Positions 1-64,000 of a DNA stretch of 64,000 nucleotides are shown piece after piece. The notes beneath the pieces are model-generated. The model had not been told where the DNA came from. It saw only the letters and a program-made list of their open reading frames with translations, and made no database searches. This DNA comes from Halorientalis salina (GTDB taxonomy: Archaea > Halobacteriota > Halobacteria > Halobacteriales > Haloarculaceae), in NCBI RefSeq assembly GCF_005049285.1, contig NZ_SOSC01000002.1:186001-250000 (forward strand), given 5' to 3'. A program made the position numbers and the translations under genes. Position 1 is the first letter of the stretch. The number at the start of each line of letters is the position of its first letter.

Positions 1-32
1 GAACTTTTTATCGGTCGCTCACTCCGTCGAGT
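1..32 (+). promoter_or_regulatory. TATA-like promoter of the MscS gene
   Basis: A T-rich box (CTTTTTA, about positions 4-10) lies about 23-29 bases before the ATG at 33, and there is no Shine-Dalgarno. This spacing is what a leaderless haloarchaeal mRNA would have. The window begins here, so any BRE further upstream is not visible. Confidence 0.5.
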
Positions 33-1247
33 ATGGTCGTCCAGTACATCAACGATTTTCGCGTGGTTCTGGAGGGATTCGTCTCTACAGAGGCGCGACT
101 GGCAGCAACGGTCGTACTGACGGTCGCAGCGGTGGTAACGGCGATCGTGCTCGCGCCGCGGATCGTGCGGCTCGTCCGTCGGTCGATATCGAACCGGTTT
201 TTCGGGCACGAACGCGTCCCCTTCGAGCCGCCCGAGTTCGACTGGCGGCTCCCGGTAATGGCAGTGGTTCGGACGATCCAGCTCGCGGTCTTTCTCGGGG
301 TTTCCCTCGCGGTCATGGTGGTCTGGGGGTTCGTCGATCTGGCACTCACGACGGTCGCGGCGATGGCGGCGATGATTCCAACGCTCGTGCGGGGGCTGAT
401 AACGATCGGGCTCATCGGCGGGACGCTGGTCGCCATCGACATGCTGGAGACCTCGGTCGAAGAGTACGCCGAGGAGTCGGACACGATAAATCAACACCAG
501 CAGGGGATCGTCTTCCACGTCCTGCAGGCGGTCGTCCTGATCGGGGCGGCGATCGTCGCCCTGTCGGTCTGGGGTGTCAACCTCGGCGGCCTGCTGGTCG
601 GTGCCGGCTTCCTGGGTATCGTCATCGGGACTGCCGCGCGGACGACTATCGGCTCCTTTATCGCCGGCTTCGTCCTGATGTTCTCGCGCCCGTTCAAGAT
701 CGGCGACTGGGTCGCGATCAACGACGACGAGGGGATCATCACCGACATCACGATCATCAACACGCGCATTCGGAACCCGGCGGGCGAAGAGGTCGTCATC
801 CCGAATCTACACGTCGCAAACGCGACGGTTACCAACCGAACGAGCCTCGAACGGCTCCGGCTGTCCGTCGACGTGGGTATCGACTACGAGGCCGACCTCG
901 AACTCGCCGAGGAGTTGATCGAGGAGACGCTCGTCGACGTCTCCCACTCCGTGGACAACCCGACGCCACAGGTCATTCCGAAATCGTTCGGCGATTCGGC
1001 GATCGTCCTGGAGTGTCGGTTCTGGATCGACCACCCCAGCGCGGCCAAGCGAGCGATGGCCACCGCCGAAGTCGTCCGCGAGGTCAAAGCGACGCTCGAC
1101 GACGCCGGTGTCAAAATCCCCTACCCGCAACGCGAACTGCTCGGACGCGAAGAGGCCGGCGGCTTTCAGGTGAGTGGGGCGACCGGGAGCAAATCAGCGG
1201 CGGAGCCAACACTGGCAAACGACGGGGGGGACTCGGCGTCGCAGTAG
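33..1247 (+). CDS. MscS-family mechanosensitive ion channel
   Basis: A 404-residue integral membrane protein that would act as a turgor-release channel. Hydrophobic segments occur around residues 23-48, 73-100 and 105-135. The MscS pore helix and beta domain follow: a Gly/Ala-rich stretch (GGLLVGAGFLGIVIGTAART, about 188-207), then the SRPFKIGDWV motif and the cytoplasmic beta fold with VIPNLHVANATVTN. The acidic C-terminal tail is poorly ordered. The start at 33 fits the upstream TATA box. It stands alone with no partner gene. The family is clear; conductance and gating are not predictable. Confidence 0.93.
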   Translation: MVVQYINDFRVVLEGFVSTEARLAATVVLTVAAVVTAIVLAPRIVRLVRRSISNRFFGHERVPFEPPEFDWRLPVMAVVRTIQLAVFLGVSLAVMVVWGFVDLALTTVAAMAAMIPTLVRGLITIGLIGGTLVAIDMLETSVEEYAEESDTINQHQQGIVFHVLQAVVLIGAAIVALSVWGVNLGGLLVGAGFLGIVIGTAARTTIGSFIAGFVLMFSRPFKIGDWVAINDDEGIITDITIINTRIRNPAGEEVVIPNLHVANATVTNRTSLERLRLSVDVGIDYEADLELAEELIEETLVDVSHSVDNPTPQVIPKSFGDSAIVLECRFWIDHPSAAKRAMATAEVVREVKATLDDAGVKIPYPQRELLGREEAGGFQVSGATGSKSAAEPTLANDGGDSASQ

Positions 1248-1263
1248 ATTGAGAGGTGTGCAG

Positions 1264-1331
1264 TAGCGGTGCGGTGGCGGTAGCGGTGCGGTGGCGGTAG
1301 CGGTGCGGTGGCGGTAGCGGTGCGGTGGCGG
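1264..1331. repeat. Four perfect tandem copies of a 17-bp unit
   Basis: The unit TAGCGGTGCGGTGGCGG is repeated head to tail four times just after the MscS stop codon. The unit is not a multiple of three and lies outside any credible gene, so it is a minisatellite-like array rather than a protein repeat. Copy number is likely to vary between strains. Confidence 0.9.
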
Positions 1332-1370
1332 TACAGTTTCAAGCATCCGGCGGCCGGTGGCCGCCGGTTC

Positions 1371-1485
1371 ACTCCGGGCGAACGCAGTGAGCCCGGAGCG
1401 GTTTTTAGTCCAGGTTTTTGGAGCAGGGGGTTCCCGCAGCGAGCGAGAGTGAGCGAGGGGACCCCCTGCTGTAAAAAAGTGGGTT
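1371..1485. repeat. Composite hairpin element type 1, copy A
   Basis: Two hairpins flank a T-rich linker. The first (1372-1398) has perfect 8-bp arms around the loop core GAACGCAGTGA. The linker reads TTTTTAGTCCAGGTTTTTGG. The second hairpin (1422-1470) has 10-bp arms, AGCAGGGGGT pairing with ACCCCCTGCT. An A-rich tail follows with GTGGGT. The same order recurs at 38911-39001 with different arm sequences. Here it lies between two convergent genes, so it could serve as a bidirectional terminator, but that is inference. Confidence 0.8.
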
Positions 1486-1908
1486 CTAGTACTCGTAGTC
1501 GGTGTCGATGGTGCTCGCGGTTTCGACCATCGAGACGGCGGCGTCGGAGTACTGCAGGACTTTCTGCATGTCCCCATCGAGTTCGAAGACGCCGGACATC
1601 AGCCCGTCGATGGCGCCGACCTCACCTTCGGTCAGACGGACCCAGTCAGCGTACGCGCCCCGGTAGATGAACCCGTAGTCGGTGTCCTCGGGGTCGGGGA
1701 CTTCACGGCAGTCGAAGACGTCGCCGTCCTCCAAGCCGATGAAGTAGTACATGTCCTCGGGAAGGCGGTCATCGGCTTCGAGGTGGAAGATGAAGTTCCC
1801 GTTGAACTCGACCCCCCACCCCTCGCTGGCCTCCTGATAGGTCTCGTTGTTGCGCAGTTCCTGCTCCCACTCCTCGATCCACTCGTCGGTTGGAAACGGT
1901 ATCGCCAT
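1486..1908 (-). CDS. Small acidic protein resembling the SCP2 sterol-carrier fold
   Basis: A 140-residue soluble protein, MAIPFPTDEW at the N-terminus and TDYEY at the C-terminus. Its pattern fits the SCP2-like lipid-binding family found in haloarchaea: a central strand region with GNFIFHLEADDRLPED, then a WVRLTEGEVG segment and a closing amphipathic helix with DGDMQKVLQYSDA. No catalytic motif is visible. It is a single gene with its own promoter region upstream. The family call is by pattern only, so the function should be treated as unproven. Confidence 0.75.
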   Translation of the reverse strand: MAIPFPTDEWIEEWEQELRNNETYQEASEGWGVEFNGNFIFHLEADDRLPEDMYYFIGLEDGDVFDCREVPDPEDTDYGFIYRGAYADWVRLTEGEVGAIDGLMSGVFELDGDMQKVLQYSDAAVSMVETASTIDTDYEY

Positions 1909-2159
1909 GGTTGTATCCGCCGTCCTTGCAACGGCACGGGCAAATCAACATGGCTTGTCATAAGAGTTCTCCCGGGAGTTTCGTGCTATTTATATCGCCG
2001 TATATTTCCTGTACTTTTTCTCGGAAGTATCGACGGGGCGACGACACCACTCTTAAATTACCGGTCAATTCCCGCGAAATCCTTTTTTAGTGTATCAATG
2101 TAATACAATCAAATCGAGTGCCGCATCTGGGGATGTGCGGGGCGAGAGCGTTCGTTACC
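1909..2159. other. Divergent intergenic region with AT-rich promoters
   Basis: 251 bases between two divergently read genes. AT-rich stretches (about 1985-2020 and 2083-2115, including TTTTTTAGTG) can supply TATA boxes for both directions. I see no RNA gene, conserved hairpin or small reading frame of note. Confidence 0.5.
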
Positions 2160-4160
2160 ATGAGTGTAAATCAGAAATCACGGTTTGGGCGGGATGAGCA
2201 GGTCGCGTCAGTTATCGGGTCGCTGGTCGGTGGGTTACTGGCCGGGGTGTTGATACAGCTCACGGGCGGTGCCGAGGCCATGCTGTATTTCGCGTGGATG
2301 ATCGACGCCAGTACGGTCGCGACCGGGTGGGTCGTCTGGATGGTCTTGTCGCTACTGTTCGGCATCGGGTTCGCCCTCTTCGTCTCGCGGAACATCAACA
2401 CGTTCACGAACACGATCATCATGGTTTCGCGGAAGAGCACGGTCACCCAGGAACTGCTGGTTCCCTTGCTGCATCGGTCCGCGCTCGGGCTGACTGCCGG
2501 CAGTATGGGCCTCATCTACGGACAGATCCTCGGCTTCGGCTTTTTCGCCTATCTGGTGCCGGTCATCCTCGGCATGAACGGTTACTTCGTGAACTTCCCG
2601 CTGGCGATCTTCCCCGTCATCTTCGGCTACATCACGTACGCGACCGTGCTGGGGACGGTCTACGGGATGTTGCTGGAAGCCGACTGGTACGAACTGGGCG
2701 GCGGAGACGCCGCCGAACAGAGCGCGGCGCTCGTGGGTGCAGTCGCCGGAGGCCTCCTCGGAAGCGGCGTCCTCTATCTCGTCGGCGGTGCAGAGAGCCT
2801 GGCGACCCTGGGGACGCTGGTCAACGGGGCCTCCGTCCCGCACGGCCTCCTGGTGTTCATGCTGGCGGCGCTCGTCCTCGGGCTGGCCTTCTCCTGGGTG
2901 CTCTCACGGACGATCAACGACTTCACGAACACGGTCATCATGTTCTCGCGCCGGAGCGAGGCCACCCAGAAGGTCCTCGTGCCGCTTATCACCCGCGCGG
3001 CCCTGACGGTCACCGCCGGCAGCATGGGGCTGGTCTACGGCCTCGTCATCGGCGTGGCTGCAGTCGTTCTCGGTGTCGTCGGCGTCGTCCCCCAGACCGG
3101 GCTGGCCGGCGTCCTGGCCTTTGCCGTCTACGGGAGCGTCCTCGGGAACGGCTACGGCCTGATGATGGAGAAAGTGGACCTCTCGGGACTCGGTCCGAGC
3201 GAGGAGTCCCGGGCCGGAATCAAGGGATCGCTGGGTGCCGGACTGCTCAGTGGCCTGTTCGTCTTCGCGTTCGTCGGCGTCTCGGTGTTCACCGGCCTCG
3301 CCAGCGTGGTCGGGCAGGGCGGGATCTTCACGGGATTCCTCGTCTGGATGGCCATCAGCGTCGCGCTCGGGTTGGCCTTCGTTGCCTACGTCTCCCGGTC
3401 GATCAACGACTTCACGAACACGGTCATCATGTTCTCACAGCGGAGCGAGGCCACCCAGAAAATCCTCGTGCCGCTCATCACCCGCGCGGCCCTGACGGTC
3501 ACCGCCGGCAGCATGGGGCTGGTCTACGGCCTCGTCCTCGGCGTGGCCGTCTTCGGCGGGTCGGTGGCCGGCCTGCTTCCGTCGGTGAGTCCCCTCATCG
3601 TGCTGGCGTTCGTCATCTACGGGCAGGCACTGGGGACCAGCTACGGGCTCATCCTGGAGGACGCCGACCTCAGTCTCCCCACCGTGTTCGGCGGCGACGA
3701 GGCAGACGAAGACGAGATGCCGGCCGAGGGCGACAAGGAGGAGTTCGTCCCGCCACACGAGCGGCCCGGCTTTGCGGGCTGGCGTGCGCGGCGGCCCTTC
3801 GCCGGCTCGGTGATGTTGATGCTCGCCGGGCTGATCATCCTGGCCATCCCGCTCCGACTCCAGTTCATCTTCCCCGGCCCCTCGAAGGCGGCGCTCGGGA
3901 TCGTGTTCGGGGCGATGGTCATCGCCTGTGGCGTCTTCGCGCTGTTGAAACCGGGGCTGTCGACGCTCATCGGCGTCACCGGCATCGCCATGTCCATCCT
4001 CTCGCTGGTCGGGGCATTCGGCGGACTGGTCGTCGGAATGCTGGTCGGCATCGTCGGCGGCAACCTCTGTATCGCCTGGCAACATCCCGCCCGCGACGAG
4101 GAAGCGGCCAGCGACAGCCGCTTCAACTGGACGGGCGAAGGCGAACAGCAACAGTGGTAA
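2160..4160 (+). CDS. Polytopic membrane protein: three tandem repeats plus a DUF6114-like C-terminal domain
   Basis: I place the start at the ATG at 2160 (MSVNQKSRFGRD) rather than 14 codons upstream, giving 666 residues. The protein contains three homologous blocks of about 165-175 residues. Each carries an IN(D/T)FTNTVIM(F/V)S motif (near residues 78, 252 and 415), then a segment ending TAGSMGLVYG. Blocks two and three are nearly identical over this segment. A hydrophilic linker (about 520-545) leads to four more membrane segments whose pattern (RPFAGSVMLMLAGL, then GMLVGIVGGNLCIAW) resembles DUF6114. The function is unknown. The repeats suggest a pseudo-threefold pore or scaffold, but no transport motif is recognisable. 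Confidence 0.88.
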   Translation: MSVNQKSRFGRDEQVASVIGSLVGGLLAGVLIQLTGGAEAMLYFAWMIDASTVATGWVVWMVLSLLFGIGFALFVSRNINTFTNTIIMVSRKSTVTQELLVPLLHRSALGLTAGSMGLIYGQILGFGFFAYLVPVILGMNGYFVNFPLAIFPVIFGYITYATVLGTVYGMLLEADWYELGGGDAAEQSAALVGAVAGGLLGSGVLYLVGGAESLATLGTLVNGASVPHGLLVFMLAALVLGLAFSWVLSRTINDFTNTVIMFSRRSEATQKVLVPLITRAALTVTAGSMGLVYGLVIGVAAVVLGVVGVVPQTGLAGVLAFAVYGSVLGNGYGLMMEKVDLSGLGPSEESRAGIKGSLGAGLLSGLFVFAFVGVSVFTGLASVVGQGGIFTGFLVWMAISVALGLAFVAYVSRSINDFTNTVIMFSQRSEATQKILVPLITRAALTVTAGSMGLVYGLVLGVAVFGGSVAGLLPSVSPLIVLAFVIYGQALGTSYGLILEDADLSLPTVFGGDEADEDEMPAEGDKEEFVPPHERPGFAGWRARRPFAGSVMLMLAGLIILAIPLRLQFIFPGPSKAALGIVFGAMVIACGVFALLKPGLSTLIGVTGIAMSILSLVGAFGGLVVGMLVGIVGGNLCIAWQHPARDEEAASDSRFNWTGEGEQQQW

Positions 4161-4209
4161 CGCACCTTTTTAAATAGACCACCGCGCTTCGCGACTCGGC
4201 GGAAACTCG

Positions 4210-4251
4210 TTAGAAAACGGTCGCACCGTCGCCGATCTCGGTCTGGTAGAC
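4210..4251 (-). repeat. Duplicated 3' end of thrB (13 codons plus stop)
   Basis: Read on the minus strand, this encodes VYQTEIGDGATVF followed by TAA. That is exactly the last 13 residues of the homoserine kinase whose gene ends 158 bases away at 4368. The DNA is almost identical over about 35 bases (GTCGCACCGTCGCCGATCTC and onward), with a different stop codon. It has no start codon and is not a gene. Confidence 0.9.
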
Positions 4252-4343
4252 CACCTTTTTCAGCGTCGGGCCGCCTTCGGCGACCACTCCTCGAAAAACG
4301 TGGGCGAAAAAGCGCGCCCTCGCTCCGCTCGGTCGCGTGAACC
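4252..4343. repeat. Composite hairpin element type 2, copy A
   Basis: The order of blocks is ACCTTTTT, then GTCGGG with a GC-rich hairpin, ACCACTCCTCGAAAAACGT, an AAAAAG stretch, a hairpin with loop core TCGCTCCGCTC (4313-4337, one arm mismatch) and GTGAACC. The same order occurs after phoU (26635) and after cdc48 (34513). This copy separates thrB from the duplicated piece of its own 3' end. Confidence 0.75.
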
Positions 4344-4367
4344 ACGGCCCTCGTCCGCTGATGGTCC

Positions 4368-5243
4368 TCAGAACACCGTCGCACCGTCGCCGATCTCGGT
4401 CTGGTAGACGCGGGCCTCGACGCCGACGTCGTTGAAGGCGTCGATCATGGCGGTCCCGACCGCACGTTTGTCCGGTTCGTGGCAAGCGGCGATGACCGTC
4501 GGGCCGGCACCGCTGATGGTCACGCCGGTCGCACCGGCTCCGTGGGCGGCCGATTTCACCGCATCGTAGCCCTCGATGAGATCCGCGCGGGCGGGCGTGA
4601 CGACGGTATCGTTCATCCCCTGCCCGACGAGGTCGGGGTCGTCACGATGCATCCCCGAGGTCAGCGTGGCCGCCCAGCCGACGGTCTCGACGAGTTGCTC
4701 GACCCTCGCCGTGTCGGGAACGACGCCGCGGGCGTCCCTGGTCGAGACGACGATGTCGGGGAGACAGGCCACGAGCGGGATGTCGGCGTCGACCTTGGTG
4801 ACGCCGTCGTCGGTTGCGATCGTGAACCCACCCATGATGGAGGGGGCGACGTTGTCGTCGTGGGCGTCGCCGGAGACGACGGCCTCGCCCTTGGCCGCGA
4901 TGGGGACGAGTTCCTCACGGCTGTAGCCGCGGTCGTACAGTTCGTTGAGGCCGACGGCGGCCGCGGCGGCGCTGGCCGCAGAAGAACCCAGTCCGGAGGC
5001 CGGTCGAACGCCCTTGTCGATCTGGATGTGCGCCGGAGCGTCCAGCGCTTCGGCAACCGCGCCGACGGTGTTTTTGTCGGGGTCTTCCGGGATGTACTGG
5101 CTGCCGACGCCGGTGATGTCGATGGTCGTCCGACTGGCCTTCTCCAGGCGGACGACGTCCGCCGGGCGGTCGAGTGCGACGCCGAAGACGTCGAAACCGC
5201 TCCCGAGATTCGCACTCGTCGCCGGTGCCCGGACGGTCAGCAT
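4368..5243 (-). CDS. thrB: Homoserine kinase
   Basis: Phosphorylates L-homoserine to O-phosphohomoserine, the step before threonine synthase. A GHMP-superfamily protein of 291 residues. The N-terminal APATSANLGSGFDVFG strand and the ATP-binding motif GLGSSAASAAAAAVG (about residues 80-95) are diagnostic, and a C-terminal TISGAGPT motif is present. I chose the ATG at 5243 (MLTVRAPATSANLG), where conserved homology begins, over an upstream ATG. The last 13 codons are duplicated 158 bases downstream, and a repeat element fills the gap. Confidence 0.95.
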   Translation of the reverse strand: MLTVRAPATSANLGSGFDVFGVALDRPADVVRLEKASRTTIDITGVGSQYIPEDPDKNTVGAVAEALDAPAHIQIDKGVRPASGLGSSAASAAAAAVGLNELYDRGYSREELVPIAAKGEAVVSGDAHDDNVAPSIMGGFTIATDDGVTKVDADIPLVACLPDIVVSTRDARGVVPDTARVEQLVETVGWAATLTSGMHRDDPDLVGQGMNDTVVTPARADLIEGYDAVKSAAHGAGATGVTISGAGPTVIAACHEPDKRAVGTAMIDAFNDVGVEARVYQTEIGDGATVF

Positions 5244-5322
5244 GCACGTGGCTTCCCGTAGGGCAGGCAAAAAGGTAGCGAACTACGGGTTCGACGACGC
5301 CCCTCGCTTGCCCCGCCGTCCG

Positions 5323-6207
5323 TCACTCGGAGAGGAACGATACGATTTCTTCGCCCACCACCGCGGGCCGTTCACGGTGCATGAAGTGGCCCGCGTCCTG
5401 TATCTCGATCGCGCGACAGTCGGCAGCGAAGGCGTCACCCGCGGTCTCGAACGTTTCGGCACCGATACAGCCGTCGTCGGCACCGGCGACGACGAGTCCG
5501 GGAACCTCGATCCCCGGAATCTCGTCGGGGTCGGGGCGGCCGTTGCCGACCAGGTCGCGTACGACGGGGTTGACGAACTGTCGGTAGTACGACAGCGCCG
5601 CCTCGACGGTTCCGTCGGCGCGGAACGTGTCCTTGACTGCCTTGATGTGGTCCCGGTCGTAGTCCCAGCCAGGGCTCCAGAGGTTCCAGAGCACTTCGAT
5701 CAACGCGAAGTCCTCGCGTTCGAGCGTTCGCTCGGAGATGCCCGGCAGCTGGAAGAACCAGATGTACCAGCTCCGGAGGAACTGCCGCGGGTGGTCCCAG
5801 ATTTCGGCCGCGAATCGCGGCGGAACCGCCATCGTCGCGATCCGGTCGAACCGCTCGGGGTCGCGCCGAGCGGCCGCGTAGGCCGCGACGGCCCCCCAGT
5901 CGTGGCCCACCAGCACCGCGTCCTCGAAGTCGTCTTCCTCGACGAGCGCATCGGCGAGTGCGACGGCGTCGGCACCGAGCGCGCTCGCGTCGTACGCGTC
6001 GTCCGGGGCCGGTCCGGTCGGGCTGTAGCCGCGCATGTAGGGCGCGACGGCCGTGAACCCGGCGTCGGCGAGTCGGTCGAACAGCGGCTCGAAGGTCTGA
6101 GGTGCGTCCGGAAACCCGTGGAGACAGAGGGCGAGTCGGTCCCCGTCGCCCCGGGTGAGACACTCGAACTCCAGTCCGTTCGCCGTCACCTCGCGTCGGT
6201 CGGTCAT
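5323..6207 (-). CDS. Alpha/beta-hydrolase, epoxide-hydrolase/haloalkane-dehalogenase-like
   Basis: A 294-residue cytoplasmic protein of the alpha/beta-hydrolase fold. The oxyanion motif LHGFPD (about residue 28) and nucleophile elbow GHDWG (about 99-103) place an Asp as nucleophile, as in epoxide hydrolases and dehalogenases. A late Asp (VVAGADDGCI) and a His (QDAGHFMHRE) complete the triad. The cap region holds many aromatic residues. The natural substrate cannot be named from sequence. It lies next to a lipoprotein gene on the same strand, with no obvious operon. Confidence 0.88.
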   Translation of the reverse strand: MTDRREVTANGLEFECLTRGDGDRLALCLHGFPDAPQTFEPLFDRLADAGFTAVAPYMRGYSPTGPAPDDAYDASALGADAVALADALVEEDDFEDAVLVGHDWGAVAAYAAARRDPERFDRIATMAVPPRFAAEIWDHPRQFLRSWYIWFFQLPGISERTLEREDFALIEVLWNLWSPGWDYDRDHIKAVKDTFRADGTVEAALSYYRQFVNPVVRDLVGNGRPDPDEIPGIEVPGLVVAGADDGCIGAETFETAGDAFAADCRAIEIQDAGHFMHRERPAVVGEEIVSFLSE

Positions 6208-6275
6208 AGGTCGTGTTTCACGTGCCGGTTACTTACGGACTGTGTAAGAGGCAGAAAAGGAACGCGTCGAGACGG

Positions 6276-7169
6276 TTAGTTCGTGTTGTACTCGTCGGTG
6301 TCCATCTGCCCGGTCACGACGACGGCCCGCCCGTTCTTGGAGACGCTGACGTTGTCGAGTTCGTCCCAGTAGTCGCTGTCGTCGATGTAGTCCTCGAACT
6401 CGTCCTGGGGAACGTCGTCGGCGTCGTCGAAGAGAGTGACCGATTTGATCTTCGTGGTCTCACCGTTGACGGTGTCCGTTCCGCCGCTGGCCACCGCTCC
6501 CTCGAACTGCCCGTAGTCCTCGTCGGTCTCGTCGACCTCCTCCTGGGTCCGACCGGAGACCCGAGTCCCGTTCCCGATCTTGTTCACCAGTTCCTTGAAC
6601 TCCTCGTTTTCGCCGACGTAGCGGTCCTCGTCGCCGTTCTTGGTGTCGATGATCGTCTCGACTGCGTCGCTGTCATCGGCGTAAACCGCGGTGCCCCCTT
6701 TCACTGCGACGGCACCGCTGCCGTTCTCCGGTTCGTAGATCGTGAAGTTCCCCTGATCGTCCTCGTCGTCGAAATCGTTGTCTTCGAGTTCGTCGGTGAC
6801 GTCCTCCTTGTTGAAACTCCCGATGAGGACCGACGCCGACCCGAATCCCAGAGAGACGACCTCGTCGATGTCGTCGATGTCGAGGTCCAGCAAATCGGTT
6901 TCGGCCTCGGCCTCGTAGTTCTCGAAGGCCTCCTCGTCGAAGTTGTCCTCGTTGTTCCGGATCTGTTTGTAGTTCGTATACGAGAAGTAGTAGTGGTCAC
7001 TGTCTCCCAGTTCGTCCGGCGCGGGGAGCCACTGTTTGTAACTGGCCCCACCGATGAACGGGACTGCACTCTTGATCTGGCTACATCCGGAGAGACTGCC
7101 CACTGCACCGAGCCCTGCCGCTGCCGCACCGAGTCGAAGCGTCTGACGACGCGAAACGTCTTTTTCCAT
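6276..7169 (-). CDS. Tat-exported lipoprotein of unknown function
   Basis: 297 residues. The N-terminus has a twin-arginine motif (SRRQTLRLG), a short Ala/Gly-rich hydrophobic stretch and a lipobox (LSGC), so it is probably exported folded and lipid-anchored. The mature part is very acidic, with DDIDDIDEV, DEEDDQ and similar clusters, and has no recognised domain. AT-rich DNA with TATA-like boxes lies upstream (7170-7264), shared with the divergent thiamine-binding protein gene. I do not recognise a function. Confidence 0.85.
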   Translation of the reverse strand: MEKDVSRRQTLRLGAAAAGLGAVGSLSGCSQIKSAVPFIGGASYKQWLPAPDELGDSDHYYFSYTNYKQIRNNEDNFDEEAFENYEAEAETDLLDLDIDDIDEVVSLGFGSASVLIGSFNKEDVTDELEDNDFDDEDDQGNFTIYEPENGSGAVAVKGGTAVYADDSDAVETIIDTKNGDEDRYVGENEEFKELVNKIGNGTRVSGRTQEEVDETDEDYGQFEGAVASGGTDTVNGETTKIKSVTLFDDADDVPQDEFEDYIDDSDYWDELDNVSVSKNGRAVVVTGQMDTDEYNTN

Positions 7170-7264
7170 ACTTATAGGTTTCCTGTCGCTTACCAGTTAA
7201 ATCTCTTTATACATTCTGTGTCCACGGTCCAAGTGTTCATTTAATTCGGTCCAGTAGATGGCCT

Positions 7265-7582
7265 ATGACAGTGATCGGCTTCCTCAGCGTCGCACCGGTG
7301 ATCGAAGACAGCATGGCCGACGAGATCGCAAACGCCGTCGACGCCCTAGAGGAGTTCGACGTCGACTACGAGACGACGCCGATGGGAACGACCATCGAAG
7401 CCGACGACATCGGCGAGTTGTTCGGGGCCGCACAGGCGGCCCACGAGGCGGTCGACGCCGATCGCGTCTCCACGGTCCTGAAAATCGACGACAAGCGGAC
7501 CCGCGAAACCAGCGCACGCGAGAAAGTCGACAGCGTCGAGGCGGAACTGGGTCGCCCGGCCCGGAGCGAGCGCGACGACTGA
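7265..7582 (+). CDS. MTH1187-family thiamine-binding protein
   Basis: A 105-residue ferredoxin-like-fold protein. The pattern fits the MTH1187/YkoF-like thiamine-binding family: an N-terminal strand (VIGFLSVAPV), a helix with a central YETTPMGTTIEAD motif, and a C-terminal AHEAVDADRVSTVLKIDDKR segment. It would bind thiamine or a derivative in the cytoplasm. It starts 52 bases before mch on the same strand, but mch has its own TATA box. I see no thi-box riboswitch in the short upstream region. Confidence 0.9.
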   Translation: MTVIGFLSVAPVIEDSMADEIANAVDALEEFDVDYETTPMGTTIEADDIGELFGAAQAAHEAVDADRVSTVLKIDDKRTRETSAREKVDSVEAELGRPARSERDD

Positions 7583-7601
7583 GCGCGGGCCGGGGACGAG
7601 C

Positions 7602-7609
7602 CTTTTTAA
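7602..7609 (+). promoter_or_regulatory. TATA box for mch
   Basis: CTTTTTAA is centred about 28 bases upstream of the mch ATG at 7634, with no Shine-Dalgarno between them. This indicates an independent leaderless transcript rather than read-through from the preceding gene. Confidence 0.6.
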
Positions 7610-7633
7610 CCGACGGCGCACGGAACGGGGTGT

Positions 7634-8566
7634 ATGGAGAGTCTCAACAGGATGGCGACGGACCTCGTCGACGAGGCCATCGACTTCGCCGACGAACTGA
7701 ACGTCGCCGTCACGCCCCTGGACGGGGAGACGACGGTGCTCGATTTCGGCGTGGAGATCCCCGGCGGCGTCGAGGCCGGACTGCTACTCGCAGAGATCCA
7801 GACCGCCGGGCTCACGTCGGTCCAGACGGCGATCGAGGACGTCGCCGGCGCACCGATGACCCACGTCGAACTCTCGACGGACCACCCCGCACTGGCACTG
7901 CTCTGTGCCCAGAAGGCCGGCTGGGAGGTCAGCACCGACGACTTCGAGGGGCTTGGTAGTGGGCCCGCCCGTGCGCTGGTCGCCGAAGAGGAGATCTACC
8001 AGCGCGTGGGCTACCGCGACGAGTTCGACTTCGCAGTCCTGGCCATCGAGACCGACACGGTCCCGGACGAAGCGGTGGCCGAGCAGGTCGCCGAGATGGC
8101 CGGCGTGCCGGTATCGAGCGTGTTCCTGCCCGCGTTCTCGGCGGCGAGCATCACCGGCAGCGTCCAGATGGCCGCCCGCGCGGCCGAACTCGCCGTCTTC
8201 CGCCTGTCCGAACTGGGCTACGATCCGCTCGACATCCTCTCTGCGAGCGGGAGCGCACCCGTCGCGCCCGTCGCCGAGAGCGAGGAGATGGCCATCGCTC
8301 GGACCAACGACGCGCTGGCGTACGGCGGCCGAGTCCACCTGACCGTCGACAGCGAGTTCGACCGCTTCGACGAGGTACCCTCGACTGCCACCGAGGAGTA
8401 CGGCCAGCCGTTCGCCGAGGTCTTCGAGGACGCCGACTGGGACTTCTACGAGGTCCCGGAGGACGTGTTCGCGCCCGCCCAGGTCACCATCGACGTGATC
8501 GGTGGGCCAACGCACGTCCTCGGCGAACGAAACGACGAGGTGCTCGCCGAGAGCTTCGACCTGTAG
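7634..8566 (+). CDS. mch: Methenyltetrahydromethanopterin cyclohydrolase
   Basis: Interconverts methenyl- and formyl-tetrahydropterin C1 units. 310 residues, the usual family length. Typical motifs are VEIPGGVEAGLLLAEI, TDHPALALLCAQKAGW, and the central SVFLPAFSAASITGSVQMAAR. Haloarchaea are not methanogens; here the enzyme is thought to act in C1 transfer. The next gene begins 2 bases after the stop, so the two are probably co-transcribed. Confidence 0.94.
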   Translation: MESLNRMATDLVDEAIDFADELNVAVTPLDGETTVLDFGVEIPGGVEAGLLLAEIQTAGLTSVQTAIEDVAGAPMTHVELSTDHPALALLCAQKAGWEVSTDDFEGLGSGPARALVAEEEIYQRVGYRDEFDFAVLAIETDTVPDEAVAEQVAEMAGVPVSSVFLPAFSAASITGSVQMAARAAELAVFRLSELGYDPLDILSASGSAPVAPVAESEEMAIARTNDALAYGGRVHLTVDSEFDRFDEVPSTATEEYGQPFAEVFEDADWDFYEVPEDVFAPAQVTIDVIGGPTHVLGERNDEVLAESFDL

Positions 8567-8567
8567 G

Positions 8568-9059
8568 ATGCGGTACAAGGTCGCGCCGGACCCCGAGAAC
8601 GGTCGCCAGGCGCTCGCAGCGGCCCACCGCGCCGTCCCGCTTGTCCCCGGGAGCACCGACGACTGCTGTGCTCGCCTCCAGACCCGACTCGACCTCCCGA
8701 ACCGCGAGACGGCCAACGAGTGGCTGGCCTTTCTCGACGCCCTGGGGCTCGCGGCCGAGACCGACCGCGGGTACGAGCGCGTCCGGACCGACCTCGACGC
8801 CGAGGACCTCGGGGCATCATTTCGCGAGCGCGTCTTCGGCGCGCGCGAAGTGCTGGACGCGCTGGGGGCAGCCGACGGGCCGATGACGCCCGTCGAGGCG
8901 TTCGAGGCAGTTCGTTCGATGGTGCCTACGTGGGAACGGAATCGACACGCGGACTGGGAACGGGAGTGGCGAGACCGCGTGGCGCGATTGCTCGACTGGG
9001 CCGTGGTGTTCGACCTGGTCGAGCGGCGGTCGGACGGCTACGTCGCGGCCAGTCAGTGA
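8568..9059 (+). CDS. Predicted winged-helix-like protein of unknown function
   Basis: 163 residues, starting at the ATG (MRYKVAPDPENG) 2 bases after the mch stop. The N-terminal half looks like a helix-turn-helix (TRLDLPNRETANEWLAFLDA, then LGLAAETDRGYERV). The C-terminal half is rich in Trp and Arg (TWERNRHADWEREWRDRVA) and ends in LLDWAVVFDLVERRSDGYVA, a second winged-helix-like unit. It is probably a DNA-binding regulator or adaptor. The call rests on secondary-structure pattern only. It overlaps the convergent lipoprotein gene by 7 bases. Confidence 0.75.
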   Translation: MRYKVAPDPENGRQALAAAHRAVPLVPGSTDDCCARLQTRLDLPNRETANEWLAFLDALGLAAETDRGYERVRTDLDAEDLGASFRERVFGAREVLDALGAADGPMTPVEAFEAVRSMVPTWERNRHADWEREWRDRVARLLDWAVVFDLVERRSDGYVAASQ

Positions 9060-9928
9060 TCGTGGTCGTCAGTACCGTGGTGGTGTCCGCCGTCGCCCTC
9101 GGCGAACCGGGGGTTCGACTCCGCGAAGACGCCGTCGGGGTTGTCCTCGTGGAGCCAGACGTGGAGCGTCCGCAGGTCCGGGTGAGTGATGACCCCGTCG
9201 ACGGTTCGCATCGTCCGGTCGCCGGACTTCCCCTCGGTCGACCCCCAGTTGAGCGTCGCCGTGTCGCCGGCTTCGATCGTCTCGTCGGCCGGCCGAAACT
9301 CCGCCCAGTACTCGTCGGTCAGGAGCGTCTCGAGGTCGTAGCTGTCGAAGTCCCGTTGGGAGGTGTCCGGCGTCGCGAACACGTGGGTCGCCGCGCGGTG
9401 TGACCCCCACCGCTCGGTGAGGCCCTCGGACCCGTCGACGAAGAGGTCCGGGTCTTCGGACGTCGAGTCGACGGGCACCACGTACTCGACGGACGCGAGT
9501 GACAGGCCGTCGTCGGTCCGCACGTACGTGAGCATCGGTGGTTTCTCGCGATTTGGGCCGTCCGATTCGGCCTGTGCGACCCGACCCTGATCGAGGAAAT
9601 GCCACCCCATCCCGTCCATGTACGGACCGAGGACGGTGTACCCGTCGCGGCGAGCAGCCGACGGGTCCGCGTACTGCTCCGTCGCTGATCGGACGGCCGC
9701 GAACTGGTCCCCGAGTCGGCCCGACGCCTGTGTCGGTTGCGGGCCGTCCTCGCGCGTCGCAGTCACCGTGGGTGTCGCGGTTGCGCTCGTCCCTGCAGTG
9801 GTTCCCGTCGCCGTCTCGTTCCGACTGGCGTTCGAACAGCCGGCGAGCGCGGCGGCCAGTCCGGTCCCGACCGCGAGCAACGCTCGGCGTCTGCTGTATC
9901 CATCCCCCGAAGGATCCGTCTCAGACAT
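9053..9928 (-). CDS. Tat-exported lipoprotein with His-rich C-terminus
   Basis: I place the start at the ATG at 9928 (MSETDPSGDGYSRRRALL). The N-terminus has a twin-arginine motif, a hydrophobic stretch and a lipobox (LAGC), then a Thr/Ala-rich linker typical of haloarchaeal secreted lipoproteins. The globular part contains GPYMDGMGWHFLDQGRV and several Trp. The end is GHHHGTDDHDH, a probable metal-binding tail. The substrate is unknown. A TATA-like box lies about 28 bases upstream. Confidence 0.85.
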   Translation of the reverse strand: MSETDPSGDGYSRRRALLAVGTGLAAALAGCSNASRNETATGTTAGTSATATPTVTATREDGPQPTQASGRLGDQFAAVRSATEQYADPSAARRDGYTVLGPYMDGMGWHFLDQGRVAQAESDGPNREKPPMLTYVRTDDGLSLASVEYVVPVDSTSEDPDLFVDGSEGLTERWGSHRAATHVFATPDTSQRDFDSYDLETLLTDEYWAEFRPADETIEAGDTATLNWGSTEGKSGDRTMRTVDGVITHPDLRTLHVWLHEDNPDGVFAESNPRFAEGDGGHHHGTDDHDH

Positions 9929-10084
9929 GTGTTCGAAGCGTCGGCCCGGTCGTCCAAGTACACGCTGGCCGGGTCGTCGTCGGTCGATTGCGGAGTGACT
10001 ATCGGGCGGTTGCAGACGCCGTCGGCGACCGGGCTTCGGCGAGCGCGCCAAACGCTTAACCGAACCCGATGCGAAACGTAGTCG

Positions 10085-10762
10085 ATGAGAGCCGACGGGA
10101 TCGACGCCGTCTTCCTCGATCTGGACGGGACCATCTGCGAGTACCGCCAGTCCAGTCGAGAACTGCTCTCGACGGCGTTCGAGGAACTCGACGTCGACCC
10201 CTTCTTCACCGCCGCGGAGTATCACGACCAGCTGTTCTCGCAGGTCGTCACCGACGAGACCAGGGCCGAACGCCGCGAGCAGGCCTTCAGGACGCTCGCA
10301 GAGACCGACGACCGCGACCCGGCACTGGGTCGACGGCTGGCGTCGGTCTACGCGTCGATGCGCGACCACGGCGACGTGGAACCGCTCCCGGGGGCGCTGG
10401 AGACTCTGGATTCGCTGGGCGAGCACTACGACCTCGCGTTGGTCACCAACGGCGGGCCCGAGATACAGGACCCGAAACTGGACGCCCTCGACATCGCCGA
10501 CGCCTTCGACGTGGTGGTCTACGGCGGCTACGACACCACGCCGAAACCCGAACCCGGCCCCTTCCACGAGGCGCTCTACGCGCTCGACGCCAGCCCCAGC
10601 CGCGTCGTCCACGTCGGGAACTCCGTCCGGTCGGACGTGTGGGGAGCCGACGCCGCCGGCATCGAGTCGGTACTGATTCGACCCGACGGTTCGGACACGG
10701 TTACCGCCCCGGACTACCGGATCGAGTCGATGAGAGAACTGCAGGACCCGCCGTGGGAGTGA
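10085..10762 (+). CDS. HAD-superfamily hydrolase (phosphatase)
   Basis: 225 residues. HAD motif I is FLDLDGTICEY, motif II VTNGGP, motif III TPKPEPGPFHEAL, and motif IV GNSVRSDVWGADAAG. All four catalytic motifs are intact, so it should be an active Mg-dependent phosphatase. The substrate cannot be told; the helical cap is of subclass I type. A CTTAA box lies about 28 bases upstream of the ATG. It is convergent with the GTPase gene, with only 6 bases between the stops. Confidence 0.9.
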   Translation: MRADGIDAVFLDLDGTICEYRQSSRELLSTAFEELDVDPFFTAAEYHDQLFSQVVTDETRAERREQAFRTLAETDDRDPALGRRLASVYASMRDHGDVEPLPGALETLDSLGEHYDLALVTNGGPEIQDPKLDALDIADAFDVVVYGGYDTTPKPEPGPFHEALYALDASPSRVVHVGNSVRSDVWGADAAGIESVLIRPDGSDTVTAPDYRIESMRELQDPPWE

Positions 10763-10768
10763 CAGGGG

Positions 10769-12424
10769 TCACTCAGTCGGCGTCACGTCGACGACCCGCC
10801 CGACGCCCTTCGAGCGCCCCTCGCGGAAGACGAACTTCTGGCCCTCTTCGACGTAGTACGACCGGAATTTGAAGCGCACGCGAGTCGTCCCGTTGTCGCC
10901 CGGGAGGAGCTGGCCGTCCTCGGGGTAGAACGCGGCGGCCTCGCTGACGGTTTCCAAGTGCACCACCGGTTCGTAGCCGTCGCCGATGCGGGTCGGGTGG
11001 TTCAGAACCATCACTTCGGCCTCGAACTCCCGGACCGGCGTCGGGTCCGCCTCGGCCGGCAACAGGACCATCCCGCGCTCGACGTCGGCTTCCGCCACGC
11101 CCTTGAGCGCGATCCCGACGATGCGGCCCGCCCGGCCCTCGTCGACGCGGTGGTAGTGCATCTCGATGGACCGGACTTCGACCTCACGGAACGAGCCGTC
11201 CTGCATGGGGCCCAGCAGGAGTTCGTCCCCGGCCTCGACGGTGCCGGATTTGATGGTCCCCGATGCGACCGCGCCGACGCCGGTGACCTTGTACGAGCGG
11301 TCGACGTACATCGCGAAGTCGTCGGCCTCGGCACCGGCGGTCTTGGGCAATCGCTCGAAGAACTCGTCGAGCACGTCCAGCCCGTCCATCGTGACCGCGC
11401 TGGTCGTGACGACCGGGACGACGGTCTCGCTGATCTCCTCGATGGCCGCGTCGACGCCGTGGCGCTCGACCCGGAGCGGCGTCTTGTCGACCTCCCGGAG
11501 CAGGCGTTCGACCTCGCGTTCGACCTCGGCGACCCGCTCGTCGTCGACCAGGTCGGCCTTCGTGATGGCGACGATCGTCGGGAGTTCGGTCGCGAGCAGG
11601 ATGCCCAGGTGCTCGCGGGTCGTCTTGGTCGGTCCGTCGTCGGCCGCGACGGTCAGCAATCCGTAGTCGATCTTCTGGCCGACCAGGCCGCGAATGGTGG
11701 TGCGGAGCCACGGCTCGTGGCCCACCGTGTCGACGAAGCTCACGAGGCGGTCGGCCTCCTCGACGACGCGAGCGCGGTCGGATTTGCGGTGCGGGTTGTC
11801 CATCCTGACTGCGCCGTCGTCGTCGAAGCCGTAGACCCCGTAGGACAGGTCCGCCGAGAGCCCGCGTTCGACCTCGTGGGGACGAACGTCGAGGAAGGAG
11901 CGGGTGCCGCCCTCGCCGTCGTCTGGATTGCCCGTGACCAGCGAGCCGACGAGCGTCGACTTGCCGTGGTCGACGTGGCCGGCCGTGCCGACGACGATGT
12001 GCTCGTCGTCTTCCATCACCGTGCCCTCGCGGATCGTCGCGACGCCGACGATGCCGTTTTCGGTCGACTTCGAGACGGGGGCGTGACTGTCCGTGGCGGT
12101 GGCGAACCCGTCGTCGACCCCCCAGGTCTCGACCTCCTCGATGTGTGCGCCGGCCTCCTCGGCCAGGAGGGACAGTACGTCCATCGACTCGGAGAAGGCT
12201 TCGGGTGGGATACCCGTGATCCCGCCGTCGTCGGTGACGCCGACGACGTAGGTCGCCTCGCCGTCGCCCGAGAGGACGCGGTGGCGCAACTGGGCTGCCA
12301 GGCTCTCGAACCGGCCTTCCCGCGCGTGAAGGTCCTTCGTGAGCCGCTCTTTGAACTCGACGCTGCCGCCCTCCTGTTCCCCGCGCTCGATCGCGCGTTC
12401 GAGGACGGCCCGGTCGGGGCTCAT
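10769..12424 (-). CDS. GTPBP1-like translational GTPase
   Basis: 551 residues from the ATG at 12424 (MSPDRAVLERAIERG). An N-terminal domain of about 130 residues precedes an EF-Tu-like G domain: G1 GTAGHVDHGKST, a G3-like DTVGHEPW, and G4 TKAD. Beta-barrel domains II and III follow, with an ending (RSYYVEEGQKFVFREGRSKG) like that of EF-Tu domain III. This architecture matches the eukaryotic/archaeal GTPBP1 group, associated with mRNA surveillance or elongation. The start is supported by a TTTTAATATC box about 25 bases upstream. Confidence 0.9.
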   Translation of the reverse strand: MSPDRAVLERAIERGEQEGGSVEFKERLTKDLHAREGRFESLAAQLRHRVLSGDGEATYVVGVTDDGGITGIPPEAFSESMDVLSLLAEEAGAHIEEVETWGVDDGFATATDSHAPVSKSTENGIVGVATIREGTVMEDDEHIVVGTAGHVDHGKSTLVGSLVTGNPDDGEGGTRSFLDVRPHEVERGLSADLSYGVYGFDDDGAVRMDNPHRKSDRARVVEEADRLVSFVDTVGHEPWLRTTIRGLVGQKIDYGLLTVAADDGPTKTTREHLGILLATELPTIVAITKADLVDDERVAEVEREVERLLREVDKTPLRVERHGVDAAIEEISETVVPVVTTSAVTMDGLDVLDEFFERLPKTAGAEADDFAMYVDRSYKVTGVGAVASGTIKSGTVEAGDELLLGPMQDGSFREVEVRSIEMHYHRVDEGRAGRIVGIALKGVAEADVERGMVLLPAEADPTPVREFEAEVMVLNHPTRIGDGYEPVVHLETVSEAAAFYPEDGQLLPGDNGTTRVRFKFRSYYVEEGQKFVFREGRSKGVGRVVDVTPTE

Positions 12425-12552
12425 GCCAGGCGCTAAGGCGGTCGATATTAAAAGCTTTCCCCGAGTTCGGGTATTGTTGACATCCTTCCCGAACGTAGGG
12501 CCAGGAAGTTCCGTGAGCAACGGGCATGCAATCCGCCAGGGACGAACGCCGA

Positions 12553-13290
12553 TTACGCGTCCCGGCCGATGCGCTCGGCCGCTTCGAGGAACCCCTCGCC
12601 GTACTCGCCGTCGGTCACCTCGTCGGCGGCCGAAAGCGCCCGGTCGTCGGCGTTGGCCACGGCGATGGCGCGACCGGCCGCCTCGAAGGTCGACACGTCG
12701 TTCTCGGAGTCGCCGACCGCCACGAAGTCCTCGGCGTCGAGGTCGAGTTCCCGAGCGACAGCGTGCAGCCCCGTCCCTTTGTTCTGGGCCGGAGATTTCA
12801 CGTGGTACGCGAAACCGGTGTCGACGACCTCCAGGCCGTGGTCGGCGGCGATGGATTCCAGCGGCTCCAGCGGCGAGTCCAGACTCACGGCCAGTTCCGT
12901 CTCCCGCCAGCGGTTCACCATGTCGGCGTTCCCCCAGCCAAGGTCGTAACCTGCAGCCTGATACTCCTCGGCGACCGCCTGAGCGGCCACGGGTTCGCCC
13001 GTGAACACCACCGTCTCGGTCTCGGCGACGTAGCTCACGCCGCCGTTCTCGGCGATGACCCGGATCGGGATCGCGAGGAACTCACAGAGGCCGACCGGAT
13101 ACGGGAACGCCTTCCCGGTCGCGACGACGACCGGAGCCGCCCACTCTTTGAGCACCGGCATCGTTCGCGGGTCGATGCCGCGGTCGGGTCCGGTGAGCGT
13201 TCCGTCGATGTCGACGACCAGCGGGGGCGTCACGCGCCGGTCACCGTCCGTGCCAGCGTCGTCCGTGCGTACGCGTCCATGGCTAGGCAT
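12553..13290 (-). CDS. Phosphoglycolate phosphatase, archaeal HAD-IIB type
   Basis: About 245 residues. Motif I is VDIDGTLTGPD, motif II VVATGKAFPYP, the cap holds NMVNRW-type residues, and the C-terminal motif is VAVGDSENDVSTFEAAG. This is the pattern of archaeal phosphoglycolate phosphatases. I list the ATG at 13290. A GTG at 13233 (VTPPLVVDIDG) matches where most family members start and may be the true initiation codon. It removes 2-phosphoglycolate, a by-product of DNA repair or oxygenase activity. Confidence 0.88.
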   Translation of the reverse strand: MPSHGRVRTDDAGTDGDRRVTPPLVVDIDGTLTGPDRGIDPRTMPVLKEWAAPVVVATGKAFPYPVGLCEFLAIPIRVIAENGGVSYVAETETVVFTGEPVAAQAVAEEYQAAGYDLGWGNADMVNRWRETELAVSLDSPLEPLESIAADHGLEVVDTGFAYHVKSPAQNKGTGLHAVARELDLDAEDFVAVGDSENDVSTFEAAGRAIAVANADDRALSAADEVTDGEYGEGFLEAAERIGRDA

Positions 13291-13332
13291 GCGTCTCACA
13301 TCGCATAAGTAACCGCAGTCTGATGTGCCGAT

Positions 13333-14208
13333 ATGAAGCCCTCACCCGTCGCCGGGTGTCCCGACACCTACCTCGTCGACAACGAACTGTTCGGGATGGA
13401 GGAGGCGCTCGCGACCTACCTGCTGAACGCCGAGCGGCCCGCCGTCCTCGACGCCGGCACGACCGAGGGTGCCGAGCGCATCCTCGACACGATGGACGCC
13501 CTGGACATCGACCCCGGGGAGGTCGAGTATCTCGTCGTCAGTCACGTCCACCTCGACCACGCCGCCGGGACCGGCCGACTCGCCGAGGCCTGCGAGAATG
13601 CGACCGTCGTCGTCCACGAGCGCGGCTACCCGTTCCTGACGGACCCCGACCGTCTCGGGGACCTCGTCGAGAGCGTCAACGCAGCCATCGGGTTCGAGGA
13701 TCCGTATGGAGAGCCCTCGGTCGTCCCGGCGGAGCGCTGTCGCGCCGTCTCCGGCGGCGAAACCCTCGACCTCGGGGACCGTGAGTTCGAGATCTACGAC
13801 GCGCCCGGCCACGCGCCCCACCACTTCGTCTGCCTCGAACCCGAGAGCGGCACGCTGTTCGCGGCCGACGCCGTCGGTGCGTTCGACCCGAACGAAGGCG
13901 GAGTCGTCCCGACGACGCCGCCGCCGAGTTTCGACCTGGAGGCGAACCTCGAGACCATCGACCGACTCGCCGAACTCGACCCGTCCCGGACACTCTACAG
14001 TCACTTCGGACCGGGGGAACGCGGCGAGGCGAGCGGGGAACTCGACGACTACGCCGAGATGCTGCCGGCGTGGGTCGAGGCCGTCCGGTCAGCGCGCGAG
14101 GCCGTCGGTGACGACGTCGACGACGTCATGGCCGAACTCCGGCCGGAGTGGGAGAGCTCGACGCTCCGCCGGGACGTGGTCGGTGTTCTTGGATACCTCG
14201 ACCGCTAG
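13333..14208 (+). CDS. Metallo-beta-lactamase-fold hydrolase
   Basis: 291 residues. The metal-binding motif HVHLDHAAG (about residue 71) is intact, with further ligands in the FAADAVGAF and LYSHFGPGERG segments. The fold covers thiolesterases such as glyoxalase II and related hydrolases, and the substrate is not predictable. A CATAAG box lies about 27 bases upstream of the ATG. Its stop codon overlaps the stop of the convergent J-domain gene by 4 bases (CTAG). Confidence 0.88.
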   Translation: MKPSPVAGCPDTYLVDNELFGMEEALATYLLNAERPAVLDAGTTEGAERILDTMDALDIDPGEVEYLVVSHVHLDHAAGTGRLAEACENATVVVHERGYPFLTDPDRLGDLVESVNAAIGFEDPYGEPSVVPAERCRAVSGGETLDLGDREFEIYDAPGHAPHHFVCLEPESGTLFAADAVGAFDPNEGGVVPTTPPPSFDLEANLETIDRLAELDPSRTLYSHFGPGERGEASGELDDYAEMLPAWVEAVRSAREAVGDDVDDVMAELRPEWESSTLRRDVVGVLGYLDR

Positions 14209-14828
14209 GAGAGCCGTTCGTACGCGCGGTTGACGCGCTTGAACTCGTCTTCGTCGCCCCCGTCAGTGTCCGGGTGGACTTCCTTGACTTTCTGCCGATA
14301 GGCCTGCTTGACGGCGTCGTCGTCCGCGCCGGGGTCCACGTCGAGAACCGCGTAGGCTTCGGCCTCGCTTGGTCCGTCCGTCGTCGACGGAGCGCGTCGC
14401 CGCTGGCGTTGGCGCTGGCCTTGCCCCCCGAAGGGGTCGCCCCGGGCACGAGAGCGCCGGCCGCCGCGACCGCCCGGTGGCGTCCAGTCCTCCCGGGGAC
14501 CGGCACCGAACCCGCCCCGTTCCCGACTCCGACGCTGACGGGTACGGCGGCCCGACCCGGATCCGTCGGTGTCCGTCCGCGCCTGGCGCTCGACCGAGCG
14601 GTAGACCCGTCTGGCCAGCCGACCGCTCGCCTGGAACCACATGAAATACGCCGCCGCACCCAGCGCCAGCGCGACGAAGATGATCGCCGGATTGTAGATC
14701 ACGCCCAGCAGCGCCAGCAGCACCGCACACCCCGCCAGGGCAGTCGCGATCCCGGTGATGAGCCGGTCGTGTTGCACGACTGCCCCTTCGTGTGCGACGA
14801 CCGTAAGCCTCTCGCTGCCGGTTGGCAC
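14205..14828 (-). CDS. Membrane-anchored J-domain (DnaJ-like) protein
   Basis: 207 residues. Two or three hydrophobic segments near the N-terminus (ITGIATALAGCAVLLALLGV, then AIIFVALALGAAAYFMWF) are followed by an Arg/Gly-rich linker. The C-terminal J domain (about 145-207) begins AYAVLDVDPGADDDAVKQAY and contains the essential HPD (VKEVHPDTDGG). It probably recruits DnaK to the membrane. No zinc-finger or substrate domain is present, so it is a type III J protein. Confidence 0.92.
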   Translation of the reverse strand: MPTGSERLTVVAHEGAVVQHDRLITGIATALAGCAVLLALLGVIYNPAIIFVALALGAAAYFMWFQASGRLARRVYRSVERQARTDTDGSGSGRRTRQRRSRERGGFGAGPREDWTPPGGRGGRRSRARGDPFGGQGQRQRQRRRAPSTTDGPSEAEAYAVLDVDPGADDDAVKQAYRQKVKEVHPDTDGGDEDEFKRVNRAYERLS

Positions 14829-14893
14829 AGCCGCGGAAGCGACTGACTCCGGACCGCGCAGGGTTCATACGCGTGGGCGTGCTACTCCCTGCC

Positions 14894-15103
14894 ATGAGCG
14901 TCTCCGGCAACTGTGCGGTCTGTACCGTGGGCGAGGTCAGTCACACCTGCTCGCACTGTGCCCAGTTGGTCTGTGACGAGCACTTCGACGAGGAGACCGG
15001 CCTCTGTGTGGAGTGTCTCTCCCAGGTCGGCGGCGGCGGTGGCACGGAACGCCAGCGCAGCCCCGAAAATATGCCCGATGGCGTCGACACGTACCGGTTT
15101 TAG
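14894..15103 (+). CDS. Small zinc-binding protein (HIT-finger-like)
   Basis: 69 residues from the ATG at 14894 (MSVSGNCAVC). Cysteines and histidines are spaced as CAVC, CSHCAQLVC, HF and CVEC, which suits a treble-clef or HIT-type zinc finger binding two zinc ions. The C-terminus is a Gly-rich linker and a short polar tail. Such small zinc proteins are common in haloarchaea, and most have no assigned role. It is divergent from the J-domain gene. Confidence 0.85.
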   Translation: MSVSGNCAVCTVGEVSHTCSHCAQLVCDEHFDEETGLCVECLSQVGGGGGTERQRSPENMPDGVDTYRF

Positions 15104-15210
15104 CCCGGCGATATCCCATCCCGAACGAACGGCCGGGCAACGATCCCGAAAGGGAGCGCTCGGCTAGTTTTCCGGTGTACACCCGAAACCTCCGTTCGTT
15201 GTCACACCCG

Positions 15211-15243
15211 GCACTTTTTAGACTGGTCGTGGACCCGGAACGT
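15211..15243 (+). promoter_or_regulatory. Leaderless promoter of the PH-like membrane protein gene
   Basis: CACTTTTTA (15212-15220) lies 24-30 bases before the ATG at 15244, and no ribosome binding site is present between them. This supports the internal ATG as the start and rules out the longer open frame upstream. Confidence 0.6.
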
Positions 15244-16047
15244 ATGCGCCGCCCCGACCCCTTCGCCGTCCTCCTGGGTGCGTACCTCGGTGCGCTCGCG
15301 TTCACTCTCGCCGTCGCGGTCGCTGGCTCCACCGTGGTCGAACCGCTGGCTTTCGTCGCAGGTGGCCTCGTCTGGCTGCTCGTCACCGCGATTGCCGATC
15401 AACGTACCCACCTCGCCGCCACGATGGCTCGTCGGCAGTGGCACCTCGCGCTGCTCGGCGTCCCGGCCCTCGTCCTGATCGGGTGGATGGTGACCTACGA
15501 CGCGCTTCCCGCTGCAGACCGGACCGTCATGCCGTGGATCCCGTTCCTGATCGTCGCCCTCGTGATCGGTCTCGGCACCTACCTGCTCGCGAACCAGCGC
15601 ATGCTCGCGTGGTCACGGGCGAACGACGCCGTCGTCGCCGAGTGGGTGGCCGAACCGACGCGACGCCACACGTGGTTCCTCCGAGGCCTCGCGCTGTCGG
15701 GCGCGCTCGCACTGCTCGGAGCCGGAGTGACATACGAGGACGCGGTCTTCCTGGCCGAGTTCGCGCCGACCGCGGCGGGCGTGCTCTTCGCCGCGGCGTT
15801 TTTCGTCGGCGGGAAACGACACTACGTCGCACTGGCCGACGGGCTCTACGTCAAACGCGTCGGCAGTTACGGCGGCGAGTTCATCCCCTGGTCGCGGTTC
15901 GCGGACTTCGAAGTCACGGAGAGTTCGCTGGCGCTGTACCGCTGGCTGCCGCCGCTGGCCTTCCGGTCAGCGCGGGCGGACGTCACGGACCTCCCGGCGA
16001 TCACCGACGCGCTCGATCGGTATCTCCCCCGCAGGGACGCCGGTTAA
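15244..16047 (+). CDS. Polytopic membrane protein with PH-like C-terminal domain
   Basis: 267 residues from the ATG at 15244. About six hydrophobic segments occur (for example AVLLGAYLGALAFTLAVAVA and ALLGVPALVLIGWMVTYDA). The C-terminal stretch, HYVALADGLYVKRVGSYGGE and PWSRFADFEVTESSLALYR, looks like the bacterial PH-domain (DUF304/YdbS) type. The role is unknown. A distantly similar design occurs in the gene at 27786-28640. It ends overlapping pyrF by 4 bases, tail to tail. Confidence 0.82.
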   Translation: MRRPDPFAVLLGAYLGALAFTLAVAVAGSTVVEPLAFVAGGLVWLLVTAIADQRTHLAATMARRQWHLALLGVPALVLIGWMVTYDALPAADRTVMPWIPFLIVALVIGLGTYLLANQRMLAWSRANDAVVAEWVAEPTRRHTWFLRGLALSGALALLGAGVTYEDAVFLAEFAPTAAGVLFAAAFFVGGKRHYVALADGLYVKRVGSYGGEFIPWSRFADFEVTESSLALYRWLPPLAFRSARADVTDLPAITDALDRYLPRRDAG

Positions 16048-16937
16048 TCGCGGTACTGGTTGAGGCGGTCTTTTAGCCGCTTGGCGGCCTGTCCAGCGGC
16101 TTTGTGGAACTGCTCGCCCTGGTCTCTCGGCTCCGCCGCTCGACTTCCCGAGGCGCTCCGCGCCTCGCTGTCCTCTCCGGCGAAGATGATGCCTCGCGAG
16201 GAGTTCACGAGGCCGACCCCAATACCGGACTGTGTCCGGTCTGCCGACGAGCTTCGCTCGTCCAGCTTGGCGAGCCCGTGCTCGACGGCGGCCTCGGCGT
16301 CGCCGCCCTGCGCGCCGACCCCTGGCACGAGGAAGGGGATGTCGGGCACGATCTCGCGGATCTCCTCGAGTTCCTCGGGCTGGGTCGCGCCGACGACCAG
16401 CCCGACGTTCCCGTTCCGGTTCCAGGTGTCTGCCAGCGCGGCCACCCGCTCGTACACCGGTTCGCCAGATTCCAGTTCGAGGTTCTGGATGTCCGCGCCG
16501 CCGGGGTTGGAGGTGCGACAGAGCAGGAACACGCCGGCGTCGGCCCGTTCGAGGAACGGCTCCAGGGAGTCCCGCCCCATGTAGGGGTTGGCCGTGATCG
16601 CGTCGGCCGAATCGAGCAGGTCGGCGTACTGGCGGGCCGTGTTCCCGATGTCGCCGCGTTTGGCATCCAGCAGCACGGGCACGTCCTTCCCGTGTGCGTA
16701 GGCGATGGTTTCCTGGAGGGCGCGCCAGCCGTCCGGGTCCTCGTAGAAGGCCGCGTTGGGTTTGTAGCAGGCGGCGTGTTCGTGCGTGGCGTCGATGATG
16801 CGCCGGTTGAACGCCCACCGGGGCAGGTCCTTGTCCATGAGGTGCTCGGGCAGGCGATCCATGTCCGGGTCCAGCCCCACGGAGACGACGCTGTCCGCCG
16901 TCTCGATGCGGTCGGCGAGGCGGTCGAAGAAAGTCAT
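16044..16937 (-). CDS. pyrF: Orotidine 5'-phosphate decarboxylase, with hairpin-derived insertions
   Basis: Makes UMP from OMP in pyrimidine synthesis. 297 residues, about 30 longer than I would expect for the family. The catalytic DAKRGDIGNTA loop is intact and the C-terminal GVGLVNSSRGIIFAGED motif is present. Two extra stretches lie near the C-terminus (about residues 225-236 and 254-270). At DNA level they are made of short palindromes: 16224-16240, 16246-16262 and 16149-16167. They keep the frame, so the enzyme is probably functional. The stop overlaps the convergent gene. Confidence 0.93.
   Translation of the reverse strand: MTFFDRLADRIETADSVVSVGLDPDMDRLPEHLMDKDLPRWAFNRRIIDATHEHAACYKPNAAFYEDPDGWRALQETIAYAHGKDVPVLLDAKRGDIGNTARQYADLLDSADAITANPYMGRDSLEPFLERADAGVFLLCRTSNPGGADIQNLELESGEPVYERVAALADTWNRNGNVGLVVGATQPEELEEIREIVPDIPFLVPGVGAQGGDAEAAVEHGLAKLDERSSSADRTQSGIGVGLVNSSRGIIFAGEDSEARSASGSRAAEPRDQGEQFHKAAGQAAKRLKDRLNQYRD
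16149..16262. repeat. Three 3-base-loop palindromes inside pyrF
   Basis: CGAGGCGC-TCC-GCGCCTCG (16149-16167), ACCGGAC-TGT-GTCCGGT (16224-16240) and GACGAGC-TTC-GCTCGTC (16246-16262). The arms are 7-8 bp with no mismatch. All fall in the two extra segments of PyrF and keep the reading frame, which suggests they arrived as insertions tolerated by a surface region. Confidence 0.85.
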
Positions 16938-17003
16938 TATCGATGGCTGGTCGGGACCCCACTACAAGGTTCCCATCCGATCCCAGGCGGTTCTCGGCCC
17001 GAC

Positions 17004-17771
17004 TCAGGCGTCGGTCGCGTTGTAGACGACGCGCACGTCCACCGAGACGGTGGCGTCGCCGGTTTCGATGCTGGTCGACCCGCCCGCTGCCGTGTCGGCG
17101 GCCTCGGTCTGGTATCGAACCGGGCTGTAGTTGCGGTCGGTCGCGTCGATGCTCGCGACGCCGGTCACTTCCAGATCGCCGGCAGCCGCCAGCGTGTCGG
17201 CCTGACTCCGGGCGTCGCCCATCGCGTTTTCGAGGGCGTCGTCGCGCAGTTCCGTTCGGCTGTCCTCCGAGAGCGTGAACCGCACGCCAGTCACCTCGGC
17301 ACCGCTGTCCGCGGCGGCGTCGACGACACCGCCGGTCGCGTCGGTGTCATCGAGGCGGACCTCGAAGGCGTGAATCCCGCGGTAGGCCGGTCCCTCTTCG
17401 GCCTGGGGACGTCGGTGTGGCTCGGTGATCCGGTAGTCAGCGGTCGAGATCTGGTCCTCGGCGACGTTCGCGTCGTCGAGGGCGCTACGGAGGTCCGCCG
17501 ACCCGTCGGCGAGTTCGTCCCTGATGCGCTCGGTGTCCTCACCCTCGGCGACGACGGCGACGGTGACCACCGCCTCGTCGGGTGTCGCGCTGGCGCTGCC
17601 CTCGCTGGAGACGCTAACGGTCCTGTCCCCGGCGTCGGCTGCCGATGTCGTGTCGGCGTTCGGCGTGGCTTTCTGGCTGTCTGTGCGATCGGTCGTCATC
17701 ACCGCGCCCGCCGTCCCCGCCGCCACGAGGGCGACGACGAGGGCGAGCACGGGGAGGGCTCGCTTGCGCAT
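17004..17771 (-). CDS. Exported SIMPL (DUF541) domain protein
   Basis: 255 residues from the ATG at 17771 (MRKRALPVLALVVALVAAG), with a Sec-type signal peptide or membrane anchor. The mature part has the SIMPL pattern: a first strand after RTVSVSSEGSASATPDEAVV, a middle helix with RSALDDANVAEDQISTADY, and ALENAMGDARSQADTLAAAG near the end. Members are periplasmic or cell-surface proteins of poorly defined function. Its promoter region faces the HAD gene at 17949. Confidence 0.88.
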   Translation of the reverse strand: MRKRALPVLALVVALVAAGTAGAVMTTDRTDSQKATPNADTTSAADAGDRTVSVSSEGSASATPDEAVVTVAVVAEGEDTERIRDELADGSADLRSALDDANVAEDQISTADYRITEPHRRPQAEEGPAYRGIHAFEVRLDDTDATGGVVDAAADSGAEVTGVRFTLSEDSRTELRDDALENAMGDARSQADTLAAAGDLEVTGVASIDATDRNYSPVRYQTEAADTAAGGSTSIETGDATVSVDVRVVYNATDA

Positions 17772-17890
17772 TGCACCCGACGCTTCGACGGGCACCACGG
17801 TATAACCGACGTAGAATCAAACGGCCGTTTGACTCATCGAACGGACACTCGCGGGAACACTGGCTGACTCCCTCCGGTCTTCACCCAAGC

Positions 17891-17913
17891 ACCCGCTCGC
17901 TTCGCTCGCGGGT
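17891..17913. repeat. Hairpin with conserved loop core GAGCGAAGCGA
   Basis: Perfect 6-bp arms (ACCCGC and GCGGGT) surround TCGCTTCGCTC, the complement of the core. It lies in the divergent region between the SIMPL and HAD genes, just upstream of a TATA-like TCAAATACC (17918-17926) for the HAD gene. Confidence 0.8.
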
Positions 17914-17948
17914 AGACTCAAATACCAGGCGTCGTTACGAACAGACGA

Positions 17949-18611
17949 ATGGCACCGGCACCGGTCGCGGTCGTGTTCGACCTGGACGACACGCTCGCGG
18001 TCACGGACCGAACCCGGCAGACGCTCCTCGACGAAGCCACTTCCCACGCGGGCACAGACAGGATTGCACGCGCAGAGTATCTGCAGGCCCACGGCGCGGT
18101 CGAGGCGACCGAGACGCGCGCACCGATCTTCGAGCGACTGCTCGACGACGACAGCGACGCCACGGCGACCGATCTCGCAACAGCCTACCGAGAGAGAATC
18201 GAGGACGCGTTGCGGCCGGTCCCCGGCGCGGCCGATCTGATCGGGGACCTCCGGCGAACCTATCGCGTCGGCCTGCTCACAGACGGTCCGGTCGTCGCTC
18301 AGCACGGGAAACTGGAGCGACTCGGCTGGGAGGACCTGTTCGACGCCGTCGTGGTCACCGGGACCCTGGCCGCCGGCAAGCCCGACCGGCGCGCCTTCGA
18401 GGCCGTCTGTGACGCGCTCGACGTGCGCCCCGACGGGGCCGTCTACGTCGGCGACCGCCCCGAGGTCGACATCGCGGGCGCGGCCGACGCCGGTTTCCGG
18501 ACGGTGCAGGTGCTTACGCCCGAAAATCCCGATTCCCGTCCCGAAGCCGACGCCGTCATCGACCGCGGGGAACTCGTCGCGCGGTTGCCCGACCTGCTTC
18601 AGGCCCTGTAG
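17949..18611 (+). CDS. HAD-superfamily hydrolase
   Basis: 220 residues. Motif I VVFDLDDTLAVTDRTRQ, motif II LLTDGP, motif III Lys in LAAGKPDRRAF, and motif IV VGDRPEVDIAGAADAG are all intact. The cap is helical (subclass I), like phosphoglycolate- or pyrimidine-nucleotidase-type enzymes. The substrate is not predictable. The TATA-like box TCAAATACC lies about 27 bases upstream. It overlaps the convergent gene by 13 bases. Confidence 0.9.
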   Translation: MAPAPVAVVFDLDDTLAVTDRTRQTLLDEATSHAGTDRIARAEYLQAHGAVEATETRAPIFERLLDDDSDATATDLATAYRERIEDALRPVPGAADLIGDLRRTYRVGLLTDGPVVAQHGKLERLGWEDLFDAVVVTGTLAAGKPDRRAFEAVCDALDVRPDGAVYVGDRPEVDIAGAADAGFRTVQVLTPENPDSRPEADAVIDRGELVARLPDLLQAL

Positions 18612-18982
18612 CGCTCACCGGCCGCGAGTACCACCTCGACGGCTCCTTTCACCTCGGCACCGCTCTCGACGAACACGAGCGTCCGGGGCGGTTCGACGGC
18701 TTTCGGGCGCACCCGAAGGCCCTCGTCGTCGGCTGTATCCGTGGCCGCGTCCAGCCCGGCCTGGAGTTCCAGGTACGCGCGGTCCGGCTGGACGAACACT
18801 TCGGCCAGACGGTCCTCGCCGACGGCCACGCCGTAGGCGAAGGCCCCGTCGTCGGTCGGCTCGGCGTCCGGGTCGGCGTCGACCACGGACAGGTCGGCGA
18901 GCACGCCGGTCTCGCGGCCGGTGATCTCGGAGGCGAGCAGTTGTGCGATGCGCTTCCCGTCGGTGATGCGTTCGTCGACCAT
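18599..18982 (-). CDS. Conserved haloarchaeal protein of unknown function
   Basis: A 127-residue acidic alpha/beta protein. It starts MVDERITDGKRIAQLLASEI, has a central strand-rich part (GAFAYGVAVGEDRLAEVFVQ) and ends VKGAVEVVLAAGERYRA. No catalytic motif or cysteine is seen. Its ATG overlaps the stop of the upstream DUF2240 gene by one base (TGATG), so translation of the two is probably coupled. I do not recognise a function. Confidence 0.8.
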   Translation of the reverse strand: MVDERITDGKRIAQLLASEITGRETGVLADLSVVDADPDAEPTDDGAFAYGVAVGEDRLAEVFVQPDRAYLELQAGLDAATDTADDEGLRVRPKAVEPPRTLVFVESGAEVKGAVEVVLAAGERYRA

Positions 18983-19422
18983 CAGAGTTCACCCAGTGCG
19001 CGTTCGGCGACCTCGCCGACGTCGATGCCCTGCCGGCGAGCGTAGACGACCGCCGCGGCTTCGACCGTCACGCCGAGGTCGGCCTGCAGCGAATTGATCG
19101 CCGCGACGGCCTCCTGTTTCTGGACGCCGGCGTCGACGATGGCGTCGAGCGCGCGCTCGAACGTCGACCGCTCCTGGAGGATGGACTCGTCGGGGACGAA
19201 TCCGTCAGGGACCGCGACCTCGTCGGGGTCGAACGTGACGGTCACGTCCCCGTCGGCGCGTTCGACGAACCCCTCGCTGGCCGCGACGTCGAGCAGTCGC
19301 TTCGCCTGATCGGGCGAGAACCAGTCGCGGTCGAGCGAGAGCGCGACCACGAACTCGCTCGTCCCCATCCGCTCTTTGCCCTGCTGGCGAAACGGTGCGG
19401 CGACGGCCGTCCGCAGACTCAT
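18982..19422 (-). CDS. DUF2240-family protein
   Basis: 146 residues from the ATG at 19422 (MSLRTAVAAPFRQQGKERM). The family pattern is clear: SEFVVALSLDRDWFSPDQAKRLLDVA (a helix-turn-helix-like segment), a strand DGDVTVTFDPDEVAVPDGF, and a C-terminal pair of helices ending QGIDVGEVAERALGEL. DUF2240 is restricted to archaea and its role is unknown; a nucleic-acid function would suit the N-terminal fold. It forms a coupled pair with the gene at 18599. Confidence 0.88.
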   Translation of the reverse strand: MSLRTAVAAPFRQQGKERMGTSEFVVALSLDRDWFSPDQAKRLLDVAASEGFVERADGDVTVTFDPDEVAVPDGFVPDESILQERSTFERALDAIVDAGVQKQEAVAAINSLQADLGVTVEAAAVVYARRQGIDVGEVAERALGEL

Positions 19423-19548
19423 CGTCCGTATCCGCAACTGGCATCCTTCTAAACCCATCGCTGTTGGTCGTCGATAGGGGCTCCGGTCGTCTCCGCTCAC
19501 CGGTCGAGAGTCGAGAGGTTCAAGTATCCGCTCGCGAATCCAAGAGGT

Positions 19549-19923
19549 ATGAAAGATCAGGGACGCTCCATCCGCAAGCGGACGGGCGGCCGGCTTCGAC
19601 CGAACCACAAGAAGAAGAAACACGAACTCGCCGGGGAACCGACCGAGACGCAGGTCGGCGACGGGAAGCTGAAGTTCGTGGACACGCGCGGCGACACCGA
19701 GAAGGTCCGCGCCATCACGTCCGACACCGCCAGCATCGCCGTGGGCGACGAGGTCGTCGCCGCGGAGATCGAAAACGTCGCCGAGAACGAGTCCAACCCC
19801 AACTACGCGCGACGGAACATCATCACGAAAGGTGCCGTCCTCGAAACGAGCGAAGGCCGCGCCCGCGTGACCTCCCGACCCGGCCAGGACGGCCAGGTCA
19901 ACGCCGTTCTCGTCGAGGAGTAA
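19549..19923 (+). CDS. rps8e: Ribosomal protein S8e
   Basis: 124 residues, a small-subunit ribosomal protein found only in archaea and eukaryotes. Diagnostic start MKDQGRSIRKRTGGRLRPNHKKKKHELAG, then ITSDTASIAVGDEV and NPNYARRNIITKGAVLET. The N-terminus is basic, unlike most proteins here, as expected for rRNA binding. A TTCAAGTATCC box about 30 bases upstream fits a leaderless mRNA. Confidence 0.97.
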   Translation: MKDQGRSIRKRTGGRLRPNHKKKKHELAGEPTETQVGDGKLKFVDTRGDTEKVRAITSDTASIAVGDEVVAAEIENVAENESNPNYARRNIITKGAVLETSEGRARVTSRPGQDGQVNAVLVEE

Positions 19924-20034
19924 CGCCGATTCTCGGTCGCAGTATCCCTTCTCAGTAACCGTCTAGCGCGTCGTGTGCCGGTTTCGACGAGTTGTCGTAC
20001 GGCAGCCGATTCGCGCACCTGTCACGCCAACCGT

Positions 20035-21030
20035 TCAGGGACGTGGTGCGGCCTTCTGCAGTGCGCTCTCGGCGATGTTGCCGCCGTAGTCGGCCGTCCG
20101 GGACAGCGAGTCGACGACGAGCCCGAGCACCTGGGCGGTCTGGGAGTCCATCTGGTGGATGCGATCGTCGACCTCCCGGGCGCGGTCGTCGATGGGGCGG
20201 ATCTGTTTGCGGGCCTCGTTGGCCAGCTCCGTGGCGGTCTCCGGGTCGTCCTCCAGCAGCGCGTCCATGGCGGTTTCGGGGACCGCCAGCGCGTCCTCGC
20301 GGAGGTCGTAGAGCCCCTGTGCGATCTCGTCGTCGACTTCGCCGATCTCCAGGGAGAACTCGGCGATCTTCGTGGCGTGGTCGGCGATGCGCTCCAGTTG
20401 GCGGGCGCTGGACTGGTAGTCGAAACACGTCACGCGTGGGAGCCCGATGTGAGAGGCCGCCGTCGGGTCGCGAAGGACCGTCCGGAACACCCGGGAGATC
20501 ATGTACCAGAGCCGGTCGACGTCGTCGTCCCGCTCCATCACGTCGCTCGCGAGGTTGTCGTCGTTCTCGACGAGCGCGTCCACCGCGTCGGAAAGCATCG
20601 TCAACGCGACCAGCCGCATGCGCGTGATGGCGTTGTGAACCGACAGCTCCGAGGAGTCGAGTAAGTCCTGGAGGACCACGCGCTCGCTGGTCTCCTCGAT
20701 GACCTCCAGTCCGACCAGTCCCTGGGTGGCCTGGCGGATGGTTCGGCGCTGCTTTGCTTCCACGCGCGGGGTCTCCAGCGTGATGATGTCGAAGCCGCTG
20801 ACGTACATCGTCATCACTGCGCGCGTGAGCTGGTCGCCCTCCAGTCCAGTGACGTCGAGGGTCCCCTCGGAGCGTTCGTCGGCCGTTTTCGGTGAGAGGA
20901 GGAGTGAATCGCTCTCGGCGTGGAATTCGACGACGCTGCCCGCGCTCACGTCGTTTGCCGTCGCCCAGTCTTTCGGTAACGAAACCGTGTACGTCGATCC
21001 GCCTGTCACCTGGACCTTTCGCGTCTCCAT
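20035..21030 (-). CDS. AbrB/PhoU-domain phosphate-uptake regulator
   Basis: 331 residues. The N-terminal 45 residues are a SpoVT/AbrB swapped-hairpin DNA-binding domain (RKVQVTGGSTYTVSLPKDWA). After a linker come two PhoU helical repeats (SSELSVHNAITRMRLVALTM and QSSARQLERIADHATKIAEF). The fusion of a DNA-binding head to PhoU suggests a transcription regulator that senses transporter state. It is divergent from pstS, sharing a 330-base control region. Known haloarchaeal homologues sit beside pst operons, which supports phosphate control. Confidence 0.92.
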   Translation of the reverse strand: METRKVQVTGGSTYTVSLPKDWATANDVSAGSVVEFHAESDSLLLSPKTADERSEGTLDVTGLEGDQLTRAVMTMYVSGFDIITLETPRVEAKQRRTIRQATQGLVGLEVIEETSERVVLQDLLDSSELSVHNAITRMRLVALTMLSDAVDALVENDDNLASDVMERDDDVDRLWYMISRVFRTVLRDPTAASHIGLPRVTCFDYQSSARQLERIADHATKIAEFSLEIGEVDDEIAQGLYDLREDALAVPETAMDALLEDDPETATELANEARKQIRPIDDRAREVDDRIHQMDSQTAQVLGLVVDSLSRTADYGGNIAESALQKAAPRP

Positions 21031-21360
21031 GCCACCGTGTTCCCCCGTATCCGCAATAAATCAATCCATGTCTATATACGAGAGACCGATATACCTATTT
21101 TTAGGTTCGGCTACGAGTAAACCAAACTAACGGGTCCGTGGCCCCGAAGTTGTGGCCGAGATTACGATGGTTGGCCGATAGTATGAGTCGACCTCCATCT
21201 CGGCGATTCCCCGAACCCGATGGAAAGGCGGACAGAGGCCGGATATTGTCCCAGACCTGAATTTGTGAATCTATACCAATACAGAAAGCTATATAGATTA
21301 TAGATTATTCGGTAAAGGTAATAGTAGAGTATTTACCCGTATGTCTGCCCATTTCAGACG
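21031..21360. promoter_or_regulatory. Divergent control region of the phosphate regulon
   Basis: AT-rich DNA between abrB-phoU and pstS. For the minus gene an ATTTATTG box is centred about 28 bases from its ATG. For pstS there is an inverted repeat AATCTATA (21268-21275) and TATAGATT (21292-21299), then a direct TAGATTAT repeat and further AT boxes up to the ATG. The inverted repeat is a candidate operator. More AT-rich boxes (TCTATATACG, CCTATTTTTAGG) lie at about 21070-21110. Confidence 0.55.
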
Positions 21361-22320
21361 ATGACACGCGAGCTAACTTCGGTGTCGCGACGCGAGTTCG
21401 TCGCAGGTGTTGGTGCGACAAGTGCCCTGGCGCTGGCAGGGTGTACGCAGGACACGAGCGGAGACGGCGGACTCTCGGGCGAGGTCGTCGTCAAAGGGAG
21501 CAGTACGGTGTTTCCGGTCTCGGACAAGATGGCCGAGGAGTTCATGTCCGAACACGGGGACGTGAACGTCACCACCGACTCGACGGGGAGCGGTGGCGGC
21601 TTCGAGAACCACTTCTGTCCGGGCAACGCCGACATCAACGGCGCGTCCCGGCCGATCACGGACAGCGAAATCGAACACTGTGGCGAGAACGACGTCGAAC
21701 CCATCGAGTTCCAGGTTGCCAGCGACGCGCTGACGGTGGCGGTCAACAACGCCTCCGACGTCGACTGCGTCACCTTCGACGAGCTGTCCCAGATCTGGCG
21801 TGAAGACCGCACCACCACGTGGTCGGACGTCAACGAGGAGTGGCCCAACCAGGAGTTCAGTCTGTACGGCCCCGCCAACACCTCCGGGACGTACGACTGG
21901 TTCAACGAGAACGTCGTCGGTGAGGAGTACAGCCACACCGCCGACCACCAGGCGACCGAGGACGACAACCAGATCGTTCGCGGGATCGAGGACAACGAGA
22001 ACGCGATGGGTTACTTCGGGTACGCCTATTACCAGGAGAACAGCGACCGCGTGAAAGCCCTCGAGATCGAGCAATCGGAAGGCGACGGCTGTACCGAACC
22101 GAGCCTGTCGAACGCCAAGGACGGCTCCTACCCGATGGCCCGGCCGCTGTTCATCTACGTGAACAAGGAGTCCCTCCAGCGCGAGGAAGTCTACGAGTTC
22201 GTGAAGTTCTACCTCGAAAACGCCGAAACGAACCTCGTCCAGGACATCGGCTACGTCCCGTCAGGGACCGACCTCCGCGACGAGAACCTGAGCAAACTCG
22301 AAGAGAACTACGACGCCTGA
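21361..22320 (+). CDS. pstS: Phosphate-binding lipoprotein of the Pst ABC transporter
   Basis: 319 residues. Twin-arginine signal (SRREFVAGVG) and lipobox (ALAGC) show export by Tat and lipid anchoring. The mature protein has the PstS phosphate-binding pattern: KGSSTVFPVSDKMAEEF, TDSTGSGGGFENHFC, then NGASRPITDSE. It captures phosphate outside the cell and delivers it to PstC/PstA. First gene of a five-gene operon; its promoter is the AT-rich region upstream. Confidence 0.95.
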   Translation: MTRELTSVSRREFVAGVGATSALALAGCTQDTSGDGGLSGEVVVKGSSTVFPVSDKMAEEFMSEHGDVNVTTDSTGSGGGFENHFCPGNADINGASRPITDSEIEHCGENDVEPIEFQVASDALTVAVNNASDVDCVTFDELSQIWREDRTTTWSDVNEEWPNQEFSLYGPANTSGTYDWFNENVVGEEYSHTADHQATEDDNQIVRGIEDNENAMGYFGYAYYQENSDRVKALEIEQSEGDGCTEPSLSNAKDGSYPMARPLFIYVNKESLQREEVYEFVKFYLENAETNLVQDIGYVPSGTDLRDENLSKLEENYDA

Positions 22321-22374
22321 TCGAGTCACACTAAACCGCCCTCTTTACGTACCCAACCTACCACCGAATTCACA

Positions 22375-23307
22375 ATGAGTACAGACACACAACCGGACAT
22401 CACGTCACGCCCCACGGGTAAAGTGGCGAGAGAGAAACTGTACAACGGGATCTTCTTTTTGTGTGCCGCGTTGTCCGTCGCAGTCACGCTCAGTATCGTC
22501 GTGCTGCTGGCGAGAGACGCCGTCGGCTTTTTCGCGGCGGTCCCGCCGAGCGACTTCTTCCTGGGGACGGAGTTCGTCGCCTCGAAAGGGAAGTTCGGCG
22601 TGTTACCCCTGGTTTCGGGGACGCTCCTCGTCACCGTCCTCTCGGCACTGATCGCGATACCGATCGGTGTCGCAGCCGCCGTCTATCTCAGCGAATACGC
22701 GAGCGAGCGGATGCGCGCGGTTCTCAAACCCGGTCTCGAGATCCTCGCCGGCATCCCGACGGTCGTCTACGGCTTTTTCGCGCTCGTGTACGTGACGCCG
22801 TTCCTCCGCGTCCTGGGACTGCCGGTCGCAACGTTCAACGTCCTCAGCGCGTCGCTGATGGTCGGGATCATGATCATCCCGATGGTCTCCTCGCTCAGCG
22901 AGGACGCGATGAGTTCCGTTCCCGATTCGTTGCGCCAGGCCGGCTACGGGCTCGGTGCGACCAAATACGACGTCTCGACCAGTATCGTCATTCCGGCGGC
23001 GCTCTCGGGTATCTTCTCTTCGTTCATTCTCGCACTGTCACGGGCCATCGGCGAGACGATGATCGTCGCCGTCGCGATGGGGTTGTCCCCTCAGATGCTC
23101 GACCTCTCGGACCCGTTGAGCAACGTTTTGGGCAACGGCCAGACGATGACCTCGAAGATGGTCCAGGTCGTCGGGTCGGAGCTCGCTGGCAGCGACGCCG
23201 GCTACAAGAGTCTGTTTGCCATCGGAATCACGCTGTTCGCGATCACATTCATCATGAACTTGATTAGTAATCGTATCGCGGCGCGGTACCGGGAGGAGTA
23301 CGAATGA
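22375..23307 (+). CDS. pstC: Phosphate ABC transporter permease PstC
   Basis: 310 residues with six predicted membrane helices. The permease coupling (EAA-like) loop is DSLRQAGYGLGATKYDVS followed by an IGET segment (SRAIGETMIVAVAMG). It starts 54 bases after pstS and is followed closely by pstA. It forms the membrane channel with PstA. Confidence 0.95.
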   Translation: MSTDTQPDITSRPTGKVAREKLYNGIFFLCAALSVAVTLSIVVLLARDAVGFFAAVPPSDFFLGTEFVASKGKFGVLPLVSGTLLVTVLSALIAIPIGVAAAVYLSEYASERMRAVLKPGLEILAGIPTVVYGFFALVYVTPFLRVLGLPVATFNVLSASLMVGIMIIPMVSSLSEDAMSSVPDSLRQAGYGLGATKYDVSTSIVIPAALSGIFSSFILALSRAIGETMIVAVAMGLSPQMLDLSDPLSNVLGNGQTMTSKMVQVVGSELAGSDAGYKSLFAIGITLFAITFIMNLISNRIAARYREEYE

Positions 23308-23338
23308 CGGACACCGGTCGTCGGGAGGTGCGAAACTG

Positions 23339-25006
23339 ATGGCGACCCAGGACGGACTCGAGACGTCACGGGAGGGCGACCAGCAGGTCAGTCGCATGCG
23401 CGGGCGAATTTTCGAGGCCATGTGCCTCGCTGCGACGGCTATCGGCCTCGTCGCCGTCGGTATCCTACTGCTGTACGTGACCGCAGACGCCATCAGACCG
23501 TTCTCGGCCGATCCCGGCTGGCATCTCGTGTTCTTCGCCACACTCGTCGTCCCGTCGACGGGCTTCGGACTCTACCTGTACGCGAGGGACGGGAACGCAG
23601 GAAAGGTCGCGTACACGGCACTCGGATTGGGGCTCATCGGCGTCCTCCTCGCCGGCGCGTTGGTCATCCTCTTCGTCGAGATATTCCCCTACGGCGAATG
23701 GTTCGCGCTCAGCATCGCACTCGCGATACTGGGGGCAGTGACGGTCGTCCACAGACGATACCGTCGCCACGCGGAGACCGAGCGAACCGGACTATTGATC
23801 GTCACGCTGCTGGTGACTGTGTTCGGAATTCCACCCGGTGCCATCGCCGAACTGCTGGGACTGCCGTTCTACATCCCGAGCGTTCGGGGACTGATCGCCT
23901 CGTCCCCGGTCCTCCCGCTTGACTGGATCATGCTCGTCCCGTCGCTCGTGCTCCCGGTCGCGGCAGCGGCAGGCTGGTTCGTCCGTGGTCGGCGGGAGAG
24001 CAACCGTGCCGGCCTCGTTACGGCAGGTGCCGTGATCGTCGGCTCCGTGCTCGGTGTCGGCCTCGGCCCCGTCGTCGGCGTCGGTGTCGAGGGGTGGATG
24101 CTCATCGTTCTCTCGACGGCCGTTCCGCTCGGGCTGTACGTCGAAAGCGTGCTCCGGCGCGACGAGGGTCGCCTCGGACTGTTGTTCCCGGTCGTCCTCG
24201 TTGGGGGCACGCTCCTGGGAGCAGTCCTCACCCGGACGCTCGGCTTCGCCGGTCCCGACCCGTGGCTCGACTGGGGCTTTCTGACGAGTGCCACGTCGAC
24301 GACGCCCGCGGACGCCGGGATCTACCCGGTGATGGTCGGCTCGATCATGCTGCTCATCGTCATCGTTCTCACGACGTTCCCCGTCGGCGTCGGTGCCGCG
24401 ATCTACCTCGAAGAGTACGCGCCCTCGTCGGGGCTGATGGGACGGCTCGTGACGCTCATCGAGATCAACATCGGCAACCTCGCGGGCGTCCCGTCGGTGG
24501 TGTACGGACTGTTGGGTCTGGCGCTGTTCGTCAGGTTCTTCCAGATGCCGACCGGGTCGGTCATCGTCGGCGGTCTCGCGGTCGGACTCCTGATCCTCCC
24601 GATCATCATCATCTCCGCACAGGAGGCGATTCGGTCGGTCCCGGATTCGATGCGGGAGGCCTCCTACGGTATGGGGGCGACCCGCTGGCAGACAGTCAGA
24701 AACGTCGTCCTCCCCGAGGCGCTGCCTGGTATCCTCACGGGAACGATTCTGGCGTTCGGTCGTGCGATCGGCGAGACGGCACCGCTACTGATGATCGGGA
24801 TGGCGGCGTCCGTTCGGGTCCCGCCGAACGGGTTTTTCAGCAGGTCCGGTGCGATGCCACGACAGATCTTCCAGTGGGCCCGACAGTTCGATCCGGCGTT
24901 CCTCAACGGGGTCCTTCCCGCGGGCGTCGTCACGCTCGTGTTCGTGCTCCTGGTCATGAACGGGACGGCAATCATCATCCGCAACAGGTATCAACGAGGG
25001 AGTTAA
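23339..25006 (+). CDS. pstA: Phosphate ABC transporter permease PstA with long membrane extension
   Basis: 555 residues, nearly twice the common PstA length of roughly 300. The C-terminal 240 residues are a standard permease, with the coupling loop DSMREASYGMGATRWQTV and IGETAPLLMIG. The N-terminal 300 residues add about seven hydrophobic helices with no recognised function. A strong Shine-Dalgarno (GGGAGGTG, 23320-23327) precedes the ATG, unusual among these largely leaderless genes and sensible for an internal operon gene. Confidence 0.94.
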   Translation: MATQDGLETSREGDQQVSRMRGRIFEAMCLAATAIGLVAVGILLLYVTADAIRPFSADPGWHLVFFATLVVPSTGFGLYLYARDGNAGKVAYTALGLGLIGVLLAGALVILFVEIFPYGEWFALSIALAILGAVTVVHRRYRRHAETERTGLLIVTLLVTVFGIPPGAIAELLGLPFYIPSVRGLIASSPVLPLDWIMLVPSLVLPVAAAAGWFVRGRRESNRAGLVTAGAVIVGSVLGVGLGPVVGVGVEGWMLIVLSTAVPLGLYVESVLRRDEGRLGLLFPVVLVGGTLLGAVLTRTLGFAGPDPWLDWGFLTSATSTTPADAGIYPVMVGSIMLLIVIVLTTFPVGVGAAIYLEEYAPSSGLMGRLVTLIEINIGNLAGVPSVVYGLLGLALFVRFFQMPTGSVIVGGLAVGLLILPIIIISAQEAIRSVPDSMREASYGMGATRWQTVRNVVLPEALPGILTGTILAFGRAIGETAPLLMIGMAASVRVPPNGFFSRSGAMPRQIFQWARQFDPAFLNGVLPAGVVTLVFVLLVMNGTAIIIRNRYQRGS

Positions 25007-25009
25007 GCC

Positions 25010-25912
25010 ATGACACAAGACGAAATGACGGATACGAACGACGGTACTGACCCGACTGCGAACGCAGCCGCAGACACGCCGGATCCGTCGGGCGACCCGC
25101 TCGTCGATCAGTCCATCGACGTCGAAGGAACGAGTACCACAGAGCAAACCAGCGGCACCGCTCGGACCGTCCTCGAATCCCGTAATCTAGATGTCTATTA
25201 CGACGACGTACAGGCACTGAACGACGTGAGCCTCGCAATTCCGGCCAAACAGGTCACGGCGATGATCGGACCGTCAGGCTGTGGGAAATCCACGTTCCTC
25301 CGGTGTATCAACCGGATGAACGATCTCATCGACTCAGCACGCGTAGACGGTGAACTCCGCTTCGAGGGGAAGGACGTCTACGACGACGACGTCGACCCCG
25401 TCGCCCTCCGCCGTCGCATCGGGATGGTGTTCCAGCATCCCAATCCGTTCCCCAAGAGCATCTACGACAACGTCGCGTACGGCCTCCGCGTCCAGAACCA
25501 GACCGAGAACATGGACGAGAAGGTCGAACGAGCGCTGAAACACGCCGCGCTCTGGGACGAAGTCAAAGATCAACTCGACAAGAGCGCCCTCGACCTCTCC
25601 GGTGGCCAGCAACAGCGCCTCTGTATCGCCCGCGCTATCGCGGTCGATCCCGAAGTCATCCTGATGGACGAGCCGGCGAGCGCGCTGGACCCCATCGCGA
25701 CCTCGAAGATCGAGGACCTCATCGACGACCTCGCCGAGGACTACACCGTCGTCATCGTCACCCACAACATGCAACAGGCCGCGCGCATCTCCGATAAGAC
25801 AGCGGTGTTCCTCACTGGGGGCGAACTCGTCGAGTTCGACGACACGAACAAGATCTTCGAGAACCCGGAAAACCAGCGCGTCGAGGACTACATCACCGGC
25901 AAGTTCGGATAG
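25010..25912 (+). CDS. pstB: Phosphate ABC transporter ATPase PstB
   Basis: 300 residues. Walker [10 protein letters not shown] (residues 87-95), signature [10 protein letters not shown], Walker [14 protein letters not shown] and the switch His in VTHNMQQA are all intact. An acidic N-terminal extension of about 55 residues ([19 protein letters not shown]) precedes the domain, a common halophilic addition. It starts 4 bases after the pstA stop, so translation is coupled. Confidence 0.96.
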
Positions 25913-25950
25913 CCCCAACATACAACAGCCAACACGGAGAACCCCAATTC

Positions 25951-26637
25951 ATGCCACGGAAAGACTATCAGCAGAAGTTAGAAGACCTTCAGGACGACGT
26001 CCTCTACATGAGCGAGGTCGTCCTCGAACGGTTCAGGATGGGCCTCGACGCCCTCGAACAGAAAGACGAGGAACTCGCCCAGGACGTCATCGAGGGCGAC
26101 CACGAGATCAACCAGCTGTACCTCGATCTCGAACAGGACTGTATCGACCTGCTCGCGCTCCAACAGCCGGTCGCGGGCGACCTCCGCTTTATCGCCGCCT
26201 CGTTCAAGGTCATCACCGACCTGGAACGCATCGGCGACCTCGCGACGAACCTCGGGGAGTACACCCTGGACGCGACCCGGGACGTCTACCCCGACGTCGA
26301 CATCCAGTCCATCGGCGAGGAGACGCTGGCGATGGTCGAGGACGCGATGATGGCCTACGCCGAACAGGACGCCGAGGGCTGCTTCGCGATCTCCGACCGC
26401 GACGACGACATCGACGCCCACTGTGAGCGGGCCTCCGAACTCGTCGTCAGGGACCTCATCGAGACCGAACTCGAAGAACAGGGCAAAACCGACGACGAGG
26501 ACATCGAGCAGTTCCTCCAGGAGGTCTCCCGGATGTTGCTGACGATCCGAGACCTCGAACGCGTCGGCGACCACGCCGTCAACATCGCTGCCCGCACCCT
26601 CTACATGGTCGAGAACGACGACGCGTTAATCTACTGA
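25951..26637 (+). CDS. phoU: PhoU, phosphate-signalling protein
   Basis: 228 residues forming two three-helix PhoU repeats (DLRFIAASFKVITDLERIGD and EVSRMLLTIRDLERVGDHAV). It modulates the Pst transporter and, in bacteria, phosphate signalling. Last gene of the pst operon. It differs from the AbrB-PhoU protein at 20035, so the locus encodes two PhoU-type proteins. A repeat element begins at its stop codon. Confidence 0.94.
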   Translation: MPRKDYQQKLEDLQDDVLYMSEVVLERFRMGLDALEQKDEELAQDVIEGDHEINQLYLDLEQDCIDLLALQQPVAGDLRFIAASFKVITDLERIGDLATNLGEYTLDATRDVYPDVDIQSIGEETLAMVEDAMMAYAEQDAEGCFAISDRDDDIDAHCERASELVVRDLIETELEEQGKTDDEDIEQFLQEVSRMLLTIRDLERVGDHAVNIAARTLYMVENDDALIY

Positions 26638-26930
26638 ACCTTTTACTTCGTCGGGTTCGAGTCGCGCCTCCGGCGCGCTCGAACCACTCCTCGCAAAACG
26701 TCCTCAGAAATCGAAGATTTCTGATGGGCTGTCCCCAGAACGGCTTCGCCGTTCTGGTGTGCATGAAAGACGCGGAGCGTCTTTCATACTGCACAAGAGC
26801 TTCGCTCTTGTGAACGTTCATGAAAACTGCTCCGACTCACTTCGTTCGTCGAAGTGAACCGGCGTCGTCACGAACGAAGTGGGTGACGGCTCGAAAGACG
26901 CAGCGTCTTTCGGCGGCCGACGGCCGCCGG
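26635..26930. repeat. Composite hairpin element type 2, copy C, packed with extra palindromes
   Basis: It starts at the phoU stop (TGAACCTTTTACTTCGTCGG) and holds a nested palindrome (26655-26684), then CCACTCCTCGCAAAACGT. Four 3-base-loop hairpins sit inside: 26704-26724, 26735-26757, 26763-26787 and 26792-26812, with arms of 9-11 bp. The backbone then resumes with AACGTTCATGAAAA and ends in GTGAACCGG. A fixed-core hairpin (26866-26888) and two more palindromes (26892-26912 and 26911-26929) follow. No gene lies in the 416 bases between phoU and radB. Confidence 0.85.
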
Positions 26931-26958
26931 ATGCTGGTGGGTGCCTGCCTTTCCCCGT

Positions 26959-26981
26959 CGCCACGAACGAAGTGAGTGGCG
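26959..26981. repeat. Hairpin with conserved loop core GAACGAAGTGA
   Basis: Perfect 6-bp arms CGCCAC and GTGGCG surround the 11-base core. It is the second fixed-core hairpin in the phoU-radB gap; the other, at 26866-26888, has arms CGTCAC and GTGACG. Confidence 0.85.
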
Positions 26982-27053
26982 GCTCGGAAGCGCTTGCCCT
27001 TCCGGCGACGCTCGCAATGAAACGCGAGCGCGGCCACCGCACAGTACCGTTCC

Positions 27054-27746
27054 TCACGGCGTCTCGTCGACGCTCGCCAGTCCGTCGCCGGTGATCGAGA
27101 AGCGTGCGGTGTCCCCGGCGGGTTTCGACTGGTGTTTTTCGAGCGTGACGCGACGGTTGCCGCCGCGGAACCGCTCGATCCGGCAGACGACGCCCGACCA
27201 GTGAGTGAGCGTGTGGCCACCCAGAGGACTCGCGCGGTCGCTGTCCGGGTCGGTGTACACCTGATTGGTGATGACGACGGCGAGGTCGTGTTTGCGGGCC
27301 AGCGAGAGCAGGTGAGTCACCTGCTGGGCCACCGTTCGCAGGGCGTCGCCGGCCTCGTCGTCCTCGGAGCGTTTGATCCGGTAGAACCCGGTCGCGCTGT
27401 CCAGCACGATGAGGTCGACCCGCTCGGCGAACTGGGCGGCGTCCTGGACGGCCTCGCCCTGTTCCTCGAAATCGAGGGCGTCCGAGATGATGATCCGGGA
27501 GGCGAGGTCGTCGATATCCTCGGTCCGAGCGCCGGCCACCTGTTCGAGGCGGTCGACTGACAGCCCTTCGGTGTCGATGAAGAGGGCGCTGTCGCCGGCG
27601 GCGGCGGTCTCGACGGCCGCCGAGAGCGCGAGATTGGTCTTGCCGGCGGCCGGCGGGCCGTACAGTTGCGTGACCACGCCGCGTTCGAAGCCGCCGCCGA
27701 GGAGGTCGTCGATGGACGTACAGCCGGTCGGAATCGGCTCGCTCAC
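27054..27746 (-). CDS. radB: RadB, archaeal RecA/Rad51 paralogue
   Basis: About 230 residues. I prefer the GTG at 27746 (VSEPIPTGCTSIDDLLGGG), where RadB homology begins; an ATG at 27785 would add 13 residues. Walker A is GPPAAGKTN, Walker B LIVLDSATGFYR, and there is a loop motif VITNQVYTDPD. RadB assists RadA in homologous recombination and lacks the N-terminal HhH domain of RadA, as here. It follows a membrane-protein gene on the same strand. Confidence 0.93.
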   Translation of the reverse strand: MSEPIPTGCTSIDDLLGGGFERGVVTQLYGPPAAGKTNLALSAAVETAAAGDSALFIDTEGLSVDRLEQVAGARTEDIDDLASRIIISDALDFEEQGEAVQDAAQFAERVDLIVLDSATGFYRIKRSEDDEAGDALRTVAQQVTHLLSLARKHDLAVVITNQVYTDPDSDRASPLGGHTLTHWSGVVCRIERFRGGNRRVTLEKHQSKPAGDTARFSITGDGLASVDETP

Positions 27747-27785
27747 GTCCTGGCGTTGGAAACGCCCCGACAAAAGCGCTCCCAC

Positions 27786-28640
27786 TCAGGCCCGCGGGAG
27801 ATGGTCGCCGAGTGCGGCCGTGACGGCGTCCACGTCGATATCGGCTCTGGCACAGCGAATCGCCGGCCGCCACCGCGACCGCCAGCGGACGACGATCGTC
27901 TCGTCAGTCACCGCGTAGCTCTCGAAGGCGTCCCACTCGTAGAGGTACCGGGTCGCCGGATCACGGCGCTCCAGGCCCGCTGGCGTCACCCGGTAGGTTC
28001 GCTCTCGACCGACGTTCCCAAGCAGGATGACCGGGACGAACAGGACCTGTGCGACTGTGCCGACCCACTCCGCGTTCAGAAGGTACCCGCCGGCCCAGAT
28101 GGGGACGAGGAGACACATCGCCACGACGCTGGCGTACTGGAGCCGTTTCCGCGATTGGTCGGGCCAGCCGGCCGTCCACTCACAGGTCACAGACTCGTCG
28201 TCGACGACGGCGTCGGCGTACCGGCTTCTGGACATCGCGACCAGGCCGATGCCGACGAGTATGCCGACCACGCAAAACAGAAACCCGACGAGTGCACCCG
28301 CGCTGGCCGACGACGACTCGACGGCAGCGAGGAACGCGAAGTAGCCGAGGAGCGCGAAAACTGGCAGGAAGACGAGTCCCCACGCGACTCTCGTGGCACC
28401 CATCCGCTCTGGAAGCCCGCGCCAGCGCGTGACGCCCCAAGCAACACCGACAGTGATAGCCGTAACTGCTGCCAGCAGACCGAAATACAGGACCGCCGCG
28501 TCGCCACTCACCCACAGTCCGAGCCCGATGACGACAGCCGGAGTCAGAAGTAACGCGGCGTACAGGCCAGCCACGAACGCGAAGAACGTGTCCGGCCGTT
28601 CCGGCGACTGGAGGGCGGGGCCCCGGAACTGCTCGTGCAT
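27786..28640 (-). CDS. Polytopic membrane protein, PH-like C-terminus, unknown function
   Basis: 284 residues from the ATG at 28640 (MHEQFRGPALQSPERPD). About six hydrophobic segments (such as FVAGLYAALLLTPAVVIGLG and GALVGFLFCVVGILVGIGLV) are followed by a soluble end: YRVTPAGLERRDPATRYLYEW, then ESYAVTDETIVVRWRSRWRP. The layout, membrane bundle then strand-rich tail, is like the gene at 15244-16047. They may be distant relatives. No motif points to a specific activity. Confidence 0.8.
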   Translation of the reverse strand: MHEQFRGPALQSPERPDTFFAFVAGLYAALLLTPAVVIGLGLWVSGDAAVLYFGLLAAVTAITVGVAWGVTRWRGLPERMGATRVAWGLVFLPVFALLGYFAFLAAVESSSASAGALVGFLFCVVGILVGIGLVAMSRSRYADAVVDDESVTCEWTAGWPDQSRKRLQYASVVAMCLLVPIWAGGYLLNAEWVGTVAQVLFVPVILLGNVGRERTYRVTPAGLERRDPATRYLYEWDAFESYAVTDETIVVRWRSRWRPAIRCARADIDVDAVTAALGDHLPRA

Positions 28641-28712
28641 GTTCGAATCACCCGTCCACGGTGTGAAAGCATTTGTGCCACAACCTAAGTCGGCCCGCTG
28701 CCAACTTCCGCT

Positions 28713-29441
28713 GTGATCGTCGTCGCCACGGAGGACTTCGAGGTGTACCACGGCGTGGTCAACGAGCTGCGCGACCGCGGCGTCCCGTTCACCACCATCG
28801 AGCCCGACGACCCCCTGCCCGACCGCGCATCCGTGCTGGTCACTGGTCCGGAGCGCGAGATCGACAGCGACGTCGAGACGGTCAGGGCCGAGCCCGAGAA
28901 CCCGCGACGAGCGGTCGAGGAGGTGCTGACGGCGCTGCGCGGGGGCGGCGGCCGGACGATCGTCGGCATCGACCCCGGCGACCGCCCGGGGATCGCCGTA
29001 CTGGAGGGTGAAAGCGTCGTCGCCGCGTTCCACGTTCCGTCCGCCAAGACCGCCCAGGTTGTCGAGCGGGAACTCGAGGACGCCACGTCACCGCTGGTCC
29101 GCATCGGCGACGGCGCGCGGATGGTCGGCGCGCGCATCATCGACGACCTGCCGGACGTGCCGGTCGAACTCGTCGACGAGACCGGGACGACGCCGTACCT
29201 CGGCACCGGTGCTCGGGGGATGGGTGACGTCCTCGCCGCCGTCAACATCGCCCGGATCGCGGGCGAGGAGATCGAATCCCGCGACGTCGAACCCACTGCC
29301 GGCGAGATCCGGACGATCAAGGAGCGCTCACGCGAGCAGTCCGAGGACAACCGGACTATCGGCGAGGGACTGGCCCGGCGCGTCGCCGTCGGCGAGTTGA
29401 CCATCGACGAAGCGCTGGCCGAACACCGCGACGACGGCTGA
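28713..29441 (+). CDS. Protein with a C-terminal RuvC/YqgF-like RNase H fold
   Basis: 242 residues starting with GTG at 28713. The first 80 residues form an alpha/beta unit (IVVATEDFEVYHGVVNELRD). From about residue 85 a RuvC/YqgF-type pattern appears: IVGIDPGDRPGIAVLEGES, a central DGARMVGARIIDDLP, and DETGTTPY followed by MGDVLAAVNIARIAG. A C-terminal helical tail follows. The first acidic residue (GIDPGD) is present; other metal ligands are plausible but unproven. It could be a nuclease or a nucleic-acid-binding relative. Confidence 0.75.
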   Translation: MIVVATEDFEVYHGVVNELRDRGVPFTTIEPDDPLPDRASVLVTGPEREIDSDVETVRAEPENPRRAVEEVLTALRGGGGRTIVGIDPGDRPGIAVLEGESVVAAFHVPSAKTAQVVERELEDATSPLVRIGDGARMVGARIIDDLPDVPVELVDETGTTPYLGTGARGMGDVLAAVNIARIAGEEIESRDVEPTAGEIRTIKERSREQSEDNRTIGEGLARRVAVGELTIDEALAEHRDDG

Positions 29442-29443
29442 CC

Positions 29444-30781
29444 CTACCCTGACACCGCGTTCTCCGCGCGCCGCATGACCGCCCGAACCGGCAGGTCCGT
29501 CTCCCGGGCCACCGCGAGCGCGTCGTCGTACTCGGCGCTCACGTCGAAAACCGTTCCGTCCGCGTCGCTGGCGACCTTCACGTCGACCTCGAACTCGGTT
29601 CCGTCGACGGAAATGGTGGCCGTGACGAGTTCGCGGTCGGCCATCCACCGGTGGCCGGCCCCGTGTTCGCGCACGCCCAGCGTCCCCGTCTCCTGGGCGA
29701 GTCGACGAGCGACCCGCTCGGCGTCCTCGGGTTTGACAATGACCTTCACGAGGTGTCCGGGCCGGGATTTCTTCATCGTGAGCGGGACGATGGACACGTC
29801 TCGTGCGCCCGCGTCCGCGAGCGTCTCCTGGAGCCCGCCGAGGACCTCCGGGGGCACGTCGTCGACGTTCGTCTCCAGAACCGTGATTGCGTCCCGCTCG
29901 AGGCCGCCGCTCCCGTCGCCGACGAGGGCGCGCAGGACGTTGGGTCGGTCGGCGAAGTCGTACCCGCCCGCGCCGTAGCCCGAGGACTCGACGCGGAGCG
30001 ACGGGAGCGTCTCGACACCGTCGGCGACGTGGGCGAGGATCGCCGCACCGGTGGGCGTCAGGAGTTCCGCGTCGACGGGACCGCCCCGCAGCGACCAGTC
30101 GGCTCGTTCGGCGACCTCGACGACGGCGGGCGTCGGCACCGGGTAGGTCCCGTGGCTCATCTCGACCTCGCCGCCGCCGGTCGAAAGCGGCGTCGTCACC
30201 ACCCGCTCCGGATCCAGGTCGTCGAGCAGGAGACAGGCGCCGACCACGTCCGCGATGGCGTCGTCGGCCCCGACCTCGTGGAAGTGGGTCTCGGTCAGGT
30301 CGGTTCCGTGAACCGCCGCCTCGGCCTCCCCAAGTATCTCGAAGACGGCTTTCGCGTCCGCCGTGACGCCGGCCGGCAGCTCCAGCGACTCGACGACATC
30401 GAGGACTTCCTCGTAGGTGCGCTGTGAGCCGTGACCTTCCGCGTGGGTGTGGCCGTGGTCGTGGTGGTGATGGTCGTCATGGTCGTGGCCACCGTCACCA
30501 TGATCGTGGTCGTGGTCACCGTGGTCGTGGTGGTGATGGTCGTGACCATCGTCTCCGTGGTCGTGACCGTCGTGATCGTGATCTGCGCCGGTCAGCACCA
30601 CGTCGACGGCAGTGGCACTGATGGCGTTTTTCTCGACCTCGCGGACCTCGTAGGCCACGTTCAGGGCGTCGGCGTCCTCGACGGGTGCGAGGGCGTCACG
30701 ATCGGCACCGGCCGCGAGCAGTGCGGCCAGCAGCATGTCGCCGCTGGCACCCATCCGGCCGTCGAAGGCGAGTGTTCGCAT
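29444..30781 (-). CDS. larC: LarC, nickel insertion protein for the pincer cofactor, with His-rich insert
   Basis: 445 residues from the ATG at 30781 (MRTLAFDGRMGASGDML). The N-terminal motif FDGRMGASGDMLLAALL, the middle THFHEVGADDAIADVVG and VEMSHGTYPVPTPAV, and the end with TNVDDVPPEVLGGL and MKKSRPGHLVKVI are typical of LarC. It loads nickel in the cofactor of lactate-racemase-type enzymes, which are not in this window. Residues about 70-115 are a His/Asp run of some 45 residues, a probable Ni store. Start supported by a CTTTTACC box upstream. Confidence 0.93.
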   Translation of the reverse strand: MRTLAFDGRMGASGDMLLAALLAAGADRDALAPVEDADALNVAYEVREVEKNAISATAVDVVLTGADHDHDGHDHGDDGHDHHHHDHGDHDHDHGDGGHDHDDHHHHDHGHTHAEGHGSQRTYEEVLDVVESLELPAGVTADAKAVFEILGEAEAAVHGTDLTETHFHEVGADDAIADVVGACLLLDDLDPERVVTTPLSTGGGEVEMSHGTYPVPTPAVVEVAERADWSLRGGPVDAELLTPTGAAILAHVADGVETLPSLRVESSGYGAGGYDFADRPNVLRALVGDGSGGLERDAITVLETNVDDVPPEVLGGLQETLADAGARDVSIVPLTMKKSRPGHLVKVIVKPEDAERVARRLAQETGTLGVREHGAGHRWMADRELVTATISVDGTEFEVDVKVASDADGTVFDVSAEYDDALAVARETDLPVRAVMRRAENAVSG

Positions 30782-30907
30782 ACTCGGAGCGAGACCGTAC
30801 AGCGGGTAAAAGCGTCCGGTCCCGGGCGAGTTCGACCGGACTGATAGGCGACTGTCGACGAGGAGAACCCCCACTGTCATTGTGCTCGCCTCGATACCGT
30901 CGACCCG

Positions 30908-32104
30908 ATGCCGACGCCGGAGGCGACGAAACGAACGCTGTGGGTCATCGTCGCATCAGCGACGCTGACGGTCATGGCCGGCGCGATCCTGGGGCCGGTC
31001 GTCCCGGGGATTCAGGCAGGCCTCGGCGTTTCGGAGTCGCTGGCGGGGCTCATCATCACCACGCACGGGCTGTTCATCGTGCTGACGAGTCCGCTCGCGG
31101 GAGCGATCATCGACCGGTTCGGGCCGCGTCGCCCGTTCGTGGGCGGTCTGCTTGTGTACGCCGTCGGCGGCGGTGCCGGCCTCGTCGTCGAGACGTTCGC
31201 GCCGCTGCTGGTCTCACGGGCGGTCCTGGGAATCGGAACGGCCTTCGTGTATACGGGCGTCACCGTGTTGATCTACGACCTCTACGAGGGCCAGCGGATG
31301 GACCGCGCGCTCGGGCTCCGCAGCAGCGCCAACAGTGCCGGGGCCGCCGTCTGGCCGCTGGTCGGTGGTGCGCTGGGCACCCTCTCGTGGCAGTTCCCCT
31401 TCGCCGTCTACCTGATTGCGCTCCCGCTCGGGTTGCTCGCCGTCGTGACTGTGCCCGAAACTGGCCGGGGAAGTACAAACACCGCGGCCAACGGCGGCGC
31501 GGACCCCTCCCGGACCGACGGCGGACTGGCTGGCGTCGTGTCGGTGTTCCGCCGGCGGCCGGCGCTCCTGGCCGTGTACCTGCTGTACTTCGGGGCAAAT
31601 ACGCTCCTGTACAGCATCGTGGTGTTCTACCCGCAACTGCTCGAAGGGGTCGGAATCACCTCGTCGTTCTCGATCAGCCTGTATCTGGCCGCCAACGGTG
31701 CCGCCGGCGGCCTCTCGGCGGTCGCCTACGACCGGCTGAAACGGCGGGTCGGCGCGCACGCGCTGGTTCTGGCTGCGCTGGGACTCTGGAGTCTGGCGTT
31801 CGCGCTCGCGGTGGTCGCCGACTCGGCGCTGTTGGCCGTGCCGCCGGTCGTCTGTTTCGGCCTCGGACTGGGCCTGGTCTTTCCCTCGTCGTTCGCCTGG
31901 GTCGAGTCGCTTGCACCCGCGGACCGCCAGGGGCAGTACAGTTCCTACGTGGCCTCCTTCGGCTACATCGGCCAGTTCCTCTCGCCGGTGCTGTTCGGCC
32001 CACTCGTCCCGCTGGTCGGCGTCCGTGGCGTGTTCGGGGCGGCCGCGGCGGTCGCCGTCACCGGCGCGCTCTCGCTCGGCGGGACGCTCCTGTGGCGACG
32101 GTAG
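30908..32104 (+). CDS. Major facilitator superfamily transporter
   Basis: 398 residues with about twelve membrane helices. MFS motif A is present between helices 2 and 3 (GAIIDRFGPRRPFVGG), and a related half-motif in the second repeat (YDRLKRRVGAHA). The central loop (TNTAANGGADPSRTDGG) separates the two six-helix halves. It resembles drug/H+ antiporters, but the substrate is unknown. It is divergent from larC with a 126-base gap. Confidence 0.9.
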   Translation: MPTPEATKRTLWVIVASATLTVMAGAILGPVVPGIQAGLGVSESLAGLIITTHGLFIVLTSPLAGAIIDRFGPRRPFVGGLLVYAVGGGAGLVVETFAPLLVSRAVLGIGTAFVYTGVTVLIYDLYEGQRMDRALGLRSSANSAGAAVWPLVGGALGTLSWQFPFAVYLIALPLGLLAVVTVPETGRGSTNTAANGGADPSRTDGGLAGVVSVFRRRPALLAVYLLYFGANTLLYSIVVFYPQLLEGVGITSSFSISLYLAANGAAGGLSAVAYDRLKRRVGAHALVLAALGLWSLAFALAVVADSALLAVPPVVCFGLGLGLVFPSSFAWVESLAPADRQGQYSSYVASFGYIGQFLSPVLFGPLVPLVGVRGVFGAAAAVAVTGALSLGGTLLWRR

Positions 32105-32289
32105 CAGGACGCGTGTCGAACTGGAACGAACCCGTCCAGGGACCACGCCGCTTCTGAGGGCCATCCGGTAATCCAGGTCGGGTCCCGTTACTATCCAGTC
32201 GCGGTCCGAATTATCAAACCGGACCACCGGTAGCAAAAAGCATATCTCCCGGGGTCCCGGACTGTGCTACATCCCCACAGGCAACAAGT

Positions 32290-34515
32290 ATGAATGAAGT
32301 CCAACTGGAGGTGGCGAAGGCCTACCCGAACGATTCGGGCCGCGGTATCGCCCGCCTGGATCCGGACACTCTGCTACACCTCAAGCTCTCGCCCGGCGAC
32401 ATCATCGAGATCGAGGGCAGCGACACGACTGCGGCGAAGGTGTGGCGAGCGGACCGGCAGGACTGGAACACCGATACCGTCCGTATCGACGGGTTCACGC
32501 GGCAAAATGCCGACGTGGGCATCGGTGAACGCGTCACCATCCGCAAGGCAGAAGCACAGAAAGCAGACGAACTCGTCCTCGCACCCCCCGAGGAAGCGAG
32601 CGTCCAGTTCGGCAGCGACGCTGCCGGCATGGTCAAACGACAGATCCTGAAACGGCCGGTCGTCGAGCGCGACATCGTCCCGGTGATGTCCTCGACGAAC
32701 CACCCGTTCATGCGCTCGCCCGGGCAGGCCATCCCGCTCATCGCGGTCGAGACCGACCCGGAGGGGGTCGTCCTCATCACCGAGGACACCGACGTGGAAC
32801 TCCGCGAAGAACCCATCTCCGGCTTCGAGAAGACGGGCGGCGGCATCACCTACGAGGACATCGGCGGCCTCCAGAACGAGATCCAGCGGGTTCGGGAGAT
32901 GGTCGAACTCCCGATGAAGCACCCGCAGATCTTCAAGAAACTCGGCATCGAGCCGCCCCAGGGAGTCTTGCTCCACGGCCCGCCCGGCACCGGGAAGACG
33001 CTGCTCGCGAAAGCCGTCGCCAACGAGACCTCCGCCAGTTTCTTCTCTATCGCCGGTCCGGAGATCATCTCGAAGTACTACGGCGAGTCCGAACAGCAAC
33101 TCAGGGAGATCTTCGAGGACGCCAGCGAAGAGGCGCCCTCGATCATCTTCATCGACGAACTCGACTCCATCGCGCCCAAACGCGAGGACGTCACCGGCGA
33201 GGTCGAACGCCGGGTCGTCGCCCAACTGCTGACGATGATGGACGGCCTCGAAAGCCGGGGCCAGGTCATCGTCATCGCGGCGACCAACCGCGTCGACAGC
33301 GTCGATCCGGCGCTGCGTCGCCCCGGTCGCTTCGACCGCGAGATCGAGATCGGCGTCCCCGACGAGGTGGGCCGCGAGGAGATCATGCAGATCCACACCC
33401 GCGGGATGCCCCTCTCGGACGACGTGAACCTCTCGAAACTCGCCACCGAGACCCACGGGTTCGTCGGCGCTGACATCGAGAGCCTCACGAAGGAAGCGGC
33501 GATGAAGGCCCTGCGGCGGTACCTCCCCGAGATCGATCTCGACGAGGAGGACATCCCGCCGAGCCTCATCGACCGGATGATCATCAAGCGCGACGACTTC
33601 CGCGGCGCCCTCAACGAGGTGAGTCCGAGCGCGATGCGGGAGGTACTGGTCGAGCTCCCGAAGATCGACTGGGACGACGTGGGCGGACTGCCCGAACCCA
33701 AAGAGCAGGTCCAGGAGGCCGTGGAGTGGCCGATGTCGAGCCCGGAGAAGTTCGAGCGGTTCGGCATCACGCCGCCGTCGGGCGTCCTGCTGTACGGGCC
33801 GCCCGGGACCGGCAAGACGCTGATGGCCAAAGCCGTCGCCAACGAGACGGACGCCAACTTCATCAGCGTGCGCGGGCCGCAACTGCTCTCGAAGTGGGTC
33901 GGCGAATCCGAGAAGGCGATCCGCCAGACCTTCCGGAAGGCCCGGCAGGTCTCGCCGACGATCATCTTCTTCGACGAGCTGGACTCGCTGGCCCCTGGAC
34001 GGGGCGGCGAGGTCGGCTCGAACGTCTCCGAGCGCGTCGTCAACCAGCTACTGACGGAACTGGATGGCTTGGAAGAGATGGAAGACGTGATGGTCATCGG
34101 CGCGACCAACCGGCCGGACATGATCGACCCGGCGCTCATCCGCTCGGGTCGCTTCGATCGGTTGGTCATGATCGGCGAGCCGGACGTGGAGGGCCGCGAG
34201 CAGATCCTCCGCATCCACACCCAGGACATGCCGCTGTCGGCGGACGTGAGCCTGCGCGAACTGGCCGAGATCTCGGAGGGCTACGTCGGCAGCGACCTCG
34301 AATCCATCGCCCGGGAGGCCGCCATCGAGGCACTCCGCGAGGACGACGACGCCGACATCGTCGAGATGCGCCACTTCCGCCAGGCCCTCGAAGGAGTCCG
34401 TCCGACCGTCGACGAGGACATCCGCGACTACTTCGAGCAGATGAAAGACGAGTTCAAAGGCGGCGGCGCCGAGACCCAGCAGGGCCGCGGCGGCGGGCGC
34501 ATCGGCTTCCAGTGA
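32290..34515 (+). CDS. CDC48/VCP-type AAA+ unfoldase
   Basis: 741 residues. The N domain (double-psi barrel, about 1-185) begins [19 protein letters not shown]. Then come two AAA+ modules, D1 with Walker A GPPGTGKT at 230-237 and Walker [13 protein letters not shown], and D2 with Walker A at 503-510 and [12 protein letters not shown]. Both have arginine-finger regions (PGRFDRE, SGRFDRL). It unfolds proteins and probably feeds the proteasome. The end is [10 protein letters not shown] repeat element starts at its stop codon. Confidence 0.97.
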
Positions 34516-34616
34516 ACCTTTTCCGTCGTCGGGTTCGCGCCTAACGGCGCGACCGCTCCTTGAAAAACGTTCATGAAAAAGGCTCGGCGCTCACTCCGTT
34601 CGCGCCGAGTGAACCG
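34513..34616. repeat. Composite hairpin element type 2, copy B
   Basis: It begins at the cdc48 stop with TGAACCTTTTCCGTCGTCGG. A short hairpin (CGCGCC-TAAC-GGCGCG, 34535-34550) follows. Then CCGCTCCTTGAAAAACGT, TCATGAAAAAGG, a fixed-core hairpin with perfect 8-bp arms CTCGGCGC/GCGCCGAG (34583-34609) around TCACTCCGTTC, and GTGAACCGG. It is the cleanest of the three copies and includes a T-run placed to act as a terminator. Confidence 0.85.
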
Positions 34617-34694
34617 GCTCGTCCCGAAGAGAGTCGTCTGACCGCACGGAGCACTGGAAAGACCAGAGTAAGTGTCGACGGATCCGTATCAGCC

Positions 34695-34820
34695 ATGACA
34701 GGAGACGACCCACAGGCGTTCGACGACGAGCAGGAAGCGCGGACAGAAACGTTGCTCGACGGCGACGCTGAGGGCGAGTCCGGCGAATTGGAGGTCCCGC
34801 CTGCCGTGTATCAAGGGTAG
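34695..34820 (+). CDS. Small acidic hypothetical protein
   Basis: 41 residues from the ATG at 34695 (MTGDDPQAFDDEQEARTE). It is very acidic, has no cysteine and no recognisable domain. Acidity and codon use are like other haloarchaeal proteins, which is the main reason to accept it. It could be spurious. Confidence 0.45.
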   Translation: MTGDDPQAFDDEQEARTETLLDGDAEGESGELEVPPAVYQG

Positions 34821-34840
34821 AATCAGAAACCCGACCGAAA

Positions 34841-35086
34841 TCACCGCTCCAGTCTCGCGCCGTCCCGCGGACAGTAGTCGTAGGCGTCGTTTCTGGTCCG
34901 GAACTCACACTCCGGACAGGTGCGGGGCGGATCGGCGTCGTCGCTCCGGACTTCCCGGAACAGGAAGGGGACGAAGGGCAAGAACAGCAGGAACACGAAC
35001 GTCTCGAAGTACCACCAGAGGGCGACGCTCACGAGGAGGCTCCCGACCAGACCGACCGCCGCCGTGAGCGTCCGAGAGCCGACCAT
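34841..35086 (-). CDS. Small membrane protein with C-terminal zinc ribbon
   Basis: 81 residues from the ATG at 35086 (MVGSRTLTAAVGLVG); an ATG at 35119 is possible. Two hydrophobic segments (LTAAVGLVGSLLVSVALWW and FVFLLFLPFVPFLF) precede a ribbon with CPEC and a single later Cys in YDYCPRDGARL, so zinc binding would be incomplete or shared in a dimer. Unknown function. Confidence 0.78.
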   Translation of the reverse strand: MVGSRTLTAAVGLVGSLLVSVALWWYFETFVFLLFLPFVPFLFREVRSDDADPPRTCPECEFRTRNDAYDYCPRDGARLER

Positions 35087-35300
35087 GTGTGTTCCGTGCC
35101 ACTCGACGAGCAAAAGCAACCCGAGTTCTCGTTCGATCCGCCCTGGTGGAGCGGGAGCCGACCCGACGGCTGCAATTTGTCGTTCATGGTTTCATATTTC
35201 ACGTTCGTTCGCCAGTTATCTACTGAACGTGGTCCTAGAATCGATATTACTTCCTTGTACAGAACCTTTATCAACTATCTCTGAACAATTGTTGATTGTA

Positions 35301-35453
35301 ATGTCCAAGGCAGAAACCCCCTCGGCTGGCATCGACCTCCCGTACAACCCGTCGGCGAGCTACGCACCGTGTCGGAACTGTGAGGAAGGGACGCTCGTCT
35401 GGGACGCGGAGGCAGAGACGTCACGCTGCCGCTGCTGTGGCGTCACAGTATAG
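35301..35453 (+). CDS. Small zinc-ribbon protein
   Basis: 50 residues from the ATG at 35301. Two Cys pairs, CRNC and CRCC, are separated by EEGTLVWDAEAETSR, giving a compact zinc ribbon. A TTTATC box lies about 35 bases upstream and a perfect AACAATTGTT palindrome (35285-35294) sits just before the start. Small zinc proteins of this type are widespread in haloarchaea; the role of this one is not recognised. Confidence 0.78.
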   Translation: MSKAETPSAGIDLPYNPSASYAPCRNCEEGTLVWDAEAETSRCRCCGVTV

Positions 35454-35555
35454 GAACCAGCACCTCCCAGTCAGGTCCATTCGGTCGCCGTCCACGTCCC
35501 AGGTGGCGGCCGTCCGTTTTTTCGAAAAGGCGATACAGGAGCCGGTCGTAGCAGG

Positions 35556-36698
35556 CTACAACTGGCCGAGTTTCCGGAGAAGCTGGCCGCGGTACTCCTC
35601 GTCAGAGCGGACATTCTTGAGTTCGAGGACGTTCCGCTCCAGTTTGTCGAGCGCGACGTTGAAGGCCTGTTCGGCACCGTACCCCTCGCCGGAGCCGGCG
35701 ATCTGGCCCTCCGTCGTCCGGAGTCGGATCTGCGACTGGATGAGCGGGGTGCCCCGGAGTTTCTCCTTGTGCTCGTGGAAGCGGACGTGGGCGTGGCGGA
35801 CCTGCATGTCCTGGTACTTGTCGACCACGGCCTCGATGTCCGACCGGATGTCCTCGCGGACGATGGTGTCCAGCAGTTTGATGTTCGTGATCTGGACGTC
35901 CATGTGCTCTTCTTCGGTGTAGGTGAGCGCCCGGAGCACGTCCGTCTTGGTGAGTATGCCCGCGACCTCGCCGTCGTCGTCCTCTGGGGTGACGACCAGC
36001 CCGTTGTAGTCGTTGTCGAGCATCCGCTCGACGGCGGACTTGACAGACTCGTCGAGTGTCGTCGTCGAGACCGGGCTGGACATCACGTCGTAGACCGGGA
36101 TGTCGAGGACGCGGTCGATGTCACCCGCGCGGTCGCCGGTGGTCGTCTTGTCCATGTTCCGGACGACGATGTCGACGATGTCGTGCGTCGTGACCATCCC
36201 GGAGAGGTCACTGTCCTCGTCGAGAACGGGGACACGTGAGATGCTGTGTTCGCGCAGGAGGTTGATAGCGCGCCCGACGTGGGTGTCTTCCGCGACGGTC
36301 ACGACGTTCTCGCTGTAGATGTCGGCGACAGTGAGTGCGTCCAGATTCTCGAGGACGGCTTCGAGGATGGCGTTGGTCGTGACGATGCCCCACAGCCGGT
36401 CGGCCTCGAACACCGGCGCGATGCGCGTCCCGCCCTCGACGAGGACGCGGGCGACCTCCCGCACGTCGTCGGTCCGTTCGACCTTCGGGGCCGAGACCAG
36501 CATCGACTCGGCTTTCATGTCGTCGTTGACGTGTGACTGAACCAACTGGCGCTTCCCGATGACACCAGCGTACTCCCCGTCGTCGGTAACGATGATTCCG
36601 CGGGGGTTCTTGCGCTCGAAGATGGAGCGGACCTTCGAGAGCCGCTCGCCCGTGTCGACCTCGACATAATCACTGGTGGCAATATCGGCAATATCCAT
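35556..36698 (-). CDS. CBS-domain protein with C-terminal ribosome-hibernation-like domain
   Basis: 380 residues from the ATG at 36698 (MDIADIATSDYVEVDTG), preceded by a GGGAG Shine-Dalgarno. Four CBS repeats occur in two Bateman pairs (NPRGIIVTDDGEYAGVIGKR, GTRIAPVFEADRLWGIVTTN, ISRVPVLDEDSDLSGMVTTH, YNGLVVTPEDDDGEVAGILT). From about residue 285 the sequence changes to VQITNIKLLDTIVREDIRS and ends with helices, resembling the HPF/YfiA fold that sits in the decoding centre of resting ribosomes. CBS pairs usually bind adenine nucleotides, so energy-linked ribosome control is a reasonable inference. Confidence 0.9.
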   Translation of the reverse strand: MDIADIATSDYVEVDTGERLSKVRSIFERKNPRGIIVTDDGEYAGVIGKRQLVQSHVNDDMKAESMLVSAPKVERTDDVREVARVLVEGGTRIAPVFEADRLWGIVTTNAILEAVLENLDALTVADIYSENVVTVAEDTHVGRAINLLREHSISRVPVLDEDSDLSGMVTTHDIVDIVVRNMDKTTTGDRAGDIDRVLDIPVYDVMSSPVSTTTLDESVKSAVERMLDNDYNGLVVTPEDDDGEVAGILTKTDVLRALTYTEEEHMDVQITNIKLLDTIVREDIRSDIEAVVDKYQDMQVRHAHVRFHEHKEKLRGTPLIQSQIRLRTTEGQIAGSGEGYGAEQAFNVALDKLERNVLELKNVRSDEEYRGQLLRKLGQL

Positions 36699-36779
36699 CG
36701 TAATCTCCCTTCTGGCTTGGTCACCGGGGGTAATCAAACTTCCCGCTACTTCTTCCCGTCTCCGTCCCGTACTACCGGT

Positions 36780-37127
36780 GTGCTTCCGGACATCACCGTC
36801 TTCGGCCGGTACACCTATCTGGTGACGGAGGTGCTGTGGGGAACCGTTGCCATCGCCCTCGTGACGTACGCCGGCGTCGCCAGGGAGGCCGTTCGCACCA
36901 TCGTCGTCCTCTACCCGTTCGCGTACCTCTGGGACTGGTACACGCTCGAAGTCGGCGTCTTCGCCATTCCACTGCGGACCGGCATCGACCTGCTCGGCAT
37001 CCCCATCGAGGAACACGTCTTCATGATCGTCGTCCCAGCGATGGTCGTCGGTGCCCACGAATCGCTCCGGAAGGCCCTCGACTCCCCGGTCGCCGATGAT
37101 TGTGGCCGTCCCCAGCGCGAAACATAA
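36780..37127 (+). CDS. Single-repeat lycopene-cyclase-domain membrane protein
   Basis: 115 residues from the GTG at 36780 (VLPDITVFGRYTYL); the open frame extends further upstream but would overlap the promoter of the divergent gene. Three hydrophobic segments, with the family motifs YLWDWYTLEVGVFAIP and GIPIEEHVFMIVVPAM. Full lycopene beta-cyclases of this type have two such repeats or two small subunits (CrtYc/CrtYd). Here there is only one, so it may work as a homodimer, pair with a distant partner, or have another role. Confidence 0.78.
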   Translation: MLPDITVFGRYTYLVTEVLWGTVAIALVTYAGVAREAVRTIVVLYPFAYLWDWYTLEVGVFAIPLRTGIDLLGIPIEEHVFMIVVPAMVVGAHESLRKALDSPVADDCGRPQRET

Positions 37128-37316
37128 GCTGGTTCGTCACGGGATACTGGCGGATCGGTATGTTTATTTATTGCAGGTGAAACTGATACATTGTAAGCGG
37201 TTTTCGGGAGAGTGCGTGACATTATATCAGTAAAGGGCCTCCCATGTGGTATTATATCTATCAGAGCAACGCTTTAGGGAATTCACGGACCATCCGTAGG
37301 TAGGAGGGGAGAACCT
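37128..37316. promoter_or_regulatory. Promoter region with repeated ATTATATC boxes
   Basis: 189 bases ahead of the gene at 37317. ATTATATC occurs twice (about 37222 and 37250), roughly 28 bases apart, each able to serve as a TATA box. A purine-rich Shine-Dalgarno (AGGAGGGG, 37302-37309) lies 8 bases before the ATG, so this mRNA is probably leadered, in contrast to most genes here. Confidence 0.5.
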
Positions 37317-37823
37317 ATGGAAACGACTACCGACACCGATCCGGTTCGTCTCGAATTTTACGTGCGCACGCTCTCACCGCCGGGTGCGCGGGCCCGACAG
37401 GAAGCGGTACTCGAGCGCCTCCAGCGGCTCGCGGCGGACGGTCACATCGACGACCTCTACGTGAAGGTCTGGGGCAAACAGATCGATCCGACGACCAGAG
37501 CAGCGGAGACGGATCAGGGACAGTTCATCCTGAATCGCATCGCCGAGTTCAAACAGTGGGCGCTCGCGGAGAACACGACGCTCGAATCGTTCTACCAGAC
37601 GCACGAACAGTCCTCCTCGATCACGGGCGAGGAACACACGAGTATAGTGCTCCCCAAGATGGGACTCGCCGAGTACCACGGCAGCGAACTCGAACAGGTC
37701 GCCCCCTGTACGACCGGCGAGGAGACGTACAGCATCGTCGACCACATCGACGACCTCGAACGCCGTCTGGCCGGGCCGTCGGCCACCGAGCAGGAGACGG
37801 TGTCACCGGTCGCCGAGGAGTAA
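37317..37823 (+). CDS. Conserved haloarchaeal protein, possible HTH regulator
   Basis: 168 residues. N-terminus METTTDTDPVRLEFYVRTLS, then ARARQEAVLERLQRLAADGH, a helix-rich part (LNRIAEFKQWALAENTTLES), TGEEHTSIVLPKMGLAEYHG and a C-terminal YSIVDHIDDLERRLAG. Similar proteins are sometimes annotated as HTH-domain proteins in haloarchaea, but I see no definite DNA-binding motif. Function unknown. Confidence 0.8.
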   Translation: METTTDTDPVRLEFYVRTLSPPGARARQEAVLERLQRLAADGHIDDLYVKVWGKQIDPTTRAAETDQGQFILNRIAEFKQWALAENTTLESFYQTHEQSSSITGEEHTSIVLPKMGLAEYHGSELEQVAPCTTGEETYSIVDHIDDLERRLAGPSATEQETVSPVAEE

Positions 37824-38007
37824 CGCTCCGCAAGCGGGTGGTTCCGTGCCGTCCTTTCTCTTCTCGAACGCCATACTGTAAGCGCCACGACCGTATCCAG
37901 CGTCGCGCCCAACAGCGACTGAAAACGGATCGAAGGGAACCGAAACGCGAGACGAAGCCACTGGGCCAAAACACCGTTGCTGTTACTGGTCGAGTCACGA
38001 GTGTCCG

Positions 38008-38475
38008 ATGCCTTCCCATCGCACGCGCTGGACTCCGATTCCGCTCCGTCTCGGCGTCGGTACCATCATGACCGTGCACGGCCTCGGGAAACTCGGCCTC
38101 GGGCCGCTCGCCAGCCCCGACGGCGTCGCCGGTTTCGCCGAGACCCTGGCCGCACTCGGCGTTCCACTCGCCGCCATCGCCGCCTGGGCCGTCACGCTCC
38201 TCGAGTTCGTCGGCGGATTGTTCGTGCTGGCCGGTCTGTTCGTCCGCTACGTGTCCCTCCTCATGGCGGCCAACATGACCGTCGCCACACTGCTGGTCCA
38301 CCTCCCCAACGGCTTCGCCGTCTCCGACGGCGGCTTCGAGTTCACCGTCCTCCTCGCGCTGGCCTCCCTCTCGCTCGTCCTGTCCGGCCCCGGCACGCTG
38401 TCGCTCGAACGAGCGGTGCTTGGGCACGAGTACCGGCCGCTCTCGTCGGGTGCAGGGGACGAAAGAACAGCGTAA
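38008..38475 (+). CDS. DoxX-family membrane protein
   Basis: 155 residues, four membrane helices. The DoxX pattern is seen in RLGVGTIMTVHGLGKLG, then FAETLAALGVPLAAIAAW, LLEFVGGLFVLAGLF and a final helix (VLLALASLSLVLSGPG). The family is linked with quinone or sulfur redox systems, often as accessory subunits. No partner is nearby, so its role is open. Confidence 0.88.
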   Translation: MPSHRTRWTPIPLRLGVGTIMTVHGLGKLGLGPLASPDGVAGFAETLAALGVPLAAIAAWAVTLLEFVGGLFVLAGLFVRYVSLLMAANMTVATLLVHLPNGFAVSDGGFEFTVLLALASLSLVLSGPGTLSLERAVLGHEYRPLSSGAGDERTA

Positions 38476-38554
38476 CCGATGGCAGTGTTAGGACCCATTC
38501 GACTGAAATTCGAGTAGATTCATCTCGCAACCCAAAAAGTGTCAGAATCCCGAG

Positions 38555-38678
38555 ATGGGTTCGGACGGATTGTGAACCACGAGGACTTCACTTCGTTCGT
38601 CCTCTGGGTTCAAATCCGCCTCACGTCTCAACTACACGACGCGACCGACTCGCTTCGCTCGTCGTGTTGCGTCGTGTA
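38555..38678. repeat. Scar region: repeat of the tRNA-Val 3' end plus nested palindromes
   Basis: Bases 38555-38571 (ATGGGTTCGGACGGATT) repeat exactly the 17 bases at 38688-38704 that end the tRNA-Val gene, in the same orientation. Then follow a palindrome with a fixed-core loop (38581-38604, arms GAGGAC/GTCCTC) whose outer arm contains TTCAAATCCG, an inverted T-arm sequence. A second nested palindrome (38633-38678, 10-bp outer arms) surrounds TCGCTTCGCTC. The layout is that of an att duplication left by an element integrated at the tRNA, now almost entirely lost. Confidence 0.7.
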
Positions 38679-38688
38679 AAATTTTCTA

Positions 38689-38763
38689 TGGGTTCGGACG
38701 GATTTGAACCGTCGGCCTCCTCCATGTCAAGGAGGTGTCGTAACCGGTCTAGACCACGAACCC
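38689..38763 (-). tRNA. tRNA-Val(GAC)
   Basis: 75 bases, read on the minus strand. The 7-bp acceptor stem GGGTTCG/CGAACCC is perfect, discriminator A. The anticodon loop TTGACAT is closed by CCTCC/GGAGG, giving anticodon GAC (valine). T-loop TTCAAAT is standard. CCA is not encoded. No intron is needed to fold it. Confidence 0.96.
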
Positions 38764-38910
38764 TGATTGCACTCAACCGTAATCGGCAGTGGTAATTGAA
38801 GGTTTCGGATTCGGTATCACCGTGCCGTCTGCCAATCATGGCCACAGGTGAAGTATCTCCAACAGCAGGCAGATCACGACAATAGCGGTGCTGTTGCTTC
38901 AAGCCTACGC

Positions 38911-39001
38911 ACGGGCGCGAACGAAGTGAGCGCCCGCCTTTTTTGGTCCAGATTTTTTGGCCAGGGTCGAGCGAAGCGAGACCCTGGTGAAAAAGGTGGG
39001 T
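38911..39001. repeat. Composite hairpin element type 1, copy B
   Basis: First hairpin 38912-38936 (7-bp arms CGGGCGC/GCGCCCG, core GAACGAAGTGA). Linker CTTTTTTGGTCCAG, then ATTTTTTGG. Second hairpin 38961-38987 (8-bp arms CCAGGGTC/GACCCTGG, core GAGCGAAGCGA). Tail TGAAAAAGGTGGGT. Same order as 1371-1485, with entirely different arms. It lies directly upstream of the trp operon promoter. Confidence 0.85.
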
Positions 39002-39067
39002 GCGAAGCGCTTAAGTCGATGTACGGATTTGTGCATTACAACACGAACAAGTCCATTGGTGACCACA
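39002..39067 (+). promoter_or_regulatory. trp operon promoter region
   Basis: A GCTTAAGTCG box (about 39008-39017) sits about 55 bases before the trpD ATG at 39068 and is followed by AT-rich DNA with ATTACAACACGAAC. This would give a short 5' leader. I see no attenuator-like run of Trp codons. Confidence 0.4.
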
Positions 39068-40069
39068 ATGCAGGAATACATCGAACGAGTCAGCGAGGGC
39101 GAGGATTTGACGCTCGAAGAGGCACAGACCGCCGCGACGCGCGTCTTCGAGGAGGCGACGGAGGCACAGATCGGGGCGCTGCTGGCGGCGCTGCGGGCGA
39201 AAGGCGAGACCGAGGCCGAAATCGCGGGGTTCGCACAGGGGATGCGGGGGGCCGCACGGACCATCAACCCTGATCGAACGCCGCTGGTCGACACCTGCGG
39301 CACCGGTGGGGACGACTACGACACGATCAACGTCTCGACGACGAGCGCGATCGTCGCGAGCGGGGCGGGCGTGCCCATCGCCAAGCACGGCAACTACTCG
39401 GTGTCGTCCTCGTCGGGGAGCGCCGACGTGCTGGAGGTCGCGGGCGTCAACGTCGAGGCCGAACCGCCAGCGGTGGAGGCAGCCATCGAGGAGAGCGGGA
39501 TCGGGTTCATGCTCGCACCGGTCTTCCACCCGGCGATGAAGGCCGTCATCGGGCCGCGGAAAGAGTTGGGGATGCGGACGATCTTCAACATTCTCGGCCC
39601 GCTGACGAACCCCGCCGGTGCGGACGCGCAGGTACTCGGCGTGTACGACGACGAGCTGGTGCCGTTGATCGCGAACGCGCTGTCGCACATGCCCGTCGAG
39701 CACGCGCTGGTCGTCCACGGCTCCGGGCTGGACGAGATCACGATCCACGACGAGACGACCGTCGCCGAGGTCGAGGGTGAGACCGTCGAGGAGTACACCA
39801 TCGAGCCGGCAGATCTGAACCTCGAAGCGGCCCCCATCGACGAGGTTGCGGGCGGGTCGCCCGAGGAGAACGCAGCGGACCTCCGCGGCATCGTCGAGGG
39901 CGACGTGACCGGCCCCAAACGGGACATCATCCTCGCGAACGCGGGCGCGGCCATCTACGTCTCGGGCGAGGTCGACTCCCACCGGGAAGGCGTCGAGGTC
40001 GCCCGGCAGGCTATCGAGTCCGGCCGCGCCGCCGAGAAACTATCCGAGTTGTGTTCGGAGCAGGCATGA
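39068..40069 (+). CDS. trpD: Anthranilate phosphoribosyltransferase
   Basis: 333 residues from the ATG at 39068 (MQEYIERVSEGEDLTLE). Joins anthranilate and PRPP, step two of tryptophan synthesis. PRPP motif VDTCGTGGDDYDTINVST, KHGNYSVSSSSGSAD, and the anthranilate region PVFHPAMKAVIGPRKELG with ILGPLTNPAGA are intact. Stop overlaps the trpF start (ATGA). Confidence 0.96.
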   Translation: MQEYIERVSEGEDLTLEEAQTAATRVFEEATEAQIGALLAALRAKGETEAEIAGFAQGMRGAARTINPDRTPLVDTCGTGGDDYDTINVSTTSAIVASGAGVPIAKHGNYSVSSSSGSADVLEVAGVNVEAEPPAVEAAIEESGIGFMLAPVFHPAMKAVIGPRKELGMRTIFNILGPLTNPAGADAQVLGVYDDELVPLIANALSHMPVEHALVVHGSGLDEITIHDETTVAEVEGETVEEYTIEPADLNLEAAPIDEVAGGSPEENAADLRGIVEGDVTGPKRDIILANAGAAIYVSGEVDSHREGVEVARQAIESGRAAEKLSELCSEQA

Positions 40070-40707
40070 CGCGGGCCAAGGTCTGTGGGATCACCCGCGA
40101 GTCGGACCTCGACGCGGCGGTCGAGGCGGGCGCGGACGCCCTCGGCTTCACCGCCGAGGTGACGGTCGATACCCCCCGAGAGATCGAACTCGACCGCGCG
40201 GCCGACCTCGTCGAGTCCGTGCCACCGTTCGTCACGAGCGTACTGGTCACCATGCCCGAAACCGTCGAGCAAGCCGTCGAGGTAGTCGAGCAGGTCGGCC
40301 CCGACGCGGTGCAACTTCACGGGGCGCTCGGACCCGACGAAATCGCAGCCGTCGGCAATCAGATGCCCTCGAAGGTAATCGCCGCTGTCGACGCCGAGGA
40401 AGCGAACATCGACGCGTACGCCGACGCCGCGGACGCGCTGCTTGTCGACTCGGTGGACGAACAGGGCGGTGGCGGCACGGGCGAGACACACGACTGGGAA
40501 CGGACGCGGGACCTGGTGACGGACCTCGAGGTGCCCGTGATTCTGGCCGGCGGACTGACGCCCGAGAACGTCGCCGAGGCGGTCGAGACCGTGCGGCCGT
40601 TCGCGGTCGACGTGGCCAGCGGGGTCGAATCGGACGGCGGAGTCAAGGATCGGGCGGCAGTCCGAGCATTCGTCGAGCGGGCCACGCGCGCCCCGGTGGA
40701 AGCATGA
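40066..40707 (+). CDS. trpF: Phosphoribosylanthranilate isomerase
   Basis: 213 residues from the ATG at 40066 (MTRAKVCGITRESDL). A TIM-barrel enzyme converting PRA to CdRP. KVCGIT (catalytic Cys) and the phosphate-binding end ILAGGLTPENVAEAV, then VDVASGVES with its catalytic Asp, are intact. ATGA overlaps with both neighbours show translational coupling. Confidence 0.95.
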   Translation: MTRAKVCGITRESDLDAAVEAGADALGFTAEVTVDTPREIELDRAADLVESVPPFVTSVLVTMPETVEQAVEVVEQVGPDAVQLHGALGPDEIAAVGNQMPSKVIAAVDAEEANIDAYADAADALLVDSVDEQGGGGTGETHDWERTRDLVTDLEVPVILAGGLTPENVAEAVETVRPFAVDVASGVESDGGVKDRAAVRAFVERATRAPVEA

Positions 40708-42362
40708 GCGTGATGGACACGACGCGAGAGGAATTCATCGAGTTAGCAGACGGGGACCGCCCGGCCGTCGTCCGCGTCGCCGCGGACCTCGGCGTCGAGG
40801 TCGAACCCCTGGCCGCCTACGCCGCACTGACCGGCCGGACGACTGACGCCGACCCCGCGCCTTACGCGTTCCTGCTCGAAAGCGCCGAGAAGATCGCATC
40901 CAGCGACCCGGACGGGGCTTTTGCCCCCTCGATGGAGGAGCGCCACGCCCGCTACTCGTTCGTGGGCTACGACCCCGAGGCGGTCGTGACCGTCGACGGC
41001 GACGAGACGACCGTCGAGACGTTCGACGACCGGTACGCCGACTACGTGTCGCCGGACCCCGAGGGGGACACCGTCGATAGCCTCCGAGGAGCGCTCCCAG
41101 AGGCCGCGCTCCGGGGATTCAACGGCGAGGACCGCCAGCACCTGGAGGGCGGTCTCGTGGGCTTTCTCTCCTACGACGCCGTCTACGACCTCTGGCTCGA
41201 GGAGGTCGGGCTCGACAGTCCCGACTCACGATACCCCGACGCCCAGTTCGTCCTGAACACGAAGACGCTGGTGTTCGACGACATCGAGGACACCGTCTCG
41301 CTGGTGTTCACGCCCCTCCTGACGCCGGGCGAGGACGCCGGCGAGCGCTACGACGAGCTGCTGGCGGAGGCCGACCGCGTGGCCGACCTGCTGGCTGGCG
41401 ACGTCGAGGTCGAGACCGGCGGGTTCACGCTCGACCACGAGACGGCGGGCCCACGCGAGGAGTACGAGGACGCCGTCCGCACCGCCAAGGAGCACGTCCT
41501 CGACGGCGACATCTACCAGGGCGTGATCTCCCGCAAGCGGGAACTGTACGGCGACGTGGACCCGCTGGGGTTCTACGAGTCCCTACGGGCTGTCAACCCC
41601 TCGCCGTACATGTACCTGATCGGGTACGACGGGCTGACCATCGTCGGTGCGAGCCCTGAGACGCTCATCTCGGTCAGGGGCCGAGACGTGATGTCGAACC
41701 CCATCGCGGGGACCTGCGACCGCGGGTCGAGTCCGGTCGAGGACCGACGGCTCGCGGGGGAGATGCTCGCAGACGGGAAGGAGCGCGCCGAGCACACGAT
41801 GCTGGTCGACCTCGCACGCAACGACGTTCGCCGGGTGTCCGAACCGGGAAGCGTCCGCGTCGAGGAGTTCATGAACGTCCTCAAGTACTCACACGTCCAG
41901 CACATCGAATCGACGGTGACGGGCACGCTGTCGACCGAGTCGGATTCCTTCGACGCGACCCGGGCGGCGTTCCCGGCGGGGACGCTCTCTGGCGCACCGA
42001 AGATCCGGGCGATGGAGATCATCGACGACCTCGAACGCTCGCCACGGGGCGTCTACGGCGGCGGCGTCGGCTACTACTCCTGGACCGGCGACGCCGACTT
42101 CGCCATCGTCATCCGGACGGCGACTGTCGAATCGGGGATCGGCCCCTACACCGCGGACATGGACGACGATTCAGACCGCATCACGGTCCAGGCCGGCGCG
42201 GGCATCGTCGCCGACAGCGACCCGGCGAGCGAGTACTACGAGACAGAAAAGAAGATGAACGGCGTGCTCACGGCCCTGAATCGCATCGCGGACGCCGACG
42301 TGAGTGCCGACAGCGAGCCCGTCACTGACGGAGCCGAACCCACCGAGGGGGTGGAGCAATGA
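40704..42362 (+). CDS. trpE: Anthranilate synthase component I
   Basis: 552 residues. Uses chorismate and ammonia to give anthranilate. The chorismate-binding core is in the C-terminal half: QGVISRKRELYGDVDP, VGASPETLISVRG, NPIAGTCDRG, LVDLARND and AGTLSGAPKIRAMEIIDDLE. The N-terminal part carries the regulatory region, with LLESAEK near residue 55, where the Trp-binding motif LLES normally lies. Feedback inhibition is therefore likely. Confidence 0.96.
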   Translation: MSVMDTTREEFIELADGDRPAVVRVAADLGVEVEPLAAYAALTGRTTDADPAPYAFLLESAEKIASSDPDGAFAPSMEERHARYSFVGYDPEAVVTVDGDETTVETFDDRYADYVSPDPEGDTVDSLRGALPEAALRGFNGEDRQHLEGGLVGFLSYDAVYDLWLEEVGLDSPDSRYPDAQFVLNTKTLVFDDIEDTVSLVFTPLLTPGEDAGERYDELLAEADRVADLLAGDVEVETGGFTLDHETAGPREEYEDAVRTAKEHVLDGDIYQGVISRKRELYGDVDPLGFYESLRAVNPSPYMYLIGYDGLTIVGASPETLISVRGRDVMSNPIAGTCDRGSSPVEDRRLAGEMLADGKERAEHTMLVDLARNDVRRVSEPGSVRVEEFMNVLKYSHVQHIESTVTGTLSTESDSFDATRAAFPAGTLSGAPKIRAMEIIDDLERSPRGVYGGGVGYYSWTGDADFAIVIRTATVESGIGPYTADMDDDSDRITVQAGAGIVADSDPASEYYETEKKMNGVLTALNRIADADVSADSEPVTDGAEPTEGVEQ

Positions 42363-43033
42363 CGGCACAGACCACCGGAACCGAGACCGACAGCGACACC
42401 AGGCAGGTGCTGTTCGTCGACAACTTCGACTCGTTCACGTACAACCTCGTGGAGTACACCGACGTGGCGCTCAGCGCGACGGCGGACCACGCGGCGGGAG
42501 ACGGGGCTGTCGGCGGCAGCGACCACGCGGAGACGACGGTCCGTCGGAACACCGCGTCGCTCGAAGACGTTCGCGAGATCGATCCCGACGGGATCGTCAT
42601 CAGTCCCGGCCCGGGCCATCCCAGGAACGACCGCGACGTTGGCGTGACGATGGACGTCCTCGACGAGGTGAGTCCCGAGGTCCCGACGCTCGGCGTCTGT
42701 CTCGGACTGGAGGCGGCCGTCTACGCCTACGGCGGGGACGTCGGGCGGGCACCGAAACCGGTCCACGGTAAGGCCGTCCCGATCCAGCACGACGGCGAGG
42801 GCGTCTTCGCCGGACTGGATCAGGGGTTCCAGGGCGGTCGGTATCACTCACTGGTCGCCACGTCGGTCCCGGACTGTTTCGAGGTCACCGCCACCTGCGA
42901 GAGCGACGAGGGAGACCTCGTGATGGGAATCCGCCACCGCGAGCACCCCATCGAGTGCGTGCAGTTCCACCCCGAATCCGTGCTGACGGCCGTGGGCCAC
43001 GACATCATCGAGAACTTCCTCGAATCGGTCTGA
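42359..43033 (+). CDS. trpG: Anthranilate synthase component II (glutamine amidotransferase)
   Basis: 224 residues. A class I glutamine amidotransferase supplying NH3 to TrpE. FVDNFDSFTYNLVEY, SPGPGHP, the nucleophile Cys in LGVCLGLEA, and the His/Glu in VQFHPESVLT are all present. The nucleophile elbow reads GVCLGLEA rather than the commoner GVCLGHQ, a small variation. Last gene of the trpDFEG operon. Confidence 0.95.
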   Translation: MTAQTTGTETDSDTRQVLFVDNFDSFTYNLVEYTDVALSATADHAAGDGAVGGSDHAETTVRRNTASLEDVREIDPDGIVISPGPGHPRNDRDVGVTMDVLDEVSPEVPTLGVCLGLEAAVYAYGGDVGRAPKPVHGKAVPIQHDGEGVFAGLDQGFQGGRYHSLVATSVPDCFEVTATCESDEGDLVMGIRHREHPIECVQFHPESVLTAVGHDIIENFLESV

Positions 43034-43046
43034 GACGAAGCTCGCC

Positions 43047-43262
43047 TCACCCGGCGATCAGCAGGTTACTGACGACCGGCAGACCGAGGCCGAGCACCTG
43101 CTCCAGGACGAGTGCCGCACCGAGGACGATCAGTCCGACGACGGCGACTTTGATCGCGAGGCTGATGACGAATCTGAGGAGGATGACCGCTCCGACGAGC
43201 ACGAGGAGCGCCCCCACGGCCCCCGGCACCGAGGCCAACTGACCGAGTTGTAACGGTATCAT
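43047..43262 (-). CDS. Small two-helix membrane protein
   Basis: 71 residues, of which nearly all are hydrophobic: VPGAVGALLVLVGAVILLRF and IKVAVVGLIVLGAALVLEQV. No charged or catalytic motif. Possibly a membrane assembly or stress protein. It is convergent with trpG, 13 bases apart. Confidence 0.75.
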   Translation of the reverse strand: MIPLQLGQLASVPGAVGALLVLVGAVILLRFVISLAIKVAVVGLIVLGAALVLEQVLGLGLPVVSNLLIAG

Positions 43263-43700
43263 ACCTGAACGTCATAGCCACGGAACATAAACGATGGTGG
43301 CCGCGACCCCGCTATCGAGCGGCGGTTCTGTCGACGAATGAATACGTATATACGGGCGTCCGAGATCGACATCGCCGGGCCGCTCGTGGCTCGAAACCTA
43401 CACATCGCGAGAGGTCACGCAGCGGCCGCCCAGCCCCGGTCGAGAGCTGTCTCGAAAGGTGCAAATGTTGCCACCGAACCCCCGACGATTTCCACTGGAA
43501 GGAGACACTTCGTCCGTCGGTTCACCGGGGTGATGTTCCACTTTCACTCTGGTCTGGTAGGCATTAAGACGGACCGCCACATTGGCTAGCAGCGTAGACA
43601 ACACGCCCGTAGTCAGTCACATGCGGGTACGGACTTACACAATAGTGACAACTGTATCGGGACGGTAGATCGACCCAACGAAAAGGGTTATCCGTAACCC
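43263..43700. promoter_or_regulatory. Long upstream region of the ribonucleotide reductase locus
   Basis: 438 bases without a convincing gene; short open frames here lack haloarchaeal composition. A perfect hairpin GGGTTA-TCCG-TAACCC occupies 43685-43700, and its last base abuts the ATG of the 30-codon frame. AT-rich boxes at about 43345-43355 (ACGTATATACG) and 43633-43650 (TTACACAATAGTGAC) could be promoters. I could not support a riboswitch. Confidence 0.5.
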
Positions 43701-43793
43701 ATGAGTACAAGAATTCCGCCAGAGATGACAGGTCTGAGGCCTACACAGCAGCGAGGTATTGCGCAGCAGCCATATGCGGAGGGACAACGATGA
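43701..43793 (+). CDS. 30-codon upstream reading frame coupled to ribonucleotide reductase
   Basis: ATG at 43701, 30 codons, TGA at 43791-43793. The stop overlaps the start of the reductase (ATGA), the same coupling used within the trp operon. The peptide begins MSTRIPPEMTGLRPTQQ and ends PYAEGQR. It is basic (six Arg, three Glu), unlike most proteins here. It begins directly after a 6-bp perfect hairpin. It could be a leader peptide, a small protein, or chance. Confidence 0.5.
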   Translation: MSTRIPPEMTGLRPTQQRGIAQQPYAEGQR

Positions 43794-46700
43794 GTCGGAA
43801 CGAACTGACGGTCGGCGACGTGACGCTACCGGTCAAACGGACGGAGGGGGACACGCTCGAAGAACGGTTGACGGGGAACGCGTATCACAACATTCTGCCG
43901 GCTCGCTATCTGCGGAAGGACGCGAACGGCGACCCGATGGAGGAACAGGAGGACCTCTTCGACCGCGTCGCCAAGAACATCGCGCTCGCCGAGGCGGTCT
44001 TCGAGTCCGAAAAGCGCGGCGAGGAGATCGCGGTCACGCCCGACCAGCTCAAGCCCGACCACCCGCGCCGGGACGAACTCGCCGCCGAAGTGTTCGGAAA
44101 GGGGGTTTCGACCGAGGACGACACCGAGACGACGCTCTCTATCTACAACGTCAACAAGTTCTCCTACGAGACGCTGGTGCCCGAACTACCCGAGGACATT
44201 CAGGACCACGTCGAGGAGACGGCCGACGAGTTCCAGAACCTGATGGAGCGACTCGCGTTCATGCCCAATTCGCCGACGCTCATGAACGCGGGCGACGAAC
44301 TCCAGCAGCTCTCGGCCTGTTTCGTCGACTCGCCGGCCGACGACATCGACGACATCCACCAGACCGCAAAGGAGGCCGCACAGGTCTTCCAGAGCGGTGG
44401 TGGGATGGGGTACGCGTTCTGGAAGCTTCGACCGTACGGCGACGCCGTCGGGTCGACCGGCGGGATCGCATCCGGCCCCATCACGTTCATGCGCACGTAC
44501 GACCAGATGTGTGAGACGATCGCCCAGGGCGGTGCCCGTCGGGGTGCCCAGATGGGCGTCATGCGCGTCTCCCACCCGGACGTCATCCAGTTCATCCACG
44601 CCAAGAACAAGGACGTCTCGCTGGCCCACTCGCTGCGACTGAACGACCCGGACGACTACACGCACAACTCGTTTGCGGACGCCCTGGAGGAGGCCCGCGA
44701 CCTCATCGACGACGACGGAAAAGTACCGAAGCATCTCCGCAACGCCGTCGAGGGGCACCTCTCGAATTTCAATATCTCGGTCGGCGTCACCGACCGGTTC
44801 ATGGAAGCGGTCCAGAACGACGAGGAGTTCACGTTCACCAACCCGCGCACCGAGGAACCCCACGTCGCCACCGAGGAGACCAAGGAACTGTACGAGATGT
44901 TCGACCTCGGCGAGTACGTCGAGGTCGGCGAAGTGCTGTCGGTCCCCGCAACCGAGATCTGGGAGCGCATCATCGGCGGGGCACACGAGAACGGTGAACC
45001 CGGTCTCATCTTCCTCGAACGCGTGAACAAGGAACACTCCTTCGACGTGGAGGAGCACCCGGACCACCAGATCCTCGCGACCAACCCCTGTGGCGAGCAG
45101 CCCCTCGAGGAGTACGAGGCCTGTAACCTCGGCCACATCAACCTCTCGACGCTGGCGGCACAGGACGGGCCGGACTGGCGCGTCTGGTACGACGCACACG
45201 GCGACGAGTACGACTCCATCGAGGCGGCCGTCGACGCGTTCTTAGAGGAGTCCATCGACTTCGAGGAGTTCGACCACCGCATCGAGATGGGGACGCGCTT
45301 CCTCGAGAACGTCGTCACGATGTCCGACTTCCCGGTCCCCAAGATCGAGGAGAAGGTCCGTGAGATGCGCAAGATCGGCCTGGGCATCATGGGCCTGGCA
45401 CAGCTGTACGTCCAGCTGGGCATGGAGTACGGCAGCGAGGCCTCCAACGAGGTCGCGCGCCAGATCATGACCCACATCAACCACGGCTCGAAGTGGGCGT
45501 CCCACGAACTCGCCGAGGAGCGCGGTGCCTTCGACGAGTGGGACAACTCCAAGTACGCCGACCCGACGGAGTATCGCGAGTGGTTCGAGCGCCAGACCGG
45601 CCTGGACGCCGACGAGTGGGCGGATGGTTTCGCGATGCGGAACCACAACACGACGACCATCGCACCCACGGGAACGACCTCGATGGTCGGCAACACCACC
45701 GGCGGCTGTGAGCCGATGTACAACGTCGCCTACTACAAGAACGTCTCCGACGACGTGCAGGGCGACGAGATGTTGGTCGAGTTCGACGACTACTTCCTGC
45801 GGACCCTGGAGGCCAACGACATAGACGTCGAGGCCGTCAAGGAAGAGGCCACCGAGCAGATGGCCAACAACGAGTTCGACGGGCTCGAGGGCCTGGAGAC
45901 GGTGCCCGACGCCATCGGCGAGCTGTTCGTCACGACCGGCGATCTCACGGCCAAACAGCACGCTGCGATCCAGTGTGCCTGCCAGGAGGGCGTCGACTCG
46001 GCCATCTCGAAGACGGTCAACGCGCCCAACGACTCGACGATGGAGGACGCCTCGGAAGTCTTCGAGTACATCTACGAGAACGGCGGCAAAGGCGTCACCT
46101 ACTACCGCGACGGCACCCGCTCGAAGCAGGTGCTGACGACGCGTGCGGACAACGCCGAGTTCTCGGAGATGGACGAAGAAGAGGCCGCCGAGGTCCTCAC
46201 CGCGAAGATCGAGGACATCTTCGGCAGCTTCGAGGCGTTCGTCGACCACGAGGGCGTCCGAGCAGAACTCGACACGGACGTCGGGGACCTGTTCGACGTC
46301 GACGAAGCCAAGTACACCGAAAAGCGCGAGCGACCGGCCGCGCTGCGCGGCGTCTCCCAGCGCATCGACACCGGCTACGGCAAGGTGTACGTGACCATCA
46401 ACGAGGACCCACAGACCGGCGAGCCGTTCGAGCTGTTCGCCAACATCGGTCACTCCGGTGGCTTCACGAACTCCTTCACCGAGGCGCTGGCGAAGGTCAT
46501 CTCGACGGCGCTGCGGTCGGGCGTCGACCCGGCCGAAGTCGTCGACGAACTGCAGGGCACGCGCTCGCCGAAGGTCGCCTGGGACAAGGGCGAGCAGATC
46601 CAGTCCATCCCGGACGCCATCGGCACCGCGATGCGTCGCTACCTCGACGACGAGGTCGACAAGCCCTACCCCAAACAGCAGACGCTCGAAGAGACCGCCA

Positions 46701-46948
46701 CCGAGGTCGCCGACGACCCGAACGCCGACGCCGCAACTGACACGGGCGCTGGCGCACCCGAGCCGGACGGCGGTCCCGGCGGTGCGACGGCCGAGCGACC
46801 CGGCCAGGGGTCGATGGCCGAAGACGACGCCACGCAGGACCTCATCGAAAGCGGCGAGAGCCCGGAGTGTCCCGAGTGTGGCGCGATGACGCTCTACTAC
46901 TCCGAAGGCTGCAAACACTGCGAGTCCTGCGGCTGGTCCGAGTGCTGA
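43790..46948 (+). CDS. Adenosylcobalamin-dependent (class II) ribonucleoside-diphosphate reductase
   Basis: 1052 residues. Reduces ribonucleotides for DNA synthesis with B12, so it works with or without oxygen. Barrel motifs: MPNSPTLMNAGDELQQLSAC, the GGGMGYAFWKLRP loop, NPCGEQPLEEYEACNLGHIN (active-site Asn-Cys-Glu) and PTGTTSMVGNTTGGCEP. The C-terminus has the Cys-rich redox tail (CPECGAMTLYYSEGCKHCE, then CGWSEC). An acidic Pro-rich linker (about 985-1015) precedes it. It carries no intein, although this family often does. Confidence 0.96.
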   Translation: MSRNELTVGDVTLPVKRTEGDTLEERLTGNAYHNILPARYLRKDANGDPMEEQEDLFDRVAKNIALAEAVFESEKRGEEIAVTPDQLKPDHPRRDELAAEVFGKGVSTEDDTETTLSIYNVNKFSYETLVPELPEDIQDHVEETADEFQNLMERLAFMPNSPTLMNAGDELQQLSACFVDSPADDIDDIHQTAKEAAQVFQSGGGMGYAFWKLRPYGDAVGSTGGIASGPITFMRTYDQMCETIAQGGARRGAQMGVMRVSHPDVIQFIHAKNKDVSLAHSLRLNDPDDYTHNSFADALEEARDLIDDDGKVPKHLRNAVEGHLSNFNISVGVTDRFMEAVQNDEEFTFTNPRTEEPHVATEETKELYEMFDLGEYVEVGEVLSVPATEIWERIIGGAHENGEPGLIFLERVNKEHSFDVEEHPDHQILATNPCGEQPLEEYEACNLGHINLSTLAAQDGPDWRVWYDAHGDEYDSIEAAVDAFLEESIDFEEFDHRIEMGTRFLENVVTMSDFPVPKIEEKVREMRKIGLGIMGLAQLYVQLGMEYGSEASNEVARQIMTHINHGSKWASHELAEERGAFDEWDNSKYADPTEYREWFERQTGLDADEWADGFAMRNHNTTTIAPTGTTSMVGNTTGGCEPMYNVAYYKNVSDDVQGDEMLVEFDDYFLRTLEANDIDVEAVKEEATEQMANNEFDGLEGLETVPDAIGELFVTTGDLTAKQHAAIQCACQEGVDSAISKTVNAPNDSTMEDASEVFEYIYENGGKGVTYYRDGTRSKQVLTTRADNAEFSEMDEEEAAEVLTAKIEDIFGSFEAFVDHEGVRAELDTDVGDLFDVDEAKYTEKRERPAALRGVSQRIDTGYGKVYVTINEDPQTGEPFELFANIGHSGGFTNSFTEALAKVISTALRSGVDPAEVVDELQGTRSPKVAWDKGEQIQSIPDAIGTAMRRYLDDEVDKPYPKQQTLEETATEVADDPNADAATDTGAGAPEPDGGPGGATAERPGQGSMAEDDATQDLIESGESPECPECGAMTLYYSEGCKHCESCGWSEC

Positions 46949-47089
46949 ACTGAGCTTCCGGAGCGTGTGACACTACGGAGTTCGGCCACGTTAGCCCGTT
47001 CGGTCGCGCCGTCGCGGCGTGACCGTCGACGACGTATTCTGCGTTCGATTCCGTGCTCGCTGTTCTCAGTTGCCCCCGAGTCCGAGTGG

Positions 47090-47386
47090 CTACGCCTCCC
47101 GTAGCAGACAGACCTGTTCAGTCCCCGTCCCCTCGACCGTCACGGTATACCCGTGGTAGGTGAACGTCAGTGTCCGAGTCGTCATTCGGGTACTCCCGGG
47201 GACCGGCTCGAAGACGGCGTCGATAGCGTCCGTATCGAGGATCCGTCCGAGCGGCGGGAGGTCGAGCGGGTCGGTCCCGTCGACAGTCGAGACGAGGCGA
47301 ACGACCGCCTCGCATACCAGTTCCTCGTCCCGTACCTCCGTCCGGCACCGATCGTCACCGTCTGTCCCCACGTATCGTCCTGTCAT
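47090..47386 (-). CDS. Stand-alone HalOD1 output-domain protein
   Basis: 98 residues from the ATG at 47386 (MTGRYVGTDGDDRCRTE). The fold pattern matches HalOD1: VVRLVSTVDGTDPLDLPPLG, DTDAIDAVFEPV, and FTYHGYTVTVEGTGTEQV. In longer proteins this is the output of response regulators. It is paralogous to the gene at 55081. Role unknown. Confidence 0.8.
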   Translation of the reverse strand: MTGRYVGTDGDDRCRTEVRDEELVCEAVVRLVSTVDGTDPLDLPPLGRILDTDAIDAVFEPVPGSTRMTTRTLTFTYHGYTVTVEGTGTEQVCLLREA

Positions 47387-47481
47387 TGCTATCGGTAGCA
47401 CAACTCCACGCCCGCGGAACCTGACTGGTCTGGTTGGATGTGAAAGACGGTTAAATGGAGGGGGCTGTTCCGGACCGACGA

Positions 47482-47774
47482 TCACTGCCAGGTGACGTCG
47501 GTCAGGACGGCCAACGCGAGGAACGGCAGTCCGCGGAGGACCGCGACGAACTGCTGGGCGAAGGTATCGCGGTCGACAGCATCCCCATCGAGAAAAAAGT
47601 TGATCCCGGCGGCGTTCTCGACGAGCCTGACGGCGGCAAACGCGAGCAGGCCCAGAACGAGCGGCGCCTTGAAGCGCCGGTAGTTGCGAACCCAGACGAA
47701 CCCAGCGCGGCCAGTACGCAGACGTTCAGTGCCGCGATCCCGCTCGCTACCGTGATCCAGGTGCTCATTGCCAT
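47482..47774 (-). pseudogene. Frameshifted small membrane protein (DUF7521-like)
   Basis: The N-terminus is in one frame (MAMSTWITVASGIAALNVCV from 47774). The continuation, VWVRNYRRFKAPLVLGLL and on to FVAVLRGLPFLALAVLTDVT, is in another. The switch falls at about 47690-47705. A second pair of shifts is possible near 47595 at a T/A run, since both frames carry family-like pieces there. The reconstruction reads as one two-to-three-helix membrane protein of about 90 residues. The frame cannot be restored without base changes. Confidence 0.7.
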
Positions 47775-47780
47775 ACAGTG

Positions 47781-47880
47781 TCACTCCACGTGCTCGATGA
47801 TCTCCTCGAACGCCTCGCAGTGGTGTTCGAACTAGTCGGCGAGGAAGTACATCGTACCACAGGGCCTTCTCCATCGACTG
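47781..47880 (-). pseudogene. Remnant of a gene upstream of the DUF7521-like pseudogene
   Basis: The minus-strand frame reads RRPCGTMYFLAD, then TAG (47832-47834), then FEHHCEAFEEIIEHVE and TGA at 47781. Without the TAG it would be a continuous C-terminal end, and the stop lies just before the next frame. The remainder toward 47900 is not recognisable. It looks like a decayed partner of the following pseudogene. Confidence 0.5.
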
Positions 47881-47944
47881 TAGCGAGGTTTTCTCACGGT
47901 TCTGGTCTCATGCGTGCTGGTCGTGACAGCGGCGCGCACGCGGG

Positions 47945-49453
47945 TCAGTCGACCGTCCGGGAGACCCAGCCGGTCGGGCCGCTCGGGAACCCACCGGTCT
48001 CCTCGCTGGGCTGGAGCGTTCCGGTCCGGTCGGTCGCCCGCACCACGACCTCGTGTTCGTCGCCCGGCGGGTCGTACGTGTACCGCCACTGCCGCCACGC
48101 GTCGGGCCAGTCGTTCCCGTCGGTCCCGCCGGGCAGCGGCTCGGAGAGTTCGGCCTCGTTCCAGGTGGAGCCGGCGTCGGTCGACACCTCGACCGTCTCG
48201 ATGCCGCGGGTGCCGGCGTAGGCGTGCCCGCCGAGTTCCTTGCGGCCGTCGTCCGTGTCGTTGACGGCGCGGAGTTTCGCGACTGTGTTGACCGGCCCAG
48301 TCCCGTGCCAGCCCTGTTTCTCCCAGTAGCCCTCGGCCTCCCTGTCGAGGATCTCGATCTCTGAGATCCACTTGACGTTGATCTCGCCCCAGTGCCCGGG
48401 GACGAGTGCGCGGACCGGGAACCCATGCGCGCGCGGGAGTTCCATGCCGTTCATCCCGTAGGCGAGCAGTCCGTCTTCCATCGCGTCGATGGGGAACTCC
48501 TCGTAGTAGTCGTCCTCGGCGCGGAGCATGACACAGCCACAGCCGCTGTCCGGGTTGGCCCGCTCGACGAGGTCCATGATAGGGACCCCTGTCCAGAGGG
48601 CGGTGTCGATCTTCTGGCCGTTCAGCGACTCGCCGACACAGCGCAGCGTCTCGAAGCGGTCCTCGGTCTCCATGGACTCGATGTCGTCCATGGTGACGGT
48701 CACTTCCTCCTCGACTTCGCCCGTCACGGTGAGCGACCAGTCCTCCCGGTCGACCGACGGGTCGATAGCGCTGTAATCGACCGTGTAGAAGTCCTCGCTG
48801 ACGAGCGGCTCCACGCCTGCAATACCCAGCGACAGCTCGGCTGCGTCGTCGAGTAGCCCCTGCAGTTCCTCGGAGCGACCCAGTCCCGTGGGCATCCCAC
48901 CGCCGGTCCGTCCCTGGCCGACCGCGTAGCCAACCGCGCTGAATCCGAGCACAGAGAGGGCGGTGGCGACGACCGTCCGCCTGTCCTCGTCGACGTCGGT
49001 GGCGACGGGCACCGATGGGACGGCCTCGGCCAGCAGAACGACCGCACCGGCGGGAAGTCCCGCACCGAAAGAGAGCAGGAGACTGTCGGTGAGCGTCACG
49101 GCGACGCCCCAGGTCGCGACTGCGGTCGACACCACCGGGAGCGCTCTGTTGTTGAGTCGCTCGCCGACGGACATCGACAGCGCGGCGAGCGTGCCGATAC
49201 CGCCGATCACCAGCAGGAAGGCGGTCAGCAGGCTCAGCTGTTGGCCGAGACTGCCCAGTATCGTGATCGCGTAGCGGATGACAATATCGGGCATCACCGC
49301 CCGGAGCAGGTCCGCAACCGGGGAGACGACGAACGCCGGCGTGTATCCGGCCACTGCGTAGGACCCGACGACGCCGGCCACGCCAGCGAACAACCCGACG
49401 AGCGCCGTCGGGAGCGCGTGGCGCACCTGTGTGCGAAGCCGTGACGTACTCAT
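47945..49453 (-). CDS. Membrane-anchored sulfite-oxidase-family molybdoenzyme
   Basis: 502 residues. About five N-terminal hydrophobic segments (residues 1-190) anchor the protein. The rest is the SorA/YedY-type domain: molybdenum-ligand Cys in ETLRCVGESLNG, then LWTGVPIMDLVERA, LLAYGMNGMELPRAHGFPVR, PGHWGEINVKWISEIEILD, and the C-terminal dimerisation domain with HAYAGTRGIETVEVS. It should be a molybdopterin-dependent oxidoreductase, probably sulfite-oxidising, exposed to the outside. The PGF-CTERM gene lies directly upstream. Confidence 0.9.
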   Translation of the reverse strand: MSTSRLRTQVRHALPTALVGLFAGVAGVVGSYAVAGYTPAFVVSPVADLLRAVMPDIVIRYAITILGSLGQQLSLLTAFLLVIGGIGTLAALSMSVGERLNNRALPVVSTAVATWGVAVTLTDSLLLSFGAGLPAGAVVLLAEAVPSVPVATDVDEDRRTVVATALSVLGFSAVGYAVGQGRTGGGMPTGLGRSEELQGLLDDAAELSLGIAGVEPLVSEDFYTVDYSAIDPSVDREDWSLTVTGEVEEEVTVTMDDIESMETEDRFETLRCVGESLNGQKIDTALWTGVPIMDLVERANPDSGCGCVMLRAEDDYYEEFPIDAMEDGLLAYGMNGMELPRAHGFPVRALVPGHWGEINVKWISEIEILDREAEGYWEKQGWHGTGPVNTVAKLRAVNDTDDGRKELGGHAYAGTRGIETVEVSTDAGSTWNEAELSEPLPGGTDGNDWPDAWRQWRYTYDPPGDEHEVVVRATDRTGTLQPSEETGGFPSGPTGWVSRTVD

Positions 49454-49477
49454 TAGTGTTCCTTGGTCTCCAGTGGT

Positions 49478-49654
49478 TTACGCGCTGCGGCGGGCGACGA
49501 CCAGCGCCGTCCCGAACAGCGCGAGGCCAGTGGTAAAGCCGGGACCGTCAGCACTCGTATCCGTCGCGCTCTCGGTGTCGCTCATCGAGTCGGTGATAAC
49601 CACGCTGTCGTCGCCGGCCGCGATGGCGGGCGAGGCGAGAACGGGCAATGTCAT
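49478..49654 (-). CDS. Small secreted protein with PGF-CTERM anchor
   Basis: 58 residues from the ATG at 49654 (MTLPVLASPAIAAGDDS), then an acidic Thr/Ser stretch and DGPGFTTGLALFGTALVVARR, a PGF-CTERM signal recognised by archaeosortase A. The frame continues upstream without an ATG (RRYGTFTLVAL), and a TTTAAGA box lies near 49727. A non-ATG start giving a longer signal peptide is therefore likely. It adjoins the sulfite-oxidase gene. Confidence 0.65.
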   Translation of the reverse strand: MTLPVLASPAIAAGDDSVVITDSMSDTESATDTSADGPGFTTGLALFGTALVVARRSA

Positions 49655-49831
49655 CAGTGCAACCAGTGTGAATGTGCCGTAGCGTCGAACGCGGTTCAGT
49701 ACACTTGCAGCCAGGAAAGAGCCTCTTAAACGGATTTTCCGATCTCCGACCGGACTCCCCTCGGAGTCGGACCGACCTGGGTCTAGAATTCGTCCGGAAT
49801 CGTCAAGTCCAGCCAGTGCCAGTCTTCGGAC

Positions 49832-49993
49832 ATGGACGACGGCCGCGCGGACACTGACGAAAGCAGCGACGACGAGCGGCCAGTCGGCGGTCGGCCCTGT
49901 CCGCAGTGTGAGCGCCCGATGTACAGCCGCCACTGCAAGTACGTCTGTCCGGAACACGGGGTCGTCTTCGACTGCGCCGATACGTTCTACTGA
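49832..49993 (+). CDS. Small zinc-finger protein
   Basis: 53 residues, ATG at 49832 and TGA at 49991. An acidic start (MDDGRADTDESSDDERPVGG) precedes the zinc site: CPQC, then HCKYVCPEHG and DCADTFY. Two Cys pairs plus His/Cys can hold one or two zinc ions. Similar short proteins are conserved in haloarchaea, some tied to adaptation or biofilm traits, but I cannot assign this one. Confidence 0.8.
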   Translation: MDDGRADTDESSDDERPVGGRPCPQCERPMYSRHCKYVCPEHGVVFDCADTFY

Positions 49994-50067
49994 GCCGTTT
50001 GGGGCGGCACGTTTCAACCGTAGGTACGTTCTCCAGAGTTTATTGTTCTGTAACCCAATCAGAGACT

Positions 50068-52353
50068 ATGAGTCGAATGGACGGGGGGTCGGTACGCGTG
50101 TTGCACGTCGACGACGAGCCGGACCTCGTCGAGCTGTCGGCTACGTATCTCGAGCGGGAGCGGGCGGACCTGACGGTCGTTACCGAAACCAGTGCTGCGG
50201 ACGCGCTCGGGCGCCTGGACGGGGCCGCGATCGATTGCGTCGTCAGTGACTACGATATGCCGGGGATGGACGGGCTCGAATTTCTCGAAGCCGTCCGCGA
50301 ATCACACCCGGAGTTGCCGTTCATCCTCTTTACTGGAAAGGGCAGCGAGGAGATCGCCAGTGAAGCCATCACGGCCGGCGTCACCGACTACATCCAGAAG
50401 GAGGTCGGTGCCGACCAGTATACCGTCCTCGCGAACCGCATCGAGCGGGCGGTCAGAGCCACGCGCGCCGAAGACGCCTTAGAGGAGAGCGAGCGGATGC
50501 TCTCGACGCTCATCGGCAACCTGCCGGGAATGGTCTACCGGTGTCGCAACGAGCCGGGGTGGCCGATGGAGTTCGTCAGCGACGGCTGTCGCCCCCTGAC
50601 CGGATACGACGCCGAACGGATCGAGTCCGGTTCGATCGACTGGGGTTCGGAGGTCATCCATCCCGACGACCGGGGAACGATGTGGGAGACGGTCCAGGCG
50701 GCGCTCGACGAGCGGGAGCGATTCGAGGTAACCTACCGCATCCGGACCGCGGAGGGGGAGACGCGCTGGATGTGGGAACAGGGACAGGGCATCTACGAAG
50801 ACGGCGCTGTCACCACCATCGAGGGGTTCATCACCGACATCACCGACCGCAAGGAGGCACAGCAACGCCGCCAGCAGTACGAGACCATCGTCGAGTCGAT
50901 GGACGACGGAGCGTACATTCTCGACGAGAACTGCCAGTTCGAGTTCGTCAATACGCCGTTTCTCGGCGTGAGCGGACGCCAGGAGTCGGACGTCATCGGC
51001 GAAAAGGCCGGGCTGTTCGTCAGCGACTCGTCCCGTGCCAACTACCAGACTGCACTCGACCGACTCGAACGCGGCGACGCCAGCCAGATTCGAACGGAAG
51101 TCGATGTGACCCCACCGGACCGCGACGAACTAACGGTACACCTCCGGTTGACCAGGTTAGCGGAGGACGGTCAGTTCCGGGGCATCGTCGGCATCGCCAG
51201 GGACATCAGCGAGCGCAAGGCCCGGGAACGCGAACTCGAACGCTACGAGACGATCATCCAGGCCGTCGGCGACCCCGTCTACACGCTCGACGCCGAGGGC
51301 AACTTCACGTTCATGAACGACGCCATCGAGCCGCTGACCGGATACGAACCCGATACCCTCGAAGGCAAACACGTCTCGACGATCGTGCCCGACGCCGACG
51401 CCGAGACGGCACGCGACCTGATCGAGACGCTCCTCGAGAGCGACGACCGACGGAACGCGACCTTCGAGATGGGACTGAAGACGCGAGACGGCGACCGGAT
51501 ACCCTCGGAGAACCACATGGCGTTGCTCCCGTTCGGGTCGGACGGAAAATTCCGCGGAACAGCGGGGGTCGTCCGTGACATCACGGAGCGAAAGCAGCGC
51601 GAGGAACGTCTGGCGCAGTTCGCCAGCGTCGTCTCCCACGACCTGCGCAACCCACTGAACGTCATCCAGGGTCGCCTGGAGTTCGCCCGGAAGACGGGGG
51701 ACTCGGAGCATCTGGACACGATGGCGGACGCCGCCGACAGGATGGAGCGCCTCATCGACGACCTGCTCACGCTCGCCCAGCAGGGCCAGACCGTCGGCGA
51801 CACCGAACCGGTGGACGTCGAGCGCGTCGCCGTCGACGCCTGGGAACAGGTCGAAACCGACGCGTCGACACTCGACGTCGACGGCCCGATCGGGACCGTC
51901 TCGGCCGACCGGGGTTGGTTGCGGGAACTGTTCGAGAACCTCTTCCGGAACGCTGTGGAGCACGGCTCCACAAGCCCCGACTCGCAAGCTCGTCAGGACG
52001 CTGTCGAGCACGGCTCGACTGGCGAGGCCGACGGACCGACGGTCCGAGTCGGTCCCATCGACGGGGAGGGGGAGGGGGAACAGGCTCCGAGCGGGATCTA
52101 CGTGGCCGACGACGGGCGGGGAATCCCGCCAGAAGAGAGGCAACGAGTGTTCGAGCACGGCTACTCCGAGAGCGACGAGGGCACGGGGTTCGGACTGACT
52201 ATCGTCGAGAACATCGTCGAGGCCCACGGGTGGGAGATCACGCTCACCGACAGCGATTCGGGCGGTATCCCCGCGAGTGATGCGAGTGGGGAGTCGGGAG
52301 ACGAGCGAGGCGAGTCTGCCGGTACCAGGTTCGAGATCACGGGCCTCGATTAG
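50068..52353 (+). CDS. Hybrid sensor: REC-PAS-PAS-PAS-histidine kinase
   Basis: 761 residues from the ATG at 50068. Receiver domain (about 8-120, phosphoacceptor Asp61 in VVSDYDMPGMDGLEF). Three PAS domains follow (about 140-265, 275-395, 400-515). HisKA has His524 in VVSHDLRNPLN, and the HATPase has NLFRNAVEHGST, DDGRGIPPEERQ and GTGFGLTIV. The region after the N-box repeats the phrase AVEHGST with palindromic DNA beneath. No membrane segment, so a cytoplasmic sensor. Confidence 0.93.
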   Translation: MSRMDGGSVRVLHVDDEPDLVELSATYLERERADLTVVTETSAADALGRLDGAAIDCVVSDYDMPGMDGLEFLEAVRESHPELPFILFTGKGSEEIASEAITAGVTDYIQKEVGADQYTVLANRIERAVRATRAEDALEESERMLSTLIGNLPGMVYRCRNEPGWPMEFVSDGCRPLTGYDAERIESGSIDWGSEVIHPDDRGTMWETVQAALDERERFEVTYRIRTAEGETRWMWEQGQGIYEDGAVTTIEGFITDITDRKEAQQRRQQYETIVESMDDGAYILDENCQFEFVNTPFLGVSGRQESDVIGEKAGLFVSDSSRANYQTALDRLERGDASQIRTEVDVTPPDRDELTVHLRLTRLAEDGQFRGIVGIARDISERKARERELERYETIIQAVGDPVYTLDAEGNFTFMNDAIEPLTGYEPDTLEGKHVSTIVPDADAETARDLIETLLESDDRRNATFEMGLKTRDGDRIPSENHMALLPFGSDGKFRGTAGVVRDITERKQREERLAQFASVVSHDLRNPLNVIQGRLEFARKTGDSEHLDTMADAADRMERLIDDLLTLAQQGQTVGDTEPVDVERVAVDAWEQVETDASTLDVDGPIGTVSADRGWLRELFENLFRNAVEHGSTSPDSQARQDAVEHGSTGEADGPTVRVGPIDGEGEGEQAPSGIYVADDGRGIPPEERQRVFEHGYSESDEGTGFGLTIVENIVEAHGWEITLTDSDSGGIPASDASGESGDERGESAGTRFEITGLD
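51954..52019. repeat. Two 3-base-loop palindromes inside the kinase N-box
   Basis: TGTGGAGC-ACG-GCTCCACA (51954-51972) and GTCGAGC-ACG-GCTCGAC (52003-52019). Each encodes AVEHGST-like residues, so the ATPase N-box motif is duplicated about 17 codons apart. The stretch between them is not expected in a standard ATPase domain. Reading frame is kept. Confidence 0.8.
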
Positions 52354-53006
52354 GCCGGGTCGCCCCGCTCGCGCAGGTGGCGGTACGCCGGGCCGGCCAG
52401 CAGCAAAACGGCCAGCGAGCCAGCTCCGACGACCAGCGGGAGACCGCTGCTGAGTCCCTGAACGGAGAGCGTCCGCATCGAACTCCCGGCCAGCACCGCT
52501 GCGACGACCCAGGGAAACTCACCCAGAAACGTCCCGACGAGCATCGTACCGACCGACACCCGCGAGAGCCCCGCCGCGTAGGCGACGCCGTCGGCCGGGA
52601 GCGGAGCCAACCGCGCCGCCACGATACCGCGCAGTTCGCCGGTCGCATCGACCAGTCGGTCGCCGTGCTTGCCGAGATAGCCGAACACGCCGTCGTCAGT
52701 CCGGACGTAGCGCGCCAGCGCGAACGGCGGCAGGCTCGTGAGGACTGCCCCGGCCAGTCCGACGGGAACACCCACCGACAGCCCGTAGACGTAGCCGACG
52801 AGGACCGAGATTGCGCTGATGGGCCAGAGCACGAACGGTCGGAGCAGGTAGAGAGCGACCAGCGCGGCGGCGAACAGCTCCGGTCGGGCCGACAACGCTT
52901 CGGCGTGTGCGAGCACGGCCGCCGGCGACAACAGGACGGCAGCGGCGAGTATGGCACCGCCGGCGAACACGCTGCCGAACAACTGCCGACGCGTCGCCCG
53001 TTGCAT
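52350..53006 (-). CDS. TVP38/TMEM64 (DedA-like, SNARE-associated) membrane protein
   Basis: 218 residues, about five to six helices. Family motifs: PISAISVLVGYVYGLSVGVP (first re-entrant loop), LPPFALARYV, and the second LAPLPADGVAYAAGLSRVSV with GTFLGEFPWVVAAVLAGSSM. The family contains lipid scramblases and related transporters. It is convergent with the kinase, with a 4-base overlap. Confidence 0.88.
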   Translation of the reverse strand: MQRATRRQLFGSVFAGGAILAAAVLLSPAAVLAHAEALSARPELFAAALVALYLLRPFVLWPISAISVLVGYVYGLSVGVPVGLAGAVLTSLPPFALARYVRTDDGVFGYLGKHGDRLVDATGELRGIVAARLAPLPADGVAYAAGLSRVSVGTMLVGTFLGEFPWVVAAVLAGSSMRTLSVQGLSSGLPLVVGAGSLAVLLLAGPAYRHLRERGDPA

Positions 53007-53099
53007 CTATTATGTGGCCATCGTCTCCGGTAAAACCTCTTGTGGTCGGTCCGACCCCGCCACGCAACGCTTACTTCACCGGCCACCGCAGGTGAGGGT

Positions 53100-53459
53100 G
53101 TGCCCGACAGCGACCGCGTCGCGCTCGGACTCGACCTGCTGGCCAGTCTGGAGGACGACGAGTTGTCTGTCGCCGACGCGCTCGACCGCATCGAGACCGT
53201 CACGACCGACCCGAACGTCCAGCGCGAGATCCTGGATACCGCCGTGGTTCGGGGCGTCATCGACCGCGAGGACGGCGTCGTTCGCCCGACGAGCCACGAC
53301 TACGTCAGTTTCGAGTCCGACGTGGTATCGAAGGAGGGCGAGTTTACCTGCAAGCGGTGCGGCGCTGGCATCACCACCGGCTACTTCATCGACTTCGACG
53401 CCGGCGAACACGGTCCCTTCGGCTCCTCGTGCATTCGGAAAGTCACCGGCCGAGAATAA
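53100..53459 (+). CDS. DUF5830-like zinc-binding protein
   Basis: 119 residues starting with GTG at 53100 (VPDSDRVALGLDLLASL). N-terminal helical part (VADALDRIETVTTDPNVQRE), a short strand segment with VSFESDVVSKEGEF, then CKRCGAGITTGYFIDF and a final HGPFGSSCIRKVTGRE. Cys pair plus the later Cys/His can bind zinc. Haloarchaea-specific, function unknown. Confidence 0.8.
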   Translation: MPDSDRVALGLDLLASLEDDELSVADALDRIETVTTDPNVQREILDTAVVRGVIDREDGVVRPTSHDYVSFESDVVSKEGEFTCKRCGAGITTGYFIDFDAGEHGPFGSSCIRKVTGRE

Positions 53460-53477
53460 TGTCCGAGTTCGCTCGGG

Positions 53478-54560
53478 TTAGCCGCGCCCCTCGCGGAGTT
53501 CCGCGATGAGCTGATCGATGGTCTCCTGCTGTTCAGCCAGGAGTTGGTTCTGGCGCTGGACGACCGCCGTCAACTCGTCGAGTTGGTCCTCGATCGCGGC
53601 CACGTCGGCCCGCCCCGCCTGCTGGGTGGACTGTCCGGCCCGCTGTGACTGCGAGCCGGAGGACTGCCCTCGTGTCTCGCCGTCGGCCGTACCGGACCGC
53701 GACGCCGTCGTGTCGGTCCGTTCGGACGCTGCCGACTCGGTCCCGGCCGACGCCTCGCGAGTTCGCTGCTGGGACTGGCTCGCCGTACTGGCCGTCGCAG
53801 CGTCGTCATCGGTTCCCTCGCTGTCGTCGTCCTCGCTGTCGGTAACCAGCGGGTCGATCCCGTCGCCGATCTCGATGTCGCTCCGGCCGCGGTCGCTGGC
53901 GTCCCCTGCCGCGGACTCGTCGGCCTGCTTGATCTCGCGGTTGAGGGCGTCGAGCGAGGTGACGTCGTAATACTGGAACACAGCGTTTTCGACGAGCTGC
54001 TGGACCTTCCTGGCGTCCTCGTTCGGCGTCTTGATACGTTTGGGACGGCCGTCGATCTCGATGACGATCTCGGTGGCGACGCTCCCCTCGTCGAAGGAGA
54101 GGGCGGTCAGGTCGCTGAACGCGTAGACCTCGAAGTCCTCGGTCCAGACGACGGACCCGATGTGTTTGACGACGCTGGTTTCGGTGACGAACAGCGCCAG
54201 TTCGCTGAACCGGAACGCGCCCGACAGCGTCTCTTCCGGGGCGATCACGCCGGCGTCCCGCAGGACGCCGGTCATCAGCAGTTCGAAGACCGGGTCGTCG
54301 CGGTTGCTCGGGACGGTGAACGTCTCGGTCCCATCGACGTACTCCAGAACGAACTTCGTTTTGCGCCGTCCTTCCTTGACGTCGAGTCGTTCGACGTCGT
54401 GCGTGTACGCTTCGACCTTCTCGTCGGAAAGCAGTCCCTCGGCCCGGTAGAGGAGCGTGCGGGTCCCGGTGAGATAGACGGTGTCTTCGTCACCCAGGTT
54501 GACGCTGGCCTCGATCTCCTCGCCCCCGAGCGCGTTTCGGACGAGGTCTGGAACCTCCAT
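53478..54560 (-). CDS. Conserved haloarchaeal protein with C-terminal coiled coil (DUF7115-like)
   Basis: 360 residues. The first 215 form two beta-rich repeats resembling short PH-type domains (DTVYLTGTRTLLYRAEGLLS and FRFSELALFVTETSVVKHIG, each followed by further strands). Then comes a long low-complexity Asp/Ser/Thr/Gln linker (about 230-315), ending in a predicted coiled coil (IEDQLDELTAVVQRQNQLLA). No enzymatic motif; probably a structural or adaptor protein. Confidence 0.82.
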   Translation of the reverse strand: MEVPDLVRNALGGEEIEASVNLGDEDTVYLTGTRTLLYRAEGLLSDEKVEAYTHDVERLDVKEGRRKTKFVLEYVDGTETFTVPSNRDDPVFELLMTGVLRDAGVIAPEETLSGAFRFSELALFVTETSVVKHIGSVVWTEDFEVYAFSDLTALSFDEGSVATEIVIEIDGRPKRIKTPNEDARKVQQLVENAVFQYYDVTSLDALNREIKQADESAAGDASDRGRSDIEIGDGIDPLVTDSEDDDSEGTDDDAATASTASQSQQRTREASAGTESAASERTDTTASRSGTADGETRGQSSGSQSQRAGQSTQQAGRADVAAIEDQLDELTAVVQRQNQLLAEQQETIDQLIAELREGRG

Positions 54561-54718
54561 GCCCGTTGTGTGCCGGGCGGGTGGCTTAAATCCGCGGGTA
54601 GAACCCCCCGCACCTGACAGTCACGGAACCGGTTTCGCGATCAAGCGGCGAACGCGTGCCCGAATCCACGGATGGAGATGGGAAGGTTAAAGAAGTGCAC
54701 TCGACTACCATCGACTGC

Positions 54719-54859
54719 GCCCGGGTGGCTTAGCTGGACATAGCGCCGCACTCATAGGGTTATCGAGACTCACGCGGTGCCACTCCCGGTCCCGCGAGGC
54801 CTGTCGAGCCTCGAACCTGGGACATGCGGAGATCGAGGGTTCGGAGCCCTCCCCGGGCA
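54719..54859 (+). tRNA. Elongator tRNA-Met(CAT) with intron
   Basis: Acceptor stem GCCCGGG/CCCGGGC is perfect, discriminator A. Anticodon CAT at 54753-54755, with stem CCGCA/TGCGG. An intron of about 67 bases (54757-54823) lies after base 37, as in other haloarchaeal elongator tRNA-Met genes, and is presumably cut by the splicing endonuclease. The T-loop reads TTCGGAG, with G where nearly all tRNAs have A58; this is odd. CCA is not encoded. Confidence 0.92.
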
Positions 54860-54976
54860 TTCTCAGCACTCGTCACGAACGAACGTGAGTGACATCGCTG
54901 AGAATTGCGCGGGACACTCCGAACCCGTAGGTTCTCGCCGAACGAAGTGAGGCGAGAGTAAGAGAATCTCTGATTC
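54860..54976. repeat. Palindromes following tRNA-Met
   Basis: Nested hairpin TTCTCAGC (54860-54867) with GCTGAGAA (54897-54904), enclosing GTCAC/GTGAC around GAACGAACGTGA. A second hairpin (54933-54957) has 7-bp arms TCTCGCC/GGCGAGA and the exact core GAACGAAGTGA. AGAATCTCTGATTCT is a third, shorter palindrome (54962-54976). The rest of the gap to 55080 shows nothing. Confidence 0.8.
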
Positions 54977-55080
54977 TGGCTGGTTCTGAGCCCTTTACAG
55001 GCAGTCACTCGTCCAGTCGGGGGACGCCAGCGAGACGTAGGAACGGAGAAATCAAGCCTTCGACGGGGGAGCGAACACCG

Positions 55081-55344
55081 TTATTCGTCGCCGGTCGCGT
55101 CGCCATCGGTGATCGAGACGGACCCGTCGCTGGTGACGGTGACCCGATAGCCGTGGTACCCAAACGTGATCTTGCCGTCGCCCGGGAGCGACTGGGCGTC
55201 CGGAGTGAAAAGCGAGTCGAGCGCGTCGGGATCGATCACCTCGAACAGCGGGACGGTAATATCCACGGGATCGATCCCTTCGGCTGCTGCCACCTGCTCG
55301 ACTACGGCCCGGCTCACGGACCGCGTCGCCATCGCATTTCCCAT
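55081..55344 (-). CDS. Stand-alone HalOD1 output-domain protein
   Basis: 87 residues. VSRAVVEQVAAAEGIDPVDI, then PLFEVIDPDALDSLFTP and ITFGYHGYRVTVTSDGSVSI, the HalOD1 pattern shared with the protein at 47090. No receiver domain. Function unknown. Confidence 0.85.
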   Translation of the reverse strand: MGNAMATRSVSRAVVEQVAAAEGIDPVDITVPLFEVIDPDALDSLFTPDAQSLPGDGKITFGYHGYRVTVTSDGSVSITDGDATGDE

Positions 55345-55467
55345 AGTCGTCGACTCCGCGCGTCCTACAGATAAGCTTGTCTTCCGTTCTGATCACCCAC
55401 TAACACGACACGGCCGAGATCGACTCGGAGTGGTCGGAGACGAGGCGGCGCGGCCCGCTCGTGGTTC

Positions 55468-55665
55468 CTATCGTCGTGCGGGGACGACGACGTCGGTGGC
55501 GATCCAGGCGTCGCTGTCGCCCGACTCCGTGAACACGGTGTGGCTGCCGTCGCTCTGGTGGGCAGTGATCGATGGAGTTCCCGACCGGGAGTCGTTCCGT
55601 GCGGAACCGATCGGCCGATCACCGTTCCCAGGCTCGCCGTCGCTGGTGTCGTCAACCTGTCCCAT
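55468..55665 (-). CDS. Small haloarchaeal protein (DUF7331-like)
   Basis: 65 residues from the ATG at 55665 (MGQVDDTSDGEPGNGD); another ATG lies 5 codons upstream. The C-terminal half (HTVFTESGDSDAWIATDVVV) fits a short conserved haloarchaeal family with a DAWI motif. The N-terminal half is disordered. Role unknown. Confidence 0.65.
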   Translation of the reverse strand: MGQVDDTSDGEPGNGDRPIGSARNDSRSGTPSITAHQSDGSHTVFTESGDSDAWIATDVVVPARR

Positions 55666-55839
55666 GACTATATGACACAAACGACGGTATTCGAGGTATC
55701 CGTTCTGCGAATATATGATGGGTCATTTTTACCAATCAGTTCCAGTGAAGAGAAGACGGTATCACTAGGATCGTTCGAGCCCCACGAACGCCGGCGGCGG
55801 TGTATGGTGCTATTAGGGTACGCGGGACGACGCGATAGT

Positions 55840-56547
55840 ATGGACAAACAGTCGCTCCGCGAGCGAGTGTGGGACACCCTGGAGGACTCCGGCGAGGCCC
55901 GGTTTCCGTTTCCGCCCCACGGTCGGATTCCGAACTTCGCCGGTGCCCAGCGAGCGGCCGACCGGTTGACCGACACCGACGAGTGGCGGGCGGCCGACGC
56001 CGTCAAGGCCAACCCCGATTCGCCCCAGCGACCCGTCCGACGCGAGGCCCTCGACGCGGGGAAGACGGTCTACATGGCCGTGCCACGCCTGCGCGACGAA
56101 CCGTGTTTCCTGAAACTGGATCCGGCACGCATCGACGACATCGACCGGGCGACGACGATCGCCGGATCGTCGGAACTCGGCGAGCAGGTCGGTCCCGATG
56201 CCGTTGAGGAAATCGACCTCGTCGTCTCGGGCAGCGTCGCCGTGACGACCGACGGTGCCAGGGTCGGCAAGGGAGAGGGCTACAGCGACCTGGAGTACGC
56301 GGTCCTCCGGGAACTGGGGCTGGTCGGCGCGGCGACGCCCGTCGCGACGACCGTCCACGAGAGCCAGGTTGTCAACGACGACGTGCCCATCGAATCCCAC
56401 GACGTGCCGATGGATCTCGTCGTCACGCCGGAGCGAACGGTCAGAACGGAGACGACTGCAACGAAACCGTCGGGGATCGACTGGGACCGACTCTCCGCGG
56501 ACCAGCGCGACGAAATCCCGGTTCTCCAGCGATTCGCTCCCGAATGA
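55840..56547 (+). CDS. 5-formyltetrahydrofolate cyclo-ligase family protein
   Basis: 235 residues from the ATG at 55840 (MDKQSLRERVWDTLEDSG). Family features: FPFPPHGRIPNFAGAQRAAD, RREALDAGKTVYMAVPRL, LVVSGSVAVTTDGARVGKGE and GYSDLEYAVLRELGLV. In bacteria it converts 5-formyl-THF to 5,10-methenyl-THF. Here it would sit alongside Mch in C1 metabolism, though the genes are far apart. Confidence 0.88.
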   Translation: MDKQSLRERVWDTLEDSGEARFPFPPHGRIPNFAGAQRAADRLTDTDEWRAADAVKANPDSPQRPVRREALDAGKTVYMAVPRLRDEPCFLKLDPARIDDIDRATTIAGSSELGEQVGPDAVEEIDLVVSGSVAVTTDGARVGKGEGYSDLEYAVLRELGLVGAATPVATTVHESQVVNDDVPIESHDVPMDLVVTPERTVRTETTATKPSGIDWDRLSADQRDEIPVLQRFAPE

Positions 56548-56628
56548 GTTCCGACGGTCGCCACGGGACCGCCGCTCGCGGGTGGGCGATCGGTGAGTTA
56601 ACCACGGATCGACCCGACCGTCCGCGTG

Positions 56629-56940
56629 ATGTATCTCTCACCCGTGGTTCGGACGCTCCGGGACGACCCCGTTCCGGGCGAGACGGTGACGCTGGTGCTC
56701 TCGCTGGCCGACGACGCGGCCGACTCGTCCGCGACCGTCGAAGCGGCGATCGAGGCGGCGGTCGAAGGGGTAGGCGGCACTGTCGACGAACACCTTCAGT
56801 TCGACACGATCGCAGTGACGGTCCCCCACGACGGAATCAGTGCGGTCTGTGACCTCGATGGCGTCGAATCGGTCGAAACGGCCGAGACCATCGGTATCAC
56901 CCCTGGCGACGCTGGCGAGGACCTAGATCCTGAGGACTGA
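56629..56940 (+). CDS. Small alpha/beta protein of unknown function
   Basis: 103 residues from the ATG at 56629 (MYLSPVVRTLRDDPVPG); a GTG lies one codon before. Alternating strands and helices (TVTLVLSLADD, AAIEAAVEGVGGTVDEHLQF, IAVTVPHDGISAV) suggest a ferredoxin-like fold, similar in pattern to peptidase propeptide/inhibitor I9 domains. No supporting neighbour. Confidence 0.72.
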   Translation: MYLSPVVRTLRDDPVPGETVTLVLSLADDAADSSATVEAAIEAAVEGVGGTVDEHLQFDTIAVTVPHDGISAVCDLDGVESVETAETIGITPGDAGEDLDPED

Positions 56941-56965
56941 CCGCTCCGGCACCCAAAATCGCGGG

Positions 56966-57415
56966 TCAGGTCGCTTCGGATTCGGCCGCGCGGGTCACCC
57001 GGTCGGCCAGTTCGGAGTAGAGACCGGATCGGCCGTCCTTCTGGATCAGTTCGGTCACGCCGTCGGGCGGCGATTCCTCGAACAGTTCCCGGCCCTGGCT
57101 GGTAAAGAGAATGAAGGGCACGTCGTCGCACGTCTCCTGGACGGCTTCTAAGAACTCGAAGCCGTTCATTTCGGGCATCTGGTAGTCGCTGACGATACAA
57201 TCGACGCCGGCCTCGCAGTCCCGGAGCCGTTCGACGGCCGCCGGGGCGCTCGTCTCCGTGAGGACGGAGAAGCGACCGTCCGTGTGCTCTAAATACTCGC
57301 TCGCGAGGTCCACGACTGCGGGATTGTCGTCGACCACCACCACCCGTACCGTTTCCCCCGTCTCCGCATCGTCCGTGACCATCTCTGTACCCGAGACCTG
57401 TACCTCCGAAACCAT
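56966..57415 (-). CDS. Single-domain response regulator
   Basis: 149 residues. Receiver domain only: VRVVVVDDNPAVVDLASEYL (acidic pair), phosphoacceptor Asp in DCIVSDYQMPEMNGFEF, Thr in FILFTSQG and Lys in TELIQKDG. The final helix is intact. With no output domain it probably passes phosphate on or acts by protein contact. A PAS/GAF regulator is divergent. Confidence 0.9.
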   Translation of the reverse strand: MVSEVQVSGTEMVTDDAETGETVRVVVVDDNPAVVDLASEYLEHTDGRFSVLTETSAPAAVERLRDCEAGVDCIVSDYQMPEMNGFEFLEAVQETCDDVPFILFTSQGRELFEESPPDGVTELIQKDGRSGLYSELADRVTRAAESEAT

Positions 57416-57566
57416 AAACAGGTGACAGTAGTTTCTCGTCGTGAAAACACCCGGTTCGTGTCCGTCCCCGCCCGTGGCAATACCACGGACCAGTCACGCG
57501 CTTTTCGCTGGAGGTCCGGCGCGTGGCACGTATCTATTATGGGGCTGGAACACTGACTTCGGGTGA

Positions 57567-59177
57567 ATGGAGGTCTCGGAGTCGATAACTCGTGCGGCCC
57601 TCGATACGCTGTCCAGCCAGGTCGCGATACTCGATTCGGAGGGACACATCCTGTTCACGAACAGCGCCTGGGGAGTAGCAGGCGACGAGGCCGCGACCGG
57701 TACCGGCGTCGACGCGGAGGGGGCGAACTACTTCGAGTCGGCCGACCCGACTGCCGACGAGTACGCCGCCGACGCCATCGAGGGGATCAAGGCGGTGCTG
57801 ACCGGCGACCAGGACGTCTTCCGTCTCGAATACCCCTGTCACACGCCCGAGAAACAGCAGTGGTTCATGATGCGGGCCACGTCGTTCACGCTCGGGGACC
57901 GGACCTTCGCGACGGTCGCGCACATCGACATCACCGATCGACGGCTGGCAGAGATCGAGGCCAACGAGAACGCCGAGCAGGCAAAGCGGGAGCGACGCAA
58001 CCTCGAACACCTTCTCGACCGGATCAACGGGCTCATCCAGGACATCACGCAGCTTCTGGTCGGGGCAGTCTCCCGCGAGGAGATCGAAGAGGGCGTCTGC
58101 GAGCGACTCGTCGAGGCCGACCCGTACGTGTGTGCGTGGATCGGCGACGCCGATTTCCCGGAGGAACACCTCGATCCTCGGGCTATCGCCAGTAGCATCG
58201 ACGTGGCCCTCGAATCGACCGACCAGCAACTCGGCGAGGCGGCCGGCAATCCGAGCGGGCGCGCACTCGTCGGCGAGGAACTCCACGTCGTCCAGTCGGT
58301 CGGCGACGACGAGCAACTCGACCGGATATACGGCCACGCCGTCAGCTCACTGCTCGCGGTTCCGCTGGTGGCTCGGGACACGGTGTACGGAGTGTTGACG
58401 GTCTGTGCCAACGAACCCGACGCGTTCGACGAGCGCGAACAGGTGGTCCTCGAAGCGATCGGGCGAATGATCGGGAACGCCATCAACGCCGTCGAGAGCA
58501 AGCGCATGCTCACGACGAACCGGATCGTCGAGATGGAGTTCTCCGTCGCCGACCGCTCGGTGTTTCCCTGCCGCCTCTCGGCCGATCTCGGCTGTTCACT
58601 GCACTACTCGGGATCGGTGTACAGATCCGACGGCCAGGTCCAGGAGTTCTACACGGTCAGCGGTGCCGAGGCCGAGGCGGTGTCGTCGTTCGCCGACGGA
58701 GTGGAAACCGTAACCGCGTATCGACGCCTGGCCGATCACGACGACGAGTTACTGTACCAGTTCACCCTCCAGCACTCGTTGATCGACACGCTCGTCGACC
58801 ACGGGGCAGTCACGCAGACGGTCACGAGCGAGAACGGGCAAGCCCGGTTCACCGTCGAGATACCCCAGGAGTCCGACGCCAAGTCGCTGTTCGAGTTGCT
58901 CTCCGATCGGTACGACCGGGTCGATCTCGTGAGCTATCACGAACACGAACGGCCCGTCCAGACCCGCCAGGAGTTCCGTACCGACCTCGAACAACGACTC
59001 ACCGACCGACAACTGACAGCACTGCGGACCGCGTACTACAGCGGCTTTTTCGACTGGCCCCGGGGCGTCGACGGCGACGAACTCGCAGCGATGATGGACA
59101 TCGCGCGGTCCACTTTCCACCAGCACCTCCGGGTCGCCGAACGGAAGGTGCTAGATGCCTTCTTCGAGCATCAGTAG
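57567..59177 (+). CDS. Bat-like regulator: PAS, GAF and HTH_10 domains
   Basis: 536 residues. PAS domain (about 8-125, ILDSEGHILFTNSAWGVAG), short coiled coil, GAF domain (about 155-305, SSLLAVPLVARDTVYGVLTV). A bacterio-opsin-activator-type segment follows, ending in an HTH_10 DNA-binding domain (about 470-530: LTDRQLTALRTAYYSGFF, then IARSTFHQHLRVAERKV). It is expected to activate transcription in response to a bound cofactor or redox signal. A TnpB element starts just after it. Confidence 0.93.
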   Translation: MEVSESITRAALDTLSSQVAILDSEGHILFTNSAWGVAGDEAATGTGVDAEGANYFESADPTADEYAADAIEGIKAVLTGDQDVFRLEYPCHTPEKQQWFMMRATSFTLGDRTFATVAHIDITDRRLAEIEANENAEQAKRERRNLEHLLDRINGLIQDITQLLVGAVSREEIEEGVCERLVEADPYVCAWIGDADFPEEHLDPRAIASSIDVALESTDQQLGEAAGNPSGRALVGEELHVVQSVGDDEQLDRIYGHAVSSLLAVPLVARDTVYGVLTVCANEPDAFDEREQVVLEAIGRMIGNAINAVESKRMLTTNRIVEMEFSVADRSVFPCRLSADLGCSLHYSGSVYRSDGQVQEFYTVSGAEAEAVSSFADGVETVTAYRRLADHDDELLYQFTLQHSLIDTLVDHGAVTQTVTSENGQARFTVEIPQESDAKSLFELLSDRYDRVDLVSYHEHERPVQTRQEFRTDLEQRLTDRQLTALRTAYYSGFFDWPRGVDGDELAAMMDIARSTFHQHLRVAERKVLDAFFEHQ

Positions 59178-59201
59178 CCGAGGGCAGTGAACTACCCCAC
59201 C

Positions 59202-60495
59202 CTACTCGCTCACCGCTGACGCGGTTCGCTCCTTGAGGGTGGGGCTTCCTGCTTCCACGACGCGCTTTGCAGATACAGGCGTATCCACAGGGAGCGCAGT
59301 CTCCACAGGCATTCCTTCGGAGTGTCCCACTCCTAACTGCTTGATACCGCGAGAAAGGATGTTCCACGCCGTTGCCAGAAATCTCCGATTTCTGGCTGCC
59401 CGCCAGACGCAGTCTGGCGACCGCGTTCACATCCCTGTCCGCCTCAAACCCGCAGGCGGGACAGGAGTGTTCACGGACCCACAGCGGCTTATCCGTCTTG
59501 ACGCCGCAGGACGCGCACTCTTTCGTCGTCCCACTCGGATTTACCGCTACGAAGTGTGTCCCCTCTCGCTCACACTTGTATTCGAGCAACGAGAGGAACG
59601 TTCGCCACGCAGCAGACGCGGTATTGCGACTGTTCGACGGTGATTCAAGCATTCCCTTCACGTTGAGGTCTTCGACCGTCACAAGGTCATACTCCCGAGC
59701 GTAGTAGTTCGAGAGTTTATGTAGGAAGTCGCGGCGCTTCCGTCGCAGGTCAGCGTGACACTCCGCGACTCGCCGCCGTTGCTTCTCGTAGTTGTTAGAC
59801 CCGTGTTGCTTGCGCGAGAGTTTCCGTTGCTCGCATTCCAATCGCTCCCGTTCAGCGGAGAGGTCAAGCGACCCGACCGCCGTGCCGTCGGTGTCGTGGG
59901 CGTACCTGAGTATCCCTACGTCAATGCCGACGCACTTATCGGGAGTCTCAGGCGGCTCAGGTGGTTCATAATCCATTTCGACGGCGAACGTGGCGAACCA
60001 CTCGCCCGTCGATTCCTTCTTGACCGTGACCTGCTTGAGCGTGGCGTCGTCGGGTATGGCGCGGTGGAGCCTTATCGGAATGTCCGCGAGTTTCGAGAGT
60101 GACAGCACAGTCTGACCGCCCTTCTTGTCGAGCTTGAAGCCAGACTGACTGTACGTGAAACTGCGGAACTCCCGTGGCCGCTTCCACTTGAGTTGGCCGA
60201 CGCCGTAACCGTTCTCCTTGAGTTTGGAGAGTCCTTTGAGGTTGTCAAACAGGCGTTCCACGACGGTTTGGAGAACCTTCGAGTACACGTCCGAGAGGGC
60301 GTCCCACCACTTCTTGAGGTCGGGAAGTTCCGACCGGAGGATGGTCATGGACGGCAGTTCTCCGTGTTCGTCTCGGTACTCGTTGAGGCGGTAGAGCGTG
60401 TGGTTGTAGAGTTGCCTACAAATGTCTCGGTGGCAGTCCAACTCCTCGCGGTGAGCATCGGACGGCTTGAGACGGTACTTGTAGGCGTAGTACAT
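59202..60495 (-). pseudogene. tnpB: tnpB, RNA-guided-nuclease family, frameshifted by a 52-bp palindromic insertion
   Basis: From the ATG at 60495. RuvC residues Asp192 (GIDVGI), Glu275 (TVEDLNV) and Asp353 (ADRDVNA) and zinc ligands Cys327/330/345/348 are present. Just after the DRDVNA motif, 52 bases (59369-59420) are inserted. Removing them gives NAAWNILSRG, then KQLGVGHSEGMPVETALPV and a stop at 59202, the usual haloarchaeal end. As it stands the frame runs on with unrelated residues to 58999, into the neighbouring gene. All active-site residues lie before the break, so partial activity cannot be excluded. Confidence 0.85.
59369..59420. repeat. 52-bp double-palindrome insertion inside tnpB
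   Basis: CCAGAAATC-TCC-GATTTCTGG (59375-59395) and CGCCAGAC-GCA-GTCTGGCG (59401-59419), joined by CTGCC. Arms are perfect, 9 and 8 bp. The first is nearly the same as a hairpin after phoU (26704-26724, TCAGAAATC/GATTTCTGA) with a different loop. The length, 52, is not divisible by three. Confidence 0.9.
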
Positions 60496-60498
60496 CCG

Positions 60499-60648
60499 TT
60501 ACTGTCGTTCCTCAATCAGTTCGTCCAACTGCTCTCGGACGAACGAGGAGAGGTTGAGGTGTTGGTCCTCAATCCACTCGTCTTGATCTTCCCGAATGGT
60601 GATTGTCTTCCGTTTCACCGTAATGCACGCTATGCACGTCACACGCAT
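60499..60648 (-). CDS. Small RHH/CopG-like protein upstream of tnpB
   Basis: 49 residues from the ATG at 60648 (MRVTCIACITVKRKTITIRE), or 39 from a GTG at 60618. The pattern TITIREDQDEWIEDQHLNLS, then SSFVREQLDELIEERQ is a ribbon-helix-helix unit. Its stop is 3 bases before the tnpB start, so the two are co-transcribed. Similar small proteins precede many haloarchaeal tnpB genes and may be regulators or antitoxins. Confidence 0.7.
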   Translation of the reverse strand: MRVTCIACITVKRKTITIREDQDEWIEDQHLNLSSFVREQLDELIEERQ

Positions 60649-60717
60649 AATAGCTACGGTAGACATGGGCCTGTGGGTCTGCAACAGAACAGTGTATGGG
60701 AGACGATGACGGCGTTG

Positions 60718-60764
60718 ACGAATCGCTCCGCGATTCGTTCGCACACCAGAATCTTTGATTCTGG
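60718..60764. repeat. 3-base-loop palindromes in the 5' part of the TnpB element
   Basis: ACGAATCGC-TCC-GCGATTCGT (60718-60738) and CCAGAATC-TTT-GATTCTGG (60746-60764), with perfect 9- and 8-bp arms. Nearby GGGGACGCTGTATCCCC (60764-60780) is a further hairpin. Confidence 0.8.
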
Positions 60765-60963
60765 GGACGCTGTATCCCCGCCCTACTGCGCTACTCGGGC
60801 TTCGCCCTGCATTGCTCGTTGAGGACGGGGGCTTAGCGCCTATATTTCAGCTAAATTCGAGAGTTAGAGAGATTCAGTGAGGGATGACCGAGATTGCCCA
60901 ATTATCAAACCTAACAGATTGGGTGTGACTTTTTCATCAACCAAGTTCCAAAAGAGGGACACA

Positions 60964-61932
60964 ATGGCCACCGACGGAGGTGTGAGAGCGGGTATCGAAC
61001 AGGACATCGAGGACGACATCGAGGAGGACATCGACCGGAACGCCGGCTACGATCACGAGGCGGCCAGCGAGATCCAGACGTCGATCGCCGAGCTGGAGGA
61101 CTCCTCGGTCGAGATCGCCGAGCGGACCCGGGAAATCTCGCAGTTGGCAAACGAGCAACACGAGGGGATGACCCAGGTCGCAAACGAGGTATCGACGCTC
61201 TCGGCCTCCGTCGAGGAGATCGCCTCCTCCGCCGAGGAGGTCGCAGCCTCCAGCAAACAGGCCAAAGACCTCGCCGAGGAGGGGCAGGCCTCCGCCGAGG
61301 AGGTCGTCGGCGCCATGGAGGAGATCCAGCAGGCCGCCGACAGCGTCGCCGAGGACGTCAGGACGATCCAGTCGTCGGTCCAGGAGATCGACGAGATCGT
61401 CGAGATCATCAACGACATCGCCGACCAGACGAACATCCTCGCGCTGAACGCCTCGATCGAGGCGGCGCGAGCGGGAGAAGCCGGCGAGGGCTTCGCCGTC
61501 GTCGCCGACGAGATCAAGGACCTCGCGGGCGAGTCCCAGACCCAGGCCGGCGAGATCGAGAGCATGATCGACGAGATTCAGGCGAACACCGAGCGTGCGG
61601 TCGGGAGCTTAGAGGAGAACAACGACCGCATCGATCAGGGGATCTCGTCGGTCGACGAGGCCATGGAGAACCTAGCGGAGATCGGCGACGCCGTTCGCGA
61701 GGTCAACCAGGGCATCGAGGAGGTCGCGACCGCCGCCGACGAACAGGCCGCCTCGACCGAGGAAGTCGCGAGTATGGTCGACCAGACGACCGCCAACGCC
61801 GAGACCATCGCCACCCAGGTCGACGAAATCACCGACGAAGTCGACGACCAGACCGACCAGATCACCGATATCAACGGGGCTATCGACACGCTCATCGAGG
61901 ACGTCGAGACCCGGTCGGTCGCCGGCGACTGA
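60964..61932 (+). CDS. Soluble methyl-accepting chemotaxis protein (transducer)
   Basis: 322 residues from the ATG at 60964 (MATDGGVRAGIEQDIED). No membrane helix, HAMP or sensor domain is seen. An acidic N-terminal 30 residues are followed at once by the coiled-coil signalling domain. The conserved hairpin tip is NDIADQTNILALNASIEAAR, then AGEAGEGFAVVADEIKDLA. It can bind CheA/CheW in the cytoplasm. What it senses is unclear; the short N-terminus may contact another sensor. Confidence 0.93.
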   Translation: MATDGGVRAGIEQDIEDDIEEDIDRNAGYDHEAASEIQTSIAELEDSSVEIAERTREISQLANEQHEGMTQVANEVSTLSASVEEIASSAEEVAASSKQAKDLAEEGQASAEEVVGAMEEIQQAADSVAEDVRTIQSSVQEIDEIVEIINDIADQTNILALNASIEAARAGEAGEGFAVVADEIKDLAGESQTQAGEIESMIDEIQANTERAVGSLEENNDRIDQGISSVDEAMENLAEIGDAVREVNQGIEEVATAADEQAASTEEVASMVDQTTANAETIATQVDEITDEVDDQTDQITDINGAIDTLIEDVETRSVAGD

Positions 61933-62100
61933 TACCGCGGACAGAAATTTTCGCACCCGTCGTTTGTCGAGCGGTCATTTATCCACGGTGTGCCGGGCCG
62001 ATGGTCGATCCAGCGTTCACGGACTTCTGTCCGACAGTACGACGACACCGCTGGACCGGGTTCCCGCGTCGGTACGGTCAAGTTCACCCGGGCCGGACGG

Positions 62101-62538
62101 ATGCCCATGGGGTCAGCGTCCGACGATCCGTCCGTCATCAGATCGATCGCGATCAGCGTCGAGGACCTGGTCGCGGCGTTAGAGTCGGCCCGCCGCAACG
62201 ACCGAAACGCGGTCCTCCGCGTCACGCCACCGTTCAGCGGCCGAATGCGCGCTCGTATCCACGTCGAAGGCGCTGAGGGCTACGAGGAACCGGAACCGAT
62301 CCACATCGATCCGAGTTCACTCGTCGGGGATTCGGCCCCGGACTACCCGACGCCCGTCCAGACGGAAGACCGACTTCGGGCCGATCCGGACGCCGAGTAC
62401 TCTCCGGACCGACACCACGAGCGACACACCGACGCCGTCGCCGAGTGGCGTGGAAGCGTTCGCGAACACGTCGTCGAGACGATCACCATCGACACCCAGG
62501 CAGGCACCCACGAGATCGCAGTTACCGTCCTGGGGTGA
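62101..62538 (+). CDS. Conserved haloarchaeal protein, unknown function (DUF8009-like)
   Basis: 145 residues from the ATG at 62101 (MPMGSASDDPSVIRSIA); the open frame begins earlier but lacks homology-like composition. Helix with ISVEDLVAALESARRNDRN, strands AVLRVTPPFSGRMRARIHVE, a spacer, and a C-terminal VREHVVETITIDTQAGTHEI. No active-site pattern. Confidence 0.75.
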   Translation: MPMGSASDDPSVIRSIAISVEDLVAALESARRNDRNAVLRVTPPFSGRMRARIHVEGAEGYEEPEPIHIDPSSLVGDSAPDYPTPVQTEDRLRADPDAEYSPDRHHERHTDAVAEWRGSVREHVVETITIDTQAGTHEIAVTVLG

Positions 62539-62788
62539 GCATCCGAGCGACACCGGAATCCGTAGTAGTTTAACGGTCCTACCACTACTGATCTGCCCGT
62601 GTTGATTACAATAGGATCGTCGCGGAAAATATCGGCAGTATTATCGCCTACGACCGACCGAGAGCAGTTTATAAAATTTTACGCGACCTCTGAGCGCGTT
62701 GTGAAAGGTCCGGCCCGCGGGCGTGCGTTGGTGAAATAAGCCGAAACGTATCGAAGTCTCAACCGACTATAAGGGGTAGTCTCACCTT
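62539..62788. promoter_or_regulatory. AT-rich intergenic region with promoter for the next gene
   Basis: 250 bases. CTATAAGG (62766-62773) is a TATA-like box about 20 bases before the ATG at 62789. Upstream AT-rich tracts (TTTATAAAATTTTACG, about 62668-62683) may belong to another promoter. I see no gene or hairpin of note. Confidence 0.45.
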
Positions 62789-63073
62789 ATGTTGAGACAG
62801 ACAGACACGATGTCACCGTCAAGTCCCTCCAGAACGGAACTTCGAACGCTCCTCGCGGAAAGCGATCGCCTTCCGTCGCTGTCCCGTTACGGCACCGGAC
62901 TGAAGACGGGCATCACAGGCCTCGCGTTCTGGAGCGCCATCGTTCTCCCGTTCCTCCATCTGCCGCTCCTGGCGACCGGACTCGAGAGCTCCGCCGTGAC
63001 GATGGCCTTCGCCGTGTTGCTGGCGCTGAACGTGCTCGCCGTCGTCGTCGGACAGGCCCACCACCGGAACTGA
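62789..63073 (+). CDS. Small two-helix membrane protein
   Basis: 94 residues (MLRQTDTMSPSSPSRTE), or 87 from an ATG at 62810. Two hydrophobic segments (ITGLAFWSAIVLPFLHLPLL and AVTMAFAVLLALNVLAVVVG). Unknown function; no motif. It is convergent with the EamA gene. Confidence 0.72.
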   Translation: MLRQTDTMSPSSPSRTELRTLLAESDRLPSLSRYGTGLKTGITGLAFWSAIVLPFLHLPLLATGLESSAVTMAFAVLLALNVLAVVVGQAHHRN

Positions 63074-63093
63074 CCGGCCCGTTTCGGTCCCCA

Positions 63094-64000
63094 TCACTCG
63101 CCAGTCAGTACCGCACGAAGTCGCGGCAGTTCCGCTGCAAGCGCTTCGCGTTTGAGCAACGCGAACCCGACGACGATGATCAGGAAGCCGGCCCCGGTGT
63201 ACCAGTCGATGACCTCGCCGAGGACGAGATAGCCCGAAACCGCTGCAAACACCGGGGCGACGTAGGACACGAGGTTGATCTCGACCGGCCCCAGGCGGTC
63301 GAGCAGGTCGAAGTAGACGAGAAAACCGACGGCGCTGGCCCCGACCGACAGATATCCGAGTGCGCCCAGCGCCTCGGCCGTCCACCGAACCGAACCCAGC
63401 GACTCCGAGGGGAGCGCGACGCTGACGGCGTGCATCAACGCCGCCCCGCCGAGCATCGACCACGCTTCCATGGTCTCGATGGGCAGGTCGGCGTCGATAC
63501 GCCGCGTCAGAACGCTCCCGAGCGCAAAGGAGAGCGCCGCGAGGAACACCAGTCCCTTCGCGATCACGTCGGCCGTCAGCAGGTTCGACGGGTCGGGACG
63601 CGTCAGGATCACCACGCCCGCGAGTCCGAGGAACGTCCCCGCGATGCCGGCGGGGGTGAGTCGCTGGTCGGGCAACAGCGCCCGCGCGAAGCCGGTCGTC
63701 AGGATCGGCGAGAGGCTGACGATGACGGCCGCCGCGGCACTGGTCGTCCGCTGTTCGCCGACGAACAGGAAGGCGTGATAGCCGCCGATGAGGAGGACGC
63801 TCCCGACGACGACCTGGACCAACCCGCCGCGACTCTCGGGCCTCCACTGGTCGGTCGTCCACCAGGCGTAGCCGAGCACGAGGATCCCCGCGATGTCGTA
63901 GCGTATCGCCGCAAAGAGCACGGGCGGGAAGTATTCCAGCCCCGCCTTGATGGCCATGAACGCAGAGCCCCACAGCGCCGCCAGCACCAGGAACAGCGTC
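63094..64000 (-). CDS. EamA/DMT-family transporter (5' end outside window)
   Basis: At least 302 residues, ten membrane helices in two EamA repeats (LAALWGSAFMAIKAGLEYFP, then GTFLGLAGVVILTRPD and LSVGASAVGFLVYFDLLDRL). The frame continues through the window edge (FLVLAALWG), so the true start lies beyond 64000. Probably an exporter of metabolites; substrate unknown. Confidence 0.85.
   Translation of the reverse strand, partial: TLFLVLAALWGSAFMAIKAGLEYFPPVLFAAIRYDIAGILVLGYAWWTTDQWRPESRGGLVQVVVGSVLLIGGYHAFLFVGEQRTTSAAAAVIVSLSPILTTGFARALLPDQRLTPAGIAGTFLGLAGVVILTRPDPSNLLTADVIAKGLVFLAALSFALGSVLTRRIDADLPIETMEAWSMLGGAALMHAVSVALPSESLGSVRWTAEALGALGYLSVGASAVGFLVYFDLLDRLGPVEINLVSYVAPVFAAVSGYLVLGEVIDWYTGAGFLIIVVGFALLKREALAAELPRLRAVLTGE

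What the first reader, a model, noticed from the sequence alone, without database searches (positions are those of the whole stretch)
59369..59420. Double palindrome insertion breaks tnpB
Deleting 52 bases restores a canonical haloarchaeal TnpB C-terminus and stop, so the inserted DNA is defined to within a few bases. It consists of two 3-base-loop palindromes, one nearly identical to a hairpin after phoU. This is direct evidence that the palindromes move or are copied as units. The site also lies in the 3' part of tnpB, where the guide RNA (omegaRNA/reRNA) of this family is encoded, so it may alter that RNA.
Basis: partly seen in the sequence, partly recalled or inferred. Interest (0 to 1): 0.78.

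Follow-up and report, generated by a model that had tools for sequence, protein, structure and literature searches.

The report
Mobile double-hairpin repeats disabling tnpB
A 52-base DNA unit made of two very stable hairpins has jumped into a salt-loving archaeon's tnpB gene (an RNA-guided DNA cutter carried by a transposon) and broken it, and sister copies across halophilic archaea repeatedly hit the same few active-site codons and the ends of the same transposons.

Summary
The 52 bases at 59369-59420 sit inside a haloarchaeal tnpB (minus strand). Paralogues and relatives lack exactly this segment, and the joined flanks read as a normal 413-aa TnpB.

The segment is a member of a class-wide family of tiny mobile elements: two perfect hairpins with 3-nt loops, mostly C-GNA-G, joined by a 3-8 nt spacer, 52-57 bp in all. 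74 hairpin arrays have an uninterrupted partner locus and 46 insertions were resolved. Units end with the target bases they follow: CGG for the window's type I, CG for type II (64 of 65 copies).

Of 27 distinct type I sites, 14 lie in tnpB and 13 of those fall on only three conserved positions: just before RuvC-I, YSQSG^F, and RuvC-III DxNA^A, the window's site. Several are independent events in unrelated TnpBs. Most other sites are near-terminal palindromes of IS605-type elements.

Closest known are the Haloquadratum "SMR-A" repeats, whose mobilisation is called enigmatic. I favour single-stranded mobilisation in trans by a Y1 HUH transposase, but co-occurrence with Y1 genes does not survive correction for tnpB load. 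An effect on the guide RNA is not shown.

The parts
59369..59420 (-). Type I double-hairpin unit, 52 bp (equivalently 59372-59423; CCG at 59369-59371 and 59421-59423 is the shared target/end trinucleotide, CGG on the minus strand)
59374..59396 (-). Hairpin A: GCCAGAAATC-GGA-GATTTCTGGC, 10-bp stem, C-GGA-G loop on the minus strand
59401..59419 (-). Hairpin B: CGCCAGAC-TGC-GTCTGGCG on the minus strand (C-GCA-G loop on the plus strand)
   Evidence: in unit orientation the loop has the TNC form in 25 of 27 type I units
59202..60495 (-). tnpB (IS200/IS605 family, IS1341-type), frameshifted by the unit a few residues after the RuvC-III Asp (DVNA^A)
59187..59244 (-). Right end of the IS605-type element with its palindrome arms (59195-59203 / 59236-59244, CCCCACCCT/AGGGTGGGG) and conserved TAGTTCAC terminus; boundary inferred from paralogue divergence
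   Evidence: alignment; sequence inspection
60715..60769 (+). Second, type II double-hairpin unit (hairpins 60718-60738 and 60746-60764) in the left-end region upstream of the same tnpB; empty site in Halobellus inordinatus L139
26704..26812 (.). Related array of four triloop hairpins (109 bp) downstream of phoU; looks like two units head to head

Best explanation
The 52-bp segment is a non-autonomous mobile element of a haloarchaeal family: two GNA-triloop DNA hairpins, a short spacer, and ends that repeat the target bases (CGG for this type). It inserted site-specifically at CGG^C in the RuvC-III codons of tnpB and destroyed the gene by frameshift. That it is a mobile unit with this target is shown by comparison (my probability about 0.95). 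How it moves is inferred (about 0.45): a Y1 HUH transposase of the IS200/IS605 type, acting in trans on single-stranded DNA, would recognise the hairpins, cut at the CGG/CG next to them, and paste the unit into single-stranded or hairpin-extruding DNA. IS605-type elements, which themselves pass through single-stranded DNA and are bound by this enzyme, would therefore be the favoured victims.
For: Empty and filled sites: 74 arrays with an uninterrupted partner, 46 resolved, lengths clustered at 57, 55, 54 and 52 bp. Fixed ends: 64/65 type II units follow CG and 65/65 end in CG; most type I units follow CGG and end in CGG at exactly 52 bp. Family breadth: type II in 90/292 class genomes and 43/77 genera, type I in 25/292 and 20 genera, zero control matches. 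DNA-hairpin signature: 387/395 array hairpins have a C-G closing pair and 255/395 have GNA/TNC loops, against 1/6 expected. With the stem fixed by the query and the loop left free, 78/115 are GNA/TNC. Targeting: 14/27 type I sites in TnpB, 13 at three conserved positions, including RuvC-III in TnpBs with no detectable pairwise match (window against L100/L174) or only weak partial similarity (L217/L225), in both orientations. Interrupted copies such as L100 and L150 are closer to uninterrupted TnpBs than to other interrupted ones outside their own lineage, so events are independent. Y1: 3 genes in this genome. Type II copy number rises with Y1 number, and no genome without Y1 has more than one copy: 0/91 against 33/201 with two or more.
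Against: The Y1 association is largely explained by tnpB load: partial rank correlation 0.13, stratified permutation p = 0.19. Twelve genomes have one type II unit and no Y1. No GT[AG]G guide is seen at the hairpin feet. Known IS605 insertion leaves no target duplication, while these units share 2-3 bp with the target. One type inserts without a shared base. No excision or ssDNA circle was observed.
Confidence: 0.55

Rival explanations
1. The units are moved as double-stranded DNA by an unidentified transposase or integrase that makes a 2-3 bp target duplication and recognises the hairpins or target context; Y1 is irrelevant.
For: Direct CGG or CG flanks look like short target duplications; target context recurs; partial correlation with Y1 is weak.
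Against: Ends carry no terminal inverted repeat in single units; different types have different flanking bases, and one has none; GNA triloops and perfect palindromes suggest a folded single strand.
Confidence: 0.25
2. The units do not transpose themselves any longer; IS605-type elements that acquired them long ago carry them along, and gene conversion between tnpBs spreads them to homologous positions.
For: Recurrent identical sites, for example upstream of tnpB at GGGGATACAGCG^CCGTCATC and in the RuvC-III codons.
Against: Type I at RuvC-III occurs in TnpB lineages too diverged for conversion and in both orientations; units also sit outside tnpB, in near-terminal palindromes and in other sequence; flanks of filled and empty sites match closely.
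Confidence: 0.12
3. Insertion is essentially unspecific, and the concentration in IS605-type elements only reflects that insertions elsewhere are selected out.
For: IS elements are dispensable DNA; units also occur in intergenic DNA.
Against: Within tnpB the sites are not spread: 14 insertions use 4 positions although about 64 CGG/CCG sites exist per gene; even 9 events give P(<=4 sites) of about 3e-4 or less. Filtering cannot pick the same codon in unrelated TnpBs.
Confidence: 0.08

Closest known systems
A-type small mobile repeats (SMR-A: HqIRS42, HqIRS43, HqIRS55) of Haloquadratum walsbyi, PMC3119063
   Same: Short, transposase-free, mobile; insert preferentially in IS605-type transposons and PATEs, within near-terminal palindromes; mode of movement unknown. 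Units of the present family sit in such palindromes in H. walsbyi J07HQW1 too.
   Different: SMR-A are about 110 bp with prominent inverted terminal repeats and no target duplication; these are 52-57 bp double hairpins with a 2-3 bp shared target, found across the class, and they also hit conserved tnpB codons. Four-hairpin arrays of 109-115 bp exist here and could be what SMR-A are, but the SMR-A sequences could not be compared.
REP / BIME / REPIN sequences mobilised by TnpA-REP (RAYT), PMC6006769
   Same: Short palindromes in doublets, many dispersed copies, DNA hairpins, presumed Y1 mobilisation in trans.
   Different: No GT[AG]G foot, not confined to intergenic DNA, very short spacer, triloops; archaea have only subclass 1.1 Y1 enzymes (IS200 transposases) in that survey.
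PATEs (palindrome-associated transposable elements), PMC3119063
   Same: Non-coding, palindromes near both ends, related to ssDNA transposition.
   Different: PATE palindromes resemble IS605 ends; the present hairpins do not resemble the palindromes they insert into (e.g. CCCGGCGTGAACGCCGGG), and PATE-like palindromes are among the targets here.
Double-hairpin elements of mitochondrial DNA (papers naming them; details from memory)
   Same: Two adjacent short hairpins that appear mobile.
   Different: Unrelated sequences and genomes; no link to IS605 or tnpB.

Membership tests
SMR-A small mobile repeats | Preferential insertion in IS605-type transposons/PATEs, within near-terminal palindromes | tested here: met
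   About ten of 27 type I sites are such palindromes by inspection, 14 more are in tnpB
SMR-A small mobile repeats | Length about 110 bp | tested here: not met
   Units are 52-57 bp; only four-hairpin arrays reach 109-115 bp
SMR-A small mobile repeats | Prominent inverted terminal repeats | tested here: not met
   Single unit ends (TC...CGG; TCC...AACG) are not inverted repeats of each other
SMR-A small mobile repeats | No target duplication | tested here: inconclusive
   2-3 bp are shared by target and unit end; duplication or built-in end cannot be told apart
SMR-A small mobile repeats | Sequence similarity to HqIRS42/43/55 | not testable with these tools
REP/REPIN with RAYT | GT[AG]G tetranucleotide at the hairpin foot | tested here: not met
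   Feet read TC, GGCA, TCC, TGTGCGA, TTAGCAG
REP/REPIN with RAYT | A class 2 TnpA-REP gene in the genome | tested here: inconclusive
   Three Y1 genes, each next to a tnpB-like reading frame as in IS605; subclass not determined by phylogeny
IS200/IS605 (IS1341-type) TnpB, for the broken gene | OrfB_IS605, Cas12f1-like TNB and HTH domains; RuvC-III DxNAA | tested here: met
   PF01385, PF07282, PF12323 over cut-off; DVNAAWNIL in joined flanks

The most novel reading that the evidence does not exclude
Haloarchaea carry a REPIN-like system of single-strand-mobile double hairpins whose target choice is set by the unit and has evolved to home on IS605-type elements, including the catalytic codons of their RNA-guided nuclease, so that it acts as a parasite of, or brake on, these transposons.
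Probability: 0.3. Interest if true: 0.88.

Novelty: new variant of a known kind. Interest (0 to 1): 0.72.

Why it matters
At about 52 bp these would be among the smallest mobile DNA units known. They answer part of a question left open since 2011, what attacks IS605-type elements in haloarchaea and how: the unit, its exact ends and its targets are now defined, so the enzyme can be looked for directly. Repeated insertion into the same RuvC codons of unrelated TnpBs suggests target specificity that reaches conserved coding sequence of an RNA-guided nuclease, the ancestor of Cas12. It also warns that haloarchaeal tnpB pseudogenes and apparent omegaRNA hairpins may be insertions.

Tried and rejected
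Single palindromes as the mobile unit: rejected, since resolved boundaries enclose at least a pair (only arrays of two or more hairpins were examined there). Assembly or sequencing error: rejected, the same units with mostly perfect stems occur in dozens of independent assemblies. Rfam omegaRNA match over the insert: only sub-threshold chance hits. Viral carriers: exact hairpin A core absent from viral contigs. Y1 genes as proven mobilisers: association significant (p = 4e-6) but not after stratifying for tnpB number. Strand bias of GNA loops as evidence for one transferred strand: none for type II (22 GNA against 17 TNC in one hairpin, 17 against 26 in the other), fixed only in hairpin B of type I, which may be descent. 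TnpB counts are capped near 21 per genome.

Full report
Observation. The minus-strand tnpB starting at 60495 loses its frame at 59420. Hairpins at 59374-59396 and 59401-59419 are perfect and fold as ssDNA to -21.3 kcal/mol, z -5.6. Paralogues L015, L016 and L017 in the same genome lack the segment here. The best empty site, in Natronomonas sp. CBA1123, fixes the insert at 52 bp with CCG on both sides. The joined flanks read ...CGFEADRDVNAAWNILSRG...RTASAVSE and stop at 413 aa; as it stands the frame runs to 498 aa. Pfam places the gene in the TnpB family. The insertion point is a few residues after the RuvC-III aspartate; calling that Asp catalytic rests on general knowledge of TnpB.

A family, not a single event. 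Hairpin A occurs 13 times in the genome at up to 3 mismatches, against no matches of the reversed pattern. In 464 kb of this genome, palindromes with a 3-nt loop outnumber every other loop length (87 against 15-37 at stem >= 8), and 51 of the 87 have a C-GNA-G loop; these stretches were chosen around hits, so the excess is not a genome average. The type II signature is in 90 of 292 class genomes and 43 of 77 genera with no control match. A scan of all GTDB contigs stopped at its limit with 117 stretches, nearly all haloarchaeal. Where the query left the loop free, 78 of 115 loops were GNA or TNC. Over 163 arrays, 387 of 395 hairpins have a C-G closing pair and 255 have GNA/TNC loops. C-GNA-G is the motif of unusually stable DNA mini-hairpins (the stability is from general knowledge; papers mentioning it).

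Exact units. Flanks of 74 arrays match an uninterrupted sequence elsewhere, and 46 could be resolved to the base (one of these is an assembly-gap artefact, L133). Lengths cluster at 57, 55, 54 and 52. Four arrangements recur. Type I (the window's): CGG|TC-hairpin B-GGGCA-hairpin A-NACGG. Type II: CG|TCC-[CCAGAA..TTCTGG]-TGTGCGA-[ACGA..TCGT]-NAACG. Type III, by eye: CA|TCA-..-TTAGCAG-..-CGACA, seen in the right-end palindrome GCCCCA^CCCTC. Type IV: TCGTTCG..-GATNN-..CGAACGA, without a shared base. Of 65 strict type II units, 64 follow CG and all end in CG; 50 are 57 bp and 12 are 55 bp. Longer arrays look like one unit inserted at the terminal CG of another, and Halorhabdus amylolytica (L170) shows the usual left-end site empty with a unit 20 bp further on.

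Targets of the window's type. Type I is in 25 of 292 genomes and 20 genera. Of 27 distinct sites, 14 are in TnpB and 13 of these at three positions: ET^AALDIGAN just before RuvC-I (3), YSQSG^FELK (4), and RuvC-III DxNA^A (6: window, L226, L100, L174, and in the other orientation L217 and L225). Units in TnpB are 52 bp with one exception (51 bp in L231), so those 52-bp units shift the frame. About ten of the remaining sites are near-terminal palindromes of IS605/PATE type such as CCCGG^CGTGAACGCCGGG (by inspection). L100 is 90.5% identical to an uninterrupted TnpB but 69% to interrupted L174; L150 is 87.5% to an uninterrupted one but 52% to L228; L058 and L060 are each closer to uninterrupted L064 than to each other; window and L100 show no detectable similarity in a pairwise search. 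The recurrent sites are therefore mostly independent hits, or in some cases precise losses. With about 64 CGG/CCG sites per gene, 14 hits on four positions is far from random, and even nine events would give P of about 3e-4 or less.

Bias to IS605-type DNA in general. Hairpin A copies lie within 300 bp of a TnpB/TnpA frame in 28 of 86 cases against 166 of 2320 random points in the same loci. Sequence context suggests that more lie in tnpB-less remnants.

Mechanism. Shown: precise insertion of paired-hairpin units, fixed ends, target bases, recurrent target sites, gene disruption. Inferred: ssDNA movement by a Y1 HUH enzyme, from the DNA-type loops, hairpin size, non-inverted ends and the tie to IS605 elements. 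The statistical link with Y1 (78/90 against 123/202, p = 4e-6) is mostly shared with tnpB number (partial correlation 0.13, permutation p = 0.19). The only residue is that multi-copy genomes always have Y1 (33 of 201 against 0 of 91). I put the mechanism at about 0.45.

Known kinds. Dyall-Smith et al. (PMC3119063) described ~110-bp SMR-A repeats in Haloquadratum that insert into near-terminal palindromes of IS605-type elements and called their movement enigmatic. The behaviour is the same; size and ends differ; the sequences could not be compared. REP/REPIN elements work in a comparable way but fail the GT[AG]G test, and the survey in PMC6006769 finds only IS200-type Y1 enzymes in archaea. I file this as a new variant of a known kind.

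Guide RNA. The insert is about 180-235 nt from the right end.

Noticed in passing
window 60715-60769: The same tnpB element carries a second, type II unit in its left-end region, at a site (GGGGATACAGCG^CCGTCATC) that holds units in many genera.
   Followed up: partly
window 26704-26812: Four triloop hairpins after phoU, 109 bp, probably two units head to head; similar 115-bp array in L150 (5567-5675).
   Followed up: partly
L063:8547-8598 (G000:C4:56547-56598): The tnpA-tnpB paralogue carries a 57-bp type II unit in frame in the C-terminal tail of TnpB, so the gene stays open.
   Followed up: partly
window 60715-60769 and type II units generally: The spacer and hairpin start TGTGCGAACGA contain TGCGAACG, an octamer reported as a putative transcription start element of Halobacterium rRNA operons.
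   Followed up: no
L057:10475-10530, L061:9500-9550, L062:9774-9826: Hairpin pairs embedded in larger repeated structures flanked by CCTTTTTCACCCA and GGATGTTTTTGC, perhaps terminators or another repeat family.
   Followed up: no
L125:3211-3255, L137:6953-6997, L180:7135-7179, L193:1400-1444 (one left-end site): Copies at the same site have the same stems but different loops that switch among GAA, TTC, GGA and TCC, as if the hairpin heads flip or are re-templated.
   Followed up: no
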